From Leptolyngbya sp. Heron Island J (GTDB lineage Bacteria > Cyanobacteriota > Cyanobacteriia > Phormidesmidales > Phormidesmidaceae): a DNA stretch of 64,000 bases. This document shows, in pieces, positions 1-64,000 of the stretch. Every line of letters starts with the position of its first letter. Within the stretch, counting starts at the first letter, position 1. A program made the translations under genes and the position numbers. Under the pieces are notes generated by a model. That model was not told the origin of the DNA. It did no database searches and was given only the letters and a program-made list of their open reading frames with translations. Location of the stretch: contig NZ_AWNH01000112.1 in the NCBI RefSeq assembly GCF_000482245.1, positions 248,001-312,000 of the forward strand, given 5' to 3'.

Positions 1-3000
1 TTAAAGGGATCGCCTGCTCCGGTAGCAAAGTCCACACCTAACTGTTCTTCGAACTCCTCAAGGATGTCTCCACCAGGAGTCTGGTGCAAATTGAAATTAC
101 CATAAATATAGGCAGGATTATCAGTTACGAAGGTGACACCAGCCGCTTTATCATCATCCGAGCGATGAATTATGGAGCCGTTAATTAATCGGAAACCGTG
201 GGGTCGCCGATCTGGATCGGCATACATATCAACAGGTTTTGGACTAATCAAGTTATCAGCCAACGGCGGGTCATAAGTACCCTTCTGACTTGCATCAGTC
301 GGGTTGTCGACTTTCATTGGACAATTTTCTCCAAGATCCAACAGGTTGGCAAAATCTCTACAGTCGGCCCACTCAGCCTGGCGAGGACGCACAATACTAT
401 CTTCCCGTACAGCATCTTCTCTAGCCGCATAGAAAATACCATCGACCTCTGGAATCCAGGCGACCTGGGTAGTTCCGTCAGTGAAGGATGAACGAGGATC
501 AGCCGTAATATCCGTGAGCTTATCGATATCTAAATCAAGCACACGAATACTTACAAGCTCACGCCCATCCATCATGGCCTTATCTAAAAAGGCCAGCTCA
601 TAAGTATTGCCACCGTCAACAATAGTGTTCCTTTGCAATTCGTCCCGAGAATCTGGTTCAGCAGCTACGATACCGCTGGCTGGCTGCTTAAAGGCAGCAA
701 CCGAAGGTTCAGGATCAAGTGCAACATCACTTAAATCATTCGTATCAACATCGGTTGGATCAATGACCGCATAGGCGACTGCACTGTTTACTCTTACATT
801 GCCTGGGGTTGTATCAAAAATGTAATTATCAGCAGCTAGCCCCTCAGTAACGTATTCATCTGTTTGAGTGGCGGGTCCATTGATAAGGGCACCACCAGGA
901 GCAATAGCAACTGATGAACCATCTTGATTGTGATCAAGAGTTGGGAACAAATAATACAGAGATGGATAAGCTGGTAGCTGATTTGCTGAACAAAAAGCAT
1001 TGGCCAGCGCATCTGCATTAGGACCTGCTAGCGCTGAGTTAATCAGCGTAAATTCATTAGCTAGACAGGTTGGAGAAGCAGTTGGTGACTCAAAGCCATG
1101 CTGTCTATCTCTGAAAACTTGACGATACAAAGCTATAACTTTGGCTTCTTCCACATATGATGAGCCGTCAGCTTCTAGGTCTTCTACCCACTCCGATGCT
1201 TGAACAGGTGAACCCGTTATACCAATCAAATCACTAGCAAGTCCCACAGCAATAGGAGTGTTTGCAACGATAGCGTTATAAGAGGCTTCCAGGGTTTCCA
1301 AATTAGTCGCCAACATCCCCAGTGTGCAAGCAGCAGAATGCAGAGCCGATTTGTCAGCAGGACTCAGCGCATTGTATCTTGCACGCGTATCAACTAAATC
1401 GTCTTCACTACCATCATCGTAATTATGCTCGAACAGAATCCTACGTAATATCGAAAAGTCTCCCCACATAGAAAGATAAGGGTAGGGATGAACGAAGTCA
1501 TCATCAGCTTCTAACGTCCCGCCCACAGCATCGTCTCTGATTCCTTGAACCGGTGAAAAAGATGGTGCACCACCCTGCGGATCACCTGCAAAATGCGCTA
1601 AATTACGCAGTGCTCTTCCCAAAGGCTCATTGGGTCTAACAGCATCTCCAAATGCATCAGAATTTGCATACTGACTCTGAAAATCAAACTCCCAACCATC
1701 AGTACCATTGCCGGTTAAGAAGTCGATGCGTTTTTCTAACGTCTGGGGATAAGTCCCAAAAGTTCGGCTGTTTGTAAGGGTCTGCTCAGTACCTGGATGT
1801 ACAGTTGAGGCCATACAAATATAAGGCAGTTGTCCACTGTCCTGAGTGTAGTGATAGACAACCATTCCCTGGACGGCCGCCAGATTATCCCGCAATGACG
1901 TTTGCTGCTTTGCCTCGGCAGGTCCTTTCATAACATCCCCATCATCATCAGTTATGTTCTGAACTTCTGCAGGTGGATACAGCGGATCATCAACCTCCCA
2001 GCCAAACCTATTGCCTAGTTCAAGCCGTTGTCCCACAACAACTCTGAGTCCCTGAGCAATCGAGCGTCGTTCCCAATAGCCATCTAAGCCATATTGTTGT
2101 TCATCCGGATTATCAGTTGCCAAAAGTGGATTATCGTCAATGACATCACCAATCACGTTTGAAACATTTGGCTCGTCGCTATCGGCCTGAGTCAGGCTGT
2201 TTCGAGCATCATAACGAGGCTTGGGTCCATAGCGATTATCAGCCCGAAAGCCATCATCAACAAACGGACGAGCTGCATCGGGAAATACTCTCACCCGAGC
2301 ACTATTGGTTAGGAGCCGATCATTCACAATATCCGCTATGGCATCTTTGCCAGCCTCAGGATCCCAAGTATCAGGATCCAGGTTAACGGTTCTGTCTTCT
2401 GTAAGGATCAAAACCGGATCGACAGCGACATCCGTTAAGTCAGTTCCGCCACCCTCATCAACCGAATCAGTATCGTCTTCCAGCTCATCAATGCCGGGAT
2501 TGAGCGGATTCGCATTATTTTCCTCGTGAAAGTCTGTATCTCCCCCAAAAGTGTCATCTCTTGAAGCACCTGAAATTAAATGCCCCTGGAAAAATTCGTC
2601 ATCTGTCCCATCGCCATCAGTGTCATAAGCACTCAGGCTAAGTGTAATTTCAGAGGCGTCTGTGCTAAATACGCAAGATGCTGGAGCACTGACCAAATAG
2701 GCTTCCAATCCCTGATTTGTAATAATGTTTGACTCCGAATGCATCGCCCCATTCCAGCGGAAGTCCGCACCGGGAAATATTTCTAGATCGTAGCGAAACC
2801 ATGCACCATACTTATTGCCCTTCGGAGTACTGCGCACCTGCTGGTATTCTGCCGAACTAACAGTTCGATTAGGGCTATTAGGATTTGAGATGTTTAAGAC
2901 ATCAATTTGAAAATTCTTCTGTAAAGTATTGCCAGCATCCTGCCAACCGTCGCCAGCCAGGGTACTTACAGGACAGCCCTCAACAGACTGTTGAGTATTA

Positions 3001-3665
3001 ATAGGACCGTTACGTGTGACCAGGCTGTTTGCTTTTTCCCGAGTCTGGTTAGAGGTTAGCGTTAAATCATTACCATCTGCATCTGTAAGTAGTTCTTCAG
3101 TATCAGGGTCTCTAGCTTCGTGCGAGGTCAAAATGGAGTAAGCAATAGTACTGTTATCAACTACAAAACTCCACGCAGGATCAGGTTCACCATCATCATT
3201 AATATCTAGCTGCGTTTCGTCTGGCAAAGTATATGGATCAAGCTCAGCATGATTGTCAGCTCCCCAAGTACCAGACTCAGCCAGCAATGCATTGATCAGA
3301 TCGGTACTTGATGGTGGTCTTTTGTCAACAATATCTCGATCTCGAGTGAACAAATACTCGATTTTAGATTTAGCTCTATCAACAGCTGGGGCAGCAAAGT
3401 TATCTATTCGCTGCTGCTCACGATAGGCAATAGTTTGATTCAGCCGACTAAAGGAGCGAAAACTAAGACCACCAACGGTCAGTGTTAGCACCAAAATTAA
3501 CAAAACCGTTGTCGGTAATACAAACCCGGCCTGATTAGTGCGACTGAAGCGAGCACTAACAAAAATCAGGCGTAGCAACCAAGCCATAAATTGCTTAGGT
3601 AACTGCCCGAGCTTACTCAGTGAGCCACGACGATTAGAAACTCTAGAGCGTTTTGGGGTAGACAT
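1..3665 (-). CDS. hpsA: Hormogonium polysaccharide biosynthesis protein HpsA (partial, 3' end outside window)
   Basis: An uninterrupted minus-strand frame runs from ATG at 3665 to the left edge, about 1221 codons without a stop, so only the C-terminus is missing. The product starts with a basic segment (about 46 residues, many Arg/Lys), then AGFVLPTTVLL and a single hydrophobic stretch (about residues 47-66), which looks like a class III signal/prepilin N-terminus. A long, acidic, Asp/Asn-rich extracellular region follows. This layout matches the HpsA family of filamentous cyanobacteria, which is needed for hormogonium polysaccharide and gliding. HpsA is normally encoded with pseudopilins and glycosyltransferases; here an hpsE-type operon lies about 7 kb upstream on the same strand, with rpmB and htpG between. 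What HpsA does biochemically is unknown. Short frames of 60-97 codons on either strand inside it are shadows. Confidence 0.85.
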   Translation of the reverse strand, partial: MSTPKRSRVSNRRGSLSKLGQLPKQFMAWLLRLIFVSARFSRTNQAGFVLPTTVLLILVLTLTVGGLSFRSFSRLNQTIAYREQQRIDNFAAPAVDRAKSKIEYLFTRDRDIVDKRPPSSTDLINALLAESGTWGADNHAELDPYTLPDETQLDINDDGEPDPAWSFVVDNSTIAYSILTSHEARDPDTEELLTDADGNDLTLTSNQTREKANSLVTRNGPINTQQSVEGCPVSTLAGDGWQDAGNTLQKNFQIDVLNISNPNSPNRTVSSAEYQQVRSTPKGNKYGAWFRYDLEIFPGADFRWNGAMHSESNIITNQGLEAYLVSAPASCVFSTDASEITLSLSAYDTDGDGTDDEFFQGHLISGASRDDTFGGDTDFHEENNANPLNPGIDELEDDTDSVDEGGGTDLTDVAVDPVLILTEDRTVNLDPDTWDPEAGKDAIADIVNDRLLTNSARVRVFPDAARPFVDDGFRADNRYGPKPRYDARNSLTQADSDEPNVSNVIGDVIDDNPLLATDNPDEQQYGLDGYWERRSIAQGLRVVVGQRLELGNRFGWEVDDPLYPPAEVQNITDDDGDVMKGPAEAKQQTSLRDNLAAVQGMVVYHYTQDSGQLPYICMASTVHPGTEQTLTNSRTFGTYPQTLEKRIDFLTGNGTDGWEFDFQSQYANSDAFGDAVRPNEPLGRALRNLAHFAGDPQGGAPSFSPVQGIRDDAVGGTLEADDDFVHPYPYLSMWGDFSILRRILFEHNYDDGSEDDLVDTRARYNALSPADKSALHSAACTLGMLATNLETLEASYNAIVANTPIAVGLASDLIGITGSPVQASEWVEDLEADGSSYVEEAKVIALYRQVFRDRQHGFESPTASPTCLANEFTLINSALAGPNADALANAFCSANQLPAYPSLYYLFPTLDHNQDGSSVAIAPGGALINGPATQTDEYVTEGLAADNYIFDTTPGNVRVNSAVAYAVIDPTDVDTNDLSDVALDPEPSVAAFKQPASGIVAAEPDSRDELQRNTIVDGGNTYELAFLDKAMMDGRELVSIRVLDLDIDKLTDITADPRSSFTDGTTQVAWIPEVDGIFYAAREDAVREDSIVRPRQAEWADCRDFANLLDLGENCPMKVDNPTDASQKGTYDPPLADNLISPKPVDMYADPDRRPHGFRLINGSIIHRSDDDKAAGVTFVTDNPAYIYGNFNLHQTPGGDILEEFEEQLGVDFATGAGDPF

Positions 3666-4147
3666 TGCTGACTTCTAAAAACGAGCGGTAGCGTTGGTGG
3701 AGTTAATACCACTGTGTTTATACATCCATGACCCACTAAGGCCAAGCATATATATTCTTCAAGGGAACATCAAAAAGTTGAGCGGCACTTATATGCCCCA
3801 TAGTAGTCTTGCCTAGCGTAAACCCTCAATTACCAAAATAGTAATCAGGACAATTGCTCTACTATTCAACAAAGAACTTACCCATTCCTTGTAGCAAAGC
3901 GATCAGTCAGTCTTCAAAATAGAACACTAGCGTATGCTGCTGATAGTCTCGGTTGCGCTCGTTATCAAGACTTCAGATGTTTGACCGTTAGTTCATACAT
4001 CAAAACCTCTGAGCCATCTGGTCAGAGGTTTTATCCGTGGATACACCAAAAAAATGGATTTACCGGAGCCAATCAGTTAGCACTAAGCCATGACGCCCTA
4101 AATACTTATTGGCTAACTCAATGATTGAAGCTCCATTCAGCGATGCC
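3666..4147. other. Intergenic region between hpsA and rpmB
   Basis: 482 bases without a supported gene. It should hold the hpsA promoter (minus strand) and it contains the rpmB terminator hairpin at 4002-4032. No convincing operator or RNA gene was seen. Confidence 0.6.
4002..4032 (-). terminator. Intrinsic terminator of rpmB/htpG
   Basis: A perfect 11-bp inverted repeat, AAAACCTCTGA and TCAGAGGTTTT, separated by 9 bases. It lies about 115 bases downstream of the rpmB stop. The stem ends in T4 on both strands, so it could act in either direction. Confidence 0.7.
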
Positions 4148-4384
4148 CTAATACTTGCTTAAATCAATACCTGCTTCACGAGCCATAGCTTCAATCCCTT
4201 TCTTTTCTAAGGTTTTAATAGCTTTAGTCGATAAACGCAGCTTTACCCAGCGCTTACCAGTGGGCCACCAAACTCGCTTATCCTGAAGATTAGCATGCTG
4301 TAAACGCTTAGTACGTCGGTGAGAGTGGGAAACAGCAAAAGCATTATTAGCCTTCTTATTGGTCAGATCGCATCTTCGGCTCAT
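4148..4384 (-). CDS. rpmB: 50S ribosomal protein L28
   Basis: 78-aa basic protein of the large ribosomal subunit. It starts [11 protein letters not shown] and has the L28 hallmarks: an early Cys in the first six residues, a His/Arg-rich SHSHRRTKR segment near residue 20, and a [11 protein letters not shown] core near residue 50. Length is normal for bacterial L28. It lies 168 bases downstream of htpG on the same strand and is followed by a strong hairpin at 4002-4032. The gap to htpG is large enough for its own promoter. Confidence 0.95.
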
Positions 4385-4552
4385 GGCAAGGTCCTTCTAG
4401 TACAGCTCTTAATCTTTACACAGTTGTCTTCCATAAAACAACCCCTGAACAGCAAAGAAGCTTGATCTCAAGGGTTATAAGCTGTGACCCAGCAAATCCT
4501 AACTTGAGGACTTGACTGGGTCACAAGAAAGCTAGGTTCTAGGAGAAACTGC

Positions 4553-6535
4553 TTATGACTTGGTCAATCCTGTAAGCAAACTATTCGAGCGCTCTACAAA
4601 GGACTTCATACCATCCGCGTCAAAGCCTTTTTGTGCCATCAGAGCAAGATCGTACACATGCTGGCAAATCATATTGGCCATTGTTGCTGACGGAGACTCA
4701 CCACCATCAGCTTGAACGATAGTTCCCTGGCTCATATCCAAAAGATTTTGAATCAGTGGATGTGCCGTATTGACTAACAGTGTATGTTCCTCAGGAAACT
4801 GTGCCGTCTGCTGCTGCATCATCGCCATCATCTCCTGCATACGGCGTGTTTGTTCAGGTAGCAGAACAATGGCAGGGGGTGAGCCCTGGGCATCATCAGA
4901 TTTCAAGGCATCAGTACGAATCGTCAACTTAGGCTTACTCAGAGCGTGCTCAAATAGCTCCTTTACCCTTTCCGCCTTAGTTTTATTAGTGTTCGGGTCA
5001 ACGATATCCCCCCCTGCCGAATCATCGATAAGGGTGTCATCCAGGTCAGAGTCCACTCGGGAGAACTTTACATCGGAATACTCCCGTTCCAAAAATGGAA
5101 CAAAGTGGGTGTCGATAAACGAGTCTAGATAGAGAACTTCCAACCCCTGACGTTTGTGTAGGTCAATATAGGTAGCCTGGGATACGTCATCGGTGGCATA
5201 GAAAACCCGATTTTCGTGCTTTTCCTTATTGCGCTCCAGGTATTCCTTGAGGGTGGTGTAAGCATTACCATCCGCATCCACCGCTGCTGAATTTTCCCCA
5301 TCGGCAGATTGCCAGGCATCATCCTCTGCCGTTTGAACTTCCACCTTAGGCTGATCGCTAGTTGCCAGTTCTGCTGTAGTGCGGAAAATCACAAAGTCAG
5401 CGATTTGCTGTTTGAACTTATCGTTATTTAAGGACCCAAACTTAACGAATGTGCCCAAGTCTTGCCAGCATTCAATGTACTTGGCCTGATCAGTGCGGTA
5501 AAGCTCCTTAAGGCGATCCCCTACCTTCTTTGCAATGTAGTCAGCGATGCGGCGTACGGTTCGGTCATTTTGTAGGAAGCTGCGAGATACGTTGAGTGGA
5601 ATATCGCTGCTATCTACGACACCACGTAGGGGTAGCAAAAACTGAGGAATAATTTCTTCACAGTTATCACTGACAAAAACCTGGTTGCAGAAGAGCTTGA
5701 TCTGCCCCTTAGTGACATCTACATCGGGTTTTAATTTTGGAAAGTAAAGAATCCCATTGACTACAAATGGATAGTCAGTATTGAGATGAACCCAAAGCAG
5801 CGGATCTTCCTGGAAGGGGTATAGATAACGATACAGTTCCAAATAGTCGTCATCACTGAGACCACTGGGAGATTGCTTCCAAAGGGCATTTTGCTTATTG
5901 GCGACTTCCCCATCTAACTTGATGGGAACTGGCATAAAGTCACAGTAGGTCTTAATCAGCTGCTGAATGCGAGACTGCTCCAGATACTCAGCCTCTTCTT
6001 CCATCAAATGCAGAGTGATGGTAGTGCCTCGTTCCGTCCGTTCTGAGTCACTAAGCTCAAAGGAAGTAGTACCGTCGCAGCTCCAGTGGACAGCACTTGC
6101 GCCCTCTTGATAAGACAGGGTGTCGATCTCTACGCGATCGGACACCATAAACGACGAGTAAAAGCCCAGACCAAAGTGGCCAATGATTTGCTGGTCAGCG
6201 TTATCTTTGTACTTGGTTACGAATTCTTCGGCACTCGAAAAAGCTACTTGGTTGATGTACTGCTTCACCTCATCAGCTGTCATGCCAATCCCGTTATCAT
6301 TAACACTGAGGGTTTTGGCATCTTTATCAAGGGTGACGGTAATCTCTGGCTCGCCGACCTCACCCGTGAAATCAGAGCTTCGGGACACCATGTTCAGCTT
6401 GCTGATAGCGTCTACCGCATTTGAAATTAGCTCCCGCAGAAAGATTTCATGGTCGGAATAGAGCCATTTTTTGATGATGGGAAAAATATTTTCAGTATGG
6501 ATACTGATATTTCCCTTTTCTTGAACAACTGCCAT
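4553..6535 (-). CDS. htpG: Molecular chaperone HtpG (Hsp90)
   Basis: 660-aa cytosolic ATP-dependent chaperone. The N-terminal GHKL ATPase carries FLRELISNAVDA near residue 35, DNGIGM near residue 100 and GHFGLGFYSSF near residue 130, all parts of the nucleotide pocket. The middle domain has the usual NVSRSFLQND segment. The C-terminal dimerisation region is preceded by a cyanobacterial acidic insertion around residues 400-430. Length is normal. It starts at ATG 6535. In cyanobacteria HtpG helps in heat, light and oxidative stress and assists phycobilisome linker and tetrapyrrole enzymes (known for the family). The 316 bases upstream show no clear CIRCE element. Confidence 0.97.
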   Translation of the reverse strand: MAVVQEKGNISIHTENIFPIIKKWLYSDHEIFLRELISNAVDAISKLNMVSRSSDFTGEVGEPEITVTLDKDAKTLSVNDNGIGMTADEVKQYINQVAFSSAEEFVTKYKDNADQQIIGHFGLGFYSSFMVSDRVEIDTLSYQEGASAVHWSCDGTTSFELSDSERTERGTTITLHLMEEEAEYLEQSRIQQLIKTYCDFMPVPIKLDGEVANKQNALWKQSPSGLSDDDYLELYRYLYPFQEDPLLWVHLNTDYPFVVNGILYFPKLKPDVDVTKGQIKLFCNQVFVSDNCEEIIPQFLLPLRGVVDSSDIPLNVSRSFLQNDRTVRRIADYIAKKVGDRLKELYRTDQAKYIECWQDLGTFVKFGSLNNDKFKQQIADFVIFRTTAELATSDQPKVEVQTAEDDAWQSADGENSAAVDADGNAYTTLKEYLERNKEKHENRVFYATDDVSQATYIDLHKRQGLEVLYLDSFIDTHFVPFLEREYSDVKFSRVDSDLDDTLIDDSAGGDIVDPNTNKTKAERVKELFEHALSKPKLTIRTDALKSDDAQGSPPAIVLLPEQTRRMQEMMAMMQQQTAQFPEEHTLLVNTAHPLIQNLLDMSQGTIVQADGGESPSATMANMICQHVYDLALMAQKGFDADGMKSFVERSNSLLTGLTKS

Positions 6536-6851
6536 GACTTAGATTTACTCTGACTCACTAAGACTTATCAACGGTATTGGCTTTATGCACTAAGACAAAC
6601 GCACATCAACCAGCCCGCAGCCTACATTGACCTACATTACAGATCAAAACCCAATTGTAGATTTCCGATGATCCAGTTCGGTTTACCTCACCTATCATTC
6701 TTAAGCTGATGTACAAAGTGTAGTAGGTGTTAGTAAACAGGATGGCAAACAACTCTTCTACATACAGATCTGGCGAACTAGAATATTTTGGGAATTTAGC
6801 GGCAGAAAATTAAAATTTTCTATTTTTTGCTATTTGTATAAGAGAACAGAT
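6536..6851. other. Intergenic region upstream of htpG
   Basis: 316 bases. It holds the presumed htpG promoter. Near 6804-6821 there is a perfect AT-only palindrome (AGAAAATT, AATTTTCT) followed on the plus strand by a T-rich tract; it may end transcripts of the sulfotransferase operon only weakly, since the T-run is on the other strand. Nothing else was recognised. Confidence 0.4.
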
Positions 6852-7721
6852 TTACCAGTTAAAGCTTTCTCCAAGTAACTTATAGAGTTCGTGATTATGA
6901 GGCTCAAAATAGTAGTCTAAAGCTTTATAAACTGACGATGCCACGCTTATCCGGTTTGACGCAATGTTACGGGGTCTTAAATTTTTAAATTGATACTCTG
7001 AATCAATGTCAATAAACTGACAAACCTTTTGCAAAACAGATGCTGGGTCTTGGAATAAGTTTTCAGCATTTAAGACTAGTAAATTTTCTCTAGGAAAATA
7101 ATCTAAAAATCTCTTTAACTGCTCTGCATAGTGACCACGACTTTTATAAGATAGGTGGATAAATATTTCATTTTTATAGTCTTGGTTAGCCCACATAGGC
7201 GCTAGTCGTTTTTCTTCAGTCGCTATCGCCTCAGCAATATCTAGCGTTTCGCGTCCGTAGCGTCTTTCGTGAAAATAATGTGAAATAGCTCGCTCTGTAG
7301 GATTGCGTAAAATCGCGATAATTTTAGCCTGAGGTATGAGATTAAATATCCGTTGAGCTACTAAAGGATTAAACATGTAAAGAGGAGAGGCTTCAAAGGT
7401 CTGCTCACCTGTTTTAATATGTGATTTCAGAGGGAAATTTGCCCGATACCATCCTTCTCCTTTTTGAAAATTATTACTCTTGGGTGATAATCCGCCATCA
7501 AAGAAATGTACTTCTTTAATGTACGCAGGCCATAACTGTGGGTGCTCAGTTAAGTAGTCATATAGGCTTGTAGTCCCAGACTTTTGGGCACCAACAATTA
7601 TAAAACTTGGCAAAGTGCGGTGCCATGAAGTTGCCCGACGTGCTTGCCAAATCATTGGTTGCAAGACGCTATCTATTCTGCGCAAAGCAGCACCATTTAG
7701 CTTTTGAAGAAAACTGGGCAT
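6852..7721 (-). CDS. Sulfotransferase domain protein (heparan-sulfotransferase-like)
   Basis: 289-aa cytoplasmic or membrane-peripheral enzyme expected to move a sulfuryl group from PAPS to a hydroxyl or amine, probably on a sugar. The 5'-phosphosulfate loop is visible as GAQKSGTTSLYDYL near residue 45. The 3'-phosphate region appears as AILRNPTERAISHYFHERR near residue 140. EVHFFD between them is typical of the glycan sulfotransferase group. It is the last gene of a five-gene minus-strand operon behind hpsE, GT2, GT4 and a second sulfotransferase, 23 bases from the latter. The context suggests sulfation of an exported polysaccharide; the actual acceptor is not visible. Confidence 0.85.
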   Translation of the reverse strand: MPSFLQKLNGAALRRIDSVLQPMIWQARRATSWHRTLPSFIIVGAQKSGTTSLYDYLTEHPQLWPAYIKEVHFFDGGLSPKSNNFQKGEGWYRANFPLKSHIKTGEQTFEASPLYMFNPLVAQRIFNLIPQAKIIAILRNPTERAISHYFHERRYGRETLDIAEAIATEEKRLAPMWANQDYKNEIFIHLSYKSRGHYAEQLKRFLDYFPRENLLVLNAENLFQDPASVLQKVCQFIDIDSEYQFKNLRPRNIASNRISVASSVYKALDYYFEPHNHELYKLLGESFNW

Positions 7722-7744
7722 ATTCTTTGCCGTTATCTTAACTA

Positions 7745-8629
7745 CTAGCTTTTAGCAACAATTCCAGTTTCCAGAACTGGCAAATTAACTTCCTCTACAA
7801 GATGTCGAACATAATTCTGCTGTTCGATGGTGAATACTGATAGAAATTTTTGAGAATTTGCATTTTGTATATTCTGCTGGGTTAATGCCTTCCAAGTTTC
7901 ACGCGAACGGATGAGTTGGCTTGATGTGTTGCGGTAATTTTCCAACATAGAGATATCAAAGGGGACACCAATAAACTGGCACAAGCGCTCGATTTCATCT
8001 GCAGGCTTTTCAACCAGTTGCTCGTAATAAATTAGGGTGTGGTTAGGTTTACTTAAGTATTGATGGGTAATGGCAATGTCATCAGTCCAGCGCTTAATAC
8101 AACTATCTAAGGTTTTATACACACGCCCCCAATGGTTGGGATGACGTTGGGCTAGATCATAGATAGAAGCGATAACATCCATACCGTTTCTCACGATATG
8201 AATCACCTTTGCTTCTGGCAAATAGTTTTCAACATACTTTAGCCGCCATAAATGCTCAGGAGTTTTCTCTAACCAGATCGACTTCCCTTGCAGTTGAGTG
8301 AGCTCATCAAGAATTGCCTTAAAGCTTTGAACATAAGCCTTAATAAGCGGTAAACGTGGCAGCTTACGTTTGAGTTCTGGATGCCCCACTTCATCTAAAA
8401 ATGACTCTAGGGTAGTTCGTAACTGTTTGGATACTAGACCTAGAGCATAGCGCCGTGACCGTTCTTCTGGCATCCAAACAAGATCTACAAAAAATTTAGA
8501 TTCTGGGAATGAAGCGATTTCAGGATGACTGGCTAGAAGGCTTTGTAAAAGGGTTGTACCTGAGCGAGCGCAACCAACAATAAAAACAGAGGATGTCACA
8601 GGCTGATGGTTAGGATGTTGGACGAGCAT
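7745..8629 (-). CDS. Sulfotransferase family protein
   Basis: 294-aa protein with a PAPS-binding loop GCARSGTTLLQSLL near residue 20 and the 3'-phosphate motif VIHIVRNGMDVIASIYD near residue 145. It belongs to a different branch (Sulfotransfer_3-like) from its neighbour, so the two are not recent duplicates. It sits between the GT4 gene (82 bases) and the second sulfotransferase (23 bases), all on the minus strand. Two distinct sulfotransferases together fit modification of two positions, or two steps, on one glycan. The acceptor is unknown. Confidence 0.82.
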   Translation of the reverse strand: MLVQHPNHQPVTSSVFIVGCARSGTTLLQSLLASHPEIASFPESKFFVDLVWMPEERSRRYALGLVSKQLRTTLESFLDEVGHPELKRKLPRLPLIKAYVQSFKAILDELTQLQGKSIWLEKTPEHLWRLKYVENYLPEAKVIHIVRNGMDVIASIYDLAQRHPNHWGRVYKTLDSCIKRWTDDIAITHQYLSKPNHTLIYYEQLVEKPADEIERLCQFIGVPFDISMLENYRNTSSQLIRSRETWKALTQQNIQNANSQKFLSVFTIEQQNYVRHLVEEVNLPVLETGIVAKS

Positions 8630-8711
8630 AGGTAGGGGAGAATAAAAAATAATATATAAATGCCTGTCTTACTTTCTCGATTAGTGTCCGTTTAAGATTT
8701 TATCTTTTAGC

Positions 8712-9959
8712 TCACCTAAGTAATGCTTGATAGAGTTCTGCATAGGCCGCTGACTGAACTTCAAACGAAAAATTGCTGATTGTATCCTGTCGAGCTTGTT
8801 GGCCTAATCGTTTTAGGCGGGCAGTATCTTCGAGGCTCCAAAAAATACCTTTAGCTAAATCTGCAGCACTAAAACATTCGGCCCGATAACCATTTTTCTG
8901 ATGTTCAACAATATCCCGTAAGCCTGTGGCATCAAAGCAAACAACGGGTGTGCCACAGGCCATGGCTTCTATAGCAGTCTTGCCAAAGGCTTCTTGGATA
9001 GAAGGCACGACCATTACATCTGCAGCAGAATAGGCTAAAGCCAAAGTAATGTCATCGTTTAATCGTCCTAAGACTGTGTAGGGAATATTGAGTGGCATTG
9101 ATACAGCTGTTTTCTCAGTACCAAAAATGACAGCCCGTAAGGGCAAAGAATCAGTTGTTTTGAGTTGTTTGATGGCAGCGACTAGATGATTAAACCCCTT
9201 ACGTTTATCAGTTGTGGCACTCAACGCGCCAAAAAGAATTAGTTTGTCGTGCTGGGGTAGCTGCAGGATGTCGCGGGCAGCCTTCTGATCAATAGGGCGA
9301 AAAATATCAGTGTCTACAGCATTAGGAATAACTCGCGCTGGGTAATGATGTAGTAAAGAGCTTTTGCTGGCACAATCAGCTAACCACTGGCTGATGGGCG
9401 CTAAGGTGAGGTTGAGCCCTTGCCAGGCGCGATGTTTGCGTTGCCAGACTTTTCTGGATAGATCATTTTCCTGCTTGGAGCCTAGCATCGGGCAGCGACC
9501 ACACTGCTGTTGATAGCGGGTGCAACCCGCGGTGTAGCAACATCCGCCGGTAAAGCTCCACATATCTCGTAGAGTCCAGACAATCGGTTGGGTAAATGTT
9601 TTTAGTTGTTCTGGTCGCAGTAGCCCAAGCCCTACCCAGTGCAAATTAATGATGTCCGGCTTAATTTGCTCAATCTGTTTAATAACAGGATTAGGATAAA
9701 TAGCCGGGGAAAAAAGACCGGGTGATTTATGGGGATAGCGTTTTAGGGGCCAATACTCAACGGTCTGACGGATACCGTTAAGTATTTTCTGTCCTCCAGT
9801 AATACCGTTGGGGCCAATAACGGTGTCATCGCTTGTGTATTTTTCGGCTACAAGCATATGGGAATCAATGCCAGCTCGCTTTAGGGCTGTGTGCATCCAA
9901 TAGGTGCCCCGTGCGGCTCCACCGTTGATATCTGAGGTGCTGAGGTGCAGTACTTTCAT
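8712..9959 (-). CDS. Glycosyltransferase family 4, WcaC-like
   Basis: 415-aa GT-B retaining glycosyltransferase. The N-terminal Rossmann domain begins MKVLHLSTSDINGGAARG. A Cys-rich insert (CCYTAGC...CGRCPMLG, residues about 140-160) is characteristic of the colanic-acid WcaC-type subgroup. The C-terminal donor domain has the E-x7-E motif in SIQEAFGKTAIEAMACGTPV near residue 320. It is followed by a sulfotransferase and preceded by a GT2 gene only 8 bases away, so translation may be coupled. Its likely role is adding a sugar to a lipid-linked exopolysaccharide intermediate. Confidence 0.88.
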   Translation of the reverse strand: MKVLHLSTSDINGGAARGTYWMHTALKRAGIDSHMLVAEKYTSDDTVIGPNGITGGQKILNGIRQTVEYWPLKRYPHKSPGLFSPAIYPNPVIKQIEQIKPDIINLHWVGLGLLRPEQLKTFTQPIVWTLRDMWSFTGGCCYTAGCTRYQQQCGRCPMLGSKQENDLSRKVWQRKHRAWQGLNLTLAPISQWLADCASKSSLLHHYPARVIPNAVDTDIFRPIDQKAARDILQLPQHDKLILFGALSATTDKRKGFNHLVAAIKQLKTTDSLPLRAVIFGTEKTAVSMPLNIPYTVLGRLNDDITLALAYSAADVMVVPSIQEAFGKTAIEAMACGTPVVCFDATGLRDIVEHQKNGYRAECFSAADLAKGIFWSLEDTARLKRLGQQARQDTISNFSFEVQSAAYAELYQALLR

Positions 9960-9967
9960 GGCTTTAG

Positions 9968-10960
9968 CTACTTTAAGACCGACTGCACCACGTCGTGAGG
10001 CACATTGTGTTTTTGAAAGTATGCCTCGATGTGTTTACGCCGCATCGATGTCGGAATTAATTCGCTGCCAATTAGTTTGATCAGTTTTTTGGCGTGAAAC
10101 AGGGTATAGGTCCAGCGGGGTACCTGGTGAGATTGCCGGTGAATGCTGTTGACCATGTGTTCAACATTATGGGGAGATTTACGGTTGGTCAGGCTTTGGA
10201 GAACAGTGAGTTTATCGCCAAGGGTTCGGCTGATGTACCACTGAATCCAGAGTGGCATATAACGAATAACATCACTGGATTGCCAATCAGTACTTGCTTT
10301 TAATTGGCTGTATAACTGCACCTCATAACCCACTTCTCTAGCTCGGCAAATATATTCATAATCCCCCCCATAATGACAAAATCGCTTGGCATTGGGTAAG
10401 CCAATGTCTGTAATCAATTGAGTGGGGAGTACTGCAATGTTGCCATTGAGGGTATCTACCTTTAGTGCCGAACAATCTTTAAATTGCTGTAGGTTATTAA
10501 TTGGCTGACTGGCAATGACACCGCCAAAAACAATCCAGTCGGAATGGGTTTGATCGCAAACAATGCCGCCTGTGATGATCTTTTGCTGCAGATTACTTTG
10601 GCACAGCTGTATAAGTTGGTATATAAAATCGTCTGCTAGTGTGATGTCGTCGTTTAGCCAAACTATGTAATTTGTTTTGAGCTGCTGGTGAATGTAGTCC
10701 ATGCCGGTTGCGATCGCACCTGTCCACCATAAATTGCCATCCCCATGTAATAAATGAACCTCAGGAAAAAATTGAGCAATGTATTCAGGAGTCCCATCGC
10801 TGGAGCCATCATCAACCACAACAATGTGGATGGTATGCTCACCTGAGTACTGAGAAATTTGTGCTCTCAGCTGATGCAAAATTGCCGATGTATAGGCTTT
10901 GCGATTACGAACTGGCAGGATCAGCGCCGGGCTAACATTAATTACAGGCATCAAGTGCAA
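9968..10960 (-). CDS. Glycosyltransferase family 2
   Basis: 330-aa GT-A fold inverting transferase. Near residue 50 it has VVVDDGSSDGTPEYI (nucleotide binding), then NLWWTGAIATGMDY and the DXD-type WLNDDITL near residue 105. The FCHYGGDYEYICRA segment near residue 200 would carry the catalytic base region. No transmembrane helices are obvious. It is 8 bases upstream of the GT4 gene and 77 bases downstream of hpsE in one operon. Sugar and acceptor cannot be read from the sequence. Confidence 0.87.
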   Translation of the reverse strand: MHLMPVINVSPALILPVRNRKAYTSAILHQLRAQISQYSGEHTIHIVVVDDGSSDGTPEYIAQFFPEVHLLHGDGNLWWTGAIATGMDYIHQQLKTNYIVWLNDDITLADDFIYQLIQLCQSNLQQKIITGGIVCDQTHSDWIVFGGVIASQPINNLQQFKDCSALKVDTLNGNIAVLPTQLITDIGLPNAKRFCHYGGDYEYICRAREVGYEVQLYSQLKASTDWQSSDVIRYMPLWIQWYISRTLGDKLTVLQSLTNRKSPHNVEHMVNSIHRQSHQVPRWTYTLFHAKKLIKLIGSELIPTSMRRKHIEAYFQKHNVPHDVVQSVLK

Positions 10961-11037
10961 AGAGCCTACAGTGTCTAAACTTCAATCGGGAACCCCCAAG
11001 CTTCTATATTCCCAAAATTATTGGTGCAATTAATGTC

Positions 11038-12054
11038 TCAGGGCTGATTTTTTAGCAACCTGAGCAACAGTAAGCGCCAGATATACAGCGGACTAATTAA
11101 GCTACAGAGATAAAACTCTAGTTCACAAGCAGAAACTACATCGGTTTTGAGTAGGGTCCGATAGGTCAGCAAATGATGCAGTGCCTTACGTAAATCACTA
11201 GCCACATAGAGCCAAAACATAAAGGGCCGCTGCCACATCGGTATGTTGACCATGCGAGTTACGTGGCGACTTAAACCAATGCCACGGAAAAAGGCTAGCA
11301 AATAGCTGCGCTGTAGACGGCGAGCAGGAATATGATGACAAACCTTCATCGCCGGATTATGCCAAATTTCCCAGTTGCCTCTGCGGATATGGGCAATGGC
11401 TTCTAGGTCTTCGCCAGTAAGCATTTGCTCATCATGACGTCCAGTTAAAATTAATTGCTCAGGTACGTTATTAAGCCAGGCCTGGCGACGTACTACCAGT
11501 CCTGCTGATGGTGGCAATACCCGCAGGCGAGGCTGATAAACGTGGGCTTCTTCGCCACGCTGGGTCAGGGCAAAAAATGATTGGATACGATGAAAATCTT
11601 CAGGTAAGCTGCCTTCAAACTGACCGTGAATTTGACTGCCATAGGCTCCAACATAGGGATGGTCTCGGCCAAACTTATACGCGGCTGCCACCCAGTCATC
11701 GGCAGGTAAATTATCATCATCCAAAAAGCCAACCAGTTCGCTACTGGCTTTCTTCATTGCTAACTGCCGAGCATAGGCGGCTCCCTGACGCTTTTCAAAG
11801 AAGTATCGCAGGGGCACTTCAGATGGCCAGTCTTGCTGATATTGCTTGACTACATCTGCTGTGGCATCACTGCTATTGTTATCGATGACAAAGACTTCCC
11901 AGCGTAGCTTTTGAGTGCCAAATTGCTGCCGTAATCGGTCGAGGACAGCCGGAATACGTTGGGCACCGTCGTAGGTACAAATAGCAATTGTGAAATCACA
12001 TGGCCGCTGCACTGTCTCTATAGAGGGAGAGGACAACACTACTGAATGGCTCAT
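11038..12054 (-). CDS. hpsE: Hormogonium polysaccharide biosynthesis glycosyltransferase HpsE
   Basis: 338-aa GT2 enzyme. The N-terminal part has FTIAICTYDGAQRIPAVL and VIDNNSSDATADVV; the DXD region is GFLDDDNLPADDWVAAAY near residue 115; the segment GAYGSQIHG follows. The C-terminal third (HHIPARRLQRSYLLAFFRGIGLSRH, with a hydrophobic tail) is characteristic of HpsE from filamentous cyanobacteria, and I recognise it as that family. It is the first gene of the minus-strand operon of GT2, GT4 and two sulfotransferases. With hpsA nearby, the set points to a hormogonium-type slime polysaccharide needed for gliding. Confidence 0.82.
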   Translation of the reverse strand: MSHSVVLSSPSIETVQRPCDFTIAICTYDGAQRIPAVLDRLRQQFGTQKLRWEVFVIDNNSSDATADVVKQYQQDWPSEVPLRYFFEKRQGAAYARQLAMKKASSELVGFLDDDNLPADDWVAAAYKFGRDHPYVGAYGSQIHGQFEGSLPEDFHRIQSFFALTQRGEEAHVYQPRLRVLPPSAGLVVRRQAWLNNVPEQLILTGRHDEQMLTGEDLEAIAHIRRGNWEIWHNPAMKVCHHIPARRLQRSYLLAFFRGIGLSRHVTRMVNIPMWQRPFMFWLYVASDLRKALHHLLTYRTLLKTDVVSACELEFYLCSLISPLYIWRLLLLRLLKNQP

Positions 12055-12749
12055 GGGCAGTGGATAGATTCACAGCATTGATACAGGGAAGTTGAACTAA
12101 CTTCGGCAAACCCCTCAAAAAGAGTTAACCAATCGTAAGACAGGGAATCATTGTCATGGGCCAAAAACATGCCAATACTATAAATGGTCAGTACCCGTTG
12201 AACTGTTTACTACCACAGGTTTAAACTCTATACGATTGGCTGGCTTTGTTCGTTATCGGTGCATTTTTACTAATTTTAGCAACTTGATCACTTTGCGGAT
12301 TGCACTCAGATCACGACCTTAACGTCAAGTTCTATAAAAATTAAAGTTTCTAGCCAAAATTGCGCAGCTGGCAGTTCTGACATTACAAAATTGCTGCCCT
12401 ATCTCCAATCATACTTGTTTAGCAACGGGATGTCCCCCTCAGTCCCCGCTGCCAGGTGTTAGTTAGCTCATTGGTGGAGATTGACTGATTTTGACAGCAT
12501 TTAGTTCTCGTAAATAATAAATTGCTAGGCAATCACTATATCTAGCGTTTGTTCTGACTGCAAGACGCTAGATTTTTTTGGGTATGGGTGCTAGGCTTTA
12601 TGTCCATGCGCCGGAGCACATTTAGAGTGTTATCGAGTGTTGAGGACGTTATCAGCGCTAGATATGTTGTTTTGTGTATCGCTGGTGTGTATCGCCCTCT
12701 TGCTCATGGCCCCACTTACACCCCTAAATTCGTAAGGAAATCCAGACGA
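12055..12749. other. Divergent intergenic region and nrdJ leader
   Basis: 695 bases between divergent hpsE and nrdJ, so both promoters lie here. On the plus strand a terminator-like hairpin with T7 sits at 12541-12579, about 170 bases before the nrdJ ATG. The frame of nrdJ stays open back to 12588, but this 54-codon extension has no homologous look and precedes the good ribosome-binding site, so it is treated as leader. The canonical AdoCbl riboswitch B12 box was looked for and not found. Confidence 0.5.
12541..12579 (+). terminator. Terminator-like hairpin in the nrdJ leader (possible attenuator)
   Basis: TCTAGCGT (12541-12548) and ACGCTAGA (12565-12572) form a perfect 8-bp stem with a 16-base loop, directly followed by seven T. 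No plus-strand gene lies upstream in this window, so it would act on the nrdJ transcript itself. A second copy of the right arm (CGCTAGA near 12656-12662) could compete for the left arm. Confidence 0.5.
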
Positions 12750-14927
12750 ATGGTTCAAGAGTTAGAACGACTACGCACAAAAACGCCTTTTCCGGAAACT
12801 GCGCCAGCAGCTTATCCGGTGTTTTATCGGACCTACAGTCGCCGTTTGGATGATGGCCAACGGGAATCTTGGTACGATGTTTGCGATCGCACCCTAGGTG
12901 GTCTGGTAGAACTGGGCAAGCTCACCGCCGATGAGAAAGCCCTGGTTCAGCGTATGCAGCGAGAGCTAAAAGCGCTGCCGTCGGGCCGGTGGCTTTGGGT
13001 CGGTGGCACTGATTGGAGTAAGCAGCAGAAAAATTTTTCTGGGGCTTATAACTGTACCAGCACCAACGTAGTCGACTGGCGAGCCTTTGGTCTGATGATG
13101 GATCTGGCCATGATGGGGTGTGGCACGGGGGCCGTGCTGGAACCTAAGTACATCAATCAGCTGCCGGTGATTCGCAACCAATTAAGCGTCACCATGGCCG
13201 GTGACGTGGGTATGACTCCGGCTAGCCAGCGCCGTGAGGAAACGGATGTCGTTATTGATGGCAATCGGGTAGAGATTCGCGTGGGCGACAGCCGCAATGG
13301 TTGGGTGATGTCGTACCAGACAATTTTGGAGCTTTCTAGCAGAGAAGGTTTTACGGGAGATGTTGAGGTGGTCGTCGACCTGAGTGACGTGCGACCTGCA
13401 GGTGAAAAACTCAAGGGATTTGGCGGTATGGCCAATCCGGTGAAGCTACCTGGGTTATATAATCGCTGTGCCACTATTCTCAACAAGGCGCTCGGTCGGC
13501 AGCTGAATTCTGTGGAGTGTTGTTTGCTGATTGATGAAGCGGCTGCCTGTGTGGTTGCTGGTAATATTCGTCGGTCGGCGGGGATGCGTCAGTTTGATAG
13601 CCAGGATGAGTTGGCGACCATGGCTAAGGATAATCTGTGGCAGCAGGATGATGAAGGTAACTGGCGGATTGACCCTGAGCGGGATGCGCTGCGGATGGCT
13701 AACCACACACGGGTTTTTCATGCTAAGCCTTCGTTAGAGGACATGACTAACGCGGTGCGTAAACAGTTTTACTCTGGTGAGGGGGCGATCCAATGGGCTG
13801 GTGAGGCCGAGCGCCGGGCTCAGGGTGAAGGCCGCTATGGTCTTAACCCTTGCGGTGAAATTCTGGGTCAAAACTTTCACTGTAACCTGGCGGAAATTCA
13901 TCTCAATCAAATTGAGCCAGAGAATCTGCAGGAACAGGAAGATGCGTTTCGAGCTGGTGCGATCGCCGTTGCTACCCTACTCAACCATCAGTTTATTGAA
14001 CCTCGCTATCAACAGTCACGGCTAGAAGACCCCATCGTTGGCGTCTCCTTTACCGGCCTGTTTGACTTTTTTGTGCGTGCCTTTGGCGTAGACTGGCTCA
14101 AGTGGTGGGAGGCCGGTCGCCCAGACACCATGCCAGGTATGGCATTTAAGGCTAAGGAACAGGAATATTTAAGCCGTTGGCAAGCGATTGTCCATGAGAC
14201 GGTTTGGGACTATTGCGATCGCCACGGCATTAAACGCCCTAACCGCTGTACTACTGTGCAGCCTGCTGGTACCAAAAGTCTGCTGAGCGGTGCGTCCTCT
14301 GGCTGGCACCCCCCCAAGTCCCAGCGCTTTATCCGCCGGATCACCTTCCGTAAGGATGATCCAGTCGCTTTGGCTTGTATCGACTACGGTTACTCCGTGG
14401 TACCGTCCCAGTCCGACAAAGACGAAAATGGTAATTTGCTTAACGATCCGTTTGACCCTCGCTGTACTGAGTGGCTAGTGGAAATGCCCGTGGAAGTTCC
14501 CTGGGCCAATCTACCTGGAGCTGACCAGATTGCTATTGAACAGTTCTCGGCCCTGGCCCAGTTTGATTTCTATATGCAGGTTCAGCGCCACTACACCGCT
14601 CACAATACGTCAGCGACCATCGAGTTTCGTGAAAATGAAATTGAGCCCCTGGCCGAGCGCATTCATCGAGCCATCCAAAACGACGAGGGTTATATTTCTT
14701 CGGCACTGTTGGCCCGCTTTGACGATCTGCAAACATTCCCTCGTTTACCCTTTGAACCCATTGATAAGGCTCGATATGAGGAACTTTGCCGCGAAATATT
14801 GGCCCGCCGTACGACCGAAAACTTCCATGCCGCTCTGGAGCGCTATGATGCGGGCGAGCTAATTGAGGCGGGACCTGCAGGCTGTGATTCCGATAAATGT
14901 TTGTTGCCGGAGAAGGCACCGGGTTAG
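12750..14927 (+). CDS. nrdJ: Adenosylcobalamin-dependent ribonucleoside-triphosphate reductase (class II)
   Basis: 725-aa monomeric class II reductase that makes dNTPs from NTPs using coenzyme B12. I chose ATG 12750 because AAGGAAA lies about 9 bases before it and the family starts about here; the frame is open to 12588. Visible landmarks: GAYNCTSTNVVDW near residue 98 (active-site Cys), MGCGTGAVLEP soon after, the thiyl-radical loop NPCGEIL near residue 366, PAGTKSLLSG near residue 508, and C-terminal redox cysteines GCDSDKC near residues 711-717. Length matches the Lactobacillus RTPR type (about 740 aa). It stands alone on the plus strand and ends in a strong terminator. The hairpin in its leader suggests attenuation or riboswitch-like control. 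Confidence 0.95.
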   Translation: MVQELERLRTKTPFPETAPAAYPVFYRTYSRRLDDGQRESWYDVCDRTLGGLVELGKLTADEKALVQRMQRELKALPSGRWLWVGGTDWSKQQKNFSGAYNCTSTNVVDWRAFGLMMDLAMMGCGTGAVLEPKYINQLPVIRNQLSVTMAGDVGMTPASQRREETDVVIDGNRVEIRVGDSRNGWVMSYQTILELSSREGFTGDVEVVVDLSDVRPAGEKLKGFGGMANPVKLPGLYNRCATILNKALGRQLNSVECCLLIDEAAACVVAGNIRRSAGMRQFDSQDELATMAKDNLWQQDDEGNWRIDPERDALRMANHTRVFHAKPSLEDMTNAVRKQFYSGEGAIQWAGEAERRAQGEGRYGLNPCGEILGQNFHCNLAEIHLNQIEPENLQEQEDAFRAGAIAVATLLNHQFIEPRYQQSRLEDPIVGVSFTGLFDFFVRAFGVDWLKWWEAGRPDTMPGMAFKAKEQEYLSRWQAIVHETVWDYCDRHGIKRPNRCTTVQPAGTKSLLSGASSGWHPPKSQRFIRRITFRKDDPVALACIDYGYSVVPSQSDKDENGNLLNDPFDPRCTEWLVEMPVEVPWANLPGADQIAIEQFSALAQFDFYMQVQRHYTAHNTSATIEFRENEIEPLAERIHRAIQNDEGYISSALLARFDDLQTFPRLPFEPIDKARYEELCREILARRTTENFHAALERYDAGELIEAGPAGCDSDKCLLPEKAPG

Positions 14928-14995
14928 GCCGCTGGAATTATGCTGTAGGCTTTGCCTTGCGTCCCTGAGGTCGCTTAGGTGCCTTGAATAGAATG

Positions 14996-15040
14996 ACACC
15001 CAGTGGTTGAGTGCAAACTTGCTAGTCAATCACTGGGTGT
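14996..15040 (+). terminator. Terminator of nrdJ
   Basis: A 15-bp stem with one G-T wobble, ACACCCAGTGGTTGA paired with TCAATCACTGGGTGT, around a 15-base loop. It lies 69 bases after the nrdJ stop and 74 bases after the end of the convergent 60-aa gene, so it may serve both. Confidence 0.75.
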
Positions 15041-15113
15041 TTACGGTTATGTGAGAATGACGGACAAAGGTTCTAAGAACCGGCCGTGTCAAAAACTTAA
15101 GTGATACCTCGGA

Positions 15114-15296
15114 TTAGGCCCCTTTGTTGGACTTTTGCTTGGGACTGATGGAGATGCCCCCATCGCCACCCACACTCACTACAAATTCGGATGGGTTACC
15201 GGTTCGTGATTTTTGTTTTTTTCCTTTCGGTTTGTTACCACTGAGCAGCATAACCGAACCAGCAAGAGCTAACCCCAGAATCATTGAAATATCCAT
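15114..15296 (-). CDS. Small membrane protein, unknown function
   Basis: 60-aa protein starting MDISMILGLALAGSVMLL: one N-terminal transmembrane helix followed by a Lys-rich stretch (KPKGKKQKSR) and a Gly/Ser tail ending KQKSNKGA. A perfect ribosome-binding site, AAGGAGAA, sits about 8 bases before the ATG at 15296, which is the best sign that it is translated. It is convergent with nrdJ. No family was recognised. The plus-strand frame over the same bases has no such start signal. Confidence 0.65.
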   Translation of the reverse strand: MDISMILGLALAGSVMLLSGNKPKGKKQKSRTGNPSEFVVSVGGDGGISISPKQKSNKGA

Positions 15297-15428
15297 ACGA
15301 CGATTCTCCTTGGTAGAACACTACGAATAAACACAGTAGTAGTTACACCCATTCCAGAAACAACTAAAAGTCAATAGATGGTTTTTCGGATGGTTGCCTA
15401 TAATTGTCACCAGATCCACATAAACCAC

Positions 15429-15446
15429 CTCCGTAGTCCTACGGAG
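15429..15446. repeat. Perfect palindrome upstream of the helicase gene
   Basis: CTCCGTAG-TC-CTACGGAG, an 8-bp inverted repeat with a 2-base centre, about 165 bases before the helicase start. The short centre fits an operator for a dimeric regulator better than a terminator. The protein that might bind it is unknown. Confidence 0.4.
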
Positions 15447-15593
15447 TCGATATTGGCGGGCGTAAGACTTGTTTACTTTGAATAATCAGTTATGAATATT
15501 TTTTGTGTTTGGTATAGTTATTTACCAAATGCAGGGTGAGACAGGTTTGAGCTTTCAGCCCAGCTTTGTTGCGGATTTGTTCTGGTGCTCTTG

Positions 15594-17054
15594 ATGGTGC
15601 GTACGCCTACTTTACGGTTTGATCGTGGCACGTTGATTTTGCATCCGCCCCCCCGTGGCAAGGGGTGGATTGATCATGCGGTGTGGGATGACCGGATTGA
15701 GCGATTTCGGATTCCGGCCCATTGCTATCGTCCTTTGCTGGAAACGTTACGCCGTGAAAAAGTAGAAATTAACGATCAAGCATCGGGTTTTACGGCGTTA
15801 GAGCTGACACCTCGACTTACGTTTAAACCTTATCTGCATCAACAGGAGGCTCTGGCGGCCTGGCAACAAAATCGCTGGCAGGGAGTGGTGGTGTTGCCGA
15901 CGGCAGCGGGTAAAACCTATTTGGCGCAGCTGGCCCTACAGGCGATTCCTCGCAGCACATTGATTACGGTGCCGACATTAGATTTGATGCATCAGTGGTA
16001 TGCCCATCTAGAGACGGCTTTTCCCGATGCGGATATTGGTTTGTTGGGTGGGGGCAGTCGCGATCGCACCGATATTTTAGTGGCTACTTATGATAGCGCC
16101 GCCATCCATGCAGAGAGTTTGGGTAATCGCTATGGTCTGTTGATTTGCGATGAGTGCCACCATCTGCCTAGTGACTTTAATCGCGTGATTGCTGAATATG
16201 CGATCGCACCCTACCGTCTGGGGCTAACGGCCACCCCCGACCGCGCCGATGGACGACATACCGACCTTGAACAACTGCTGGGGCCGGTGGTTTACCATAA
16301 AACCGCGGCTGAACTTTCGGGACAGGCGCTGGCACCCTATCAAATTGTGCAGCTCAAAGTTTCGCTCTCAGAGGTAGAACGTCAGCGATATGCTAAGTTG
16401 ATCCAGCAGCGCAATGACTTTTTGCAAGAGTCTCGTATTTGGTTGGGTAGCCCTGAGGGCTGGCGACGATTTGTTACCGCTAGTGCGCGATCGCAAGCGG
16501 GTCGTCGGGCAATGCTGGCTCATCGGGAGGCCAAGACGATTGCCCTGGGCACGGCGGGTAAACTACGCATTTTAGAAGACCTGTTGGCCCAGCATTACCC
16601 TGAACGCACAATTATTTTTACCAACGACAATGCTACTGTCTATAAAATTTCCCAGGACTTTCTGATTCCTGCAATCACCCACCAAACTCCGGTAAAAGAG
16701 CGGCGTGAGGTGCTGCAATATTTTCGCACAGGAGACTATAAAGTAATTGTTGTCTCCCATGTACTGAATGAAGGCGTCGATGTTCCCGAAGCAAGAATTG
16801 CTATTTTGCTATCGGGCAGTGGTTCTACACGGGAATATATTCAGCGGCTTGGGCGAGTGTTGCGTAAAGGCGATGGGAATAAGCTAGCGCTTCTGTATGA
16901 AGTGATTGCAGAAGAAACCACAGAGGAGAATATTGCCCGACGGCGTAAACAATCTCCTGGCAAACGGGATAACATTTATCGCACCGATCCGACCCAATTA
17001 TCGCTGGCTGCAGAAGCAGCGGCTGATTGGCAGTCTGACGATCTGCCCTACTAA
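15594..17054 (+). CDS. XPB/Rad25-like superfamily II DNA helicase
   Basis: About 486-aa helicase with two RecA-like domains. Seen: a Q-tip-like YLHQQEALAAW near residue 84, Walker A PTAAGKTYLAQ near residue 103, the DECHH box near residue 190, LTATPDR (motif III) near residue 213, and in the second domain IIFTNDN, VSHVLNEGVDVPEA and the arginine finger region QRLGRVLRKGDG near residue 422. This is the XPB-like branch used in DNA repair. ATG 15594 is preferred; an in-frame GTG at 15585 is the alternative, and neither has a strong ribosome-binding site. Its stop overlaps by 4 bases the stop of the convergent histidine kinase. Confidence 0.88.
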   Translation: MVRTPTLRFDRGTLILHPPPRGKGWIDHAVWDDRIERFRIPAHCYRPLLETLRREKVEINDQASGFTALELTPRLTFKPYLHQQEALAAWQQNRWQGVVVLPTAAGKTYLAQLALQAIPRSTLITVPTLDLMHQWYAHLETAFPDADIGLLGGGSRDRTDILVATYDSAAIHAESLGNRYGLLICDECHHLPSDFNRVIAEYAIAPYRLGLTATPDRADGRHTDLEQLLGPVVYHKTAAELSGQALAPYQIVQLKVSLSEVERQRYAKLIQQRNDFLQESRIWLGSPEGWRRFVTASARSQAGRRAMLAHREAKTIALGTAGKLRILEDLLAQHYPERTIIFTNDNATVYKISQDFLIPAITHQTPVKERREVLQYFRTGDYKVIVVSHVLNEGVDVPEARIAILLSGSGSTREYIQRLGRVLRKGDGNKLALLYEVIAEETTEENIARRRKQSPGKRDNIYRTDPTQLSLAAEAAADWQSDDLPY

Positions 17055-19054
17055 GGAGCGACTTTGACAGGCGAGATATGGGTCGGATCGGCCATAGTTG
17101 GCTCGGCGGGTAAAACATCAATGGGCAAGGTAATAATAAATTCTGTCCCTTTGCCGATCTTAGACCGTACACGGATTTTACCTTGGTGTTGTTGAATGAT
17201 TCTAAAACAAATGCCTAACCCTAAGCCGGTGCCTTTACCCACGGGTTTGGTGGTAAAAAATGGATCAAAAATTTTTCTGCGGATTTCGCGGGGAATCCCT
17301 GGACCGTTATCACAGATGATGATTTGTACTTGATGCTCGTTAAGCATACGGGTGATGATTTTTAGCTTTTTGCGATCGTAATCAGCATCAAACATTGCGT
17401 CTAGGGCATTGACAATGATGTTAGTAAATACCTGGTTAAGCTGGGCGGGAAAACACCGGACTAACGGCAGATCGCCATACTTCTTCACCACGGTAACTTC
17501 ATGCTTAATCCGATGATTTAAGATGAGCAGCGTGCTATCAAGCCCTTCATGAATATCGACATCTTTAACAGTGGCTTCATCCAAACGAGAAAAATTACGT
17601 AGCGACTGAACAATCTCATGGACCCGTTCTGCTCCCAAATTCATTGAGCCTAGTAACTTATCTAAATCTGTTAGCAAAAAGTCAAAATCTATTTCTTCTT
17701 GCTTTTGAATAATGGCGGTGGTAGGTTCTGGATACTCAGCCTGGTAGGTTTTAATCAACTCTAACAAATCCTGAAAATACTCTTTTAGGGGGTCAATGTT
17801 GCCCTGGACAAAGCTAATGGGATTATTGATTTCGTGGGCAATCCCTGCAATCATTTGCCCCAGGCTGGACATTTTTTCGCTTTGAATCAGCTGAGCTTGG
17901 GTGTCTTTGAGTTCTTTGAGAGTATTAGATAGTTTTTTAGTCCGATGCTTTACCCGGACATCCAGGGTTTGGGCAGCCACTTCTAGCTCATTAGTATACT
18001 GGCCCACCCATTCAATCAGCTGATTGACAGACAGGGCTAAAACACTGATGTCATCTTGAGTATTGGCGGGTGCTCGTAGATCAAAACGACTCTCCCCAGC
18101 TACTTGTTGCGCAATCAGGGTAATATCTTGAATCGGTCGGGCCACTCTTTTGGCAATCCAGTAGCCTAATATCGATGTGATCAATGAGCCTACAAATGTA
18201 ACGATGGCAATAAAAAACCAAAGTGCCTCCTGAGCCTGGGTTAGTGACTGTTGAGAAATCAATAAAACAAGCTCAAATTGTTGTTCACCCAAACTTTTTA
18301 GTAAGATTGGCTCAGCCAAAAAATCTTGGTGATCGATGGTAATAAATCCTTGAAGATCATTCAGGTCAAGGGTTCCCAAGTCAGCTGGATCAGCTGAGAA
18401 TGTAGAAGCAACTACTTCATCATTTGATACAACAATAATCTGTTCTCGAATAGTTTTGTTGATCTGCTTTAGAAAGTCATCCCCAAGTGCTGTGCCTAAT
18501 GTAACCCCACCAATTACACCCTGATCATTTTTGATCGGTGCTGTGCCAATCAAAAACGGTGGCCCAGAATTGCTGCTGCCAATAATTGCATTGGTATCTG
18601 AGCCGGTAACTAACAGGGCATTCACGTTTTGATCCTGCAGATTAAATGTCTGTAATCCAGTGCTTTGGATGCTGAACAATTCTTGCTGATCGAGGCCAAT
18701 GATTTTAACAATATCCGTATCTAAAATACTTTTGAGGGGTAAGACGGTTTGTTGAAGTTGATTGACATCTTGGCTGATAACGCCTTGGGCCATCAGTGCT
18801 TCGATTGATAGAAAACGAGCGCCTTGACGTAAAGATTTCAGTTCCTGATTAATATCTCGCTCCACTAAATTTGCTAATTCTTTCGCCTGTTCTTGCTGGT
18901 CTTGTGCTAATTTATTGGAGAAAAATATTCCTACTGCAGCAACGCTAACAACCCAAAAGCCCAAAAACATGACAATAAAGGGAGCACTAATTTTTAGCGG
19001 TAGTGAAGACTTTTGGTATTTGATTAGTAAGTTTTTAAGCAACAGCAAGCCCAT
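17051..19054 (-). CDS. Membrane sensor histidine kinase with HAMP domain
   Basis: 667-aa kinase. A first transmembrane helix (about residues 22-48) and a second (about 272-295) flank a periplasmic sensor of about 220 residues, probably Cache-like. A HAMP linker follows (about 295-350), then a coiled coil and a HisKA domain with the phospho-acceptor His407 in GIAHEINNP. The HATPase_c domain has [10 protein letters not shown] (N box), DNGPGIP (G1) and GTGLGLGI (G2). The gap between H box and N box is long, as in many cyanobacterial kinases. No receiver domain is attached and no response regulator is adjacent. It lies 21 bases downstream of a phosphate-type binding lipoprotein, so the two probably form an operon and may sense together. 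Confidence 0.9.
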
Positions 19055-19075
19055 AACCCATAACGCCGTGACAAA

Positions 19076-19978
19076 TTAATTGGCTTCGAGCGGTACATAA
19101 CTAGTGCCGCTCAGAGTTTGCTGCCCTTCTGGACTGGTGGCAAACTTTAGAAAAGCCAACGTGGAACTGGAGGGTTGTTTATTGAGGACGACACCCAGGG
19201 GTAGAGTCATGGGATATTGTCCTGATTGAATGGTTTGAGCTGAGGGAATAACTCCATCAATGCTTAATGGAGTTACGGGTAAGTCGTCGAGGTTCTGTTC
19301 ATAAACCACCGTTGCCATACTAAATTTTGTAATCGTTGCAGTTTCGACTAGCTCATCGTCTTCAGGGAAGACAACAGCGTTGGGCGTAATTTTTAAATCT
19401 TGACCCAGATAAGTTTCACGAAGCACCCGTTTTTCATTTTCATCTTCTGTAAAGTCAAACAGGATGATATCGGCATCTGGCCCACCAAGGTCTTTCCAGT
19501 TGGTAATTTGACCACTGTAAATCGCTTTAATGTGCTCGCCAGTGATATTGGTGATGCCGGTAACGCTATTGTGGACGATAACAACTAGAGGCGCGTTGGC
19601 TAATCGGAGATAGGTTATTTGCTCATCGCTTTCCTCAGGGGCTGGTATGCGGCTGACGCCTCCGATGTCGAGAACTGCACTCTTAACGCCTTGAATTCCA
19701 CCACTGGTTTGACTGGGGGGAAGAAAATCAAATTGGGTATTTGCAGATTGTGTTTGATAAGCCTTTACAAAAAGTTCAAGGATTTCATAGGTCTCTGCAG
19801 AACCACCGATTTTAATGGGGTCACCTGAGAGGTCTGCAGAAGACGGTGCTATGTCCTTTAAACAGCTAGTTAGCAGCAAGCTGGCAAGCAAACCATGCTT
19901 TATCAGGGGGGTACGGATAAAACTTCTGATAAAAAGTTCTACGCTATTGACTAACTGTAAGGTTTTGGATGTTGACAT
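19076..19978 (-). CDS. PstS-like solute-binding lipoprotein paired with a histidine kinase
   Basis: 300-aa periplasmic-binding fold protein of the PBP_like/PstS class. The N-terminus has a hydrophobic stretch ending in the lipobox LLTSC (Cys39), so it should be lipid-anchored. Family signs are IKIGGSAETYEILELF, a variant of the usual GSxT start, then DIGGVSRIP, IYSGQITNWKDLGGPD near residue 160, and FLKFATSPEGQQ near the end. No pstC, pstA or pstB follows. Instead the next gene, 21 bases on, is a sensor kinase. Inference: it may present phosphate or another oxyanion to the kinase rather than feed a transporter. Confidence 0.8.
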   Translation of the reverse strand: MSTSKTLQLVNSVELFIRSFIRTPLIKHGLLASLLLTSCLKDIAPSSADLSGDPIKIGGSAETYEILELFVKAYQTQSANTQFDFLPPSQTSGGIQGVKSAVLDIGGVSRIPAPEESDEQITYLRLANAPLVVIVHNSVTGITNITGEHIKAIYSGQITNWKDLGGPDADIILFDFTEDENEKRVLRETYLGQDLKITPNAVVFPEDDELVETATITKFSMATVVYEQNLDDLPVTPLSIDGVIPSAQTIQSGQYPMTLPLGVVLNKQPSSSTLAFLKFATSPEGQQTLSGTSYVPLEAN

Positions 19979-20175
19979 AGCACGGCTAAGGGGAGATGCC
20001 CATTCAGCTCAAGTTGATGGTGGAGCGCCCAATCAATTTATTGATACGTCCTCAATTCCTATACATCCGCCATGAATTTTGATAAGTGACCATTGCTTCA
20101 TCTAATCTGGATCTATGGATGGATCTATGGATCGGCGGCCACGCTACACTAGCTACGGTTGTTCTGGGTTATCTG

Positions 20176-22092
20176 ATGACTCTGCTGGCACTACGGGACA
20201 TAAGCAAAGATTTTGGCATTAAGGAAATTCTGCGGAATGCCAGCTTTAGCATTGAGGAAGGAGACCGGGTTGGGCTCATTGGTACGAATGGTTCTGGAAA
20301 GTCGACGCTGCTAAAAATGATTGCGGGGTTAGAACCCATTGATAGTGGCGAACTTTGGAAAAATGCCAGCAGCAAAATTGTTTATTTACCTCAGCAGCCG
20401 GATTTAGATGAAGATCTGACGGTGCTGGAGCAGGTGTTTGCTGATAGTGGCGATAGTATGGCGCTGGTGCGGGAATATGAGCTGATTTCTGCCAGGCTGG
20501 CGACGGCTACAGGAGATACAAACCAGCTGATGTCAATGCTATCGCGGGTATCGCAGCAGATTGATCAAGCGAATGCCTGGGAGCTAGAAACCCAGGCGAA
20601 AGTGGTGCTGAGTAAGCTGGGGATTGAGGATTTTAATGCCAAGGTTGGGACATTGTCGGGGGGCTATCGGAAACGAGTTGCGATCGCCACCGCCTTGCTA
20701 GCCGACCCTGACCTTATCCTGATGGACGAGCCTACCAACCATCTAGATGCCCTATCCGTCGAATGGCTGCAAGACTATCTCAGTCGCTATCGCGGAGCCT
20801 TATTTCTCATTACCCACGACCGCTACTTTTTAGACCGAGTTACCAACCGTATCCTAGAAATCGACCGAGGTGATCTCTACCCCTACGGAGGCAACTATAG
20901 CTATTACCTGGAAAAAAAAGCAGCCCAGGAAGACGCCGCTGTCAGCAGTCAGAAAAAGCACGCGGGGGTACTCCGGCGGGAGCTAAAGTGGTTACAGCGC
21001 GGTGCTAAAGCCCGTAGTACTAAGCAAAAAGCTCGGATTGATCGCATCCGGGATATGCAAAATACCGAATTTAAACAGGCCCATGGCAAGGTGGAGATTG
21101 CCACTGCCGGTCGCCGCATCGGTAAAAAGGTCATTGAACTGGAAAATGTCACCAAGGGTTACGATGGTCGCATTCTAATCAAAGACTTTTCCTACCTGTT
21201 TACCCCAGAAGACCGCATCGGCATTATTGGCCCCAATGGTGTGGGTAAATCCACCTTAATGAACATTATTACTGGGCGAGAACGGCCAGACTCTGGCACC
21301 GTTGAGATCGGTTCTACTATTCATATCGGTTATTTTGACCAGTATTCAGATGATGTCAACATCAACGAAAATCAGCGAGTCATTGATTATCTAAAGGATA
21401 TAGCCGAGCTGGTTACTACGGCTGATGGCACTGTAATCACCGCGTCAAAGATGCTGGAGCGGTTTCTCTTTCCCCCCGACCAACAGTATGCCCCAATTCA
21501 CAAACTCTCCGGTGGCGAGCGGCGACGACTGTTTTTGTTGCGGGTGTTAATGCAGGCTCCTAACGTGTTAATTTTGGATGAGCCTACGAACGATCTAGAT
21601 GTACAAACTCTGGGTATTCTTGAAGAATACCTAGAAGACTTTAATGGCTGTGTGATTGTTGTTTCCCACGATCGTTATTTCCTTGACCGTACCGTTGAAA
21701 CAATATTCTCATTTGAGGAGTTGGGTAATCTCAAACAGTATCCTGGTAATTATTCGGTTTATCTGGATTATAAGGAAAAAACAGAACAGGAAGAGAAGCT
21801 TAAGCAACAGACTGTGACCAAATCTCAGAAAGTTCAGTCCTCAAAATCAAAGACTCAAAACTCCTCCAAACCAAAAAAAATCTCTTATAAGGAAAAGCGC
21901 GAATATGCTTCCTTAGAAGAGAAAATTCCCGCTTTAGAAGAGGAAAAAGAGACCCTGGAAAAACAGCTCTATACTGACCCACCCAGCGATTACAATGAAA
22001 TGCAGGCACGCTCTCAGCGGTTGGCAGATCTGACAACGGAGATTGATAGGGCAACAGAACGCTGGATGGAGCTGGCTGAGCGTATGGAATAG
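20176..22092 (+). CDS. ABC-F family ATPase (Uup-like)
   Basis: About 638-aa soluble protein with two ABC ATPase cassettes and no membrane domain. Cassette 1: GTNGSGKST, LSGGYRKR and LILMDEPTNHLD. Cassette 2: GPNGVGKST, LSGGERRR and LILDEPTNDLD. The linker between them is Arg/Lys-rich (RRELKWLQRGAKARSTKQ), as in ribosome-binding ABC-F proteins. The C-terminal about 80 residues form a charged coiled coil (ASLEEKIPALEEEKETLEKQL), typical of the Uup subgroup, which acts on ribosomes or branched DNA. I prefer ATG 20176 (MTLLALRDISKDFG); the frame is open to 20086, but the 30 extra residues are not family-like. Confidence 0.9.
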   Translation: MTLLALRDISKDFGIKEILRNASFSIEEGDRVGLIGTNGSGKSTLLKMIAGLEPIDSGELWKNASSKIVYLPQQPDLDEDLTVLEQVFADSGDSMALVREYELISARLATATGDTNQLMSMLSRVSQQIDQANAWELETQAKVVLSKLGIEDFNAKVGTLSGGYRKRVAIATALLADPDLILMDEPTNHLDALSVEWLQDYLSRYRGALFLITHDRYFLDRVTNRILEIDRGDLYPYGGNYSYYLEKKAAQEDAAVSSQKKHAGVLRRELKWLQRGAKARSTKQKARIDRIRDMQNTEFKQAHGKVEIATAGRRIGKKVIELENVTKGYDGRILIKDFSYLFTPEDRIGIIGPNGVGKSTLMNIITGRERPDSGTVEIGSTIHIGYFDQYSDDVNINENQRVIDYLKDIAELVTTADGTVITASKMLERFLFPPDQQYAPIHKLSGGERRRLFLLRVLMQAPNVLILDEPTNDLDVQTLGILEEYLEDFNGCVIVVSHDRYFLDRTVETIFSFEELGNLKQYPGNYSVYLDYKEKTEQEEKLKQQTVTKSQKVQSSKSKTQNSSKPKKISYKEKREYASLEEKIPALEEEKETLEKQLYTDPPSDYNEMQARSQRLADLTTEIDRATERWMELAERME

Positions 22093-22097
22093 GGCTA

Positions 22098-22382
22098 TTA
22101 CTGTAGCTTTAAAAAATCGACCTGGGGCACCAGCGGATCATTGACCACACCGACACCCTCATAGCCCCAACGCTCCATCATTTGCTTCAGCTGCAGACCG
22201 CTAATGGGCTCCACAGCAAAGCGATTGGCAACTTCAGCTGCATGATGATTGACGTAGCTAAGGGCCTCATGGTCAGCATTAAACAACATTAGAAAGCCTT
22301 TAGATGCTTGATTATGGGGTTTGGCGGCTAGGTATTGTCCGTCTTGGGTGGAACGTAGAAGATAGTAAGACTTAGTAAACAT
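22098..22382 (-). CDS. Conserved small cytosolic protein, unknown function
   Basis: 94-aa protein, MFTKSYYLLRSTQDGQYLAA onward, with no signal peptide or membrane segment. Visible pattern: alternating hydrophobic strands in the first half, then a helix-rich VNHHAAEVANRFAVEP and the end QVDFLKLQ. It is convergent with the ABC-F gene, 5 bases apart. The composition looks like a genuine cyanobacterial protein, but no family is recognised. A start at ATG 22382 gives the longest frame. Confidence 0.6.
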   Translation of the reverse strand: MFTKSYYLLRSTQDGQYLAAKPHNQASKGFLMLFNADHEALSYVNHHAAEVANRFAVEPISGLQLKQMMERWGYEGVGVVNDPLVPQVDFLKLQ

Positions 22383-23818
22383 ACTGTGTCTTAGTAAAGA
22401 TATTGGGTAGGTTACTTTTATCTCTACGCTATTAGAAAAGTTGATGATTTGTACGTAACCGAGATATTTTTTATTGTTGGCGGTGTTTTGCGGCCCATTA
22501 AAGGGACTGTTTGATGATTGGAGATGACCTGATGGGAGATCATATATCTATAGCGGTCTGCGAAGCGGCGGTGGTGCATTGCTCTACCCGTTAATTTCAG
22601 GAGAGTGAATTCACAATCAACTCACTACAGCATCTGTTCTCACAAGGCTTCTCATCCACTTTAGAGAGTAGTAGAGCCGCTCTCTCTGAAGTGCCCAAAA
22701 CCATAGTCAATAATTGATTTCTCCTGCATCTTAGTCTGAGGAGGATCGAGCTTAAAAATCTAGAGATTGAGGTTTAAGCCGAAAACCCTAATAAACTTTG
22801 TGACCTATCTCTATTTTACAAAATATTAGATTGATTTACTCAATTAAATTTTAATTTACTAATGCATAACTCAACTCAGCTGATCTCATTAAATTCCCTA
22901 AGTTGCCTCATGGAACAGTAAAAATACCGCAAATGAGTTTTTGAGGAATTGGACTCAAAATGTAAACAGAGAAAACACTGAGGTGTCATAAGGAAAAACA
23001 GAAAAAGTTGTTGCTGTACTCTGGATGCTAATTAGTCTTAGGTCTGTTGTCAAAATCATGCCTTCGTGTATCAAAAGATGCATGCATGAGTGTCCGTATA
23101 CTATGACAAGAGAAGTTTTAAGAAAAAGCCTCAGTATTCAGATATATGAACTAATGGTCTAGCCCTTGACTTCTCAGGTTTTTTTAATGAGCTAGCAAAG
23201 TAAAAGTAGCGATCGCAAAAATAATGTATCTTTTGATACTACAGAAAGCTTTAAATACGGTTTTTATCAAGGGAAGATACAGCTTAAAACAAGACTGACA
23301 AGAGAAACCGCATTTGGTTTTTACTTACTCGTTTTTTGTTTTAGACGATTGACGAGTTATATTCAGTCAACGATCAATACAACATTTCTCTGTATTGATG
23401 ATTAGCGCATGTCAACGTCTGAATTTGAGATAGCACGTTTCCTAAATTGCCAAGTCTATGAGTGCCAGAACGTCTTTTGTAAGCGTTGAAGAAGTTGATA
23501 TCAATCTTCAAAACTTGGAGATGAAATTTTTGTCTTGCCTAATAGAAGCGTTTCCTACTAATGGGTAAGCTTTCCCAGACTTATCATCCTATGTACTGTG
23601 GAAATGATTTTTGAGCTACCAAGCTAGGGATCAGGATTTTATGAGTCCAAACAAGTTTCTGCAGAGGCGTTCCACGCCTGTATTGCAAAAGATAGGACCT
23701 AGTTGAATCCTCATTCCTAGCATGACCAAGATAGTTCTCTATCAGTTGTTCCATGGTTACTAATGGTGAGTAAATTTATGTTTTTTGCTCCCTGTTAGAG
23801 ATAGGAAACACTCTTTTA
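22383..23818. other. Long gene-free region upstream of the NRPS locus
   Basis: 1436 bases with no coding frame of note on either strand and an AT-rich, stop-rich look. It holds a perfect 9-bp inverted repeat at 23373-23399. There is one GCGATCGC-type site near 23208. The promoter of the NRPS-like gene is expected near the right end. No tRNA, transposase relic or riboswitch was recognised. Confidence 0.5.
23373..23399. repeat. Inverted repeat upstream of the NRPS locus
   Basis: ATCAATACA and TGTATTGAT form a perfect 9-bp inverted repeat with a 9-base centre. There is no T-run, so it is more likely an operator or an mRNA leader hairpin than a terminator. It lies about 420 bases before the NRPS start. 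Confidence 0.4.
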
Positions 23819-26800
23819 GTGTCATTGCCCATTGATGCCCCTCAAAGTGTAATAACCTCATGTTCAGCTTTAAGAACTAAAGTCGTCGAACCTATTAAAT
23901 TTAGAGAAAATTCAGGCATGGTTTTTACAGACCTTCGAGATCAATCGCTGGCTCTTCCTGTTGAAAATTCAGTATCTGTTTGCAGATTGTTTGAGTCTCA
24001 AGTTAAAAAACAATCTGCAACGTCAGCAATCGAATTTATGGGGCAAAGTTGGAGCTATCGCACCTTAAATGCTCATGCTAATCAGCTAGCTCATTATTTA
24101 CGTGAACAAGGTGTTGGCCCTGATGTTCTAGTCGGTTTATATCTTGAACGTTCTTTTGAGATGGTGGTTGGGGTACTAGCCATTCTCAAAGCAGGTGGAG
24201 CCTATGTTCCCCTAGATCCCAACTATCCCTCTGAGCGACTTGCTTGGATATTACAAGACTCTCAAGTATCTGTTCTACTCAGCCAAACATCCTTAAGTCA
24301 GAGTCTGCCAACCCATAGAGCCCATGTGGTTTGCATGGATAGTATCAATGTTACCCAGTTACCCACCGAAAATCCTCTACCGGTAACGACCACCAAAAAT
24401 TTGGCCTACGTTATATATACCTCTGGTTCCACCGGTAAGCCCAAAGGAGTTATGGTTGAACATGGGGCATTAAGTAATTTCGTACAAGGGGCCAATCGAG
24501 ATTGTGGGATCAAAAGGGCAGACCGAGTTCTCCAATTTGCCTCAATTAGCTTTGATACTGCGGTAGAAGAGATCTTTCTAACGCTAACGCAAGGGGCAAC
24601 GCTTATTTTGCGTACTTCAGATATGCTGCAGTCGGTTTCAGGATTTTTGAAGACCTGTGAAGAGCTTAAGATTACTGTCATAGATTTACCCACTGCCTTT
24701 TGGCATCAGATTTGTGCAGAACTCACTACAACAACTATCCCAAACTTGCTCCGTCTAGTGATTATTGGAGGAGAGCGGGTGCTACTTAATTGGCTGGAGG
24801 TGTGGAAAGAGCACGTTAAGCCTGAAGTTCGCTTAGTCAATGGGTATGGTCCCACAGAATCAACAGTTGTAACAACTTACTGTGAATTGATCGGTCCCCA
24901 GGCAACATCGATTCATAATGACACAGTCCCCATTGGAAAACCGTTACCCAATGTCCAGACTTATATCTTAGATAATGAGATGCAGCCCGTTGGTTCTGGG
25001 AAGGCAGGTGAACTCTACATTGGTGGGGTATGTTTAGCACGTGGTTATCTAAATCAACCTGATTTAACCAATATCAATTTTATTGAAAAAGCTTTTACTG
25101 GTAGCGAACAACAGCGGCTATATCGAACGGGTGATTTAGTGAGATGTAGAGAAGATGGGCATCTCGAATTTTTGGGTCGAGCTGATCATCAAGAAAAAAT
25201 CCGAGGTTTTCGGATTGAGCTAAATGAAATTGAGACCACCCTTGAGCAGCATCCTGCAGTTCAGGAGGCTATTGTCATTGCCAGAGAGGATGATATCGGG
25301 ATCAAGCGTCTGATTGCTTATATTGTGCAGTCTTCATCAGAGCGGTTACCAACGACCACTCTGGATACTAATCAACTGGAAGCAGAACTTATTAATCAAT
25401 GGAGACTGATTAATAATAGTGAACAGCTCAATCCCACCAAAAATAATTGGGACGACACGTTCAATATCAGCGGTTGGGTTAATAGTTACACTGGTGACCT
25501 GATTGCTGATATTGAGATGAAGGAGTGGGTCGATAATACAACATCGCGCATTTTAGAACTCAACCCCCAAAACGTATTAGAAATTGGCTGTGGCACTGGG
25601 CTGCTTCTATTTCGCATTGCACCCCATTGTCAAAGCTACTTAGGCATAGATATCTCGGAGTCCTCTTTAAATTACATTGAACAACAGTTACAGTCTCCTC
25701 AAATCCATCTTCCTCAGGTGACTCTTGAACATCGAGTAGCGGATAATTTACAGGGAATTGCCCCTGGCTCTATAGATACTGTGATCATCAATTCAGTGAT
25801 TCAATATTTTCCGAGTGTTGATTATTTGATCAATGTTTTAGAACAGACTATTAAAGTCATCAAACCGGGTGGAACTCTATTTCTTGGAGATTTGAGAAAC
25901 TATTTACTGTTAGAAATGTTTGCGACATCGGTGGAAGTAGCGCAAGCTCCTGATAATCTACCAACGGCTGAATTATTAAAGCGTATTCAACGACGACTAC
26001 ATCAGGAAGAAGAGCTCACCCTTGATCCCAAATTCTTTCTAGCACTAAAAAAGCGAATTCCCGAGATTAGTCATGTGCAAGTGTTACTAAAGCAAGGGAA
26101 ATTCCATAACGAACTAACACGATTTCGTTATGACGTTATATTGCATGTCAATGCTGAAGTGATGTCAACACCAGGTAATATCAAGACCTTAGATTGGCAA
26201 CAACAAGATTATACTGTTCAGAAAATTAAGCACTACTTAGCAGACAAAACACCTGTTGGATTACGTCTGGACAATATCCCTGATCGGCGACTATTTGAAG
26301 CAGTTCAAGCCTTAGCCTGGGTGAAACAGAGTAACTGTCCCGATACGATTACCTCACTTAAGAAGAGTCTCAACACGACATGTCAAAGTCAAGCTATCGA
26401 CCCAGAAAAATTGTGGCAACTCTCTCAAGAGATTCCCTATCATGTTTATATTGATGGCTTGGATTCAGGACCTCAGGGTACTTTTCAGGCCACATTTATC
26501 AGGTACTCATCATTAAAGGTTAGGAATTCTATGCATGGGTTAGGTACGAGCCAGCGGCCACACACCAGGACCCTACCTAATCCCTGGCATACCTATGCAA
26601 ATAATCCTCTACACAGCAAAATAACGCAAGACTTAAGAGTACAGCTCAGATCTTATTTGAAGCAACAGCTACCGACCTATATGCTGCCAGCTGCTTTTGT
26701 TTTTCTGAATAAGTTCCCTTTGACAGCTAACGGTAAAGTCAATCGTAAGGCTTTGCCTGCTCCAGACTTAGCCAGACCTGCCCTAGAGGTAGAATTCTTG

Positions 26801-28249
26801 GCACCTCGTACCCCTCTAGAGGAATCCCTGGCAGAACTCTGGTCCAAGATCCTGGAGATTCATCAGATAGGGGTCTACGACAGTTTTTTTGACTTGGGTG
26901 GAGATTCGCTACGTGTCATGCAGCTCTTTTCCCTGTTAAAAAATCGATATGCAAAAGAGATTTCCTTTACTGATTTTTTCAATAAGCCAACGATTGACTA
27001 TTTATCTAAACAGCTACAGAGTTCTGAAAGTGCATGTACGCCAACTGCAAACGAGCGGATTACACTTCAGAAACTACGACAGGAGATCGTCTTAGGCGAT
27101 GTAAATACTGGTTTAGCGAAAACTTTCTCTGGCTCTCCTCCTGCTCATTGGACAAAACCTCAAGCCATTCTCCTGACAGGAGCAACTGGATTTATTGGCA
27201 TCTCTTTGTTACATGAGCTTTTACAGCGAAGTGATGCAACTATTTATTGTTTGATTAGGACCCAAAGCCTGACACAGGCTTACCAAAAACTGCGTTATGC
27301 GGCACAACGATATTTACCCGGTGTTGCTTTTTCCTATTCCAGGATAGTTCCATTAATCGGTGATTTAGCTCGTCCCATACTGGGGCTATCAACAGAACAA
27401 TTTCATAGTATTGCGGAGATAGTGGATACTATCTATCACAGTGCAGCTAATGTTAATTTACTGTATCCATTGTCCAGCTTAAAAGCCGTTAATATTATTG
27501 GTACCAAATCAATTCTCAAGCTGGCAGCCCATAGGAAATTGAAACCGGTTCACTTTGTCTCTACTTTGGATGTCTTTGAGCCACTGGCTGCTACTGGAGT
27601 TAATGTCATCTATGAATCGGACGATATTGATCAAGGGGATGCCATTACCGGCGGCTATGCCCAGAGTAAATGGGTTGCAGAGAAACTGGTGACTGCCGCC
27701 GCCGCGCAAGGGATTCCCACCTGTATCTACCGACTTGGTATGGTTACCGGTCACTCCTATACAGGGATTGGTAACCCAGAGGATTTATTAAGCCGATTGA
27801 TCAAAAGTTTGATTCAAATTGGTATATCACCTGAGCTTAATTTACAAATTGATATGACTCCTGTAGATTATGTTAGTCAGGCGATTGTTTACTTATCTAC
27901 CCAGCTCAAGTCATTTAATAGAGCATTCCATTTAGTCAATCCCACAGCATTTCATTTAGAAGATCTGGTTGAAACTATCAACCAACTAGGTCTCCCCATT
28001 CAGTCTGCTTCTTATAACCACTGGGTAACTCTCTTAAAGAATCGTTCTCATGCCCTGAGCCCTCTTTGCGAAGTTGTCACTGAAACAATTGCGCATGAGC
28101 AAATTACACGGTTAGAGATGTGGCTTTCTGGTACACAGCTTTTCAATTGTAATAATACACTCACTGGATTGGAAGGCAGTGCGATCAGCTGTCCAAACAA
28201 CAATCATACTCTCCTAAGAAAGTATCTGGATAACTTGAGTTTTCGGTAA
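23819..28249 (+). CDS. Single-module NRPS: adenylation, methyltransferase, carrier, terminal reductase
   Basis: 1476-aa enzyme. Adenylation domain about residues 55-480: A3 YTSGSTGKPKG near 198, A5 NGYGPTES near 342, A7 YRTGDL near 434, A8 RGFRIELNEIE near 460. A methyltransferase is inserted between A8 and A10, with its SAM motif VLEIGCGTG near 585. A10 NGKVNRKAL is near 966. The carrier domain has DLGGDSLRVM near 1024. The terminal thioester-reductase has TGATGFIG near 1118 and the catalytic YAQSKWVAEKL near 1279. No condensation domain is present. Expected chemistry: activate one amino acid, N-methylate it on the carrier, and release it as aldehyde or alcohol with NAD(P)H. By alignment to GrsA the pocket reads D235, T236, E239, D278, I299, G301, G322, V330, V331; the acidic residues hint at a basic or amine side chain, but this is a weak inference. 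The start is GTG 23819; ATG 23918 is an alternative. Confidence 0.9.
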   Translation: MSLPIDAPQSVITSCSALRTKVVEPIKFRENSGMVFTDLRDQSLALPVENSVSVCRLFESQVKKQSATSAIEFMGQSWSYRTLNAHANQLAHYLREQGVGPDVLVGLYLERSFEMVVGVLAILKAGGAYVPLDPNYPSERLAWILQDSQVSVLLSQTSLSQSLPTHRAHVVCMDSINVTQLPTENPLPVTTTKNLAYVIYTSGSTGKPKGVMVEHGALSNFVQGANRDCGIKRADRVLQFASISFDTAVEEIFLTLTQGATLILRTSDMLQSVSGFLKTCEELKITVIDLPTAFWHQICAELTTTTIPNLLRLVIIGGERVLLNWLEVWKEHVKPEVRLVNGYGPTESTVVTTYCELIGPQATSIHNDTVPIGKPLPNVQTYILDNEMQPVGSGKAGELYIGGVCLARGYLNQPDLTNINFIEKAFTGSEQQRLYRTGDLVRCREDGHLEFLGRADHQEKIRGFRIELNEIETTLEQHPAVQEAIVIAREDDIGIKRLIAYIVQSSSERLPTTTLDTNQLEAELINQWRLINNSEQLNPTKNNWDDTFNISGWVNSYTGDLIADIEMKEWVDNTTSRILELNPQNVLEIGCGTGLLLFRIAPHCQSYLGIDISESSLNYIEQQLQSPQIHLPQVTLEHRVADNLQGIAPGSIDTVIINSVIQYFPSVDYLINVLEQTIKVIKPGGTLFLGDLRNYLLLEMFATSVEVAQAPDNLPTAELLKRIQRRLHQEEELTLDPKFFLALKKRIPEISHVQVLLKQGKFHNELTRFRYDVILHVNAEVMSTPGNIKTLDWQQQDYTVQKIKHYLADKTPVGLRLDNIPDRRLFEAVQALAWVKQSNCPDTITSLKKSLNTTCQSQAIDPEKLWQLSQEIPYHVYIDGLDSGPQGTFQATFIRYSSLKVRNSMHGLGTSQRPHTRTLPNPWHTYANNPLHSKITQDLRVQLRSYLKQQLPTYMLPAAFVFLNKFPLTANGKVNRKALPAPDLARPALEVEFLAPRTPLEESLAELWSKILEIHQIGVYDSFFDLGGDSLRVMQLFSLLKNRYAKEISFTDFFNKPTIDYLSKQLQSSESACTPTANERITLQKLRQEIVLGDVNTGLAKTFSGSPPAHWTKPQAILLTGATGFIGISLLHELLQRSDATIYCLIRTQSLTQAYQKLRYAAQRYLPGVAFSYSRIVPLIGDLARPILGLSTEQFHSIAEIVDTIYHSAANVNLLYPLSSLKAVNIIGTKSILKLAAHRKLKPVHFVSTLDVFEPLAATGVNVIYESDDIDQGDAITGGYAQSKWVAEKLVTAAAAQGIPTCIYRLGMVTGHSYTGIGNPEDLLSRLIKSLIQIGISPELNLQIDMTPVDYVSQAIVYLSTQLKSFNRAFHLVNPTAFHLEDLVETINQLGLPIQSASYNHWVTLLKNRSHALSPLCEVVTETIAHEQITRLEMWLSGTQLFNCNNTLTGLEGSAISCPNNNHTLLRKYLDNLSFR

Positions 28250-28344
28250 GTAGTATCTAATCAGACGCTTAATCAAGCCCTAGTCTTGGTTGTAAACAAC
28301 TACTGAAAACAACTTAATTGTCATCCTTAGCCCTATCCTAATCA

Positions 28345-29079
28345 ATGGCTGATATTATCACCGAAACTCTGAACGTTGGTTCTCAACAACAAGTTGAATC
28401 GCTATTGAAAAAATATTTTTCTAAGAAAAATCTCAATAGCAAACAGAAAATAGAACAACTATTCCAGGAGTTCAGAAGTTGTCACTATGTTTGCCTCAAG
28501 GAATTTATCCCTTTGGTATTACAAACTGGTGCGCGAGGAGAAACTTCTGAACTCTTGAATCACTTTTCATCAAATGTTTCAGTGACCGATGCTTCTACAA
28601 ATAAAGCACCGCTAATAGCTCAAGTTTCTCAATTGGATATTGAACATAGAAGTATCATTATACCGGCACTGTACTACTCACAGTCTTTACGCCAATTACT
28701 CTTGCTGATTACTGCTAATGAAGTCATCCCTTACAGTTCTAAGCATGGAGGGATATCTATTACACATGTCAATGAAGCAGATTATTATGAAAATTGGCAG
28801 TGTGTAGAGCATGCATATCAGCTAGTTTGGTTTATTGAAGCTCCCAAAGTAGATGCTGGTGGGGCGTTTGAATTTATCAAAAGGTCTACCGATCAAGACT
28901 TGAGCATCAATCATGATATATCGGAAAATCAAATTCAGCGAAGATATCACAAGTCAAGAGATGTTTTCCTACTGAAAGCTGATGCCTGTCTCCAGCGATT
29001 TGCTCCATTTAATCAGGGGGCAGAAAGAGTCGTTATAACTATGAACTTTGCTAATGGTCCTAGGTTAGGAAAAATTTAG
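28345..29079 (+). CDS. ArpA/HalD-like 2OG-oxygenase-fold protein lacking the iron ligands
   Basis: 244-aa soluble protein. The C-terminal half matches my recollection of the ArpA/HalD branch of Fe(II)/2-oxoglutarate enzymes: a strand-turn with YQLVWFIEAPKVDAGGAFEF, then a jelly-roll end RDVFLLKADACLQRFAP...RVVITMNFA. In that branch the iron ligands lie in a W-H-x-D-type motif just before the first segment and in LHRV within the second. Here the first reads ENWQCVEHAY and the second CLQRF, so His, Asp and distal His all appear replaced. It may be a pseudo-enzyme or use other chemistry. It lies 95 bases after the NRPS-like gene and 29 bases before a SET gene. The assignment is by eye, so the fold itself is uncertain. 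Confidence 0.55.
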   Translation: MADIITETLNVGSQQQVESLLKKYFSKKNLNSKQKIEQLFQEFRSCHYVCLKEFIPLVLQTGARGETSELLNHFSSNVSVTDASTNKAPLIAQVSQLDIEHRSIIIPALYYSQSLRQLLLLITANEVIPYSSKHGGISITHVNEADYYENWQCVEHAYQLVWFIEAPKVDAGGAFEFIKRSTDQDLSINHDISENQIQRRYHKSRDVFLLKADACLQRFAPFNQGAERVVITMNFANGPRLGKI

Positions 29080-29108
29080 AGCATTTGACCTTATTTACCT
29101 AAAAAAAA

Positions 29109-29606
29109 ATGAGAATACAACCCAGAAAGTCGCTGATTAAAATAGAGAGTAGAGATTGGCTAACTAATGCAGTGATTGCCACAGATACGATCAAAGCCCG
29201 CACGGTGATCTATCAAAGCCAGGAGTTTTTGATTTTACCTAAACCCAACTACCAAACGGTTCAAATAGCTGACAATGCTCATATCATAGATCATGTCTTT
29301 GCTAATCTGAATCATCATTGTTCCCCAAATACCTTTATCGATGTCTCTGATTTCTCTCTTGTTGCTGAAAGAGATATAGAACAGGGAGAAGAGTTAACAT
29401 TTGCTTATTTTACTACAGAAGTAAAGCTCGATAGGCCATTTTATTGCCAGTGCAATTCATCCAACTGTATTGGTAATATCCTAGGTGCGTCTCAAATGCC
29501 CTTTAAATCTCTAATGTCTTATTCTCTTAGTCATCATGTTTTGAATTTAACTAAATTTGCAAGTTCAGAGCGGTATCAAGCTTATGAATTAGGGCCGCAG
29601 CATTAA
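29109..29606 (+). CDS. SET-domain protein methyltransferase with post-SET motif
   Basis: 165-aa SET protein. Seen: NHHCSPNTFID near residue 68 (the NHxCxPN SAM-binding motif), AERDIEQGEELTFAYF near residue 92 (catalytic tyrosine region), and a post-SET Cys cluster CQCNSSNC near residue 115. This size and layout are those of small bacterial SET enzymes, which methylate lysine side chains in proteins. It is the last gene of the NRPS-like locus, 29 bases after the ArpA-like gene, and is followed by a strong terminator. Its substrate is unknown: a partner protein, a carrier-bound amino acid or a free amino acid are possible. Confidence 0.82.
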   Translation: MRIQPRKSLIKIESRDWLTNAVIATDTIKARTVIYQSQEFLILPKPNYQTVQIADNAHIIDHVFANLNHHCSPNTFIDVSDFSLVAERDIEQGEELTFAYFTTEVKLDRPFYCQCNSSNCIGNILGASQMPFKSLMSYSLSHHVLNLTKFASSERYQAYELGPQH

Positions 29607-29767
29607 GTTTGCCTGTGATGGACGTCAAGGCATGCGTTAGAAATCTGTGGTGCATGAACCTATTGGACTGGTTAACATGTGTATTGAGCGACCTGATGAG
29701 AATATTCGGGTGACAAAGCTAACAGCCATCACATCGTTAATCATTGATTAGTCAGGGCATCCTAAAG

Positions 29768-29822
29768 TACAGTTTGAAGTCTGACACCCCTACCCAGGTG
29801 AGATGTTAGACTTCAAACTGTA
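29768..29822 (+). terminator. Terminator of the NRPS/ArpA-like/SET locus
   Basis: Perfect 15-bp inverted repeat: TACAGTTTGAAGTCT (29768-29782) and AGACTTCAAACTGTA (29808-29822), followed by TTTGTTT. It lies 162 bases after the SET stop and just before the next gene, closing the three-gene unit. Confidence 0.8.
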
Positions 29823-29857
29823 TTTGTTTACCTGATCAAACACAACCTGCAATCAGA

Positions 29858-32587
29858 ATGTCAAACGACGTTAAGGTTAATAGGGGATACCAGGTTCAAG
29901 GCATACCCTTAAAGTTGGCATTAATTGTGCCATTTGTTCTGCAGATTTTTACCGCTGTAGGGTTAGTCGGATATCTCTCTTTTCGGAATGGCCAAAAGGC
30001 AGTTAATCAGCTGGCCTTAAAGCTGAGTGCAGAGATCGGCGACCGAGTTGATCAGCATCTAGATGCTTATTTGGAATTACCTCATCAGCTGGGTGATATT
30101 AGCGTTGATGCCTTAACAACGGGGTTGCTGGATATTAAAGATTTTGACCGTACGGGTCGTTATCTATGGAAACAAGCCCAGGTACATGAGAATTTTACAT
30201 TTCTTGGATATTACTTGCAAACGGGTGAAGGCGTTGCTGCCCAGCGTTGGCCCCCTGGTTCTGGGGTTAACATTGTGGAGCATTCCCTAGCAGATGGCAA
30301 AGACTATAACTATGCTACTGATAGTCAAGGAAGCCGTACTGATTTGCTTGATGCGACCGAGTACTATGCTCCTGCAGATGATTGGTATGTAGAAGCGGTC
30401 AAGGCTGGGAAACCAACCTGGAGTAGTGTTTATACAGCAGATGGGTTTGAAGATTATGTGGCAGCATCTGCGACGTTTCCCATTTATGACCAAGCTCAGG
30501 CTATTTTAGGCGTCTTTGCAGTTGATTTAATTTTAACCGATATCAGCAATTTTCTAAAGGAGTTAGATATTAGCCCCCATGGTAAGGTGACCATCATTGA
30601 ACGAACTGGTCTGCTTATTGGTAATTCTGTTTCTATACCGACATATCGCATAGTAGATGGCGAAGCTGAGCGGTTGCATATCCTTGATAGTGAAGATATG
30701 TCGGTTCAAGCAACAGCTCAATTTTTGACAACAGAATTTGGTGATTTTGAAAATATTGCGGAGAATCAGCAACTCGAGTTTCTGATTGATGGCTCTCGAC
30801 AGTTTGTACAGGTTGTACCTTGGCGTGATGACTATGGCTTGGACTGGTTAGTTATTGTTACTATTCCAGAATCTGACTTTATGGGGCAGATCAATGCCAA
30901 TACTCGCAATACGATTGTGCTGTGTATTGCAGCGCTGATAATTGCAACTTTACTCGGAATTTTGACTTCAAGGTGGATTACGTCTCCAATTAATCGTTTA
31001 AATCTGGCGAGTCAGGCTATTGCTGCCGGGGATCTTGATCAAGCCCTTGAGGTCAAGGGGCTTCGAGAACTGCGTGGGTTATCTTCTGCGTTCAATCAAA
31101 TGGCCGAACAAATTAAAGACTCCTTTGAGATGTTGGAAACCCGTGTAGCTGAGCGCACCGCGCAGCTGGCAGAAGCTAAGGAACGAGCAGATTCTGCTAA
31201 CCTGGCCAAAAGTGAGTTTTTGGCTAACATGAGCCATGAACTGAGAACGCCGCTAAACGGTATTCTAGGCTACTCTCAAATCTTGCAGTTTCAAAAAAAT
31301 CGTCCTGAAAAAGATCGTAAAAGTATTGAAACTATTGCTCAATGTGGTAATCATCTTTTAACGCTAATTAATGACGTTTTAGATATTTCTAAAATTGAGG
31401 CTCGTAAGCTTGAACTCAATCCTAAACCGTTTCACTTTCCATCTTTTTTACAAGGTGTGGTCGAAATTTGTCGTATTCGAGCCGAGCAGAAAAATCTGCC
31501 GCTTGTGTTTGAGGCTCTCGATACGTTGCCTCCAGGTATTGTTGCAGATGAAAAACGTCTGCGCCAGGTTTTGTTAAATCTGATTGGTAACGCGGTTAAG
31601 TTTACACACACAGGTAGTGTCCATCTCAGAGTTGCGACTCAATCTGATCCTGATGTTGCAACTCTGACACGTCTGCATTTTGCTATTGAAGATACTGGCA
31701 TTGGTATTGATGCTGATAACCTTGGCAAGATCTTTGAGCCGTTTGAGCAGACGGATAATACTAAACATGTGATTGAAGGAACCGGGTTAGGCCTTGCCAT
31801 CAGTCAAAAAATCATAGAACTTATGGATAGCCGTATCCAGGTTAAAAGCACGCTGGGTATGGGCAGTACCTTTGAGTTCACGGTTTCCTTTCCCCTGGCA
31901 GAGGACTGGATACAGGCTGATCTGCAACATCAGGAGCTGGGTCAGCTGATTGGCTATGAGGGCGGACGTAGAAAAATTTTAGTCGTTGATGATCGTTGGG
32001 AAAATCGATCTGTGATCGTCAATTTACTTGAACCGCTTGGCTTTGAACTCCTTGAGGCCCAAGATGGTGAGGATGGATTAACCAAGGCACAAGCATTTTT
32101 ACCAGACTTAATCGTTACGGATTTATTGATGCCTAACCTGAATGGTTATGAATTCCTCAAACAGCTTCGGGATCTAGCTGAGTTTCAATCAGTACCCATC
32201 ATTGCGTCTTCAGCCCATTTATCTGGTATTGAACGGCAAGACTGTACTGAGGCTGGATTTAATAGCTTCTTAGCTAAGCCGATCAAAGCACCCGAATTGA
32301 TCGGGCAGCTGCAGCAACTTCTAAAGCTAGATTGGCGATACGACCTCAAATCTGAAAAGCAATCGTCTGACATGGCATCGACGATGATTGTACCTGCATC
32401 GGACGTGCTCATACCGCTTTATGAAGCTGCTGAAAGAGGTTATATTGCAGATATTCAAGATGAGATTGCTCGACTTCGGCAGCTCAGTCCGGATTACACA
32501 ATTTTTGTTGATAAATTGCTCAAATTAGTTGATGAGTTTGATGATGAAGGAATTGTTCAACTGGTAAAACCCCATATAAACTTTTAA
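29858..32587 (+). CDS. Hybrid sensor histidine kinase/response regulator with dCache sensor
   Basis: 909-aa membrane protein. A transmembrane helix (about 19-40), a large extracytoplasmic dCache-type sensor (about 45-345) and a second helix (about 348-368) are followed by HAMP (to about 425) and a coiled coil. HisKA has phospho-acceptor His460 in [11 protein letters not shown]. HATPase_c has [15 protein letters not shown] and GTGLGLAI. A receiver domain starts near residue 706 (KILVVDD) with Asp755 in IVTDLLMP. About 80 residues follow the receiver without a recognised Hpt motif. The next plus-strand gene is also a receiver-kinase, so a phosphorelay between them is possible. Confidence 0.92.
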
Positions 32588-32723
32588 GGTATATGAGCTT
32601 CTATTGGTGAGACACCTACTTTGGGGCAATCTAAATCTACTCGATTAGCTAAAAAAAGCGTCGCTTGTTTTGATAGTGATTGACGTGGTTTTCATGATGT
32701 TTTTCTTTGGACCTCGCTAGACC

Positions 32724-34043
32724 ATGTTGAGTTCCCAACAAGGTGAGATTTTGATTGTTGACGATATTCCGACTAATATTAAGCTCCTCTATGAGGTTCT
32801 GCAGCAATCTAACTACAAGGTCTCAATTGCTAAGAATGCGGAGAGTGCCTTTAAGAAACTAGAGAAAATTTTACCGGATCTGATTCTACTGGATGTGATG
32901 ATGCCAGGGCTGGATGGGTTCGAGGTGTGCAAAAAGCTGAAGCGCAATCCTAAAACCCAAGATATTCCGGTCATTTTTATGACGGCTTTGACTGATGAAG
33001 TTGATAAGGTTAAAGGGCTTAGTATCGGGGCTGTTGATTATATTACTAAACCTATCCATCCCGATGAGGTATTAGCTCGCATTAAAGTACACTTGACGTT
33101 GCGTCATACGCAAATGCAGCTACTCAGTGAAATTACTGAGAGAAAACAAGCGGAACGGGAATTGCATCATGCGCTTAGTGAGTTGCAAAAGACACAAATA
33201 CAGCTGGTGCATAATGAAAAAATGTTGAGTCTGGGGCAACTTGTTGCTGGTGTTGCTCATGAAATCAATAATCCGGTCAATTTTATTCATGCCAATCTAC
33301 ACCATGCTGAGCGTTATGTAGAGGATCTATTGGATATTATTGGGCTCTACAAACAGTATGTTCCCAACCCTCCAAAAGAAATTTCCGATAAGATAACCGA
33401 GATTGATCTTGACTATCTTGAAAAAGATTTAGTCAAAATCTTAAACTCGATGAGTCTTGGTACTAGCCGTATCTGCGATATTGTATTTTCCCTACGCAAC
33501 TTTTCTCGTCATCACGAGGCAGAAGTGAAGCAGGCGGATATCCATGAGGGTATTGATAGTACCCTGACGATCTTGCAAGGTAGCTTGCAACGTGACAATA
33601 GTTACCCTGATATTCAAATTGTTAAAGATTATGGCTCACTACCGTTGATTGAATGCTGTGTGGGGCAGCTGAATCAGGTCTTTATGAATCTGTTGAGCAA
33701 TGCTATTGAAGCTGCCAATGAGCGGGATGCTGCTTTGACGGTGGCAGAAGCGATCGCAGATCCTAGCGTGATTAAAATTTCAACCATGGTCAAGAATCAA
33801 CGACTGTTGATTCAGATTGTGGATAATGGCTTAGGTATTCCTGAGGATTTGCGATCGCAAATCTTTAATCCCTTTTTTACCACCAAGGACGTTGGCAAAG
33901 GCACTGGTATGGGGCTGTCAATCAGCTATGGCATTATCACTGAGACCCATAAAGGTAAACTCTGGTGTGAGCCCAATGTAGATCAGCCGGGCACCCGATT
34001 TTGTATTGAACTGCCAATCCCATCAGAGCAAGTGTCGGTGTAA
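32724..34043 (+). CDS. Receiver-histidine kinase (REC-HisKA-HATPase)
   Basis: 439-aa soluble protein. An N-terminal receiver (residues about 8-125) has phospho-acceptor Asp57 in [14 protein letters not shown] short coiled coil leads to HisKA with His179 in [12 protein letters not shown]. HATPase_c has [18 protein letters not shown] and GTGMGLSI. The kinase core resembles that of the kinase ending at 17051 (same EINNP box and long H-N spacing). It lies 136 bases after the dCache hybrid kinase and may take phosphate from its receiver. The output target is not visible. Confidence 0.9.
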
Positions 34044-34187
34044 AACCTCGGGTGTCAGCCACCTGCGCTTCCAGATATAAAGAACTGCTGAGATTGAGTC
34101 AGTTAATGGGTGACGCCCTGCTAACATCTGCAATAACCTTGGCGTCATTAAAATTTCCTAGCTGTACCATTATTAGCTGGAGGACAT

Positions 34188-35444
34188 ATGGGGACCTGGA
34201 TTAAGGAAACTGATAAAGCTATTTATCTGATGGAAGGTGGGCACTATCGACAAAAAATCGATAAGTCTCCGCACCAAGGGGAAGTGGAGGGTGAAACCTT
34301 TTTTAGAACTGAAGTACTTAAGGAATGGCTGAATAGCGACGAGCCACCGGGATTTTTTCTGGTTTCTGCAGGTACTGATACGGATGAACCTGAGCCCTTG
34401 CCCGTAACCCCTCCGCCTGTGAGTCCAAGTATTAGATTTACTAAGGTGCCTGCTCTGGTCAAAATCTATCACCCTTATCAACTAGCGGGTACCGCCAGTG
34501 ATGACCTGGTGGGCGAGACCGTTAGCCTATATGTTGACAACAATCAAACTGCTATTGCAACAACAAAAGTCAACGATAGTAAACAGTGGGTGTTTCAATC
34601 TATTTTCTTAGCAGTGCCCAAACCTCAGCTACGACGGCTAAAGGTCGTAGCTGGCCAGGTAACAGACGTTGCTTCCCTAACCCTAACTCCTTACATTGAA
34701 AAGCATCCAGGTGCTAAGAAGCTGGCTTTGAGTGCCAGCGTTGGGGCCGGTGGTGCTAATCGGGCCAGCGATGTTAAACGGGTGCGCGAGCGGTTGGTGG
34801 ATCTGGGATATGATTCTGCCAGCGGTAGTTCGATGGATGCTTTGATCCGGGCTATTCAGTTGTTTCAAACCGCGATTTCAGGTAGCACTACCATTCGCGG
34901 TGACGGTCGCATAGATGTTGGTTTTAGTACCCAACAATTTTTAGAAGCGGCCAATGCGCCTCAATGGATGCGCATGCCGGGTCAGGGGGTGGGCTTCTAC
35001 AACGTTGAGGTGCTCGACCAGCCAAGGGATACCCACGACTACGGCATCGACTGGATTAGTAATGTGATTCGAGCGGCGGGTATTCACTATGAGCTGGCCT
35101 ATCGCAAAAATCGATCAGAGGTGGCTCCCATTGCCATTAACGATGTGAGTTTGCCCAATGGGGGGAAGACTCCCGACCATGCTGGACACCAAAGCGGCAA
35201 TGCAGGGGATGTGGTGCTACCGCGTAAGGGGGGGCGATTTGGGAATACGCGATGGTCGAACGCTAACTATGATCGCGAAGCGACGGAGGAGATTTTGAAA
35301 GCGTTGCGGGCGCAGCCCTGGGTCAATAAAGGAACACTGTATTTTAATGATCCGGTTTTGATTAAAAAAGGGCTATGTCGAAAGGTTAGTGGTCATGATG
35401 ACCATATTCATTTTGAAATTGATGTGCCCCCAAAAATTGATTAA
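34188..35444 (+). CDS. MepA-like LAS metallopeptidase with peptidoglycan-binding-like domain
   Basis: 418-aa protein. The N-terminal about 165 residues, including an Ig-like part, are unassigned. Residues about 175-255 look like a peptidoglycan-binding helical repeat (VKRVRERLVDLGYD). The C-terminal part has His331, His334 and Asp341 in PDHAGHQSGNAGDVV and His403, His406 and His408 in GHDDHIHFE, the metal and catalytic pattern of LAS enzymes such as MepA, which cut peptidoglycan cross-links. The start at 34188 is supported by GGAGG 5 bases before. No signal peptide is seen, which is odd for a wall enzyme; export by another route or an internal or phage-like role is possible. It is convergent with a cheW gene, 8 bases apart. 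Confidence 0.72.
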   Translation: MGTWIKETDKAIYLMEGGHYRQKIDKSPHQGEVEGETFFRTEVLKEWLNSDEPPGFFLVSAGTDTDEPEPLPVTPPPVSPSIRFTKVPALVKIYHPYQLAGTASDDLVGETVSLYVDNNQTAIATTKVNDSKQWVFQSIFLAVPKPQLRRLKVVAGQVTDVASLTLTPYIEKHPGAKKLALSASVGAGGANRASDVKRVRERLVDLGYDSASGSSMDALIRAIQLFQTAISGSTTIRGDGRIDVGFSTQQFLEAANAPQWMRMPGQGVGFYNVEVLDQPRDTHDYGIDWISNVIRAAGIHYELAYRKNRSEVAPIAINDVSLPNGGKTPDHAGHQSGNAGDVVLPRKGGRFGNTRWSNANYDREATEEILKALRAQPWVNKGTLYFNDPVLIKKGLCRKVSGHDDHIHFEIDVPPKID

Positions 35445-35452
35445 GGTCAGGC

Positions 35453-35920
35453 TCAAGCGCTGAGCGGCTGACCAATGCTATGTTGAAATACTGCATGGAC
35501 ATCTAGCAATAATAGGGTGCGATCGCTCTCCTTTTCAGACACAATAGCCATGTGACTGATCCAATTTGTTTTGTGATCAAATGGAGTTTCCAGGGCTACT
35601 GGTTTAAAGATTGTTAGCGGTAGCTCAATCAGGTCAGGAGGCTGCTCTAGGGCAATCCCCCATAGCTCTTTTTGCGGATTTCGGACCACCACTAAAAACG
35701 GGGCATAGTCTGGAGCAGATACATGGCCCACTTCTTGATACAAATTGACCAGACGGATAGTGTGAGAGCCCAGCTGGACTAAGCCAATGCCAACAGTACC
35801 CCCCTGGGTAGCAGGAGGACAGTTAACGATTCTCAAGATGGCGGTTACAGGCAATAAAAACCAGTAGTCAGCCACGTCAAAGATAATAAATTTTCCGGTT
35901 TCTGCTGTTGGAGTATCCAT
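35453..35920 (-). CDS. CheW-like adaptor, last gene of phototaxis operon
   Basis: 155-aa single CheW domain: FIIFDVADYWFLLPVTAILRI at the start, GIGLVQLGSHTIRLVNLYQ near residue 45, and LLLLDVHAVF near the end. It would couple the MCP to CheA, or compete with the first CheW of the operon. It is 94 bases downstream of the hybrid cheA. Two CheW copies (this and 42318-42863) flank the receptor and kinase genes. It is quite diverged from the other copy. Confidence 0.83.
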   Translation of the reverse strand: MDTPTAETGKFIIFDVADYWFLLPVTAILRIVNCPPATQGGTVGIGLVQLGSHTIRLVNLYQEVGHVSAPDYAPFLVVVRNPQKELWGIALEQPPDLIELPLTIFKPVALETPFDHKTNWISHMAIVSEKESDRTLLLLDVHAVFQHSIGQPLSA

Positions 35921-36014
35921 AACAGTTCTATGGGAAGGAATGGGTGAATCATGCTGATTTGGGAGACTCTCGGGTCATTAATACTAGTCTTAGTCCATTA
36001 ATGCCCTTTGCCCC

Positions 36015-38999
36015 TTATTCACTTAGGACATTGTTGATGGTCGCTAAAAGTTGAGGCATCAGATAGGGCTTGGTCAGATAGTTGTTAGCCCCTAGATCCT
36101 CAGCTAGCTGTCGGTGTTTATTGCCTGTACGAGATGTCAGCATAATAGTTGGAATTGCCGCAATTTCAGGAATTTGCCGACGGGCTCTGAGAAAATCAAA
36201 GCCGTTCATCCCAGGCATTTCCAAATCGCATAAGATAGCCGTAACCTGAGAGTGATGCAGCTTTTGTAAAGCTTCGTTGCCCTCCTTCGCCTGGATCACC
36301 ATGTATCCAGACTTTTGTAAGCCTTGGGTCAGGGTGTTGCGTACCGTAATTGAGTCGTCTACCACTAAGATGGACTGCTTACCCGTCGGTTTGGGTGGAC
36401 GACGGGTGGGTGCAGGCTTAACGACCACCCCATGAGACTTTGGTGCTGACCGTTGTAAAGCCTCCAGGGTTAAAGCTGCCGCATCAATTACCAGACTCAG
36501 ACGGCCATCCGGCAGGATGCTACAGCCATAGATGTAATCTGGTATGGGTGTACTATTTCCCAGTGAGCGGATCACCAATTCCTGTTCTCCCAACAGCTGA
36601 TCGCTTTCTAGCCCGACAATCCGCTCATGGTGACGCATGAGAATAACTGGGTTAGCTCTTTCTACCGCTGGTTTAGTCTCTGGCCAGTAGTTGGGGGGAA
36701 GAGTGGCATGATAGGTAAGAGATTTTGTCAGTGAAATGAGGGGGATCAGACACTCTTTGCCATCAATCTGCCAACTTAAGACTTTATTGTTCTTACGGGT
36801 GCTGATCTGCTCAGGTTTAGGAATTAAGATTTGTTCAATAGCATCAGTCATAAATGTGTATAACGTTTCACCCGCCTGACAGACCAACAGTTTGGCAATG
36901 GTTAAGTTGGTAGGAATCTTCAGGGTAAAGCATGTTTCCTGATGCGGCTTATGGCTAATTGTGATCTGGCCCTGCAGGGCCTGGACCTGTGCCCGTGCGG
37001 CATCTAGCCCAAAACCTCTCCCTGAGAGATCGTTGACTTGAGCCGTCGTTGAAAAGCCGGGTCTAAAAATTAAATGACTGATTTGCTCGGGGGTGAGTTG
37101 TTGAGCTTCTGTTGGGGTGATCAGCTGTTGATAAATAGCTTTTTGACAAATCGCCTCAAGGTTTAAGCCTCGCCCATTGTCCCGAACGCTAATGTTGAGA
37201 TGATGCCCTTCTTGTTTAGCCGATAGCTGAATTTGGGCGCTGTCTTCTTTCTCTTGCTGTTGACGCTCCCATGGTTTTTCAATCCCGTGGTCAAACGCAT
37301 TGCGCACCAGATGCAGCAGTGGTTCATATAGCTTATCGGCAATCATTTTATCGACTAAAACATGTCCCCCTTCAATTGTTAGCTCCACAGGTTTGCCCTG
37401 CTGAGCGACCAAACGTCCCAGTACCTGGTGAAATCGTTGAAATATACTTTCGATTGGCTGCATCCTAGCCTCAACCAGAGTCTCTCGTAGGCTGTTAATT
37501 AGCCTCTGTTGTTTTTGGATTGTTTGGGTGCTGTGGCGGACAAACAGCTCAATCGCTTCAGCGCTTTCCAACTGTTGTACTAAGGTGTCCAAAGAGGATT
37601 GAACCTGTAACTGTAGTTCGCTGTAGTGGTCTAGTTCTAACGCATCAAACTGATGTTCGGTCGAGGGTGTGTGTGCCAGGGTATTGGTTACTGACGTGGC
37701 CTGGCTTTGTAGTTCGATTAACTGTCGTTGTTGCTGCCCTAGCTGTTTGAGTAATGTTTTGACGCTGACGGTTAGCTGTTCGTGGTAGAGCGTCTGTCGG
37801 TTTTGTTGAGTGAGAAGATCACCAATGGCGTGATTAATCTGTTCAAGATGGTCAACGGATACTTTCAGACTGGAAGTATGGGAAGTGGATCTCCCTGGTG
37901 GATCAGAGAGGACGGCGGGTGGCGGTCCGTCGGCTGAGAGTGATCTATTAGCCCCGTCGTTAACAACTTCTACATTAGGAGAGGTTGTGGTCAATAAGTC
38001 ATCGTTTGTTGTGAGCGGTGCGGCAATCGAGTCTGCAGCAGTGGGTGCGAGTAAATCATCAACGCCTCCTCCCTGATGGGGCAATGACTTGGCTGGCTGG
38101 GGTGAGGTTAACGTTTGAGGAGGGTGAGGCTTTGGTGGGGTAGCCGTACGTGGAATGGGTTGGTTAAGCGCATTCCACACTTGTCCAAGCCAGTTGTTTT
38201 TAGAAGGCTTGGGCGGTGTGGCCAGTTTTTTGAGCATCAGACTAGGCTCACCCCCACGGGTGCGATCGCCTTCTAGCACCTGACGCTGACCAGCCCGGTA
38301 GTCATCTAGGGCAATCTGGGCAATCTGTATCACCAGTTCGGGTCTACGATCCAGTGCTTTTAAGGTGGTGCGGACAATATCTCCAAACCCTGGTAGGTTA
38401 AAAGACTCGGCTAAGCCACTAAAGACATCAGCATGGGCTCGTAGCAGTGCAGTCAGTGCAGCTGGCTCGGGAGTCTCAAGGGCGTTCTCTAACTCCTGGA
38501 GACGTTTGTCGACACCCTTTTCAAAAACAGATTGGGTAATGTCTACCCCCAGGGCACTGGAGTTGGGTAAATCAACGTTTTGGCCAAATCGATTTCCCAG
38601 ATGGTTTTCCAGATTTGAGATCACATCGGCCATGCGTTCTAGAATACTGGACTCATCGATTTGAGTTGTTGCTGTTTGGGCTGATAGCAGCAGCTGTAGA
38701 CAGCTGTAGGCCTCAAAAATGAGCGATTCTACGGCCGGTGTCAGCGTTGCGTTGGGGTCACACAAGGCTCTAAACACATTCTCTAGGGAATGGGTGGTGG
38801 TTTTTATGTGTTCTAATCCAACACTGGCAGCGGCTCCTTTAAGGGTGTGGGCGGTTCGCATCAGCGCGTAGACCTTCTGGACACCAAAATCTTGGTGGAG
38901 GGTTTGCAGTTCATTGTCCATTTGCTGAAGCAGTTCAGACGCTTCTTGCAAAAAGTAGGCGGGGATCTGCTGGGAACTCACAGAATCAGAAGTCATCAT
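36015..38999 (-). CDS. Hybrid CheA histidine kinase with receiver (PixL/TaxAY-like)
   Basis: 994-aa chemotaxis-type kinase. Hpt domain with His51 in RTAHTLKGA. A long Pro/Thr-rich linker (about residues 260-380) precedes a dimerisation region. The HATPase has LVRNAFDHGIE, DNGRGL and GRGFGLDA, then the CheW-like P5 domain. A C-terminal receiver carries Asp925 in AILCDLEMPGMNG. A CheA-REC fusion is typical of cyanobacterial phototaxis systems (PixL, TaxAY). It is 86 bases downstream of the MCP gene and would control type IV pilus motors. The first Hpt helix looks normal; only one Hpt was recognised. Confidence 0.92.
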   Translation of the reverse strand: MMTSDSVSSQQIPAYFLQEASELLQQMDNELQTLHQDFGVQKVYALMRTAHTLKGAAASVGLEHIKTTTHSLENVFRALCDPNATLTPAVESLIFEAYSCLQLLLSAQTATTQIDESSILERMADVISNLENHLGNRFGQNVDLPNSSALGVDITQSVFEKGVDKRLQELENALETPEPAALTALLRAHADVFSGLAESFNLPGFGDIVRTTLKALDRRPELVIQIAQIALDDYRAGQRQVLEGDRTRGGEPSLMLKKLATPPKPSKNNWLGQVWNALNQPIPRTATPPKPHPPQTLTSPQPAKSLPHQGGGVDDLLAPTAADSIAAPLTTNDDLLTTTSPNVEVVNDGANRSLSADGPPPAVLSDPPGRSTSHTSSLKVSVDHLEQINHAIGDLLTQQNRQTLYHEQLTVSVKTLLKQLGQQQRQLIELQSQATSVTNTLAHTPSTEHQFDALELDHYSELQLQVQSSLDTLVQQLESAEAIELFVRHSTQTIQKQQRLINSLRETLVEARMQPIESIFQRFHQVLGRLVAQQGKPVELTIEGGHVLVDKMIADKLYEPLLHLVRNAFDHGIEKPWERQQQEKEDSAQIQLSAKQEGHHLNISVRDNGRGLNLEAICQKAIYQQLITPTEAQQLTPEQISHLIFRPGFSTTAQVNDLSGRGFGLDAARAQVQALQGQITISHKPHQETCFTLKIPTNLTIAKLLVCQAGETLYTFMTDAIEQILIPKPEQISTRKNNKVLSWQIDGKECLIPLISLTKSLTYHATLPPNYWPETKPAVERANPVILMRHHERIVGLESDQLLGEQELVIRSLGNSTPIPDYIYGCSILPDGRLSLVIDAAALTLEALQRSAPKSHGVVVKPAPTRRPPKPTGKQSILVVDDSITVRNTLTQGLQKSGYMVIQAKEGNEALQKLHHSQVTAILCDLEMPGMNGFDFLRARRQIPEIAAIPTIMLTSRTGNKHRQLAEDLGANNYLTKPYLMPQLLATINNVLSE

Positions 39000-39085
39000 T
39001 CACTGAAAACGAAATTGCTATGGCATTCAGACGGTCGGCAGCGTATCTCCGGTGGGAAGACGCTGCCAAGTAAGACAGTTAGACT

Positions 39086-42000
39086 TTATGTGCTCGTACC
39101 TGCTTGCAGGGCCTTGGCTGTGGTCAGCAGTTGATGAATTGACTGGGTCAATTGTTCTGAGTTTTTAGAGGTCTGACTGGCTGTCTGGGTGGCTTCTGTT
39201 ACGGTCGCCGTCACACCCTTAAATTCATCGGCCTGTTTGTGAGTGGCCTGGGTGATTTCTTCAATCAGGTTGCTAATCTGACCGGTGGCTTCGACAATTG
39301 CTGTCAGGTTGCGACGGGCGTCTGTGACTAAGTTGGTGCCTTGAGCTACCTGCTGTATCCCCGTTTCCATGGCAGTGGAAACCTCAGCGGTGCCGATCTG
39401 GATTTCCTGGACTAGCTGCTCGATTTCAGTGGCGGCCTCGGCGGACTGGCGGGCTAGCGATCGCACCTCATCGGCCACTACTGCAAACCCTCGCCCATAC
39501 TCTCCTGCACGGGTTGCTTCAATGGACGCATTCAAGGCCAGTAGTTGGGTTTGAGTCGTAAAGTGGCTAATCAGATTGACCACCTTAGAAATTTTCTGAG
39601 ACGACTCACTCAGGCGTTTGATGCGCTGGTTGGTGTCAGCTACAGTTGACCGAATGGTCATAATGCCATCCACAGTGCGGTTCATCGCCATATCACCCAC
39701 GCTGACCGTCTGGTTAGCTTGCTGTACGGCTGTTTCTACCTGTTGCGCATCGCCCACGACCCCTTCAGAGAGGCTCATCAGGTCCTGGACCCGCTTTAAC
39801 ACCTGGGTCAGAGCCATAGTTTGTTTGCTAATGGAGATTGCATTAAGCTGCGATGTCTGGCCTACCTGATCAGCTGCTTTTTGCACCTCTAGAACAATTT
39901 CAGTCAGGGCAGTGTTTTTAGCTTTGAGCTGTTCTAAATATTCTCCTTGCTGCAGCGCCAGGTTCAGCTGAGTCCCAATGCGTTGAATAAACTCCACTTC
40001 AGACTCCTGCCATGTACGAGGGCCGCTGCACTGATGCACACAAAACAGACCCCAGAGAATGTCTCCTTTGAGCAAAGGCACCACCATACTGGCCCGCACC
40101 TGCAGCTGGGAGAGCAGTTCTACCAGGCAGTCTGGAAGATCGAGGGTGGTAATATCATTTACCACCCAATAGCGACCTTTACGATAGTTTTCTGCCTGAC
40201 TTTCTCCAAAACAATGGTCCTGGACCTTAGCCGCCATGGCCGAGAAAATGTCCTGGGCCACATCTTCAACCACAAATTCACCGACAGTATAGTTCGTAGA
40301 GATATCAAACTGATACATACCCACCCGGTCGGCATTGAGCAACTGGCGGATATCGCGCACCGTTGCCTTGAGAGTTTTAGGCAAGTCTGTTGTCTTCCGC
40401 AGCCGTTCAGTAATCTTAGTGATTAATCGCTCCTGGGTTGCCACCCGTTCTAGCTGCTGATTTTTCTCTTTGACTTGATCGAGGTAGTCTGCCTGCTGCA
40501 GTACCAGGTTGAGCTGAGCCCCAATCCGTTTAGCAAATTGCACTTCAGTCTCTTGCCAAACTCGGGGACCACTGCATTCGTGAACACAGAAGAGCCCCCA
40601 GAGGATATTGCCTTTGAGTAAAGGCACCGCTAGACTGGCTCTGACACGGAGTTCTGACAGCAGATCTACTAAACAATCGGGCAGGTCTAGAGCGGTTATA
40701 TCATTGACAACCCAATGGCGACCTTTACGGTAGTTTTCTGCCTGCCCTTCGGCAAAACAGTGATCCTTGACCTTGGCAGCCATGGCTGAGAACACACCAG
40801 GGGCCACATCTTCAACCACAAATTCACCCGTTGCATAGTGGGTGGCCATATCAAACTGGAATAGCCCGACCCGATCGGCCTTAAAGATCTGACGGATGTC
40901 GCGAACAGTTGCTTTTAGTGTTTCCGATAGGTCTGTACTCTTGCGTAGACGCTCGGTGATTTTAGACAGCAGCAATTCTTGCATCACTATGTTTTTAGCA
41001 TGTTGATGATAGTCAGCCTGCTCTAGAGCGAGACCTAGCTGGCTAGTAATTCGCTGAACAAAAGCAACTTCAGACTCTTGCCACTGACGCAAACCGCTAC
41101 ATTGATGTACACAGAATAGTCCCCAAAGTTGCTCCCCTCGCATCAGCGGGACTACCAAACTGGCGCGCACCTGAAACTGAGTCAACAGATCAAGATGTTG
41201 TTCAGCTAATCCCTGAGTGCGAACATCAGCAGCGACCCAACAATCTCCTTGTCGATAGGCAGCCAGCATGTGAGCATCAAAGCCATAGTTCTCAACGGGT
41301 ATGTCTTTGATCAGAACAAAATCACCGTGGACGTTCTCGGCAACGATCTCTCCTGTGCTTTCAGCTTCTGGATCAAACTTAAAAATAGCTACCCGATCTG
41401 TTTTGAGAAACTGCCGTAGGGTACGAGTAATAGTGTCAAAGACTTGTTGGGTGTCCGTAGCCACACGAATGTTTTGAACCAGGTTTGTAATCAGTTGCTC
41501 CCGGATGATTTCCTGCTGACTTTGGTGCTGCAGTTCATAGGTCTGAAGCTTTAGGGTGAGTTCGGTAACTACCTGATAGAGTAAGGCAATTTCGCTGTCG
41601 TTCCACTGACGAGAACCTTGACAACTCTGGATTACCAGCAGTCCCCAAACTTGTTCGTTAATAAAAATGGGTAGGCTCAAACTTGCCTGTATCTGGAAGC
41701 TCTGAAACAGCTGCATCTGATATGGGGTGATGGCATCGTTGGTGACGTTGGTAATGCTAACGACTGCCTGCTGTTGATAGAGCTGGGTGGTTTCTTGACC
41801 AAAGATCAGGGCTGGTAAAGACTGGCTAAGTGTGGGGCTATAGCCAGCGGTTAAGGATTCTGCAATGACAGTGCCCTGGGCTTCGGACTGAAACTGATAG
41901 ATCAGAGCACGCTCAACGGCAAACCGCTTACGGAGTTCAGTGACGGTAATTTGATAGAGATTGTCGAGGTTAGCGGCCTGAGCCATGGCATTTGCGATCG

Positions 42001-42211
42001 CAAACGGGCGTCTATTTTGACTGCGAGGCAGCGGTACAGATTCTACCGCCAGGGCAGTTAGTTCAGTTGGAGGCGGTTCTGCCACCGTCTGGCGTAGGGC
42101 CAAATCATCCGCAGTGAGCATCAGCTCTGGATAAGTCTCTTGTTCGTCTGTTGTGGGGGTGTCAACAGTTGTTAGCAATTCATCAGCACTGTTGTTATTC
42201 ATATTCACCAT
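39086..42211 (-). CDS. Phototaxis receptor: MCP with four GAF domains, two of DXCF cyanobacteriochrome type
   Basis: 1041-aa methyl-accepting protein without obvious transmembrane helices. Four tandem GAF domains (about residues 70-235, 240-405, 410-590, 592-770) precede a signalling domain whose hairpin tip reads [30 protein letters not shown]-like near residue 900. GAF3 has DHCF with Cys485 and DCLVDLL with Cys513; GAF4 has DHCF with Cys667 and DCLVELL with Cys695. In both the spacing is 28 residues, as in the dual-cysteine TePixJ. The usual His after the second Cys is Leu. GAF1 and GAF2 lack both cysteines. Known DXCF proteins bind phycocyanobilin or phycoviolobilin and switch blue or violet to green. 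It lies in a PixJ position between CheW and CheA. Confidence 0.9.
39885..40975 (-). repeat. Tandem duplication of the DXCF GAF unit inside the MCP gene
   Basis: GAF3 and GAF4 are near copies: for example [14 protein letters not shown] against [14 protein letters not shown] and [10 protein letters not shown] against [10 protein letters not shown]. Equivalent residues are 182 apart, so the DNA period is 546 bases. Boundaries are approximate. The similarity is far above that to GAF2, implying a late internal duplication. Confidence 0.75.
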
Positions 42212-42317
42212 CGATAATCTTAGTCGTGTGTTCTTTCAATACGTCAGATTCAATACAGGAGTTAGCCAGCTCCCTACCATCTCAGCCATAAAAGCTCATG
42301 GCAAAATGCAGAGGATA

Positions 42318-42863
42318 TTATGGTGGTCCCTGCAATGACCGTTCAACTACCACATCAACATCCAGTACAACCCCGCTGTGGTTGGGTAGATAGCCCATGA
42401 CAAAAGGCGCTATTGGAGAAGAGTCAAACTCGGTGGGTAAATGTAAGGTTTCAGGAGCCACCCGTTCCACATCATCCACCTGTTCTACCACTAGACCCAC
42501 TTTGCGATCGCCCGATTCCACCACAATCACCATCGGATTCTCCAAGGAGGGAGCCCACTGCCACAGAGGAAGCGAACCCACCAAGATATTTAGATCGGTC
42601 AGCCACAAAATTTCACCGCGCCAGTTGCATACTCCTAATAAATAATTGGGCACCTCGGGGATAGGTAAGATCTCGACCGCTTCTAATTGCAGCACCTCAG
42701 CGATCACCTCAAGCGGTAATAGCGTTTCATTCTCTCCAGAGAGTTGAAATCGCAGAAATCGTTGACGTGTATCTTCGGGAATTGGCGTCAGCCCGAGTGG
42801 ATCTGACGGGGCTATAGCGGTTTGTGACGTAGACTGTAGAGAGTTAACGGCAGTGGATGTCAT
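42318..42863 (-). CDS. CheW-like adaptor (PixI-like)
   Basis: 181-aa CheW-domain protein with a 30-residue leader before RFLRFQLSGENETLLPLEVIAEVL. The core has NYLLGVCNWRGEILWLTDL near residue 90 and KVGLVVEQVDDVERV near residue 125, as in CheW. It lies between the two-REC regulator gene and the MCP, the place of pixI in pix operons. It would link receptor and CheA. Confidence 0.86.
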   Translation of the reverse strand: MTSTAVNSLQSTSQTAIAPSDPLGLTPIPEDTRQRFLRFQLSGENETLLPLEVIAEVLQLEAVEILPIPEVPNYLLGVCNWRGEILWLTDLNILVGSLPLWQWAPSLENPMVIVVESGDRKVGLVVEQVDDVERVAPETLHLPTEFDSSPIAPFVMGYLPNHSGVVLDVDVVVERSLQGPP

Positions 42864-42986
42864 AGCTGATGTGTTTAGGCGGATATGGCCATCGGTTATG
42901 AGTTCAAATCAACAGAAGCTAACAAAAGTATTACGAGTGATTACTGTTAGGTTCAGACAAGATTGTTAAACAACTGATATAAATAA

Positions 42987-43925
42987 TTAGATAAAGGATG
43001 AAAAACGACTTGGAGAAGCGCCCTTGGAGATGTTGCTATTGCTAGCACTTAGATGTTTATGGAGAACTTTTATAACTCGCTTTTCATGAACTGGTTTGCT
43101 GAAGAAGCCTGATGCACCCACAATCCTGGCCCGAACTCGATCAATAATGCCATTGTTATTGGTCACAATAATAATGGGGGTCTTTCGAAAAATAGACGTA
43201 CGTCGAATCTGGGCACATACCTCATAGCCATTGGTCAATGGCATCACCAAGTCCAAGAAAATAAGACTAGGTTTGAGTTCTAACAATGTAGGAATTGCCT
43301 CTAACGGTTCGCTAATATTGTCATAGCCATAGCCTGCACCCTTGATAATGGCTGCCAGAGTGCGGCTGTCTGCCGGACTGTCATCAATGTAAACCACCAT
43401 GGATTGACTGGCTGCTGTTTGAGCAGCAGCCTTTGCTAGCTGGTTTAATTGTTTAGAGCCTGAAGATTCTTTTACGGGGTAAGGAATAGGCTGATAACTG
43501 TCAACTAACTGACTGGTTGAACCACTCAATTTGGTTGAGACAGTAGAGACACCTGTAGGACTTAGCAGCGCTTTTATTTTGTTCAAGACACTGGTGAGAT
43601 CAATTGGTTTCAGCTCATAATCATCACAGCCTGATTCAGTGACTTTGCCCCATTCCGTCTCTGATGTCAGGGCCATCAGCGCTATGACAGGTATGTTTTG
43701 AGTCACGGTAGAGTTTTTGAGGATTTTAATGGTCTGCCAACCGTCAATCACGGGCAGATCCGTCGCGATCATGATCAAGTCTGGTGCCTCAGTCACCGCC
43801 ATTAAAATCCCTTTATCCCCTCCATCAATGGCAGAGACTACGTTATATCCGTGTTGTACAAGCTGTTGTTGTAACATTTTGCACGTTGGCTCATCGTTCT
43901 CCACCAATAATATTTTCGAAGTCAT
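42987..43925 (-). CDS. Two-receiver response regulator (PixG/PixH-like), first receiver degenerate
   Basis: 312 aa from ATG 43925 (MTSKILLVEN); the frame is open back to a TTG at 44027, but that extension is not receiver-like. REC1 (about residues 3-120): where the phospho-acceptor should be, the text reads LIMIATDLPVIDGW, so Ala54 sits at the usual Asp place. REC2 (about 185-305): YIDDSPADSR acidic patch and Asp225 in LIFLDLVMP, intact. The linker is Ser/Thr-rich. As first gene of the operon it takes the place of pixG/pixH. No DNA-binding or PATAN domain was found. REC1 may be a docking domain. Confidence 0.8.
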   Translation of the reverse strand: MTSKILLVENDEPTCKMLQQQLVQHGYNVVSAIDGGDKGILMAVTEAPDLIMIATDLPVIDGWQTIKILKNSTVTQNIPVIALMALTSETEWGKVTESGCDDYELKPIDLTSVLNKIKALLSPTGVSTVSTKLSGSTSQLVDSYQPIPYPVKESSGSKQLNQLAKAAAQTAASQSMVVYIDDSPADSRTLAAIIKGAGYGYDNISEPLEAIPTLLELKPSLIFLDLVMPLTNGYEVCAQIRRTSIFRKTPIIIVTNNNGIIDRVRARIVGASGFFSKPVHEKRVIKVLHKHLSASNSNISKGASPSRFSSFI

Positions 43926-44027
43926 CAGAAAGATTGAAGTGCTTGTTAGTGTGTCAGCTTGGTGAGCACCAAGCATTTGGGGTAAAGCCAATAGCATCAG
44001 AGCCAATTTGCTACTGACTAACGCCAA

Positions 44028-44449
44028 AACTGCGATAACTTTCTAGCAGCCCTAGAATGCGATCGCGATCGCTATTATTCATACGGTTACCTAATCATCT
44101 TGTTCCGGAGGTAACTGGAGCAAAAATTAGATTAGAAGCACAAAGCAGCTCAAAAATTTGGAGTCAGATCAAGTCTCGAATAACGCCGTTGCTGAGTTTG
44201 GGGCAGTAATGGCCCCATAGTTTTATGGTTATAAATACATGTTGTAATCAAAACAGCCTTAGTCAACTTATCAATACACCCTAAAAGTTTTATATATAAG
44301 TGTGATCGAGTTTAATTATGCGTTAACCAAACGCGTCCAAAGTAAAGGTTTACTAGAACAAATTCTAAAATTCACATATATGAGGGAAATATCTGTTGAT
44401 TTTGAAGTATTTTTCCAAGTATTCTGAGCGACTGGTTACGGCTTGAAGA
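44028..44449. other. Upstream region of the phototaxis operon
   Basis: About 420 bases between the phototaxis operon (minus) and two small plus-strand frames. It holds overlapping HIP1 palindromes (GCGATCGCGATCGC near 44058-44071) and an AT-rich stretch near 44270-44400. No specific operator was recognised. Confidence 0.4.
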
Positions 44450-44668
44450 ATGCTGGTTAAGCATGGCCAGCAGGCCGTCAGTCTGCTGATTCGAGAGCCG
44501 CTATTGTTCGAGAGACCATGCCAGCTGCCCGGCTGTAAAGATCACAGTTACGATAGTGGGCAGCTTCTTGAGATCGTTTATCATGAAGGCAAATACCAAG
44601 CCGGATGTCGTTGGCTCATGCATTCGGATGACACAGATCCTTTTTCCTTGAGGCTTTCACCATTATGA
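44450..44668 (+). CDS. Small hypothetical protein
   Basis: 72-aa soluble frame with three Cys (CQLPGC and AGC) and no membrane segment. A weak GAAG lies just before the ATG. The best support is the ATGA overlap with the next frame, a sign of translational coupling. No family is recognised. It could be a chance frame. Confidence 0.4.
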   Translation: MLVKHGQQAVSLLIREPLLFERPCQLPGCKDHSYDSGQLLEIVYHEGKYQAGCRWLMHSDDTDPFSLRLSPL

Positions 44669-44853
44669 TTTGGCACGACTGGCTCCTGATTGCTTGCTTT
44701 ATAGCCATATCAACATGGGGCTTGCGGCTGGCCTGGCTGTGGTGCTATCAACCTCGATATGCTCAATGGAAACGTCGGTCTAAAGCAACCGTTATCTCGG
44801 GTAAATTTGGTCGCTCCGGACGGCGCTTGTATTACGATATGCCCCGCAAATGA
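44665..44853 (+). CDS. Small single-helix membrane protein
   Basis: 62-aa frame: MIWHDWLLIACFIAISTWGL is a membrane helix, followed by a basic tail (KRRSKATVISGKFGRSGRR). It overlaps the previous frame by 4 bases (ATGA). Downstream is the isiA terminator in the opposite orientation. Function unknown. Confidence 0.42.
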   Translation: MIWHDWLLIACFIAISTWGLRLAWLWCYQPRYAQWKRRSKATVISGKFGRSGRRLYYDMPRK

Positions 44854-44906
44854 AACTGCGAGTCAATAGTGACCTGTATGTACGTTTCAGCCTCTGAGTA
44901 ACCTAT

Positions 44907-44936
44907 AAAAAAGCCCGCACCTATATAGGTACGGGC
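44907..44936 (-). terminator. Terminator of isiA
   Basis: GCCCG-C-ACCTA and TAGGT-A-CGGGC form an 11-bp stem with one mismatch and a 2-base loop; on the minus strand it is followed by TTTTTT. It lies 59 bases after the isiA stop. Confidence 0.8.
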
Positions 44937-44994
44937 CCGGTTGAGAGAGGAGAACCGATCGGCCGGTCCTTAAGCAAACTTGAAACTTGAGGTC

Positions 44995-46023
44995 TTACAC
45001 CTGAGCAACACTATCTAGAGCCTGGTTGACCCGCTTAAAGTCAAACCCCATGGCCCGCAAAGCATGCCACAGATGTCCTTGCAAAAAGAAGAACCCTAGG
45101 AAAAAGTGGGCATTGGCTAACCAGCAGCGAGCTGTGTGAGCTCCCAAAGGCAGTTTTACAGTGTCAGCAAAATAGGGAGATACGCCTAACTTGACCTCAA
45201 GGATGGGCCCATAAAACTCAGTCGGATAGGCCAGGGTGTTAACTGAGCAGAAGTAAGCAGCCACAAATGCAGCCAGTGCAATGCCTCCTAAAGAATAGGA
45301 AAGAATGGCTTCTCCTGAAAATGACAGCACCCGTTTAGCCCACTGTAGGGGCGGTACAAGAATGTGCCAAATGCCCCCTAAAATCAGCAAGGCACCCACA
45401 AAAGCGTGACCCCCGACTAAATCTTCCAAGCTATCAATGCTGGCAAAATGGGTTTGATATCCATAGATTGTCGCCAAATCTAATGTTGGCTGACTAATCA
45501 AACGGACATTGCCCACAGTAGGATCATACAGCCCGTGCCATTGGGTAGCCCAGAGCACCAGACCTAATGCACCCATACCTAAAAAGAGAAGATGATGCCC
45601 TAAAATGAGTCCCAACTTCTTAGGGTCGTCCCAATCGAAATGAAATTCTTTGGCTCTACCTGAGGCCTGTCTTAAATCAGCTTCACCCTTTACCAGGTGA
45701 AATAAGGCTCCAGCAGCTAAGACTGCCGAGGAAACCAGATGTACGGTTCCAACTACAAACGCTGGATACGTATCCACTAAACCGCCGTCGCTGACTCCCA
45801 AACCAAGAGTCGCCAGATGGGGCAGCAGAATCAGCCCTTGTTCACCCATCGGGACAGAAGGGTCAAATGTGGACAGCTCAAATAAAGTAAAGGCACCTGC
45901 CCAAAAAGTAATCAGGGCAGCTTGAGCTGCATGAGCTGTAATGAATAGTCCGGATTGTTCGGCAAAGCGAGAATTTCCCGCCCACCAATCATAACTCGGA
46001 CTCGATTCACCATATGCCTGCAT
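44995..46023 (-). CDS. isiA: Iron-stress chlorophyll-binding protein IsiA (CP43')
   Basis: 342-aa six-helix thylakoid antenna protein of the CP43/Pcb family lacking the large lumenal loop of CP43. It begins [25 protein letters not shown]-like and shows [41 protein letters not shown] and a final [24 protein letters not shown]; the His residues bind chlorophyll. Length equals that of typical IsiA. In iron shortage IsiA forms rings around photosystem I (known). Two adjacent Fur-like boxes at 46104-46133 fit iron control. The usual next gene, isiB (flavodoxin), is absent: a terminator follows at once. It heads the iron-related island. Confidence 0.93.
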
Positions 46024-46103
46024 AGTGATGATGTCTCCGATAACTACGAGGGTGCCGTTGTGGTTTAGCTATAGGAGGGAGCCAAGGCAACAACGGCCCT
46101 AAT

Positions 46104-46133
46104 TGAAAACAATTTTTTAGTTAATCATTTTCA
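46104..46133. promoter_or_regulatory. Two adjacent Fur-like boxes upstream of isiA
   Basis: Compared with the 7-1-7 Fur pattern TGAnAATnATTnTCA, the minus-strand site 46133-46119 (TGAAAATGATTAACT) matches 10 of 12 fixed bases and the plus-strand site 46104-46118 matches 9. They abut, 81-110 bases before the isiA ATG. An outer inverted repeat AATTGAAAA/TTTTCAATT (46101-46136) encloses them. Confidence 0.6.
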
Positions 46134-46487
46134 ATTGCTAAGAACAGCCTGTCTTATAAAGTGCAGTATGGCAACTAATGACATTTATTCTTAATAATGG
46201 TGATCTATATAACAATATTATTGTTGGTTGATTAGTAGGTTTGAGTTTAGGCATCATAAAAAACTGAGGACGCTCGGGCTCCTTCCTATATGGATTCTAA
46301 GTGAACTGAAAGGATAAGCTATCCGCCCTGTAAGCTGTCTATGTCTCTATCCTTTGACATTTCTGTCTTTTCTTTTTTAATTTTTTTGATAAGACTATTT
46401 CTTATTAAATAGACGAATTTGACCCAGCCTACATTTTGAAAGACTTGCAGTGAGAGACATTAAGGGGATTGCACAAACATAAAGTCT

Positions 46488-46528
46488 CAGGTTGAGGCTG
46501 TAGATGGGTAGATGAGTGATGGGGTAAC
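46488..46528. repeat. 41-base dispersed repeat, copy 1
   Basis: Differs from copy 2 (49994-50034) at one base of 41. It contains GGTTGAGGCTGTAGATGGGT and TGATGGGGTAAC. A GATTGCAC and an AAAGTC a little upstream are also shared. Same orientation in both places; no open frame or terminal repeats. Confidence 0.75.
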
Positions 46529-46829
46529 GGGGGAATGATCTAAGCGCGGGAGCCTAAGTTTATAAAAAGTCTTGTGCTGAACCTGACTGTGGCAGTGGGC
46601 TAAGGCAAAACGTAGTGAGGAGACTTAGGGGTTAACAGTCAAATAAAGAACAGCTTGAAATTGGCTGTTCAGGCGCTCTCCCCTAATATTGAACAAGCCT
46701 ACCCAAAAGGCTTAGAGAAGAGCTGCAGGTAGAGAGGTTCTATGAACTGCCACTGCTGGTCTGCAAGTCTCCCCTATGCAGAAGGGCAGCCGCAATCAGG
46801 TAGATCGCGAAGTTGCACCCATATAACTT

Positions 46830-46862
46830 AGGAGTTGAGCCGATCTCAAGCGCTCAACTCCT
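46830..46862 (-). terminator. Hairpin downstream of the Asr1405-like gene
   Basis: AGGAGTTGAGC and GCTCAACTCCT, a perfect 11-bp stem with an 11-base loop. It lies 63 bases after the stop of the minus-strand gene at 46926. The T-run is poor, so termination is probable rather than sure. Confidence 0.5.
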
Positions 46863-46925
46863 CTGATTGGTTCAGTTAACGTGATCTCCCTAGCGGTTAA
46901 AGCTGGAGAGATTCTGATTGAGACA

Positions 46926-47135
46926 TTAGATCAGGGTCAGACAGGTTTCTAGCCAGGTTGCTAGCTGCTGACGTGATTTAGTTAAACGATTGGTGATGCA
47001 CCATACCTGAATGGCTTCGGTGGCAGATGTCACATCAACCTTAAGAGGCTGATAGCTTTTACAGTCACAGGCAATTCCCAACTCTTGCAAGCGAAAGTAG
47101 GCTTCCCAGCGCTCACAACAATCAATTTCAACCAT
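46926..47135 (-). CDS. Asr1405/Asl0597-family small protein
   Basis: 69-aa protein from ATG 47135 (MVEIDCCERWEAYFRLQELG); a TTG four codons upstream is less likely. The pattern RW-x-Y-x-RLQEL-x-I-x-C-x-C, then PLKVDVTSATEAIQVW, matches a small family of unknown function known only from cyanobacteria. Several Cys (two near residue 6, CDC near residue 24, one near 45) could bind metal or be redox-active. It is a single gene between isiA and dps. Confidence 0.65.
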   Translation of the reverse strand: MVEIDCCERWEAYFRLQELGIACDCKSYQPLKVDVTSATEAIQVWCITNRLTKSRQQLATWLETCLTLI

Positions 47136-47147
47136 AGAACAACTCAA

Positions 47148-47678
47148 TAGTTTTTACAGGAAAGTACACGGAAAGACGGGGGAGTTGTGTCAGCAGAGTC
47201 GTAAACCGGGTTACTAGTAGTCATTAGCAATATAAAACTGACACAATATAGATACACCTTATACAGTCAAACAAATACAGCTAAACTAAACTTTGCCCAT
47301 AGGCCAAGAATCACCTGTGATAAGTGCAAATCTCTACCAAGTAATCTATAAATGAAATAGAAAATTAATAATGAATTGTTATAACTTTCTGATAAGCCGT
47401 AACAGAATAACTAGAAGCTACTTGCATCAGTGAGAAATGTCAGTGGGACGTCAAAACTAGTCAAAGCAGGTGAACTCCCTAGGCTACTGCTAACTAGTAG
47501 CATTGACTATTGCGAATGCATCTCACATAAAGGGTCAATCCCTTGCATGTCAATGCTTTCAGTCAACTGGAGTGAGTTAACATGGGAAAGTAGAAACAAT
47601 CGTTCAATTAACTCTGCAACGATCGGCTCAGTTGAGCTTCGATATCGTGCATACATGCTTTCAAGGAGTCAGTTATAC
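47148..47678. other. Upstream region of dps
   Basis: About 530 bases. The dps frame stays open back to 47430 (83 codons) but this part lacks family features and ends just before a good ribosome-binding site, so it is read as 5' leader. An AT-rich promoter-like stretch lies near 47340-47400. No clear Fur box was found. Confidence 0.45.
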
Positions 47679-48218
47679 ATGGTTAGCTCATCCGCACTCG
47701 TTACCCCCTTTGGTGAAGTTACTGAGAATGCGATCGCACTAGAAACATCCGTCACCACCCCCGTTTGTGAAGGACTGAACATCCTGCTGGCCAGTTTCCA
47801 GGCCATGTACATTCAGTACCAGAAGCACCACTTTGTCGTAGAAGGAGCCGAATTTTACCAAATTCATAACTATTTTGAGGAAAGCTATGACCAGGTAAAA
47901 GACCATGTCCACGACATTGGCGAACGCCTAGATGGTCTGGGCGGAGTACCAGCTGCCAGCTTTAGTAAACTAGCTGAGCTATGCTGCTTTACTCCAGAAC
48001 CCGATGGTATCTATCGTTGCCGTCAGATGATTGAGAATGACCTCGCCGGAGAACAGGCGATTATTGCCGTCTTACGTCGTCAGGCTGCCCAGGCTGAAAG
48101 CTTGGGAGATCGCGCCACACGTCACTTGTATGAAACGATTTTGCTAGAGACAGAAGAACGCGCTTATCACCTCAATCACTTCTTGGCCAATGACACCTTG
48201 GTTGTAATCAACAACTAA
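47679..48218 (+). CDS. dps: Dps-family ferritin-like DNA-protection protein
   Basis: 179-aa four-helix ferritin-like protein. ATG 47679 is chosen because AAGGAG lies 10 bases before it. Seen: [23 protein letters not shown] with the ferroxidase His, then [31 protein letters not shown] (Asp, Glu and His ligands spread over about residues 50-80). The C-terminal helix is [19 protein letters not shown]. Dps cages oxidise Fe(II) with peroxide and store iron. Its place between isiA and the futA/fur genes fits iron and oxidative-stress control. A textbook terminator follows. Confidence 0.9.
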
Positions 48219-48250
48219 CCGGATTCAAGAAACAACTCAAATAAACATCT

Positions 48251-48274
48251 GCCTCCCTTTGGGGAGGCTTTTTT
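48251..48274 (+). terminator. Terminator of dps
   Basis: GCCTCCC-TTTG-GGGAGGC followed by TTTTTT, 33 bases after the stop. A classic rho-independent signal. Confidence 0.92.
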
Positions 48275-48581
48275 ATGGGTTCATTTGAAAAGTATTCTCA
48301 GTTTCAATTGAACAGCAAATGAAAATAAGTGTCAAGAAGCTGAGAAATCTTTCTACATACAAGCCGAATGGCGATGGTAAATATGATCGTCAAGTTGCTG
48401 TATCCCCTGTTCTTTAAAGGGTTTAATCAGTATCTAATAAATAGATTCACTCTGTCAGTATTAAATAGCCTTTACTAATAGGATTTCCTCCCAAGTTTAG
48501 TTCCCCTAATTTTAGAGGAACTGATCTCAATAAGGTCAGGGATCTGAGTTAAACTAGCCCTAGTGAGCTAGACGGACTGTC
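48275..48581. other. Upstream region of the [2Fe-2S] protein gene
   Basis: 307 AT-rich bases after the dps terminator, presumably holding the promoter of the next gene. Nothing else was recognised. Confidence 0.4.
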
Positions 48582-49154
48582 ATGGCAAAGGCAAAGCAAA
48601 CCTTCTGTTTAGAAGGCCGGTTCGAAGGGTTCATGGCGGGGGGTAAATCTCCCTTTAAGTATTTGAGCCTGCGCAGTACCTCGGATGAGCAACATGTGAT
48701 TAAGTTGCCTAAATCGGTACGGTTAATGCTGTTTCGTTATTTGCAAACGGGTGACTGGGTGCGGGTCGTAGGTGAGGAGTCCATTGACAAGGAAACCGGT
48801 GAACCTAAGCTCAAGGCCCAGGAAGTGGTACGGGTAAAACCGCTAGAAGTTGTGACTACTCCGCCGCAGTCAGTGTCATCTCAGGCTAAGCGTAAGCCAC
48901 CCAAAATTTTAATTTGTCAAAAATCAACCTGTCGAAAACGAGGTGCGGCCCAGGTATGTCGTGAAGTCGAGGCCACCCTTGCTAGCTGTGGTCTAACCGA
49001 TGCGGTTGAGGTCAAGCTGACGGGCTGTATGGATAAGTGTAAGGCTGGTCCCAATATGGTGGTGATGCCTGACAAACAGCGCTATACCAAAGTCAAGCCT
49101 GGTCAGGTATCCGAGTTAATTGCCCAGCATTTTCAAGCCGATGACGTTGGCTAG
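48582..49154 (+). CDS. Thioredoxin-like [2Fe-2S] ferredoxin domain protein (IdiC-like)
   Basis: 190-aa protein in two parts. The N-terminal about 90 residues are basic with beta-rich text (FKYLSLRSTSDEQHVIKLPKS). The C-terminal part is a thioredoxin-like [2Fe-2S] domain with four cysteines, CQKSTC...  and GCMDKC near residues 117-122 and 150-154. Such proteins carry electrons, and IdiC of Synechococcus elongatus, induced by iron lack and encoded beside the Crp-type regulator IdiB, has this domain. Here a Crp-type gene and an IdiA-like gene lie within 5 kb. It probably forms an operon with the TonB-like gene (10-base gap). Confidence 0.78.
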   Translation: MAKAKQTFCLEGRFEGFMAGGKSPFKYLSLRSTSDEQHVIKLPKSVRLMLFRYLQTGDWVRVVGEESIDKETGEPKLKAQEVVRVKPLEVVTTPPQSVSSQAKRKPPKILICQKSTCRKRGAAQVCREVEATLASCGLTDAVEVKLTGCMDKCKAGPNMVVMPDKQRYTKVKPGQVSELIAQHFQADDVG

Positions 49155-49164
49155 GCCATCTGTG

Positions 49165-49938
49165 ATGAATCGCCTGCCAGCTCTCGGGGGATTAGGGGGA
49201 CTGGTATTTTTGTCCGCTGTACTCCATGGGGCATTGCTACTGCTACCGCTGCCCCAGTGGTCATCAACATTGGTTGAACCAGAACCGGAGGAGGCGATTG
49301 AGCAGAGCGGTGCGATCGCAATCACTACGCTGCCTGTGGTTGTGCCCCCAGTCACTCAACTAGAACCTGAAACCACGCCCCCACCCGCACCGACATCTGA
49401 GGTGATTGAGCCCCCACCGCTGACCCAGGTGCCTGACAACCTACCTGACATCGACGAGTTTATTGTTGAAGAACCTTTAGATGAGTTGGACGACATCGAC
49501 GATATCGAACAGCCGCCGTTTGCTCCCTCTGATGACGAGAATGAGTTAGACCCTCAAGACAGTGAGCCAGAAGCTGGTATTGCGGTTCAATTTAGCCATA
49601 ACTTTCCTCATATCCCAGGTGCGCAAGCAGGTTGTTATGGGCTGCAAAACTGTCGTATTGCCGAAGGTCAGAACTATATTGATGCTTCGCGAACGATTAT
49701 CGATGAGTTAACAGCTCAGGGATATGAGCTACAGCTCTACGAAGGTAACGACGACTCTGATGTGCGTAATCATAGGATTTATGAGATGCGTTCATCCACT
49801 AATACTGAGGCTGAAGTTAAATATCTAAATCTGTTTGGTGAAGGGTTGAAGACAGTTATCTATTTGGTAACTCCTCGTTTGATTACCCAAGCAGAGCTCC
49901 AGACACTGGAGATAAATCAGCAACAAACTGGCGGTTGA
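49165..49938 (+). CDS. TonB-like membrane-anchored protein with Pro/acidic linker
   Basis: 257 aa from ATG 49165; an ATG at 49141 overlaps the previous gene. One N-terminal membrane helix (GLVFLSAVLHGALLLLPLP) is followed by about 120 residues rich in Pro, Glu and Asp (EPEPEEAIEQ, PPPAPTSEVIEPPP, DELDDIDDIEQ), then a globular C-terminal domain with two Cys (CYGLQNC) near residue 165. This is the build of TonB-type energy-coupling proteins, though the C-terminal domain lacks a clear TonB motif. Its place among iron genes would suit outer-membrane iron uptake. It is followed by the second 41-base repeat and a terminator. Confidence 0.6.
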   Translation: MNRLPALGGLGGLVFLSAVLHGALLLLPLPQWSSTLVEPEPEEAIEQSGAIAITTLPVVVPPVTQLEPETTPPPAPTSEVIEPPPLTQVPDNLPDIDEFIVEEPLDELDDIDDIEQPPFAPSDDENELDPQDSEPEAGIAVQFSHNFPHIPGAQAGCYGLQNCRIAEGQNYIDASRTIIDELTAQGYELQLYEGNDDSDVRNHRIYEMRSSTNTEAEVKYLNLFGEGLKTVIYLVTPRLITQAELQTLEINQQQTGG

Positions 49939-49993
49939 GCCACGCTTCAACTGGACCAGACCTAAAGAGATTGCACTACTAAAACAAAAGTCC

Positions 49994-50034
49994 CAGGTTG
50001 AGGCTGTAGATGGGTGGATGAGTGATGGGGTAAC
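49994..50034. repeat. 41-base dispersed repeat, copy 2
   Basis: 40 of 41 bases match copy 1 at 46488-46528, in the same orientation. It lies directly after the TonB-like gene, just before a terminator hairpin. Confidence 0.75.
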
Positions 50035-50044
50035 AGACAAGAAA

Positions 50045-50080
50045 CCCCAACAGGTCCCATAGATCTGTTGGGGGCTTTTC
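50045..50080. terminator. Bidirectional terminator between TonB-like gene and futA
   Basis: CCCCAACAG (50045-50053) and CTGTTGGGG (50065-50073), a 9-bp stem between two convergent genes, followed by GGCTTTTC on plus and TTTCTTG on minus. Confidence 0.7.
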
Positions 50081-50133
50081 GAGAAGAGGAACCTCTATTT
50101 GACTGCCTGAACTTATCTGGTAAAAGTCTTTAC

Positions 50134-51192
50134 TTACACCCAGCCAACCCGGTCCATAATGCGTACAGCTTCAGCCTGATTCTCTCCTAGCTGGTTAACA
50201 TTGAGAGTGTCGGCCTTAAAGGTGCCAAATTCACCAACAACCGGATCAATGGGAATCCCTTCAACAACCGGATACTCGTTGTTACCCTGAGCAAAAAATG
50301 CCTGAGCGTTGTCGCTGGCTAGAAACTCTAGGAACTTGACAGCATTATCGCGGTTGGGGGCGGACTTAACTACACCAGCACCGCTAATGTTGACATGGGT
50401 GCCGCGCTCATCGTCACCCTGGTTGGGGAAAAACACACCAATCTTTTTGAAGATTTCCTGTTTAGCGGGATCTTCGTCCTTGGCGTAGCGGGGTAGGTAA
50501 TAGGTGTTTGCGATCGCAACTCCGCCAATTCCAGCAGCGGCGGCCTCAATTTGAGCTCGGTCATTGCCCTCGGGCTGACGAGCAAAATTAGCCACGAGGC
50601 CAGCGGCCCATTCTTCCGTATCAGCTGCACCATGAATCGAAATCATGGAGGCTGTCAAAGACTGACTATAAATGTTGCTCGAAGAGCGAGTCAGAACCTT
50701 GCCGCGCAAGGAAGCATCAGCCAGAGCTTCATAGGTAGAGAGCATGCTGGACTCAATTAGATCCTTGTTGTACATCAGCACCCGAGCCCGCTTGCTAACC
50801 CCAAACCAATGACCATCGGGGTGCCGGAGGCTCTCAGGAATTCGCTCATCTAAAGCACTAGAAGACACAGGCGCAAACACACCTTCTTGATCAGCCCGCC
50901 AAAGACGACCCGCATCCACCGTCATAAATACATCCGCCGGACTGCGATCTCCTTCTGCCTTCAATCGCTCCAACAGTTCATCGGCGTTACCTTCGAGCAA
51001 GTTAACGCGAATACCAGTTTGCTCAGTAAACTGCTGATAGAGCTTGTCATCAGTGTTGTAGTGTCGCGATGAGTACAGGTTTATCTCACCGGTTTGAGCC
51101 ATGCCGCGCTTCGGTGCGAACACCTGGGTTGCCGCAAATGCTGCGGTTGAACCAACACCACTAATTAAAAGAGAACGTCGTGAAAATTTCAT
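50134..51192 (-). CDS. futA: Ferric-iron ABC transporter substrate-binding protein (FutA/IdiA)
   Basis: 352-aa protein with a twin-arginine signal (MKFSRRSLLISGVGSTAAFA), so it is folded and exported by Tat. The mature part begins GEINLYSSRHYNTDDKLYQQF, typical of the Fe(III)-binding class; tyrosines in SSRHY near residue 43 and in TYYLPRYAK near residue 225 are candidates for iron ligands. It resembles FutA1/FutA2 and IdiA, which bind Fe(III) for import or protect photosystem II. The permease (futB) and ATPase (futC) are not in the window. A Fur-like box lies 55-76 bases upstream of its start. Confidence 0.9.
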   Translation of the reverse strand: MKFSRRSLLISGVGSTAAFAATQVFAPKRGMAQTGEINLYSSRHYNTDDKLYQQFTEQTGIRVNLLEGNADELLERLKAEGDRSPADVFMTVDAGRLWRADQEGVFAPVSSSALDERIPESLRHPDGHWFGVSKRARVLMYNKDLIESSMLSTYEALADASLRGKVLTRSSSNIYSQSLTASMISIHGAADTEEWAAGLVANFARQPEGNDRAQIEAAAAGIGGVAIANTYYLPRYAKDEDPAKQEIFKKIGVFFPNQGDDERGTHVNISGAGVVKSAPNRDNAVKFLEFLASDNAQAFFAQGNNEYPVVEGIPIDPVVGEFGTFKADTLNVNQLGENQAEAVRIMDRVGWV

Positions 51193-51246
51193 AGAGTCTG
51201 ATCCTTCTATTGACTACAGGCAAACAGCGCCGTAAATTGTCGTCGT

Positions 51247-51268
51247 ATTATCAGGATTGATTATCATT
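51247..51268 (-). promoter_or_regulatory. Fur-like box upstream of futA
   Basis: On the minus strand it reads AATGATAATCAATCCTGATAAT: two GATAAT hexamers 13 bases apart, the building block of Fur sites. It is 55-76 bases before the futA ATG, overlapping the likely promoter. The 7-1-7 match is only 8 of 12. Confidence 0.5.
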
Positions 51269-51770
51269 CCGTGGGGCGATGAATTTCCACAGATGAAAAT
51301 CAATACACGAAATTTGCTACAAAACCATTACTTTCAGCATCCTGACATTACGGTGACCAACGATTCAAATCCCCTTATATCAGGAGCTGTAGATACAGCG
51401 CTTAAACATCAGGCTGGCATTAATGCGTAAGCGCTTCGTTACTGAAAGGTCTGAACATTATCGAGTTTTATTTTCAGTAATTTCACAGAATCATCCGAAT
51501 TATCCCATAGAAGCTTATTGACATCAATAGCCAATAAAATCAACTTGGGTGGCAATAAATCTTCAGCCTGTTTACACTCAAAACCCTTTGCCCATCAATG
51601 TTTCACAATAGCTGGATGGGCTCAAATCAGCTGGCAGACGCTATAAGTTTAACTAATGCTATTTTTGCCGTTGCTAATTTCTCTAAATTAGCTGGTTGAG
51701 CGGAGTCGAAGCCACGGTGTTAGGGACGTTTACTTTTGGCCTACCTACTTGTCTATAAGATGCTTATGGA

Positions 51771-51799
51771 TGAAAGCATAATTCGGAGCAGCAACGCCC
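51771..51799 (+). repeat. 29-base leader-like motif, copy 1
   Basis: 26 of 29 bases equal copy 2 at 62106-62134. The conserved end is CAGCAACGCCC. A small hairpin (ATGCTT...AAGCAT) overlaps its left end. Downstream is the stub at 51864. Confidence 0.6.
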
Positions 51800-51863
51800 A
51801 ATTTTATATATAGAAAATCCGATGGAGTGATATCGCGAAGGACGGAAGCATCAGGGCGGAGGA

Positions 51864-51944
51864 ATGAAGCAGATCCTTGCAGTAGTGACGCTTCAAGACC
51901 TTGTCCTCACCCTTCCTGCACTGGCCATATTCCCCATCGGCTGA
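51864..51944 (+). pseudogene. Possible 5' stub of a secreted-protein gene
   Basis: A 26-codon frame, MKQILAVVTLQDLVLTLPAL and six more residues, looks like a signal peptide start and then stops. GGAGG lies just before the ATG. It follows the leader-like motif by 65 bases, much as the phosphoesterase start follows copy 2. It may be a gene relic or a leader peptide, or chance. Confidence 0.25.
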
Positions 51945-51974
51945 GATGTGTGCGTTATGGAAAACTAGGCAGGA

Positions 51975-52721
51975 TTACAGGTTTGCCCATTCTTCAGGCA
52001 GCATGTTGGCAACGAGTTCGAAACCACCTGCCCCATCAGGAGTAAGCACATAGGCTAATCCTTGGGGGGCTGGATAGATGCCCGTTGCCGCTTCAAAAAT
52101 ATCGTCATGGCCGACAATAACGGTGTTTTGCCCACTTTCGGGGACCGCCGTTAGTAAAGGCATAACATTGGCTTTCATTTCCTCCACTTGCGCGTCGGTA
52201 TACTCCTCAAAAGGCAAGAAATTTAGCTTGGAGTCCTTTTCGTGGCGACCAAAAGCGAGGTCTGCCGTCTGCCATGCTCGGCAATATTCGCTGGTGATCA
52301 CATCATCTACTGGAATAGCTTTCTCGGTGAAGGCTGCACCAATATCCTGAGACTGCTGTATGCCTACATCGCTAAGCTTACGCTGGGTATCACAGTCATC
52401 AAGACTCATGTTGGGATCAGCCTGGTCAGCATAGTCCCGCTCAGTCTGGGCATGGCGGAAATAGATCACATGCCCGCCTTCTTGCAGGGCACCCAGCAAC
52501 TCTGCTCCGCTCAGTTTGTCCTGAAAATCAGCATTAGCCTGTTCACCTTCACTGTATTCGGTGCCGCCTTCACCGCCTTCGCCGCCTTCAGCAATTTCCG
52601 CAACCGGTGCCTCAGATGTAGTATCGACCGTGTCTTCTGTCACCGTTTCTCCGGCACAGCCCACCAAGGTAATTGTTAAACCCAGGGCCATAAATAACTC
52701 AGTAGCTTTTGGTGTCCTCAT
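51975..52721 (-). CDS. Histidine-phosphatase-superfamily lipoprotein with Glu/Gly-rich segment
   Basis: 248 aa from ATG 52721; an ATG 14 codons upstream is possible but adds nothing signal-like. The signal peptide ends in lipobox LVGC (Cys about residue 21). A low-complexity segment EIAEGGEGGEGGTEYSEGEQ (about residues 44-63) comes next. The catalytic domain begins with YFRHAQTE near residue 86 (an RHG-type motif with Ala for Gly), has EYCRAWQTA near 145 (second Arg) and VIVGHDD near 205 (second His). The substrate is unknown. The Glu/Gly-rich stretch resembles that of the small lipoprotein at 56748. It follows the Crp-type gene on the same strand, 220 bases away. Confidence 0.8.
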   Translation of the reverse strand: MRTPKATELFMALGLTITLVGCAGETVTEDTVDTTSEAPVAEIAEGGEGGEGGTEYSEGEQANADFQDKLSGAELLGALQEGGHVIYFRHAQTERDYADQADPNMSLDDCDTQRKLSDVGIQQSQDIGAAFTEKAIPVDDVITSEYCRAWQTADLAFGRHEKDSKLNFLPFEEYTDAQVEEMKANVMPLLTAVPESGQNTVIVGHDDIFEAATGIYPAPQGLAYVLTPDGAGGFELVANMLPEEWANL

Positions 52722-52941
52722 GATCAATCTCTCTTCGTTACAGTCAGTACAAATTAATTGCATTATTAAGAGTGAATGTCAATTAATAATAAGTTGTTGT
52801 TATCCTGTGTTTTGCCTTGATTTCACTCAGCTACAAGCATTTCGTTGGCTATTACTTGAAATAAGAAAGCCTGTACCGATGGCTATCAGCACAGGCACTA
52901 ACGCGTTACGGACCTTTGCGGACCTCTGGATGATGATTGGC

Positions 52942-53517
52942 TTAGGCAATCATCAATTCTCTCTGATGAGCCTTGAGGGCTTTGTTGCTAATAAATCGTT
53001 CTTGTCCAGACCAACGCATTAACCCGGCTGTCTCCAGATGTTTTATAAAGCGGGTAACGGTGACACGGGATGTGCCGATGGTTTCCGCAATTTCTTGATG
53101 GGTTAGTTTTACGGTAATCAGCCGACCGTGACTAGCGGGCTGTCCAAAGTTTTCTGCTAGCCAACAGGCAAACTGCAACAGTCGTTCCTGGACCTGACGA
53201 CAGTGCATAATTTGTAGTAGGCGATTGACCTGGGCTGTATGTCTGAGCAGCATATCCAGGGTAAGCGGATAATCCAATGGCAGTCGGGTCAATTCAACCG
53301 TGCTTAAACATTGGAGTTCACAAGGTTCGATTTGGCTAATGGGCACGCCGATGATGCTGCCTGGATTCCATAACCCTAGAACAACGATTTCACCGTCTTC
53401 ATTCCAGGTGACAGTACGTACAAAACCAGACTCCACCTGCCAGAGGGTACAGGTGTCAATAGAAATGCGATCGCGACGCTTGAAGCGATAATCGGGTTTT
53501 AACAGCAATGAAGACAT
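52942..53517 (-). CDS. Crp/Fnr-family transcription regulator (IdiB-like)
   Basis: 191-aa DNA-binding protein. The N-terminal part is a short cNMP-binding-like beta roll (ISIDTCTLWQVESGFVRTVTW) lacking the Arg/Glu motif for cyclic nucleotides. The C-terminal winged helix has LTHQEIAETIGTSRVTVTRFIKHLETAGLM near residue 140, as in NtcA-type regulators. Crp-family IdiB of Synechococcus elongatus activates idiA in iron lack; this gene lies 1.7 kb from a futA/idiA-like gene and near a Fur gene, so a similar role is inferred. It starts 40 bases downstream of the hydrolase gene on the same strand. Confidence 0.82.
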   Translation of the reverse strand: MSSLLLKPDYRFKRRDRISIDTCTLWQVESGFVRTVTWNEDGEIVVLGLWNPGSIIGVPISQIEPCELQCLSTVELTRLPLDYPLTLDMLLRHTAQVNRLLQIMHCRQVQERLLQFACWLAENFGQPASHGRLITVKLTHQEIAETIGTSRVTVTRFIKHLETAGLMRWSGQERFISNKALKAHQRELMIA

Positions 53518-53557
53518 AGTGGTAGGGTGGATTACAACATGTGGGGTATACCTGACG

Positions 53558-54304
53558 CTAATGCCAAAGTGCAGCTGCAGAATGCGGCTGTTCTATATGT
53601 TGCCAATAGTTCAAAATGGTGGTTTCTACCAGACGCGGCTGATCAAAGTGAAAAAAGTGATGACCTTCAGGACAGTTCCACACCCGGTCGTCAGATTTCA
53701 GCAACGGCTGCCAGCGCTCTACAGAGCTGACTACCGCATCATGAGCCCCCCGACATACCAACAACGGCGGCTCAATTTGAGTGGATTTAATCTCTTGACA
53801 ATTCACTAGAGAATGGAGTGCCATGCCTGAATCTAAATCTTGTTTGAGCATTTCAACCAGCACACGTGTGATGTCACAGCTGCAAGCACCAAACAACATT
53901 CTCACCATTTGGGCTAGGACAATTTCACGACTACAGGGCAGCAGCTGTCGCAGAGCGTAATAATGTGCATGCCAATTCACCCCTGGGTTCGCACCAACCG
54001 ACAACAGTGTCAATGACCTGACATGCTGGGGATACCGCTGCGCATACAGCCAGCCAACAATCCCACTCAGACCATGGCCTACCAGATGTATGGGGGTCTG
54101 TGTGTGGGCAAAATGGCTATGCAAATATTCGTATAACAACCCAAGCACCACCTCTAAACAGCAGGGCTCATCCGCAGTTTGTATGTATTCCCAACGGGCA
54201 ATTGAAACCCGTTTTGACAAACGACATAAAACTCGCTGGTCAAATTTCTTGAGATTAGGACTCACTGTTAACCACAGTGCAGAAGGGAGATGAGACATAG
54301 ACAT
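53558..54304 (-). CDS. Alpha/beta-hydrolase-fold protein lacking the nucleophile Ser
   Basis: 248-aa soluble protein with the fold's usual order: strand and HLVGHGLSGIVGWLYAQRYPQHVRSLTLL near residue 72, CRGAHDAVVS near 190 and GHHFFHFDQP near 212 (candidate Asp and His). At the nucleophile elbow the normal G-x-S-x-G reads G-H-G-L-S, so the Ser is Gly, although a Ser follows two places on. It might be inactive or act as a non-hydrolytic partner. It lies directly upstream of the Crp-type gene (40 bases) and may share its promoter. Confidence 0.7.
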   Translation of the reverse strand: MSMSHLPSALWLTVSPNLKKFDQRVLCRLSKRVSIARWEYIQTADEPCCLEVVLGLLYEYLHSHFAHTQTPIHLVGHGLSGIVGWLYAQRYPQHVRSLTLLSVGANPGVNWHAHYYALRQLLPCSREIVLAQMVRMLFGACSCDITRVLVEMLKQDLDSGMALHSLVNCQEIKSTQIEPPLLVCRGAHDAVVSSVERWQPLLKSDDRVWNCPEGHHFFHFDQPRLVETTILNYWQHIEQPHSAAALWH

Positions 54305-54661
54305 TAATTTATTAATGCAACAATCTGATTGATGTTTATCAATAATTGTCTAAACATCATTGCCAAAGAAAACGCTACTAAACGAATGTTGTAAACGGTT
54401 TACCTAGCTGGGATCACGGCATACCAGGGAGATTAGACTGTCAAATAGCCCTGTCATAGCCATGATTAACCCCTAGAGCTCGGGTGCTTATTGACCATTT
54501 ATCTCAATAAGCTTCGAAGTCAGTATAAATCACTTTTGATTAAATAGGAATAGCTCGCGATAAAGATCAAACAAAAAGGCCAGGGGCTCTGTATCAAGAA
54601 ACCCCCAGCCTATTTATATCCGCTTACATTTAGAAAATGTTAAGAATATTTCCGATTAATC
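54305..54661. other. Intergenic region between hydrolase and fur
   Basis: About 357 bases. The left part should hold the promoter of the hydrolase-Crp pair (AT-rich near 54305-54360). The right part has the fur terminator. No convincing Fur box was found here. Confidence 0.4.
54573..54612 (-). terminator. Terminator of fur
   Basis: On the minus strand AGGCTGGGG and CCCCTGGCC form an imperfect stem of about 9 bp followed by TTTTTG, 50 bases after the fur stop. Confidence 0.6.
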
Positions 54662-55126
54662 TCAGTTATCTCGTATCGTTTTAGCCCGCGATTTGCAGCT
54701 CGGACATACCCCATAGAGCATGAGCTGGCAGTCTAAAACATGATAGCCAGAGCTGTCTGCCTGTCCCTGCCCAATGCGATCAATGTTATTTTCCTGGAAT
54801 TCCAGGGTTTGCCCACACTGGACACACACCAGGTGGTGATGGTGATCCCGAAGTGGGCGGTTGAGTTCGTAGTGCTTGTGTCCTTCAGCCAATTCTAATT
54901 CCCTCAATAAACCCATATACACCAATAGATGCAGCGTTCGATAAACCGTCGATAAACTAATCCGCTCGCCATCCCCTTTCAGCACTTCATGGAGATCTTC
55001 AGCACTTAAATGATTGCCCTGGTTCAGGGTCTGAAAAATATTGAGAATTTTCTGACGTTGAGGTGTAGAGCGATAGCCTCGGGCATTTAGCTCTGCTTTC
55101 CATACATCATCGGAATAGAAAGACAT
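54662..55126 (-). CDS. fur: Fur-family ferric uptake regulator
   Basis: 154-aa repressor. The N-terminal winged helix has AELNARGYRSTPQRQKIL and ISLSTVYRTLHLL (recognition helix) near residue 58. The dimer and metal part has EGHKHYEL, the His cluster DHHHHLVC and two CxxC motifs, CVQC near residue 101 and CPSC near 141, a zinc-cluster pattern. The text is closest to cyanobacterial FurA, though FurA of Anabaena lacks the second complete CxxC; a PerR- or Zur-like specificity cannot be excluded. A Fur-like box at 55210-55224 suggests autoregulation. It lies amid iron genes it probably controls. Confidence 0.87.
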   Translation of the reverse strand: MSFYSDDVWKAELNARGYRSTPQRQKILNIFQTLNQGNHLSAEDLHEVLKGDGERISLSTVYRTLHLLVYMGLLRELELAEGHKHYELNRPLRDHHHHLVCVQCGQTLEFQENNIDRIGQGQADSSGYHVLDCQLMLYGVCPSCKSRAKTIRDN

Positions 55127-55567
55127 AGGGGTCTCCTCTGGGAAGGCTTCGCCTGAGCTGCACTGTCTGGGCTACATACTCCAAAACCGATTAGCTTGCG
55201 CTGCTTGGATGATACTCATTCTTATTTAGAGCTACCAGGTTGGTCAAGTGTTTATGCTCAGATGGCGAGGGATAATCTTTGGAAATGCCTATTAAACCCG
55301 TATCTTATGGCTAAATCTGATTAAATAATAAGGACTAAGGATTGCGATAATGATAAATCAATACTCAAATAGTTGGCTACAGTTTCCATTAAAGATCTAA
55401 AATTAGCCACTACATTGTATTTAGATAAATAAATAATATGGATTTTCAATAGTGAGTCAGCTATGGTGACGAGCTCACATGGTGATTGGTGTGAAGTGGC
55501 CGGTAGGGTGTCCTAGAAACTGGGCATAGAAAGAGCAGTATCTACACCTAACAGGACATCTATTCCC
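55127..55567. other. Divergent region between fur and the TCAD gene
   Basis: About 440 bases holding the promoters of both genes and a Fur-like box at 55210-55224. The part 55300-55450 is AT-rich. Nothing else was recognised. Confidence 0.45.
55210..55224 (+). promoter_or_regulatory. Fur-like box upstream of fur
   Basis: TGATACTCATTCTTA matches 10 of the 12 fixed bases of TGAnAATnATTnTCA. It lies 84-98 bases before the fur start, a usual place for self-repression. Confidence 0.55.
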
Positions 55568-55918
55568 ATGTCTCAACTAGCACCTATCGTTTTAGAAGAT
55601 GGTACGACGATCTATATTGAAGCGGCGGACCGTACCGATGTCCCCAGTGCCCCTGTGGGTGAGGCCGAGTCAGGACGGGTGTCTAAAGGAGCACTGTCCG
55701 CAAGTATGCAAAGACAGCTGCCCACGGTAAAAAATACCATCACCCAATACACTCGCTACGTTTTAAACGCCTTTAAGGAATTGGGTAGCGGTAATGTTGA
55801 CAAAGTCAATCTTGAATTTGGTCTTAAAATTGCGGGTTCATCCGGTATTCCTTACATCACTGAAGGGAGTGCTGAGGCCAATTTACAAATTACGGTGGAA
55901 TGTTCGTTTAAGGATTGA
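55568..55918 (+). CDS. Trypsin-co-occurring domain (TCAD1/CU044_2847) protein
   Basis: 116-aa small protein: APIVLEDGTTIYIEAAD at the start, a central helix (LPTVKNTITQYTRYVLNAFKELG) and a closing strand pair (KVNLEFGLKIAGSSGIPYITEG...ANLQITVECSF). This layout matches the family named for its frequent pairing with trypsin-like proteases in predicted bacterial conflict systems. No protease is adjacent. It overlaps by 11 bases the end of the convergent HTH-GrpE-like gene. Confidence 0.72.
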   Translation: MSQLAPIVLEDGTTIYIEAADRTDVPSAPVGEAESGRVSKGALSASMQRQLPTVKNTITQYTRYVLNAFKELGSGNVDKVNLEFGLKIAGSSGIPYITEGSAEANLQITVECSFKD

Positions 55919-56603
55919 GCGGTACGACTTTAACCCGTTGAAGTAAAGTCTCTCCGTGGAGATAGCCAATGTGACTAATCCGAACTAGATCGCCAGGGTG
56001 AGCAACACCCCTGGCTAACTGGTGCTGTTGGGGGTCATAGGCGAGCTGTTCGCCAACGATGCCAATCGTAGTTACCCCCCAGCTTTTCACCAGTCGCTCT
56101 ATGGGGTTGACTAACGGTAGTAATTTCTTCGCATCAAATCCGTCGTGGTCCAGAGCGGCTTTTGCAGCTGTTGGCCAGTATGTTAGCCAGGATTCTAGCA
56201 CGCGTAGGGCATCGGTTTGAAACTGGTGGTGCAGGTGCTCACTCTGCTGGTTTAAACGCTGTTCCAGGCGACTATACTCTTGTCGTAGGCGGGTTACTTC
56301 ATCATTGTTGTCGTTATTGATAACTGTGTTTATACCTGTTGGTTCTATCTGGGGTTGCTCGGTATCAAAGACGTGGAGTAGTTCATTGAGTGAACAGTCG
56401 AGGGCCGTTGCTAGTTGTTTGAGAACGACAACTCGCATGGTTTTAATCTTACCCTGACGCAGCTGTTGAATCTGCCAGCGAGAGACATTGGCTTTCTCCG
56501 CCAGGGCTCGCTGGCTGGGGATATTCGCCTGCTGCATCATGCTTTGCAGCGTCTGCTCGCTAGCAGCCATGGTTTTTTGAGAAGCTGAACTGGATATGGA
56601 CAT
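55908..56603 (-). CDS. HTH protein with coiled coil and GrpE-like C-terminus
   Basis: 231 aa from ATG 56603; a TTG 16 codons upstream (56651) is the alternative. The N-terminal XRE-type HTH reads RALAEKANVSRWQIQQLRQG near residue 33. A coiled coil follows (DEVTRLRQEYSRLEQRLNQQ near residue 100). The C-terminal about 80 residues resemble the GrpE head: GEQLAYDPQQHQLARG, then PGDLVRISHIGYLHGETLLQRVKVVP. The fusion of HTH and GrpE-like parts suggests a regulator that also touches DnaK-type chaperones. It is convergent with the TCAD gene. No operator was identified. Confidence 0.75.
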   Translation of the reverse strand: MSISSSASQKTMAASEQTLQSMMQQANIPSQRALAEKANVSRWQIQQLRQGKIKTMRVVVLKQLATALDCSLNELLHVFDTEQPQIEPTGINTVINNDNNDEVTRLRQEYSRLEQRLNQQSEHLHHQFQTDALRVLESWLTYWPTAAKAALDHDGFDAKKLLPLVNPIERLVKSWGVTTIGIVGEQLAYDPQQHQLARGVAHPGDLVRISHIGYLHGETLLQRVKVVPLNP

Positions 56604-56747
56604 GCGATCGCACCGTGCAGTTTTATCGTTTGTAGTCACGAGAAGAGACAAACTAGTCTCTACCCCTTAATTGACATTAAGTCTTGCTAATTATAGTCTC
56701 AGTAATATATTCACCCTTAATGAAATTACATTTAGCGCAGGTACATT

Positions 56748-56981
56748 ATGAAAAAGCGATTAAAGCCCCTGGAACTCTTCTTGTCTGTAGGTATGGTTGC
56801 TGTTCTTAGCGCTTGTGGTGGCGCAGGGGGAGAAGGTGATGACGCCACAGAATCAGCTCCTGATGTGGAAGACGTTGCCCCTGAAGGTGGTGAAGGTGGC
56901 GAAGGCGACGACGAAGGTGAAGACGAAGAAGAGGGTGAAGACGAAGAAGGTGGCGAAGGCGGCGAAGGCGGCGAAGATTAA
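56748..56981 (+). CDS. Small Glu/Gly/Asp-rich lipoprotein
   Basis: 77-aa protein. A signal peptide with lipobox LSAC (Cys23) is followed by a tail built almost only of Gly, Glu and Asp (EGGEGGEGDDEGEDEEEGED and onward), strongly acidic. The repeat GAAGGTGGCGAAGG in the DNA suggests growth by slippage. The EGGEGG style is shared with the phosphatase lipoprotein at 51975. A cation-binding or spacer role is possible. It starts at ATG 56748 after a modest CAGGTA site. Confidence 0.7.
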   Translation: MKKRLKPLELFLSVGMVAVLSACGGAGGEGDDATESAPDVEDVAPEGGEGGEGDDEGEDEEEGEDEEGGEGGEGGED

Positions 56982-57041
56982 GCCATTGTCATTGCTCTGA
57001 ATACTTTCCTTATTCTTCTGCCCTCATTCCTCCGCCCTCAA

Positions 57042-57105
57042 TGCTGCTGTCCCTTGCCCTACCCCATGGTGATCTCGCCGTGGTCTCGCCTAGATGACAG
57101 CAGCA
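57042..57105. terminator. Long hairpin between convergent genes
   Basis: TGCTGCTGTC (57042-57051) and GACAGCAGCA (57096-57105), a perfect 10-bp inverted repeat with a 44-base loop that can itself fold. It lies between two convergent genes and could end both transcripts. No T-run. Confidence 0.35.
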
Positions 57106-57132
57106 GCCATTCTCTTTAACAAAAGACCTGCA

Positions 57133-58089
57133 CTACATATCCCATAGGGCAGCCAGCGTATAAGGCCCGCCTTCAACTTGCCAAAAATCACCACTTACAT
57201 AGCGGCGATTTAGATCAAGCGCAGCGATTGCCTGTATGTCTGCTGGCGTCAGGGATAGGTCTGCCGCTGCCAGGTTTTGTTGGATACGGGCAGGATTGAC
57301 TGATTTAGGGATGACGGCAGTACCCCGATGAATCGCCCAGCTGATCAGCACCTGGGCAGGGGTGACTCCATGCTGTTTAGCGATCGCAACAATTGTCGAG
57401 TTTTCCAACAAAACCGGCTCATCATCTGCCTTTAGACTGTCTGGGCGGTCGGATGAACCCAGGGGAGAATAGGCGGTGAGATAGATAGTATTGGCCTGGC
57501 AAAAATCCAGCATTGTCGGCTGTTGTAGATAAGGATGCAGCTCAATCTGGTTCATTTCCGGCTTGAGCCGGGCATTTTCTAGCAAATCCTGAAGTTTTGC
57601 CGTACTAAAGTTCGATACCCCGATATGACGGCATAGCCCTTCATCTGCCAGCACTTCCATCTCACTCCAGGTAATTAAAATTGGTAGAACCTCAGGCGAG
57701 ACTAATTTTTCTGCTGTTAGGGGAAACGAGGCTCCCTTTTTCATCGCTACCGGCCAGTGGATCAAGTACAGGTCCAGATAATCTAACTGCAGGTTCACAA
57801 GAGTTTCTTCCAGGGCTGGGCGCACATTCTCAGGCGCATGGGAATCATTCCAGAGCTTTGAGGTGATCCACATTTGCTCTCGGGTAACGATGCCCTCGCT
57901 AAATGATTCTGATAGAGCCCGACCGATTTCCGCTTCATTGCCATAGATATGGGCACAGTCGATATGGCGATAGCCTGCTGCGATCGCGGTCTTAACCGCC
58001 TTATAAACATCGCCCGGCGACGACTTCCAGGTGCCCAATCCTAAAATTGGCATCTGATCGCCATTTTCAAACTCAAGTGTAGCTACCAT
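57133..58089 (-). CDS. Aldo/keto reductase
   Basis: 318-aa cytosolic NADPH-dependent oxidoreductase with a TIM-barrel fold. The catalytic set is in place: Asp in GYRHIDCAHIYGNE near residue 43 with Tyr five on, Lys in WITSKLWN near 77 and His in LYLIHWP near 110. The NADPH site IPKSVNPARIQQN lies near residue 261, and GVSNF near 157. The fold family reduces aldehydes and ketones of sugars and lipids; the substrate cannot be told. It stands alone on the minus strand. Confidence 0.92.
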   Translation of the reverse strand: MVATLEFENGDQMPILGLGTWKSSPGDVYKAVKTAIAAGYRHIDCAHIYGNEAEIGRALSESFSEGIVTREQMWITSKLWNDSHAPENVRPALEETLVNLQLDYLDLYLIHWPVAMKKGASFPLTAEKLVSPEVLPILITWSEMEVLADEGLCRHIGVSNFSTAKLQDLLENARLKPEMNQIELHPYLQQPTMLDFCQANTIYLTAYSPLGSSDRPDSLKADDEPVLLENSTIVAIAKQHGVTPAQVLISWAIHRGTAVIPKSVNPARIQQNLAAADLSLTPADIQAIAALDLNRRYVSGDFWQVEGGPYTLAALWDM

Positions 58090-58331
58090 CTATCTGCTCC
58101 AAGGTGTGAGGCATTGAGCCCTGTCTTTTCATCAAAGTAGCAGGGAAAATTCAATTTGAGTTAAATTCAGCTGAAGTTCTGCAATAGCTGGGGATAAGGC
58201 CGATTACCGACGACGTGTTTTACTCAAGACGTTGGATGGGCTCAACGGTGGTGGCCATAAACAGGTACTGATGTGTTTTACTATCTCTGGCTCAGGTTGC
58301 TTCATTGTCACACTAACCCCAAATAAATTGC

Positions 58332-58940
58332 TCAGGCCGTTTCCAGAACAAAGTTGAAGGTAGCTTGTTTAAGATCATTGCTATTGTCTACAGCCATGAG
58401 CAAAACTGGGTTAAAGAGAAAATCTCTTTGGTTGGCAGGTTCTTCTGGAAAGTAAAGCTGTGTAGTTAGAACCGGCTGATTAGGGGCCTGTACTTTAATA
58501 TGAAAGTGACGGGTGCGCCCAGGGTAGATGCCTGGCACGATGGTTTCAATTTGGTAGCGTCCGTCTGCGTCTGTGAACTGATGGCCGCGAAACCGATAGC
58601 CGCTATTGTCATAATTACCCTGATCGTCAGTATGCCAGCAATCGACTAGAGCACCGGCAATCGGCACACATTGGGACGAGAGCACCTGACCGGCGAGCAC
58701 CATCGCTGTGCCCGAAAAACCTGGCTCTAGCAGGGATTGTCGTTCTGGAGAATCGGGGGTGTAGAAGGGGCCTGCCGTCTGGGAGGGTGTCATCAGATCG
58801 TCACCACAGGCGGGGGTGGCCTGAGCTGTTTGACGAGTCGTGTTATTGAGGGACCGGCTGCAGGTGGCCGATAGGAAGGAGACTAGGGTGACAGGCCCCA
58901 GCTGTAAAAGGGTACGACGATTTAACCGTTGTCTAGGCAT
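58332..58940 (-). CDS. Intradiol-dioxygenase-like lipoprotein or Tat protein
   Basis: 202-aa protein. The N-terminus has an RR motif (LNRRTLLQLG) and a hydrophobic part ending SATC, so Tat export with lipid anchoring is likely. The core has the protocatechuate-dioxygenase beta-sandwich and all four iron ligands: Tyr in DQGNYDNSG near 111, and Tyr-His-His in PGIYPGRTRHFHIKV near 140-150. Exported members of this family are often of unknown substrate. It is alone, 242 bases upstream of the aldo/keto reductase on the same strand. Confidence 0.82.
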   Translation of the reverse strand: MPRQRLNRRTLLQLGPVTLVSFLSATCSRSLNNTTRQTAQATPACGDDLMTPSQTAGPFYTPDSPERQSLLEPGFSGTAMVLAGQVLSSQCVPIAGALVDCWHTDDQGNYDNSGYRFRGHQFTDADGRYQIETIVPGIYPGRTRHFHIKVQAPNQPVLTTQLYFPEEPANQRDFLFNPVLLMAVDNSNDLKQATFNFVLETA

Positions 58941-59010
58941 GAGAGGTACTCATAATTCCCGAACTGTGTTTTATGGTAGACTCCGCCTGTAAAATCGGCT
59001 ACTGATACCT

Positions 59011-59049
59011 TAACCCTCCTAACCAATGGCTGAGTAGTTAGGAGGGTTA
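59011..59049 (-). terminator. Terminator after the membrane protein gene
   Basis: TAACCCTCCTAAC and GTTAGGAGGGTTA, a perfect 13-bp stem with a 13-base loop, 23 bases after the stop of the minus-strand gene at 59073. No strong T-run. Confidence 0.6.
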
Positions 59050-59072
59050 CAAAGTTAGGGGTGGTGAGATCG

Positions 59073-59702
59073 CTAAGTTGTAGCTTGTGGCCCGACGTCT
59101 CCAGTAGTTTCTGTCTTTTCTGAAGAGGCTACGTCTGAATCAGTGTTTTCCTTTACCGCCTCTGCTATCTCAGCTGTTGGCATGGCGGCATCTTTTGTGT
59201 GAAAGAAATCTCCGATGCTGTCTTTCCAGCTTTGATACAGGCTGCTGATACGACTTCTCCACTTCTCACGATTCTGTTCCGCTTTTTGTGGAAACCATGA
59301 GAACACTAGCAGATCTAGCACAAGCTCTAGACTTCTAACGATAGCTAGTAGAAAACCTGTGAGTAATTTGTAATGGATTAAATAGTAAGGAGTAAACAGA
59401 ATTGCAGAGAACCAAAGCAGATTGTCAAAAACTTCTTTATCAAGGTTGAAGGAGATACTGACGTGGACCCGGAGTAAGGTGTACCACAGAGAGACAACAA
59501 CCAGGGTGCTAACGACAAACCCGATAATTCCTTCAGTTTTCTGCCATACAAACCGTACTAAATTCTTTGCGGTCGTCCAAACGATACCTGCTAGCGCCAA
59601 GGCGAGCACACCGTAAGTGGCCAGGTTAGTCAAGTCAAGGTCACTAAGGTCACCGAGCATTGAGGTGTCGATCTGCTGCAGCCAGTCAATCAGAGGTTCC
59701 AT
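59073..59702 (-). CDS. Hypothetical membrane protein
   Basis: 209-aa protein with about three or four membrane helices (YGVLALALAGIVWTTA, GFVVSTLVVVSLWYTLL, LWFSAILFTPYYLIHY, FLLAIVRSLELVLDLLVF) and a hydrophilic, Ser/Thr/Glu-rich C-terminal tail from about residue 150. No family is recognised. It starts at ATG 59702 and is closed by a hairpin. Confidence 0.62.
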   Translation of the reverse strand: MEPLIDWLQQIDTSMLGDLSDLDLTNLATYGVLALALAGIVWTTAKNLVRFVWQKTEGIIGFVVSTLVVVSLWYTLLRVHVSISFNLDKEVFDNLLWFSAILFTPYYLIHYKLLTGFLLAIVRSLELVLDLLVFSWFPQKAEQNREKWRSRISSLYQSWKDSIGDFFHTKDAAMPTAEIAEAVKENTDSDVASSEKTETTGDVGPQATT

Positions 59703-60035
59703 AATTTTTCGCTCCTTGGCAGGGATGCTTTAGTTGCAAGGTAGGACAGACATCTTAACGGTGCCCTTCATCGATAGCGTAGCTTCTATGTACTGGTCTG
59801 TGACGTACGGTTTTCCCTATCTATCTGGACTTTACCTTCAGCATCGTCTGAGTAGATTCCTGCCTGATTTGTAATGTTTCTGGCTAAGATTTGTTTAAAA
59901 GCTTGCCAATCACTGGAAGGATTATTCGCCGATGGCTTCCATTAATCTCAGAATGGTTGAAACGGTCGTGATAAGAGCTGATTTATAAAGATAGACTGAA
60001 AAAATGAGATCACAGTTAGTCAATCCTTAAAAAGG
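59703..60035. other. Gap before the IS remnant
   Basis: 333 bases. It presumably carries the promoter of the membrane protein gene on the minus strand and the left junction of the IS remnant. No terminal inverted repeat of the IS was recognised. Confidence 0.35.
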
Positions 60036-60415
60036 GGGGTGTCTACGGCTATGACGGTGGCAAGAAAGTTAAAGGCCATAAGCGGCATATCGTCGTAGAT
60101 TCCCAAGGGTTACTGATTGGCATGTTAGTCACCGAAGCTAATATGTCTGAGCGGTTAGGGAGGGTTGTGGTGTTTGATGAGTCGATAGAAGTACTCTCCA
60201 AGTTAAAGGTTGTCTGGGTAGTTCAAGACTATTCGGGAAAGAATTTTGCCAATGCGATTAAACAAGTTTGTGGAGAGTCGGTTCGTGTTGAAGTTATTGA
60301 GCGAAAGTCGAAGGGATTTGAGATCTTACCAAAGCGCTGGATCGTTGAACGAACATTTGGTTGGCTCAATCGATTTCGGCGTTTGAGTAAGGACTATGAG
60401 TTGTATACCGAATGA
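60036..60415 (+). pseudogene. IS5-family transposase remnant (IS427-like)
   Basis: In one frame from about 60036: GVYGYDGGKKVKGHKRHIVVDSQG, then RWIVERTFGWLNRFRRLSKDYE near the end, which are hallmarks of the C-terminal part of IS5/IS427 DDE transposases. The N-terminal half with the first catalytic Asp is absent. An ATG at 60122 opens only a fragment. No terminal repeats or target duplication were seen, so this is a dead insertion. Confidence 0.8.
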
Positions 60416-60837
60416 ATGTTTTTCGGCCAGAAACGCTACAGCGGTTGGTTGAACTTAAAATCTCTTATAAACACTCTTTTTATGCTGAAGATTTGCATGC
60501 TACTTTAACTACAGAGCCATTTTCGGAGGAAGCAGATCAAAAACTCAACCGGTTTATTGATTCTGTATGGCAACAACTTAATGTTCGTTCACTCTTGGTA
60601 GAGGCTGTTAAAAGTGCTTCTGAGAAAGAAAACAATGAACCAGTAAGCGTTGAACATGTACGTGTTGCCTTCAATCACATGCATACAGACGATGAAATTC
60701 CAAATTTTTCGAAAAAGAAAGAGGTGCGAGACCTGTTAGTAGAATTAGCATCTCCCTTTACAGGTTGTCTAAGACGCAAGTATCAGGGCAATCAAGAGCG
60801 CTTTTATTTTCTAAGAAAACTAGAAATCGGTACATAG
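60412..60837 (+). CDS. Hypothetical protein abutting the IS remnant (possibly 5'-truncated)
   Basis: 141-aa helical, charged protein starting MNVFRPETLQRLVELKISYKH. Its ATG overlaps the end of the transposase remnant (ATGA), so the present start may be created by the insertion and the original N-terminus lost. The text has long amphipathic helices (SVWQQLNVRSLLVEAVKSASEKE) and ends LRKLEIGT. No family is recognised. No clear ribosome-binding site. Confidence 0.5.
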   Translation: MNVFRPETLQRLVELKISYKHSFYAEDLHATLTTEPFSEEADQKLNRFIDSVWQQLNVRSLLVEAVKSASEKENNEPVSVEHVRVAFNHMHTDDEIPNFSKKKEVRDLLVELASPFTGCLRRKYQGNQERFYFLRKLEIGT

Positions 60838-60927
60838 GTTCTACTCAATTGACATTTCGACGATTATCAGAGTGAGCGCTACAGTAGAAGTTGATTGAGC
60901 ATCAATTGATTGGGAGGTGAAACCTTT

Positions 60928-61179
60928 ATGGAAGCCATAATTGAGACAATTGTAAGTAAGCTACGACGCTTATCCACCTCTAAGCTACAAATCATCCTAG
61001 AGTTTGTAAACTTCCTTGACTGGCAAGAATCTCAGGCAAAGGAGGCTACCTATAGTCAAGAGCAACAGTCAACCTGGAACACCCTAGTCAAAGAATGTGC
61101 TGGTGCCTGGCCTGATTTCCCTACTAGTGAAGAAATCAGAGCAGATCTGGGTCAGGATTCACCCAGGGAAACATTTTAA
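60928..61179 (+). CDS. VapB-type antitoxin (DUF2281-like)
   Basis: 83-aa protein from ATG 60928, with GGGAGGTGA about 8 bases before (an in-frame TTG at 60910 is part of that site). It begins with a helix (IETIVSKLRRLSTSKLQIILEFVNFLDW), as in DUF2281-type antitoxins, and ends with an acidic tail that could bind the toxin. It overlaps the PIN-domain gene by one base (TAATG). Confidence 0.75.
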   Translation: MEAIIETIVSKLRRLSTSKLQIILEFVNFLDWQESQAKEATYSQEQQSTWNTLVKECAGAWPDFPTSEEIRADLGQDSPRETF

Positions 61180-61571
61180 TGTACGTCCTAGACACCAATA
61201 CGCTGATTTACTTTTTCAAAGGTATGGGCCAGGTTGCCACACGAATAGAGACTACCTCCCCCAATGAAATTGCCATTCCAACCGTAGTTTTGTTTGAGTT
61301 ATACGTCGGCATTGCCAACTCTCAAAACCCAGAACCGCGCCAACAACTATTAGATAATCTGATTAGCCAAATTGTTATTCTGCCTTTTGATCAGCAATCA
61401 TCAAGATGCGCCGCCCTAATTCGAGCTCAACTAGAAAAAGCTGGTACCCCCATTGGACCAATAGACACCTTGATAGCAGGTATAGCCAAATGCCGAGGCG
61501 CAACCCTAGTTACCCATAACGTAAAAGAGTTTTCTAGGATAGCTGAATTGTTGATCGAAGATTGGTATTAA
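61179..61571 (+). CDS. vapC: VapC-type PIN-domain ribonuclease toxin
   Basis: 130-aa PIN protein. The acidic metal site is visible: Asp4 in YVLDTNTLIYF, Glu in VLFELYVGIA near residue 47, Asp in IGPIDTLIAG near 99, and THNVKEF near 117 in the place of the usual final acidic/Asn motif. PIN toxins cut tRNA or mRNA. It is translationally coupled to the antitoxin. The pair sits beside an IS remnant, in a region of turnover. Confidence 0.88.
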   Translation: MYVLDTNTLIYFFKGMGQVATRIETTSPNEIAIPTVVLFELYVGIANSQNPEPRQQLLDNLISQIVILPFDQQSSRCAALIRAQLEKAGTPIGPIDTLIAGIAKCRGATLVTHNVKEFSRIAELLIEDWY

Positions 61572-61619
61572 AAAACAACATTAAATTATCATAGCCTATA
61601 TAGCTCGTAGACTTTCAGG

Positions 61620-61767
61620 ATGTGGGAAAATCTGACCGACCGACACTCAGCCTTTCGTTACGATCAGAAAGTCGATATTTTCATCGAGCAATATCCTCCT
61701 GACATAGAGTTCAGATGAAATCGGTGATGAAATCGCCGCTCGCCTCAATCAGAATCTAGCGCAGTAG
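61620..61767 (+). pseudogene. Possible frameshifted coding remnant
   Basis: A 32-codon frame MWENLTDRHSAFRYDQKVDI and on ends at 61718; a -1-type shift there leads straight into DEIGDEIAARLNQNLAQ and a stop at 61767. Both parts have protein-like composition, so they may be pieces of one lost gene. No family is recognised. Confidence 0.3.
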
Positions 61768-62105
61768 GAAACCTGGAAATTCTATTCTTCTCCCAATGTC
61801 TCGTAGCCAATGAACACAGCTCCCCATCGCAATGGAGCTACAATCAGCCAGTCAGGTCTATCCATTGGACTTTTTGTGAAGCTAGGCTAATAGACAGCCT
61901 AACAGCGTGAAGTTTCTTTGAAGATAAGCTGTTCTTAAAAGAGAAAGACCAGTTAATCAACTTCAGTTAATCTTTTATTAAAGTTCTTCTCATTTGATCC
62001 TCATTACTGGCGTATTTTTCGCCCGCTGAGAAGCCTCCTTCCAGCCTTTACCGCTGCTGGGATGAACCGAGCTGGAAGACGCGCTATTTAGCAGTGTCTT
62101 TCAGC

Positions 62106-62134
62106 TGAAATCATAGTTCGGATCAGCAACGCCC
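62106..62134 (+). repeat. 29-base leader-like motif, copy 2
   Basis: Matches copy 1 (51771-51799) at 26 of 29 bases; it ends 36 bases before the phosphoesterase ATG, so it lies in the mRNA leader or promoter. A perfect palindrome TTTCAGCTGAAA overlaps its left end, and GCTGA...TCAGC can also pair. Confidence 0.6.
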
Positions 62135-62170
62135 CTGATTTCAAGAACATCACATCTATCTATTGAGCTT

Positions 62171-64000
62171 ATGCCCTCAAATCGTTTTAAGCTGTTTAGT
62201 CATGCTCTGTTAGCAACCCTAAGCACGAGCCTAATAGCTGTTGCACCTGCCCAGGCAGCCACCTTTCGCGTAAATCCCTATTTGCAACAGCCGTCTTCCG
62301 ATGGCATGTACTTCACCTGGTTCACTGAAGAAGATGTTGCTGGTACCCTCACGATTACAGGGACCGATCTCACTACACCCCTCACATTCGCTAGTAATCC
62401 TTCTTTAGAACCCGTTTTGGCTTACACCAATGCCGAAAGGGCTCAGGAAATTGGTGATCTAGAGCCAGGGTCCTGGTTACTGGGTGATAATAGCTACAAG
62501 CACACGATTGATGTACGTGGCTTAGCACCTAATACCACCTACGATTACACCGTTGCCCTGGGTGACAATGTCTTCAACTCTACGTTCAAAACAGCGCCCA
62601 CTGCAGATGATTGGGACAGCATTCGCTTTATTACCTTTGCTGATAGTGAAACTCAACCGGCAGGGCGTCTAATTGGTCGTGATTGGCAGCAGGGTGCTTT
62701 GGCACCAGGGTCAGCAGCTCGTCCCGATCCAGAGACTAGCCTGTGGGCTGAAACCTTTGGTACAACAGGGACTCGCCTCCGCTATGCCCTGACTGAAACA
62801 GAGGGGTATGCGGCCAACTTGGCTATTGTCAATAGTCGTCAGCCCGACTTCTTGATGATGCCTGGAGATCTGATGCAGGGTGGCGGCTATCAGCCTGGCT
62901 GGGATGAGTTCTTCCGTCACAATGCGGGTGAGTTTGATAGTGGTTTATCTGAGTATCCATTGCTGCCTGCCCTAGGCAATTGGGAGAACTTTGGTGCTCT
63001 TAATGGTGGCTATGGTCTTGATGAGGATGGTCGCTTTGGGCCTAAGTTTGGTCGTGATAAGTTCCACACGTACTTTGATGCGCCTGACAATGGCACACCT
63101 GAACATCAAGACAACTACTACCGCATTGACTACGGCCCGATTACGATTCTCACTTTAGATAGTTCTAATGGTGAGCCGGATGATACCCGCGATAACTATG
63201 GTGGTGAAGGTCAGCCTCCAAAAATCAGCGGTCTGGAATTTACTGGCCCTGGTACTGATACTCAGCAAAACTATACTCGTGAACAGTATGAAGCGGCTGG
63301 TGGCACTGACTTGGCTGACTTTAACCCTGGCAGCCCCCAGTGGAATTGGGTAATTGAACAGCTTGAAGATGCTCGGGCTCAGGGACAAATCATCTTTGCC
63401 CAGTTCCACCATGCCCCTTACTCTAGCGGTACCCATGGTTTTGCGATGAACCATGAGCTTTCCAGTGGTCAGGGGGGAACACCCTTGCGTCAGTACCATC
63501 CTCTATTTGAAGAGTATGGTGTTGTTGCTGTTTTCTCAGGCCATAGCGAAATGTTCGAGCGCAGCTTTGTGGATGAAGATGGCGATGGCGTTGGCGTGCA
63601 ATACTACGATGTTGGGATTGCCGGTGACGGTCTGCGTGGCGCAGTTCGCACAGAGGATGGCCAACCCTTAGGATATAACTCTTTTAGCCAATGGACGGCT
63701 GACCAGGATGCACCCGAGCTGTGGCAAGAGGTTGATGGTGTTTTACAAATCCTTGAAGGGGGTAAGCACTATGGCCATCTTGAAGTAAATCTTGAGCGTC
63801 ATGGAAAAAACACTGCAGTTACCTTTACTCCGGTGTATAGCTTTCCGCTACTTGACAGTAACTACAATGTGCTAGGCACTGAGCGTCGTGTATACAATGA
63901 TGAGATTTCATTATTGCTCACCTCAGAAGGAACTGTTGTCCCGGTGCCTGAACCAGGTGTTGTGTCGGCGTTGGCACTGTTTGGTCTGTCTGCCCTAGGA
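62171..64000 (+). CDS. Secreted PEP-CTERM metallophosphoesterase, purple-acid-phosphatase-like (partial, 3' end outside window)
   Basis: 610 codons without a stop to the right edge. A Sec signal peptide (cut after residue 29, APAQA) is followed by a fibronectin-like part (about 31-145) and a calcineurin-like domain. Metal-site motifs by position: Asp158 in FADSE, Asp233 in PGDLMQ, Asn270 in GNWEN, His413/His414 in FHHAPY and His458 in GHSEMFER. In purple acid phosphatases the last is GHxH and the fourth GNHE; here Glu460 and Trp271 take those second positions. PEP at 593-595 followed by a hydrophobic stretch is the start of a PEP-CTERM sorting signal for exosortase, with the basic end just outside. 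A role in phosphate scavenging is inferred. Confidence 0.85.
   Translation, partial: MPSNRFKLFSHALLATLSTSLIAVAPAQAATFRVNPYLQQPSSDGMYFTWFTEEDVAGTLTITGTDLTTPLTFASNPSLEPVLAYTNAERAQEIGDLEPGSWLLGDNSYKHTIDVRGLAPNTTYDYTVALGDNVFNSTFKTAPTADDWDSIRFITFADSETQPAGRLIGRDWQQGALAPGSAARPDPETSLWAETFGTTGTRLRYALTETEGYAANLAIVNSRQPDFLMMPGDLMQGGGYQPGWDEFFRHNAGEFDSGLSEYPLLPALGNWENFGALNGGYGLDEDGRFGPKFGRDKFHTYFDAPDNGTPEHQDNYYRIDYGPITILTLDSSNGEPDDTRDNYGGEGQPPKISGLEFTGPGTDTQQNYTREQYEAAGGTDLADFNPGSPQWNWVIEQLEDARAQGQIIFAQFHHAPYSSGTHGFAMNHELSSGQGGTPLRQYHPLFEEYGVVAVFSGHSEMFERSFVDEDGDGVGVQYYDVGIAGDGLRGAVRTEDGQPLGYNSFSQWTADQDAPELWQEVDGVLQILEGGKHYGHLEVNLERHGKNTAVTFTPVYSFPLLDSNYNVLGTERRVYNDEISLLLTSEGTVVPVPEPGVVSALALFGLSALG

Follow-up and report, generated by a model that had tools for sequence, protein, structure and literature searches.

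To our knowledge, cyanobacteria have few known chemical signals for which a dedicated receptor is described. One of the described systems closest to the locus reported here, the Ham/Pvf/Mgo group, is proteobacterial. HamD is a stand-alone NRPS of adenylation, carrier and reductase domains (A-T-R), with no condensation domain, and the reduced amino acid that it makes serves as a diffusible quorum signal (PMC5878181). On the receptor side, amino-acid dCache sensors hold the ligand carboxylate with an Arg and its amine with an Asp; in amine sensors the Asp is kept and the Arg lost (PMC10104139). CqsR of Vibrio cholerae, a dCache kinase, binds the 2-amino alcohols ethanolamine, L-alaninol and serinol (PMC12410723).

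Here we describe a locus within a 64,000-nucleotide stretch of DNA (the window) from Leptolyngbya sp. Heron Island J, a cyanobacterium with an assembly of 8.06 Mb. We see an even chance that it encodes a signal synthase together with its own receptor, the signal being an N-methylated, reduced basic amino acid.

Organization of the locus and the NRPS-like protein

The open reading frames reported in a first-pass annotation for an NRPS, a HalD/BesD-fold protein and a small SET protein were all confirmed (Table 1). The A-MT-PCP-reductase architecture proposed there for the first is borne out by Pfam and NCBIfam domain matches and by intact core motifs (A3, A5, A7, A8, A10, NMT motif I, LGGDS, TGATGFIG and YAQSK). 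Its methyltransferase match, residues 587-687, lies after A8, and the Pfam and NCBIfam matches include no condensation domain, making it a condensation-free reductive NRPS of the A-(NMT)-T-R kind. Such domains load, N-methylate and reduce their substrate. The adenylated amino acid would be methylated on its alpha-nitrogen while on the carrier, and the reductase would release it as an N-methyl amino aldehyde or, if reduction takes place twice, as a 2-amino alcohol, the product chemistry that had been expected and that we continue to support.

Table 1. Features of the locus, in window coordinates
Feature	Position	Strand	Basis or remark
NRPS-like protein, 1476 aa, A-NMT-PCP-thioester reductase, without condensation domain	23819..28249	+	Domain matches, motifs, orthologues
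Adenylation domain, residues about 58-525	23990..25393	+	AMP-binding 58-411, AMP-binding_C 470-525
Inserted N-methyltransferase domain, about residues 530-800	25406..26218	+	Motif VLEIGCGTG at 586
Carrier domain, residues 1003-1063	26825..27007	+	PP-binding; LGGDS at 1026
Thioester reductase domain, residues 1117-1473	27167..28237	+	TIGR01746 above cut-off; TGATGFIG, YAQSK intact
Protein of HalD/BesD fold, 244 aa, without the iron ligands	28345..29079	+	PF23169, comparison with HalD, predicted model
BurB-like SET protein of 165 aa, probably a methyltransferase of small molecules	29109..29606	+	PF00856, BurB match
Perfect 15-bp inverted repeat, terminator-like hairpin	29768..29822	.	Unique in genome
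Hybrid histidine kinase, 909 aa, TM-dCache-TM-HAMP-HisKA-HATPase-receiver	29858..32587	+	Conserved NRPS partner
dCache sensor region, about residues 43-347	29984..30898	+	D174 replaces carboxylate-binding Arg; amine-binding Asp kept (D223)
Receiver-HisKA-HATPase protein, 439 aa	32724..34043	+	Syntenic downstream of kinase in G015, G019

The adenylation code of the NRPS is DTEDIGGVVK; the code is DAEDIGTVVK in its genus-mates and in L198, DIEDVGTVVK in L192 and DTENIGTIVK in L124 and L126. Elsewhere in the phylum, A-T-R enzymes carry the codes DLFNNALTYK, which we take to be an Ala code, and DILQLGMIWK. The latter has been reported for Gly-activating domains (PMC12283262). Although a literature search retrieved no Lys-code strings, the closest measured code found to that of the window is DVEDIGGVEK, from the Planktothrix ApnA A1 domains that load Arg and Lys (PMC5311044). 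The lysine-like substrate suggested in the first-pass annotation is plausible by this comparison; judged by its code, the NRPS would load a basic amino acid, most likely Lys or Arg.

The same annotation had these genes form a plus-strand unit closed by a 15-bp terminator. The hairpin is genuine: its arms, TACAGTTTGAAGTCT (29768-29782 and 29808-29822), match exactly, against a chance expectation of 0.02 such matches for the window as a whole, the predicted fold has an energy of -34.9 kcal/mol (z -6.45), and a search of the whole genome yielded no second copy. It does not, however, end the unit, for the gene for a hybrid histidine kinase starts just 35 bp 3' of it on the same strand. The comparative data below make this kinase part of the system, so that, while the gene anatomy first described stands, the unit was drawn one gene too short and lacked the conserved neighbour of the NRPS.

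Conservation of the NRPS-kinase pairing

Genus-mates G015 and G013 keep both the NRPS (54-56% identical) and the kinase (73-74%). In each, the NRPS is followed by a methyltransferase of the NNMT/PNMT/TEMT family and then by the orthologous kinase, and in G015 the synteny continues beyond the kinase. G019 has its NRPS on one contig and the methyltransferase-kinase pair on another. Since the window's genome has no counterpart of this methyltransferase, the HalD-like and SET genes fill its slot here. We also considered whether the hairpin is conserved along with the system and rejected this, as none was seen between methyltransferase and kinase in the genus-mates.

The pairing extends well beyond the genus. 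We searched a sample of 386 cyanobacterial genomes with an A-T-R protein, scoring no more than the top two candidates in each genome, which makes the numbers of systems lower bounds, and chose 14 stand-alone reading frames by length alone. A same-strand histidine kinase lies within 2.3 kb of 13 of them, the exception being L223; in L222 two ORFs intervene. Among other reductase-ended NRPSs, a control drawn mainly from one family, the figure is one in 14 (Fisher p = 1e-5). When all condensation-free enzymes with readable flanks are taken, the window's family included, 25 of 28 have a kinase so placed (p = 3e-7), although members of that family were found partly through the kinase, so that the 14 frames chosen by length give the cleaner test. 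Apparent frameshifts, whether draft-assembly error or decay, split the A-T-R gene in L024, L195, L206 and L224. A literature search, which took in few of the subscription journals, turned up no earlier description of this pairing in cyanobacteria.

Nine of ten linked kinases scanned, a set that does not include the large kinases of L219/L220, are dCache hybrids, some of the dCache matches being weak; L218 gives none. Other sensors also occur beside A-MT-T-R enzymes: GAF with TPR-like repeats in L113 and, in L112 (4702-7362, genome G368), an amino-acid-permease-like N-terminus that replaces dCache in a kinase next to an A-MT-T-R enzyme of Gly-like code.

The sensor and its candidate ligand

In the window kinase the dCache_1AA motif YxxxxRxWY is represented by YAPADDWY, with Asp in place of the Arg. 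Comparison with dCache_1AM, leaving aside the R103/D133 insertion, finds the aromatic pair and the final Asp present and the carboxylate Arg absent. The carboxylate-clamp Arg is missing from all 11 linked sensors but from only 15 of 37 unlinked sensors in the window's family (Fisher p = 4e-4); the amine-binding Asp is kept in ten of the 11 and is Glu in L192. Because all linked sensors fall within one Arg-less clade of the kinase tree, which they share with unlinked members, the loss is a single evolutionary event, and we rejected it as independent evidence; it is a matter of consistency. Chemically, the two halves fit: an amino acid released by a reductase has no carboxylate for such an Arg to hold.

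The recurrence of this enzyme-sensor pairing across cyanobacteria suggests a chemical signalling system that has not been described before. In the window, the product would be exported or would diffuse, and the dCache hybrid kinase would detect it outside the cytoplasm and signal through its own receiver and the receiver-kinase that follows. A separate small methyltransferase, SET here and of the NNMT/PNMT/TEMT family in the genus-mates, would modify the amino acid or the product. More broadly, and with a confidence that stops a little short of even, we propose that signalling modules of this kind form a widespread family in cyanobacteria: a condensation-free reductive NRPS would produce an amino acid in reduced and sometimes N-methylated form, and the dCache hybrid kinase encoded next to it would have this product as its dedicated ligand. 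The codes would be Gly-, Ala- or basic-type according to lineage, with diversity arising through changes of the A code and through small tailoring enzymes swapped in one slot. Because many genomes encode a candidate synthase beside a candidate receptor, and the substrate codes can be read, ligands could be predicted and tested directly.

Gene adjacency could also mean no more than that the kinase regulates the NRPS. The locus would then be an ordinary natural-product cluster, switched on by a kinase that senses an environmental cue. Its product, whether an amino aldehyde, a pyrazine, a protease inhibitor or a metallophore, would have its action elsewhere and would not be what the kinase binds. 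Regulators commonly adjoin biosynthetic genes, the kinases paired with A-MT-T-R enzymes in L112 and L113 have unrelated sensors, and in the window the kinase lies two genes from the NRPS behind a strong hairpin, which we count against a synthase-receptor pair. On the other hand, the pairing is specific to condensation-free A-T-R enzymes, and several loci comprise little more than A-T-R and one or more kinases, with no evident transporter or other biosynthetic genes between or beside them. Furthermore, divergence of the A domain tracks that of the sensor (r 0.78, p 2e-4) more than that of the kinase core (r 0.32) over 19 pairs, a co-variation to which shared ancestry contributes and in which the kinase-core segment was cut crudely. 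We regard the ordinary cluster as a serious possibility, if a somewhat doubtful one.

The SET protein

The best solved relative of the small SET protein, whose presence is confirmed by its match to PF00856, is BurB, at 53.5 bits, with the runner-up chain at 26.6; BurB is an enzyme that S-methylates free methionine (PMC12542666). Being closest to BurB, the protein does not point to protein lysine. A protein-lysine methyltransferase is disfavoured, histone enzymes being far more distant, and the first-pass use of the SET gene as a lysine-methylating clue loses force with it; by homology, the protein is probably a small-molecule methyltransferase.

Relatives in cyanobacteria adjoin an A-T-R NRPS (L024), larger NRPS genes (L029, L031) and a HalD-type gene (L021, L028), and in L023 and L025 an unclassified protein with an ExxH motif, which may be a haem-oxygenase-like diiron enzyme. 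These neighbourhoods fit a family of small-molecule tailoring enzymes, a probable role that extends BurB-like SET proteins more widely among natural-product loci.

The ExxH protein, which has no Pfam match, occurs with SET and a dCache kinase, and with no NRPS, in L023 (6884-11110), L025 (5007-9545) and L130 (4466-9503); SET is intact in the first two, and in L130 a broken copy with internal stops lies beside the ExxH protein. It is possible that this protein is an alternative synthase for the same sensor family. In L031 (4257-11476, a Rhizonema MAG) a row consists of an NRPS, an amidinotransferase-looking ORF with a weak arginine-deiminase-family match, the SET protein and an ABC transporter. 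In Bacteroidota a BurB-like SET protein forms a conserved trio with an ATP-grasp protein (D-Ala-D-Ala-ligase-like) and a protein of about 475 aa that also matches SET (L034 9887-12993, and L036, L037, L039, L041, L042, L045, L047, L048 and L050); in several genomes the trio is followed by another conserved ORF, which has about 300 aa and may be related to transporters.

The match to BurB raises a second alternative, in which S-methylmethionine is first made by the SET protein, and this sulfonium amino acid, rather than Lys or Arg, is what the acidic A pocket loads. The pocket residues E239 and D278 would suit any cation, and the PF01234 family that occupies the slot in genus-mates includes thioether S-methyltransferases. 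We nevertheless consider it unlikely, given how closely the window code matches measured Arg/Lys codes and that the SET gene is local and swappable, E239-containing codes being found also in A-T-R loci without SET (L124, L126, L192 and L198).

The HalD/BesD-fold protein

The protein encoded between NRPS and SET matches PF23169 (HalD) at 114.7 bits, and its predicted model, though built on only five sequences, overlays HalD with a TM of 0.82 and also BesD-type structures. The nearest structures bind Lys or Orn. The cupin fold is accompanied by no His-x-Gly/Asp...His iron site: at the positions occupied by H, D/G and H in HalD and in cyanobacterial homologues (L021, L028, L022 and L026), both His are replaced by Gln (Q152 and Q217) and the Asp/Gly by V154. 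R218 and R228 are kept. With all three metal ligands changed, we reject an active 2OG halogenase or hydroxylase, and with it a working oxygenase; the protein, on these replacements, should not be active as an Fe/2OG enzyme. As its reading frame is intact, a pseudoenzyme or relic is likelier than an active oxygenase. In the proposed system it would be a binding or accessory pseudoenzyme, or else a relic. What the locus shows directly is a HalD-fold protein retained without its metal site.

A plasmid search with this protein gave distant matches only (23-25% identity). The nearest relatives of the HalD-like and SET proteins form an adjacent pair in L021/L028 (30% and 47% identical, respectively), in which the oxygenase keeps its HxD...H site, so the two genes may travel together. 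Separately, L022 (9392-13458, genome G134) has a HalD-type protein with an intact, halogenase-type HWG beside a Haem_oxygenas_2 protein, a BesC-like pairing, and an amidinotransferase-looking ORF nearby; it is possibly a cyanobacterial chloro-amino-acid cluster.

The three-gene set had been put forward as a unit that might recur. We did not find the exact trio again in the searches made and rejected it as one conserved unit, since its parts recur as separate pairs: HalD-SET (L018/L021, L028), NRPS-SET (L024) and, widely, NRPS-kinase. We consider it very improbable that a modified lysine product is built by the three enzymes, an active 2OG oxygenase among them, with the kinase unrelated. The BesD/HalD fold and the nearest structures, which bind Lys or Orn, speak for this reading; against it, the metal site is gone, the trio is unique in those searches, and it is the kinase that is conserved beside the NRPS, not the HalD-like and SET genes.

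Comparison with known systems

Among curated NCBIfam entries the NRPS best matches MxcG, the myxochelin synthetase, and shares its reductase end, but at 811 bits it falls far below the family cut-off of 2300, lacks a condensation domain and has an added NMT domain. The HalD/BesD lysine and ornithine halogenases and hydroxylase share fold and family (PF23169) with the second protein, which unlike them has lost the metal triad. BurB, of the DMSP and malleicyprol pathways, is likewise a small SET protein, and the window protein keeps the aligned H69, Y100, R109 and T-E motif but has Gln for H138; no DMSP-pathway decarboxylase, aminotransferase or aldehyde dehydrogenase is present among the ORFs of the window unit.

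CqsR offers the nearest parallel for the sensor: a platform Asp holds its ligand with no carboxylate-binding Arg, a likeness to the window kinase drawn from sequence features alone. The accessible part of PMC12410723 reports no pairing of CqsR with an A-T-R gene. For the proposed mechanism, the nearest working precedent is the Ham/Pvf/Mgo group of proteobacteria (HamD, PvfC and MgoA, producing valdiazen and relatives), by virtue of the condensation-free A-T-R enzyme HamD. The locus lies outside this group, as no diiron N-oxygenase was recognized among the ORFs of its unit; it also lacks the other ham genes, and its NRPS has an NMT domain. Finally, whereas PMC10194917 describes the receptor of the Pvf system as yet to be found, the locus encodes a candidate sensor kinase along with its NRPS.
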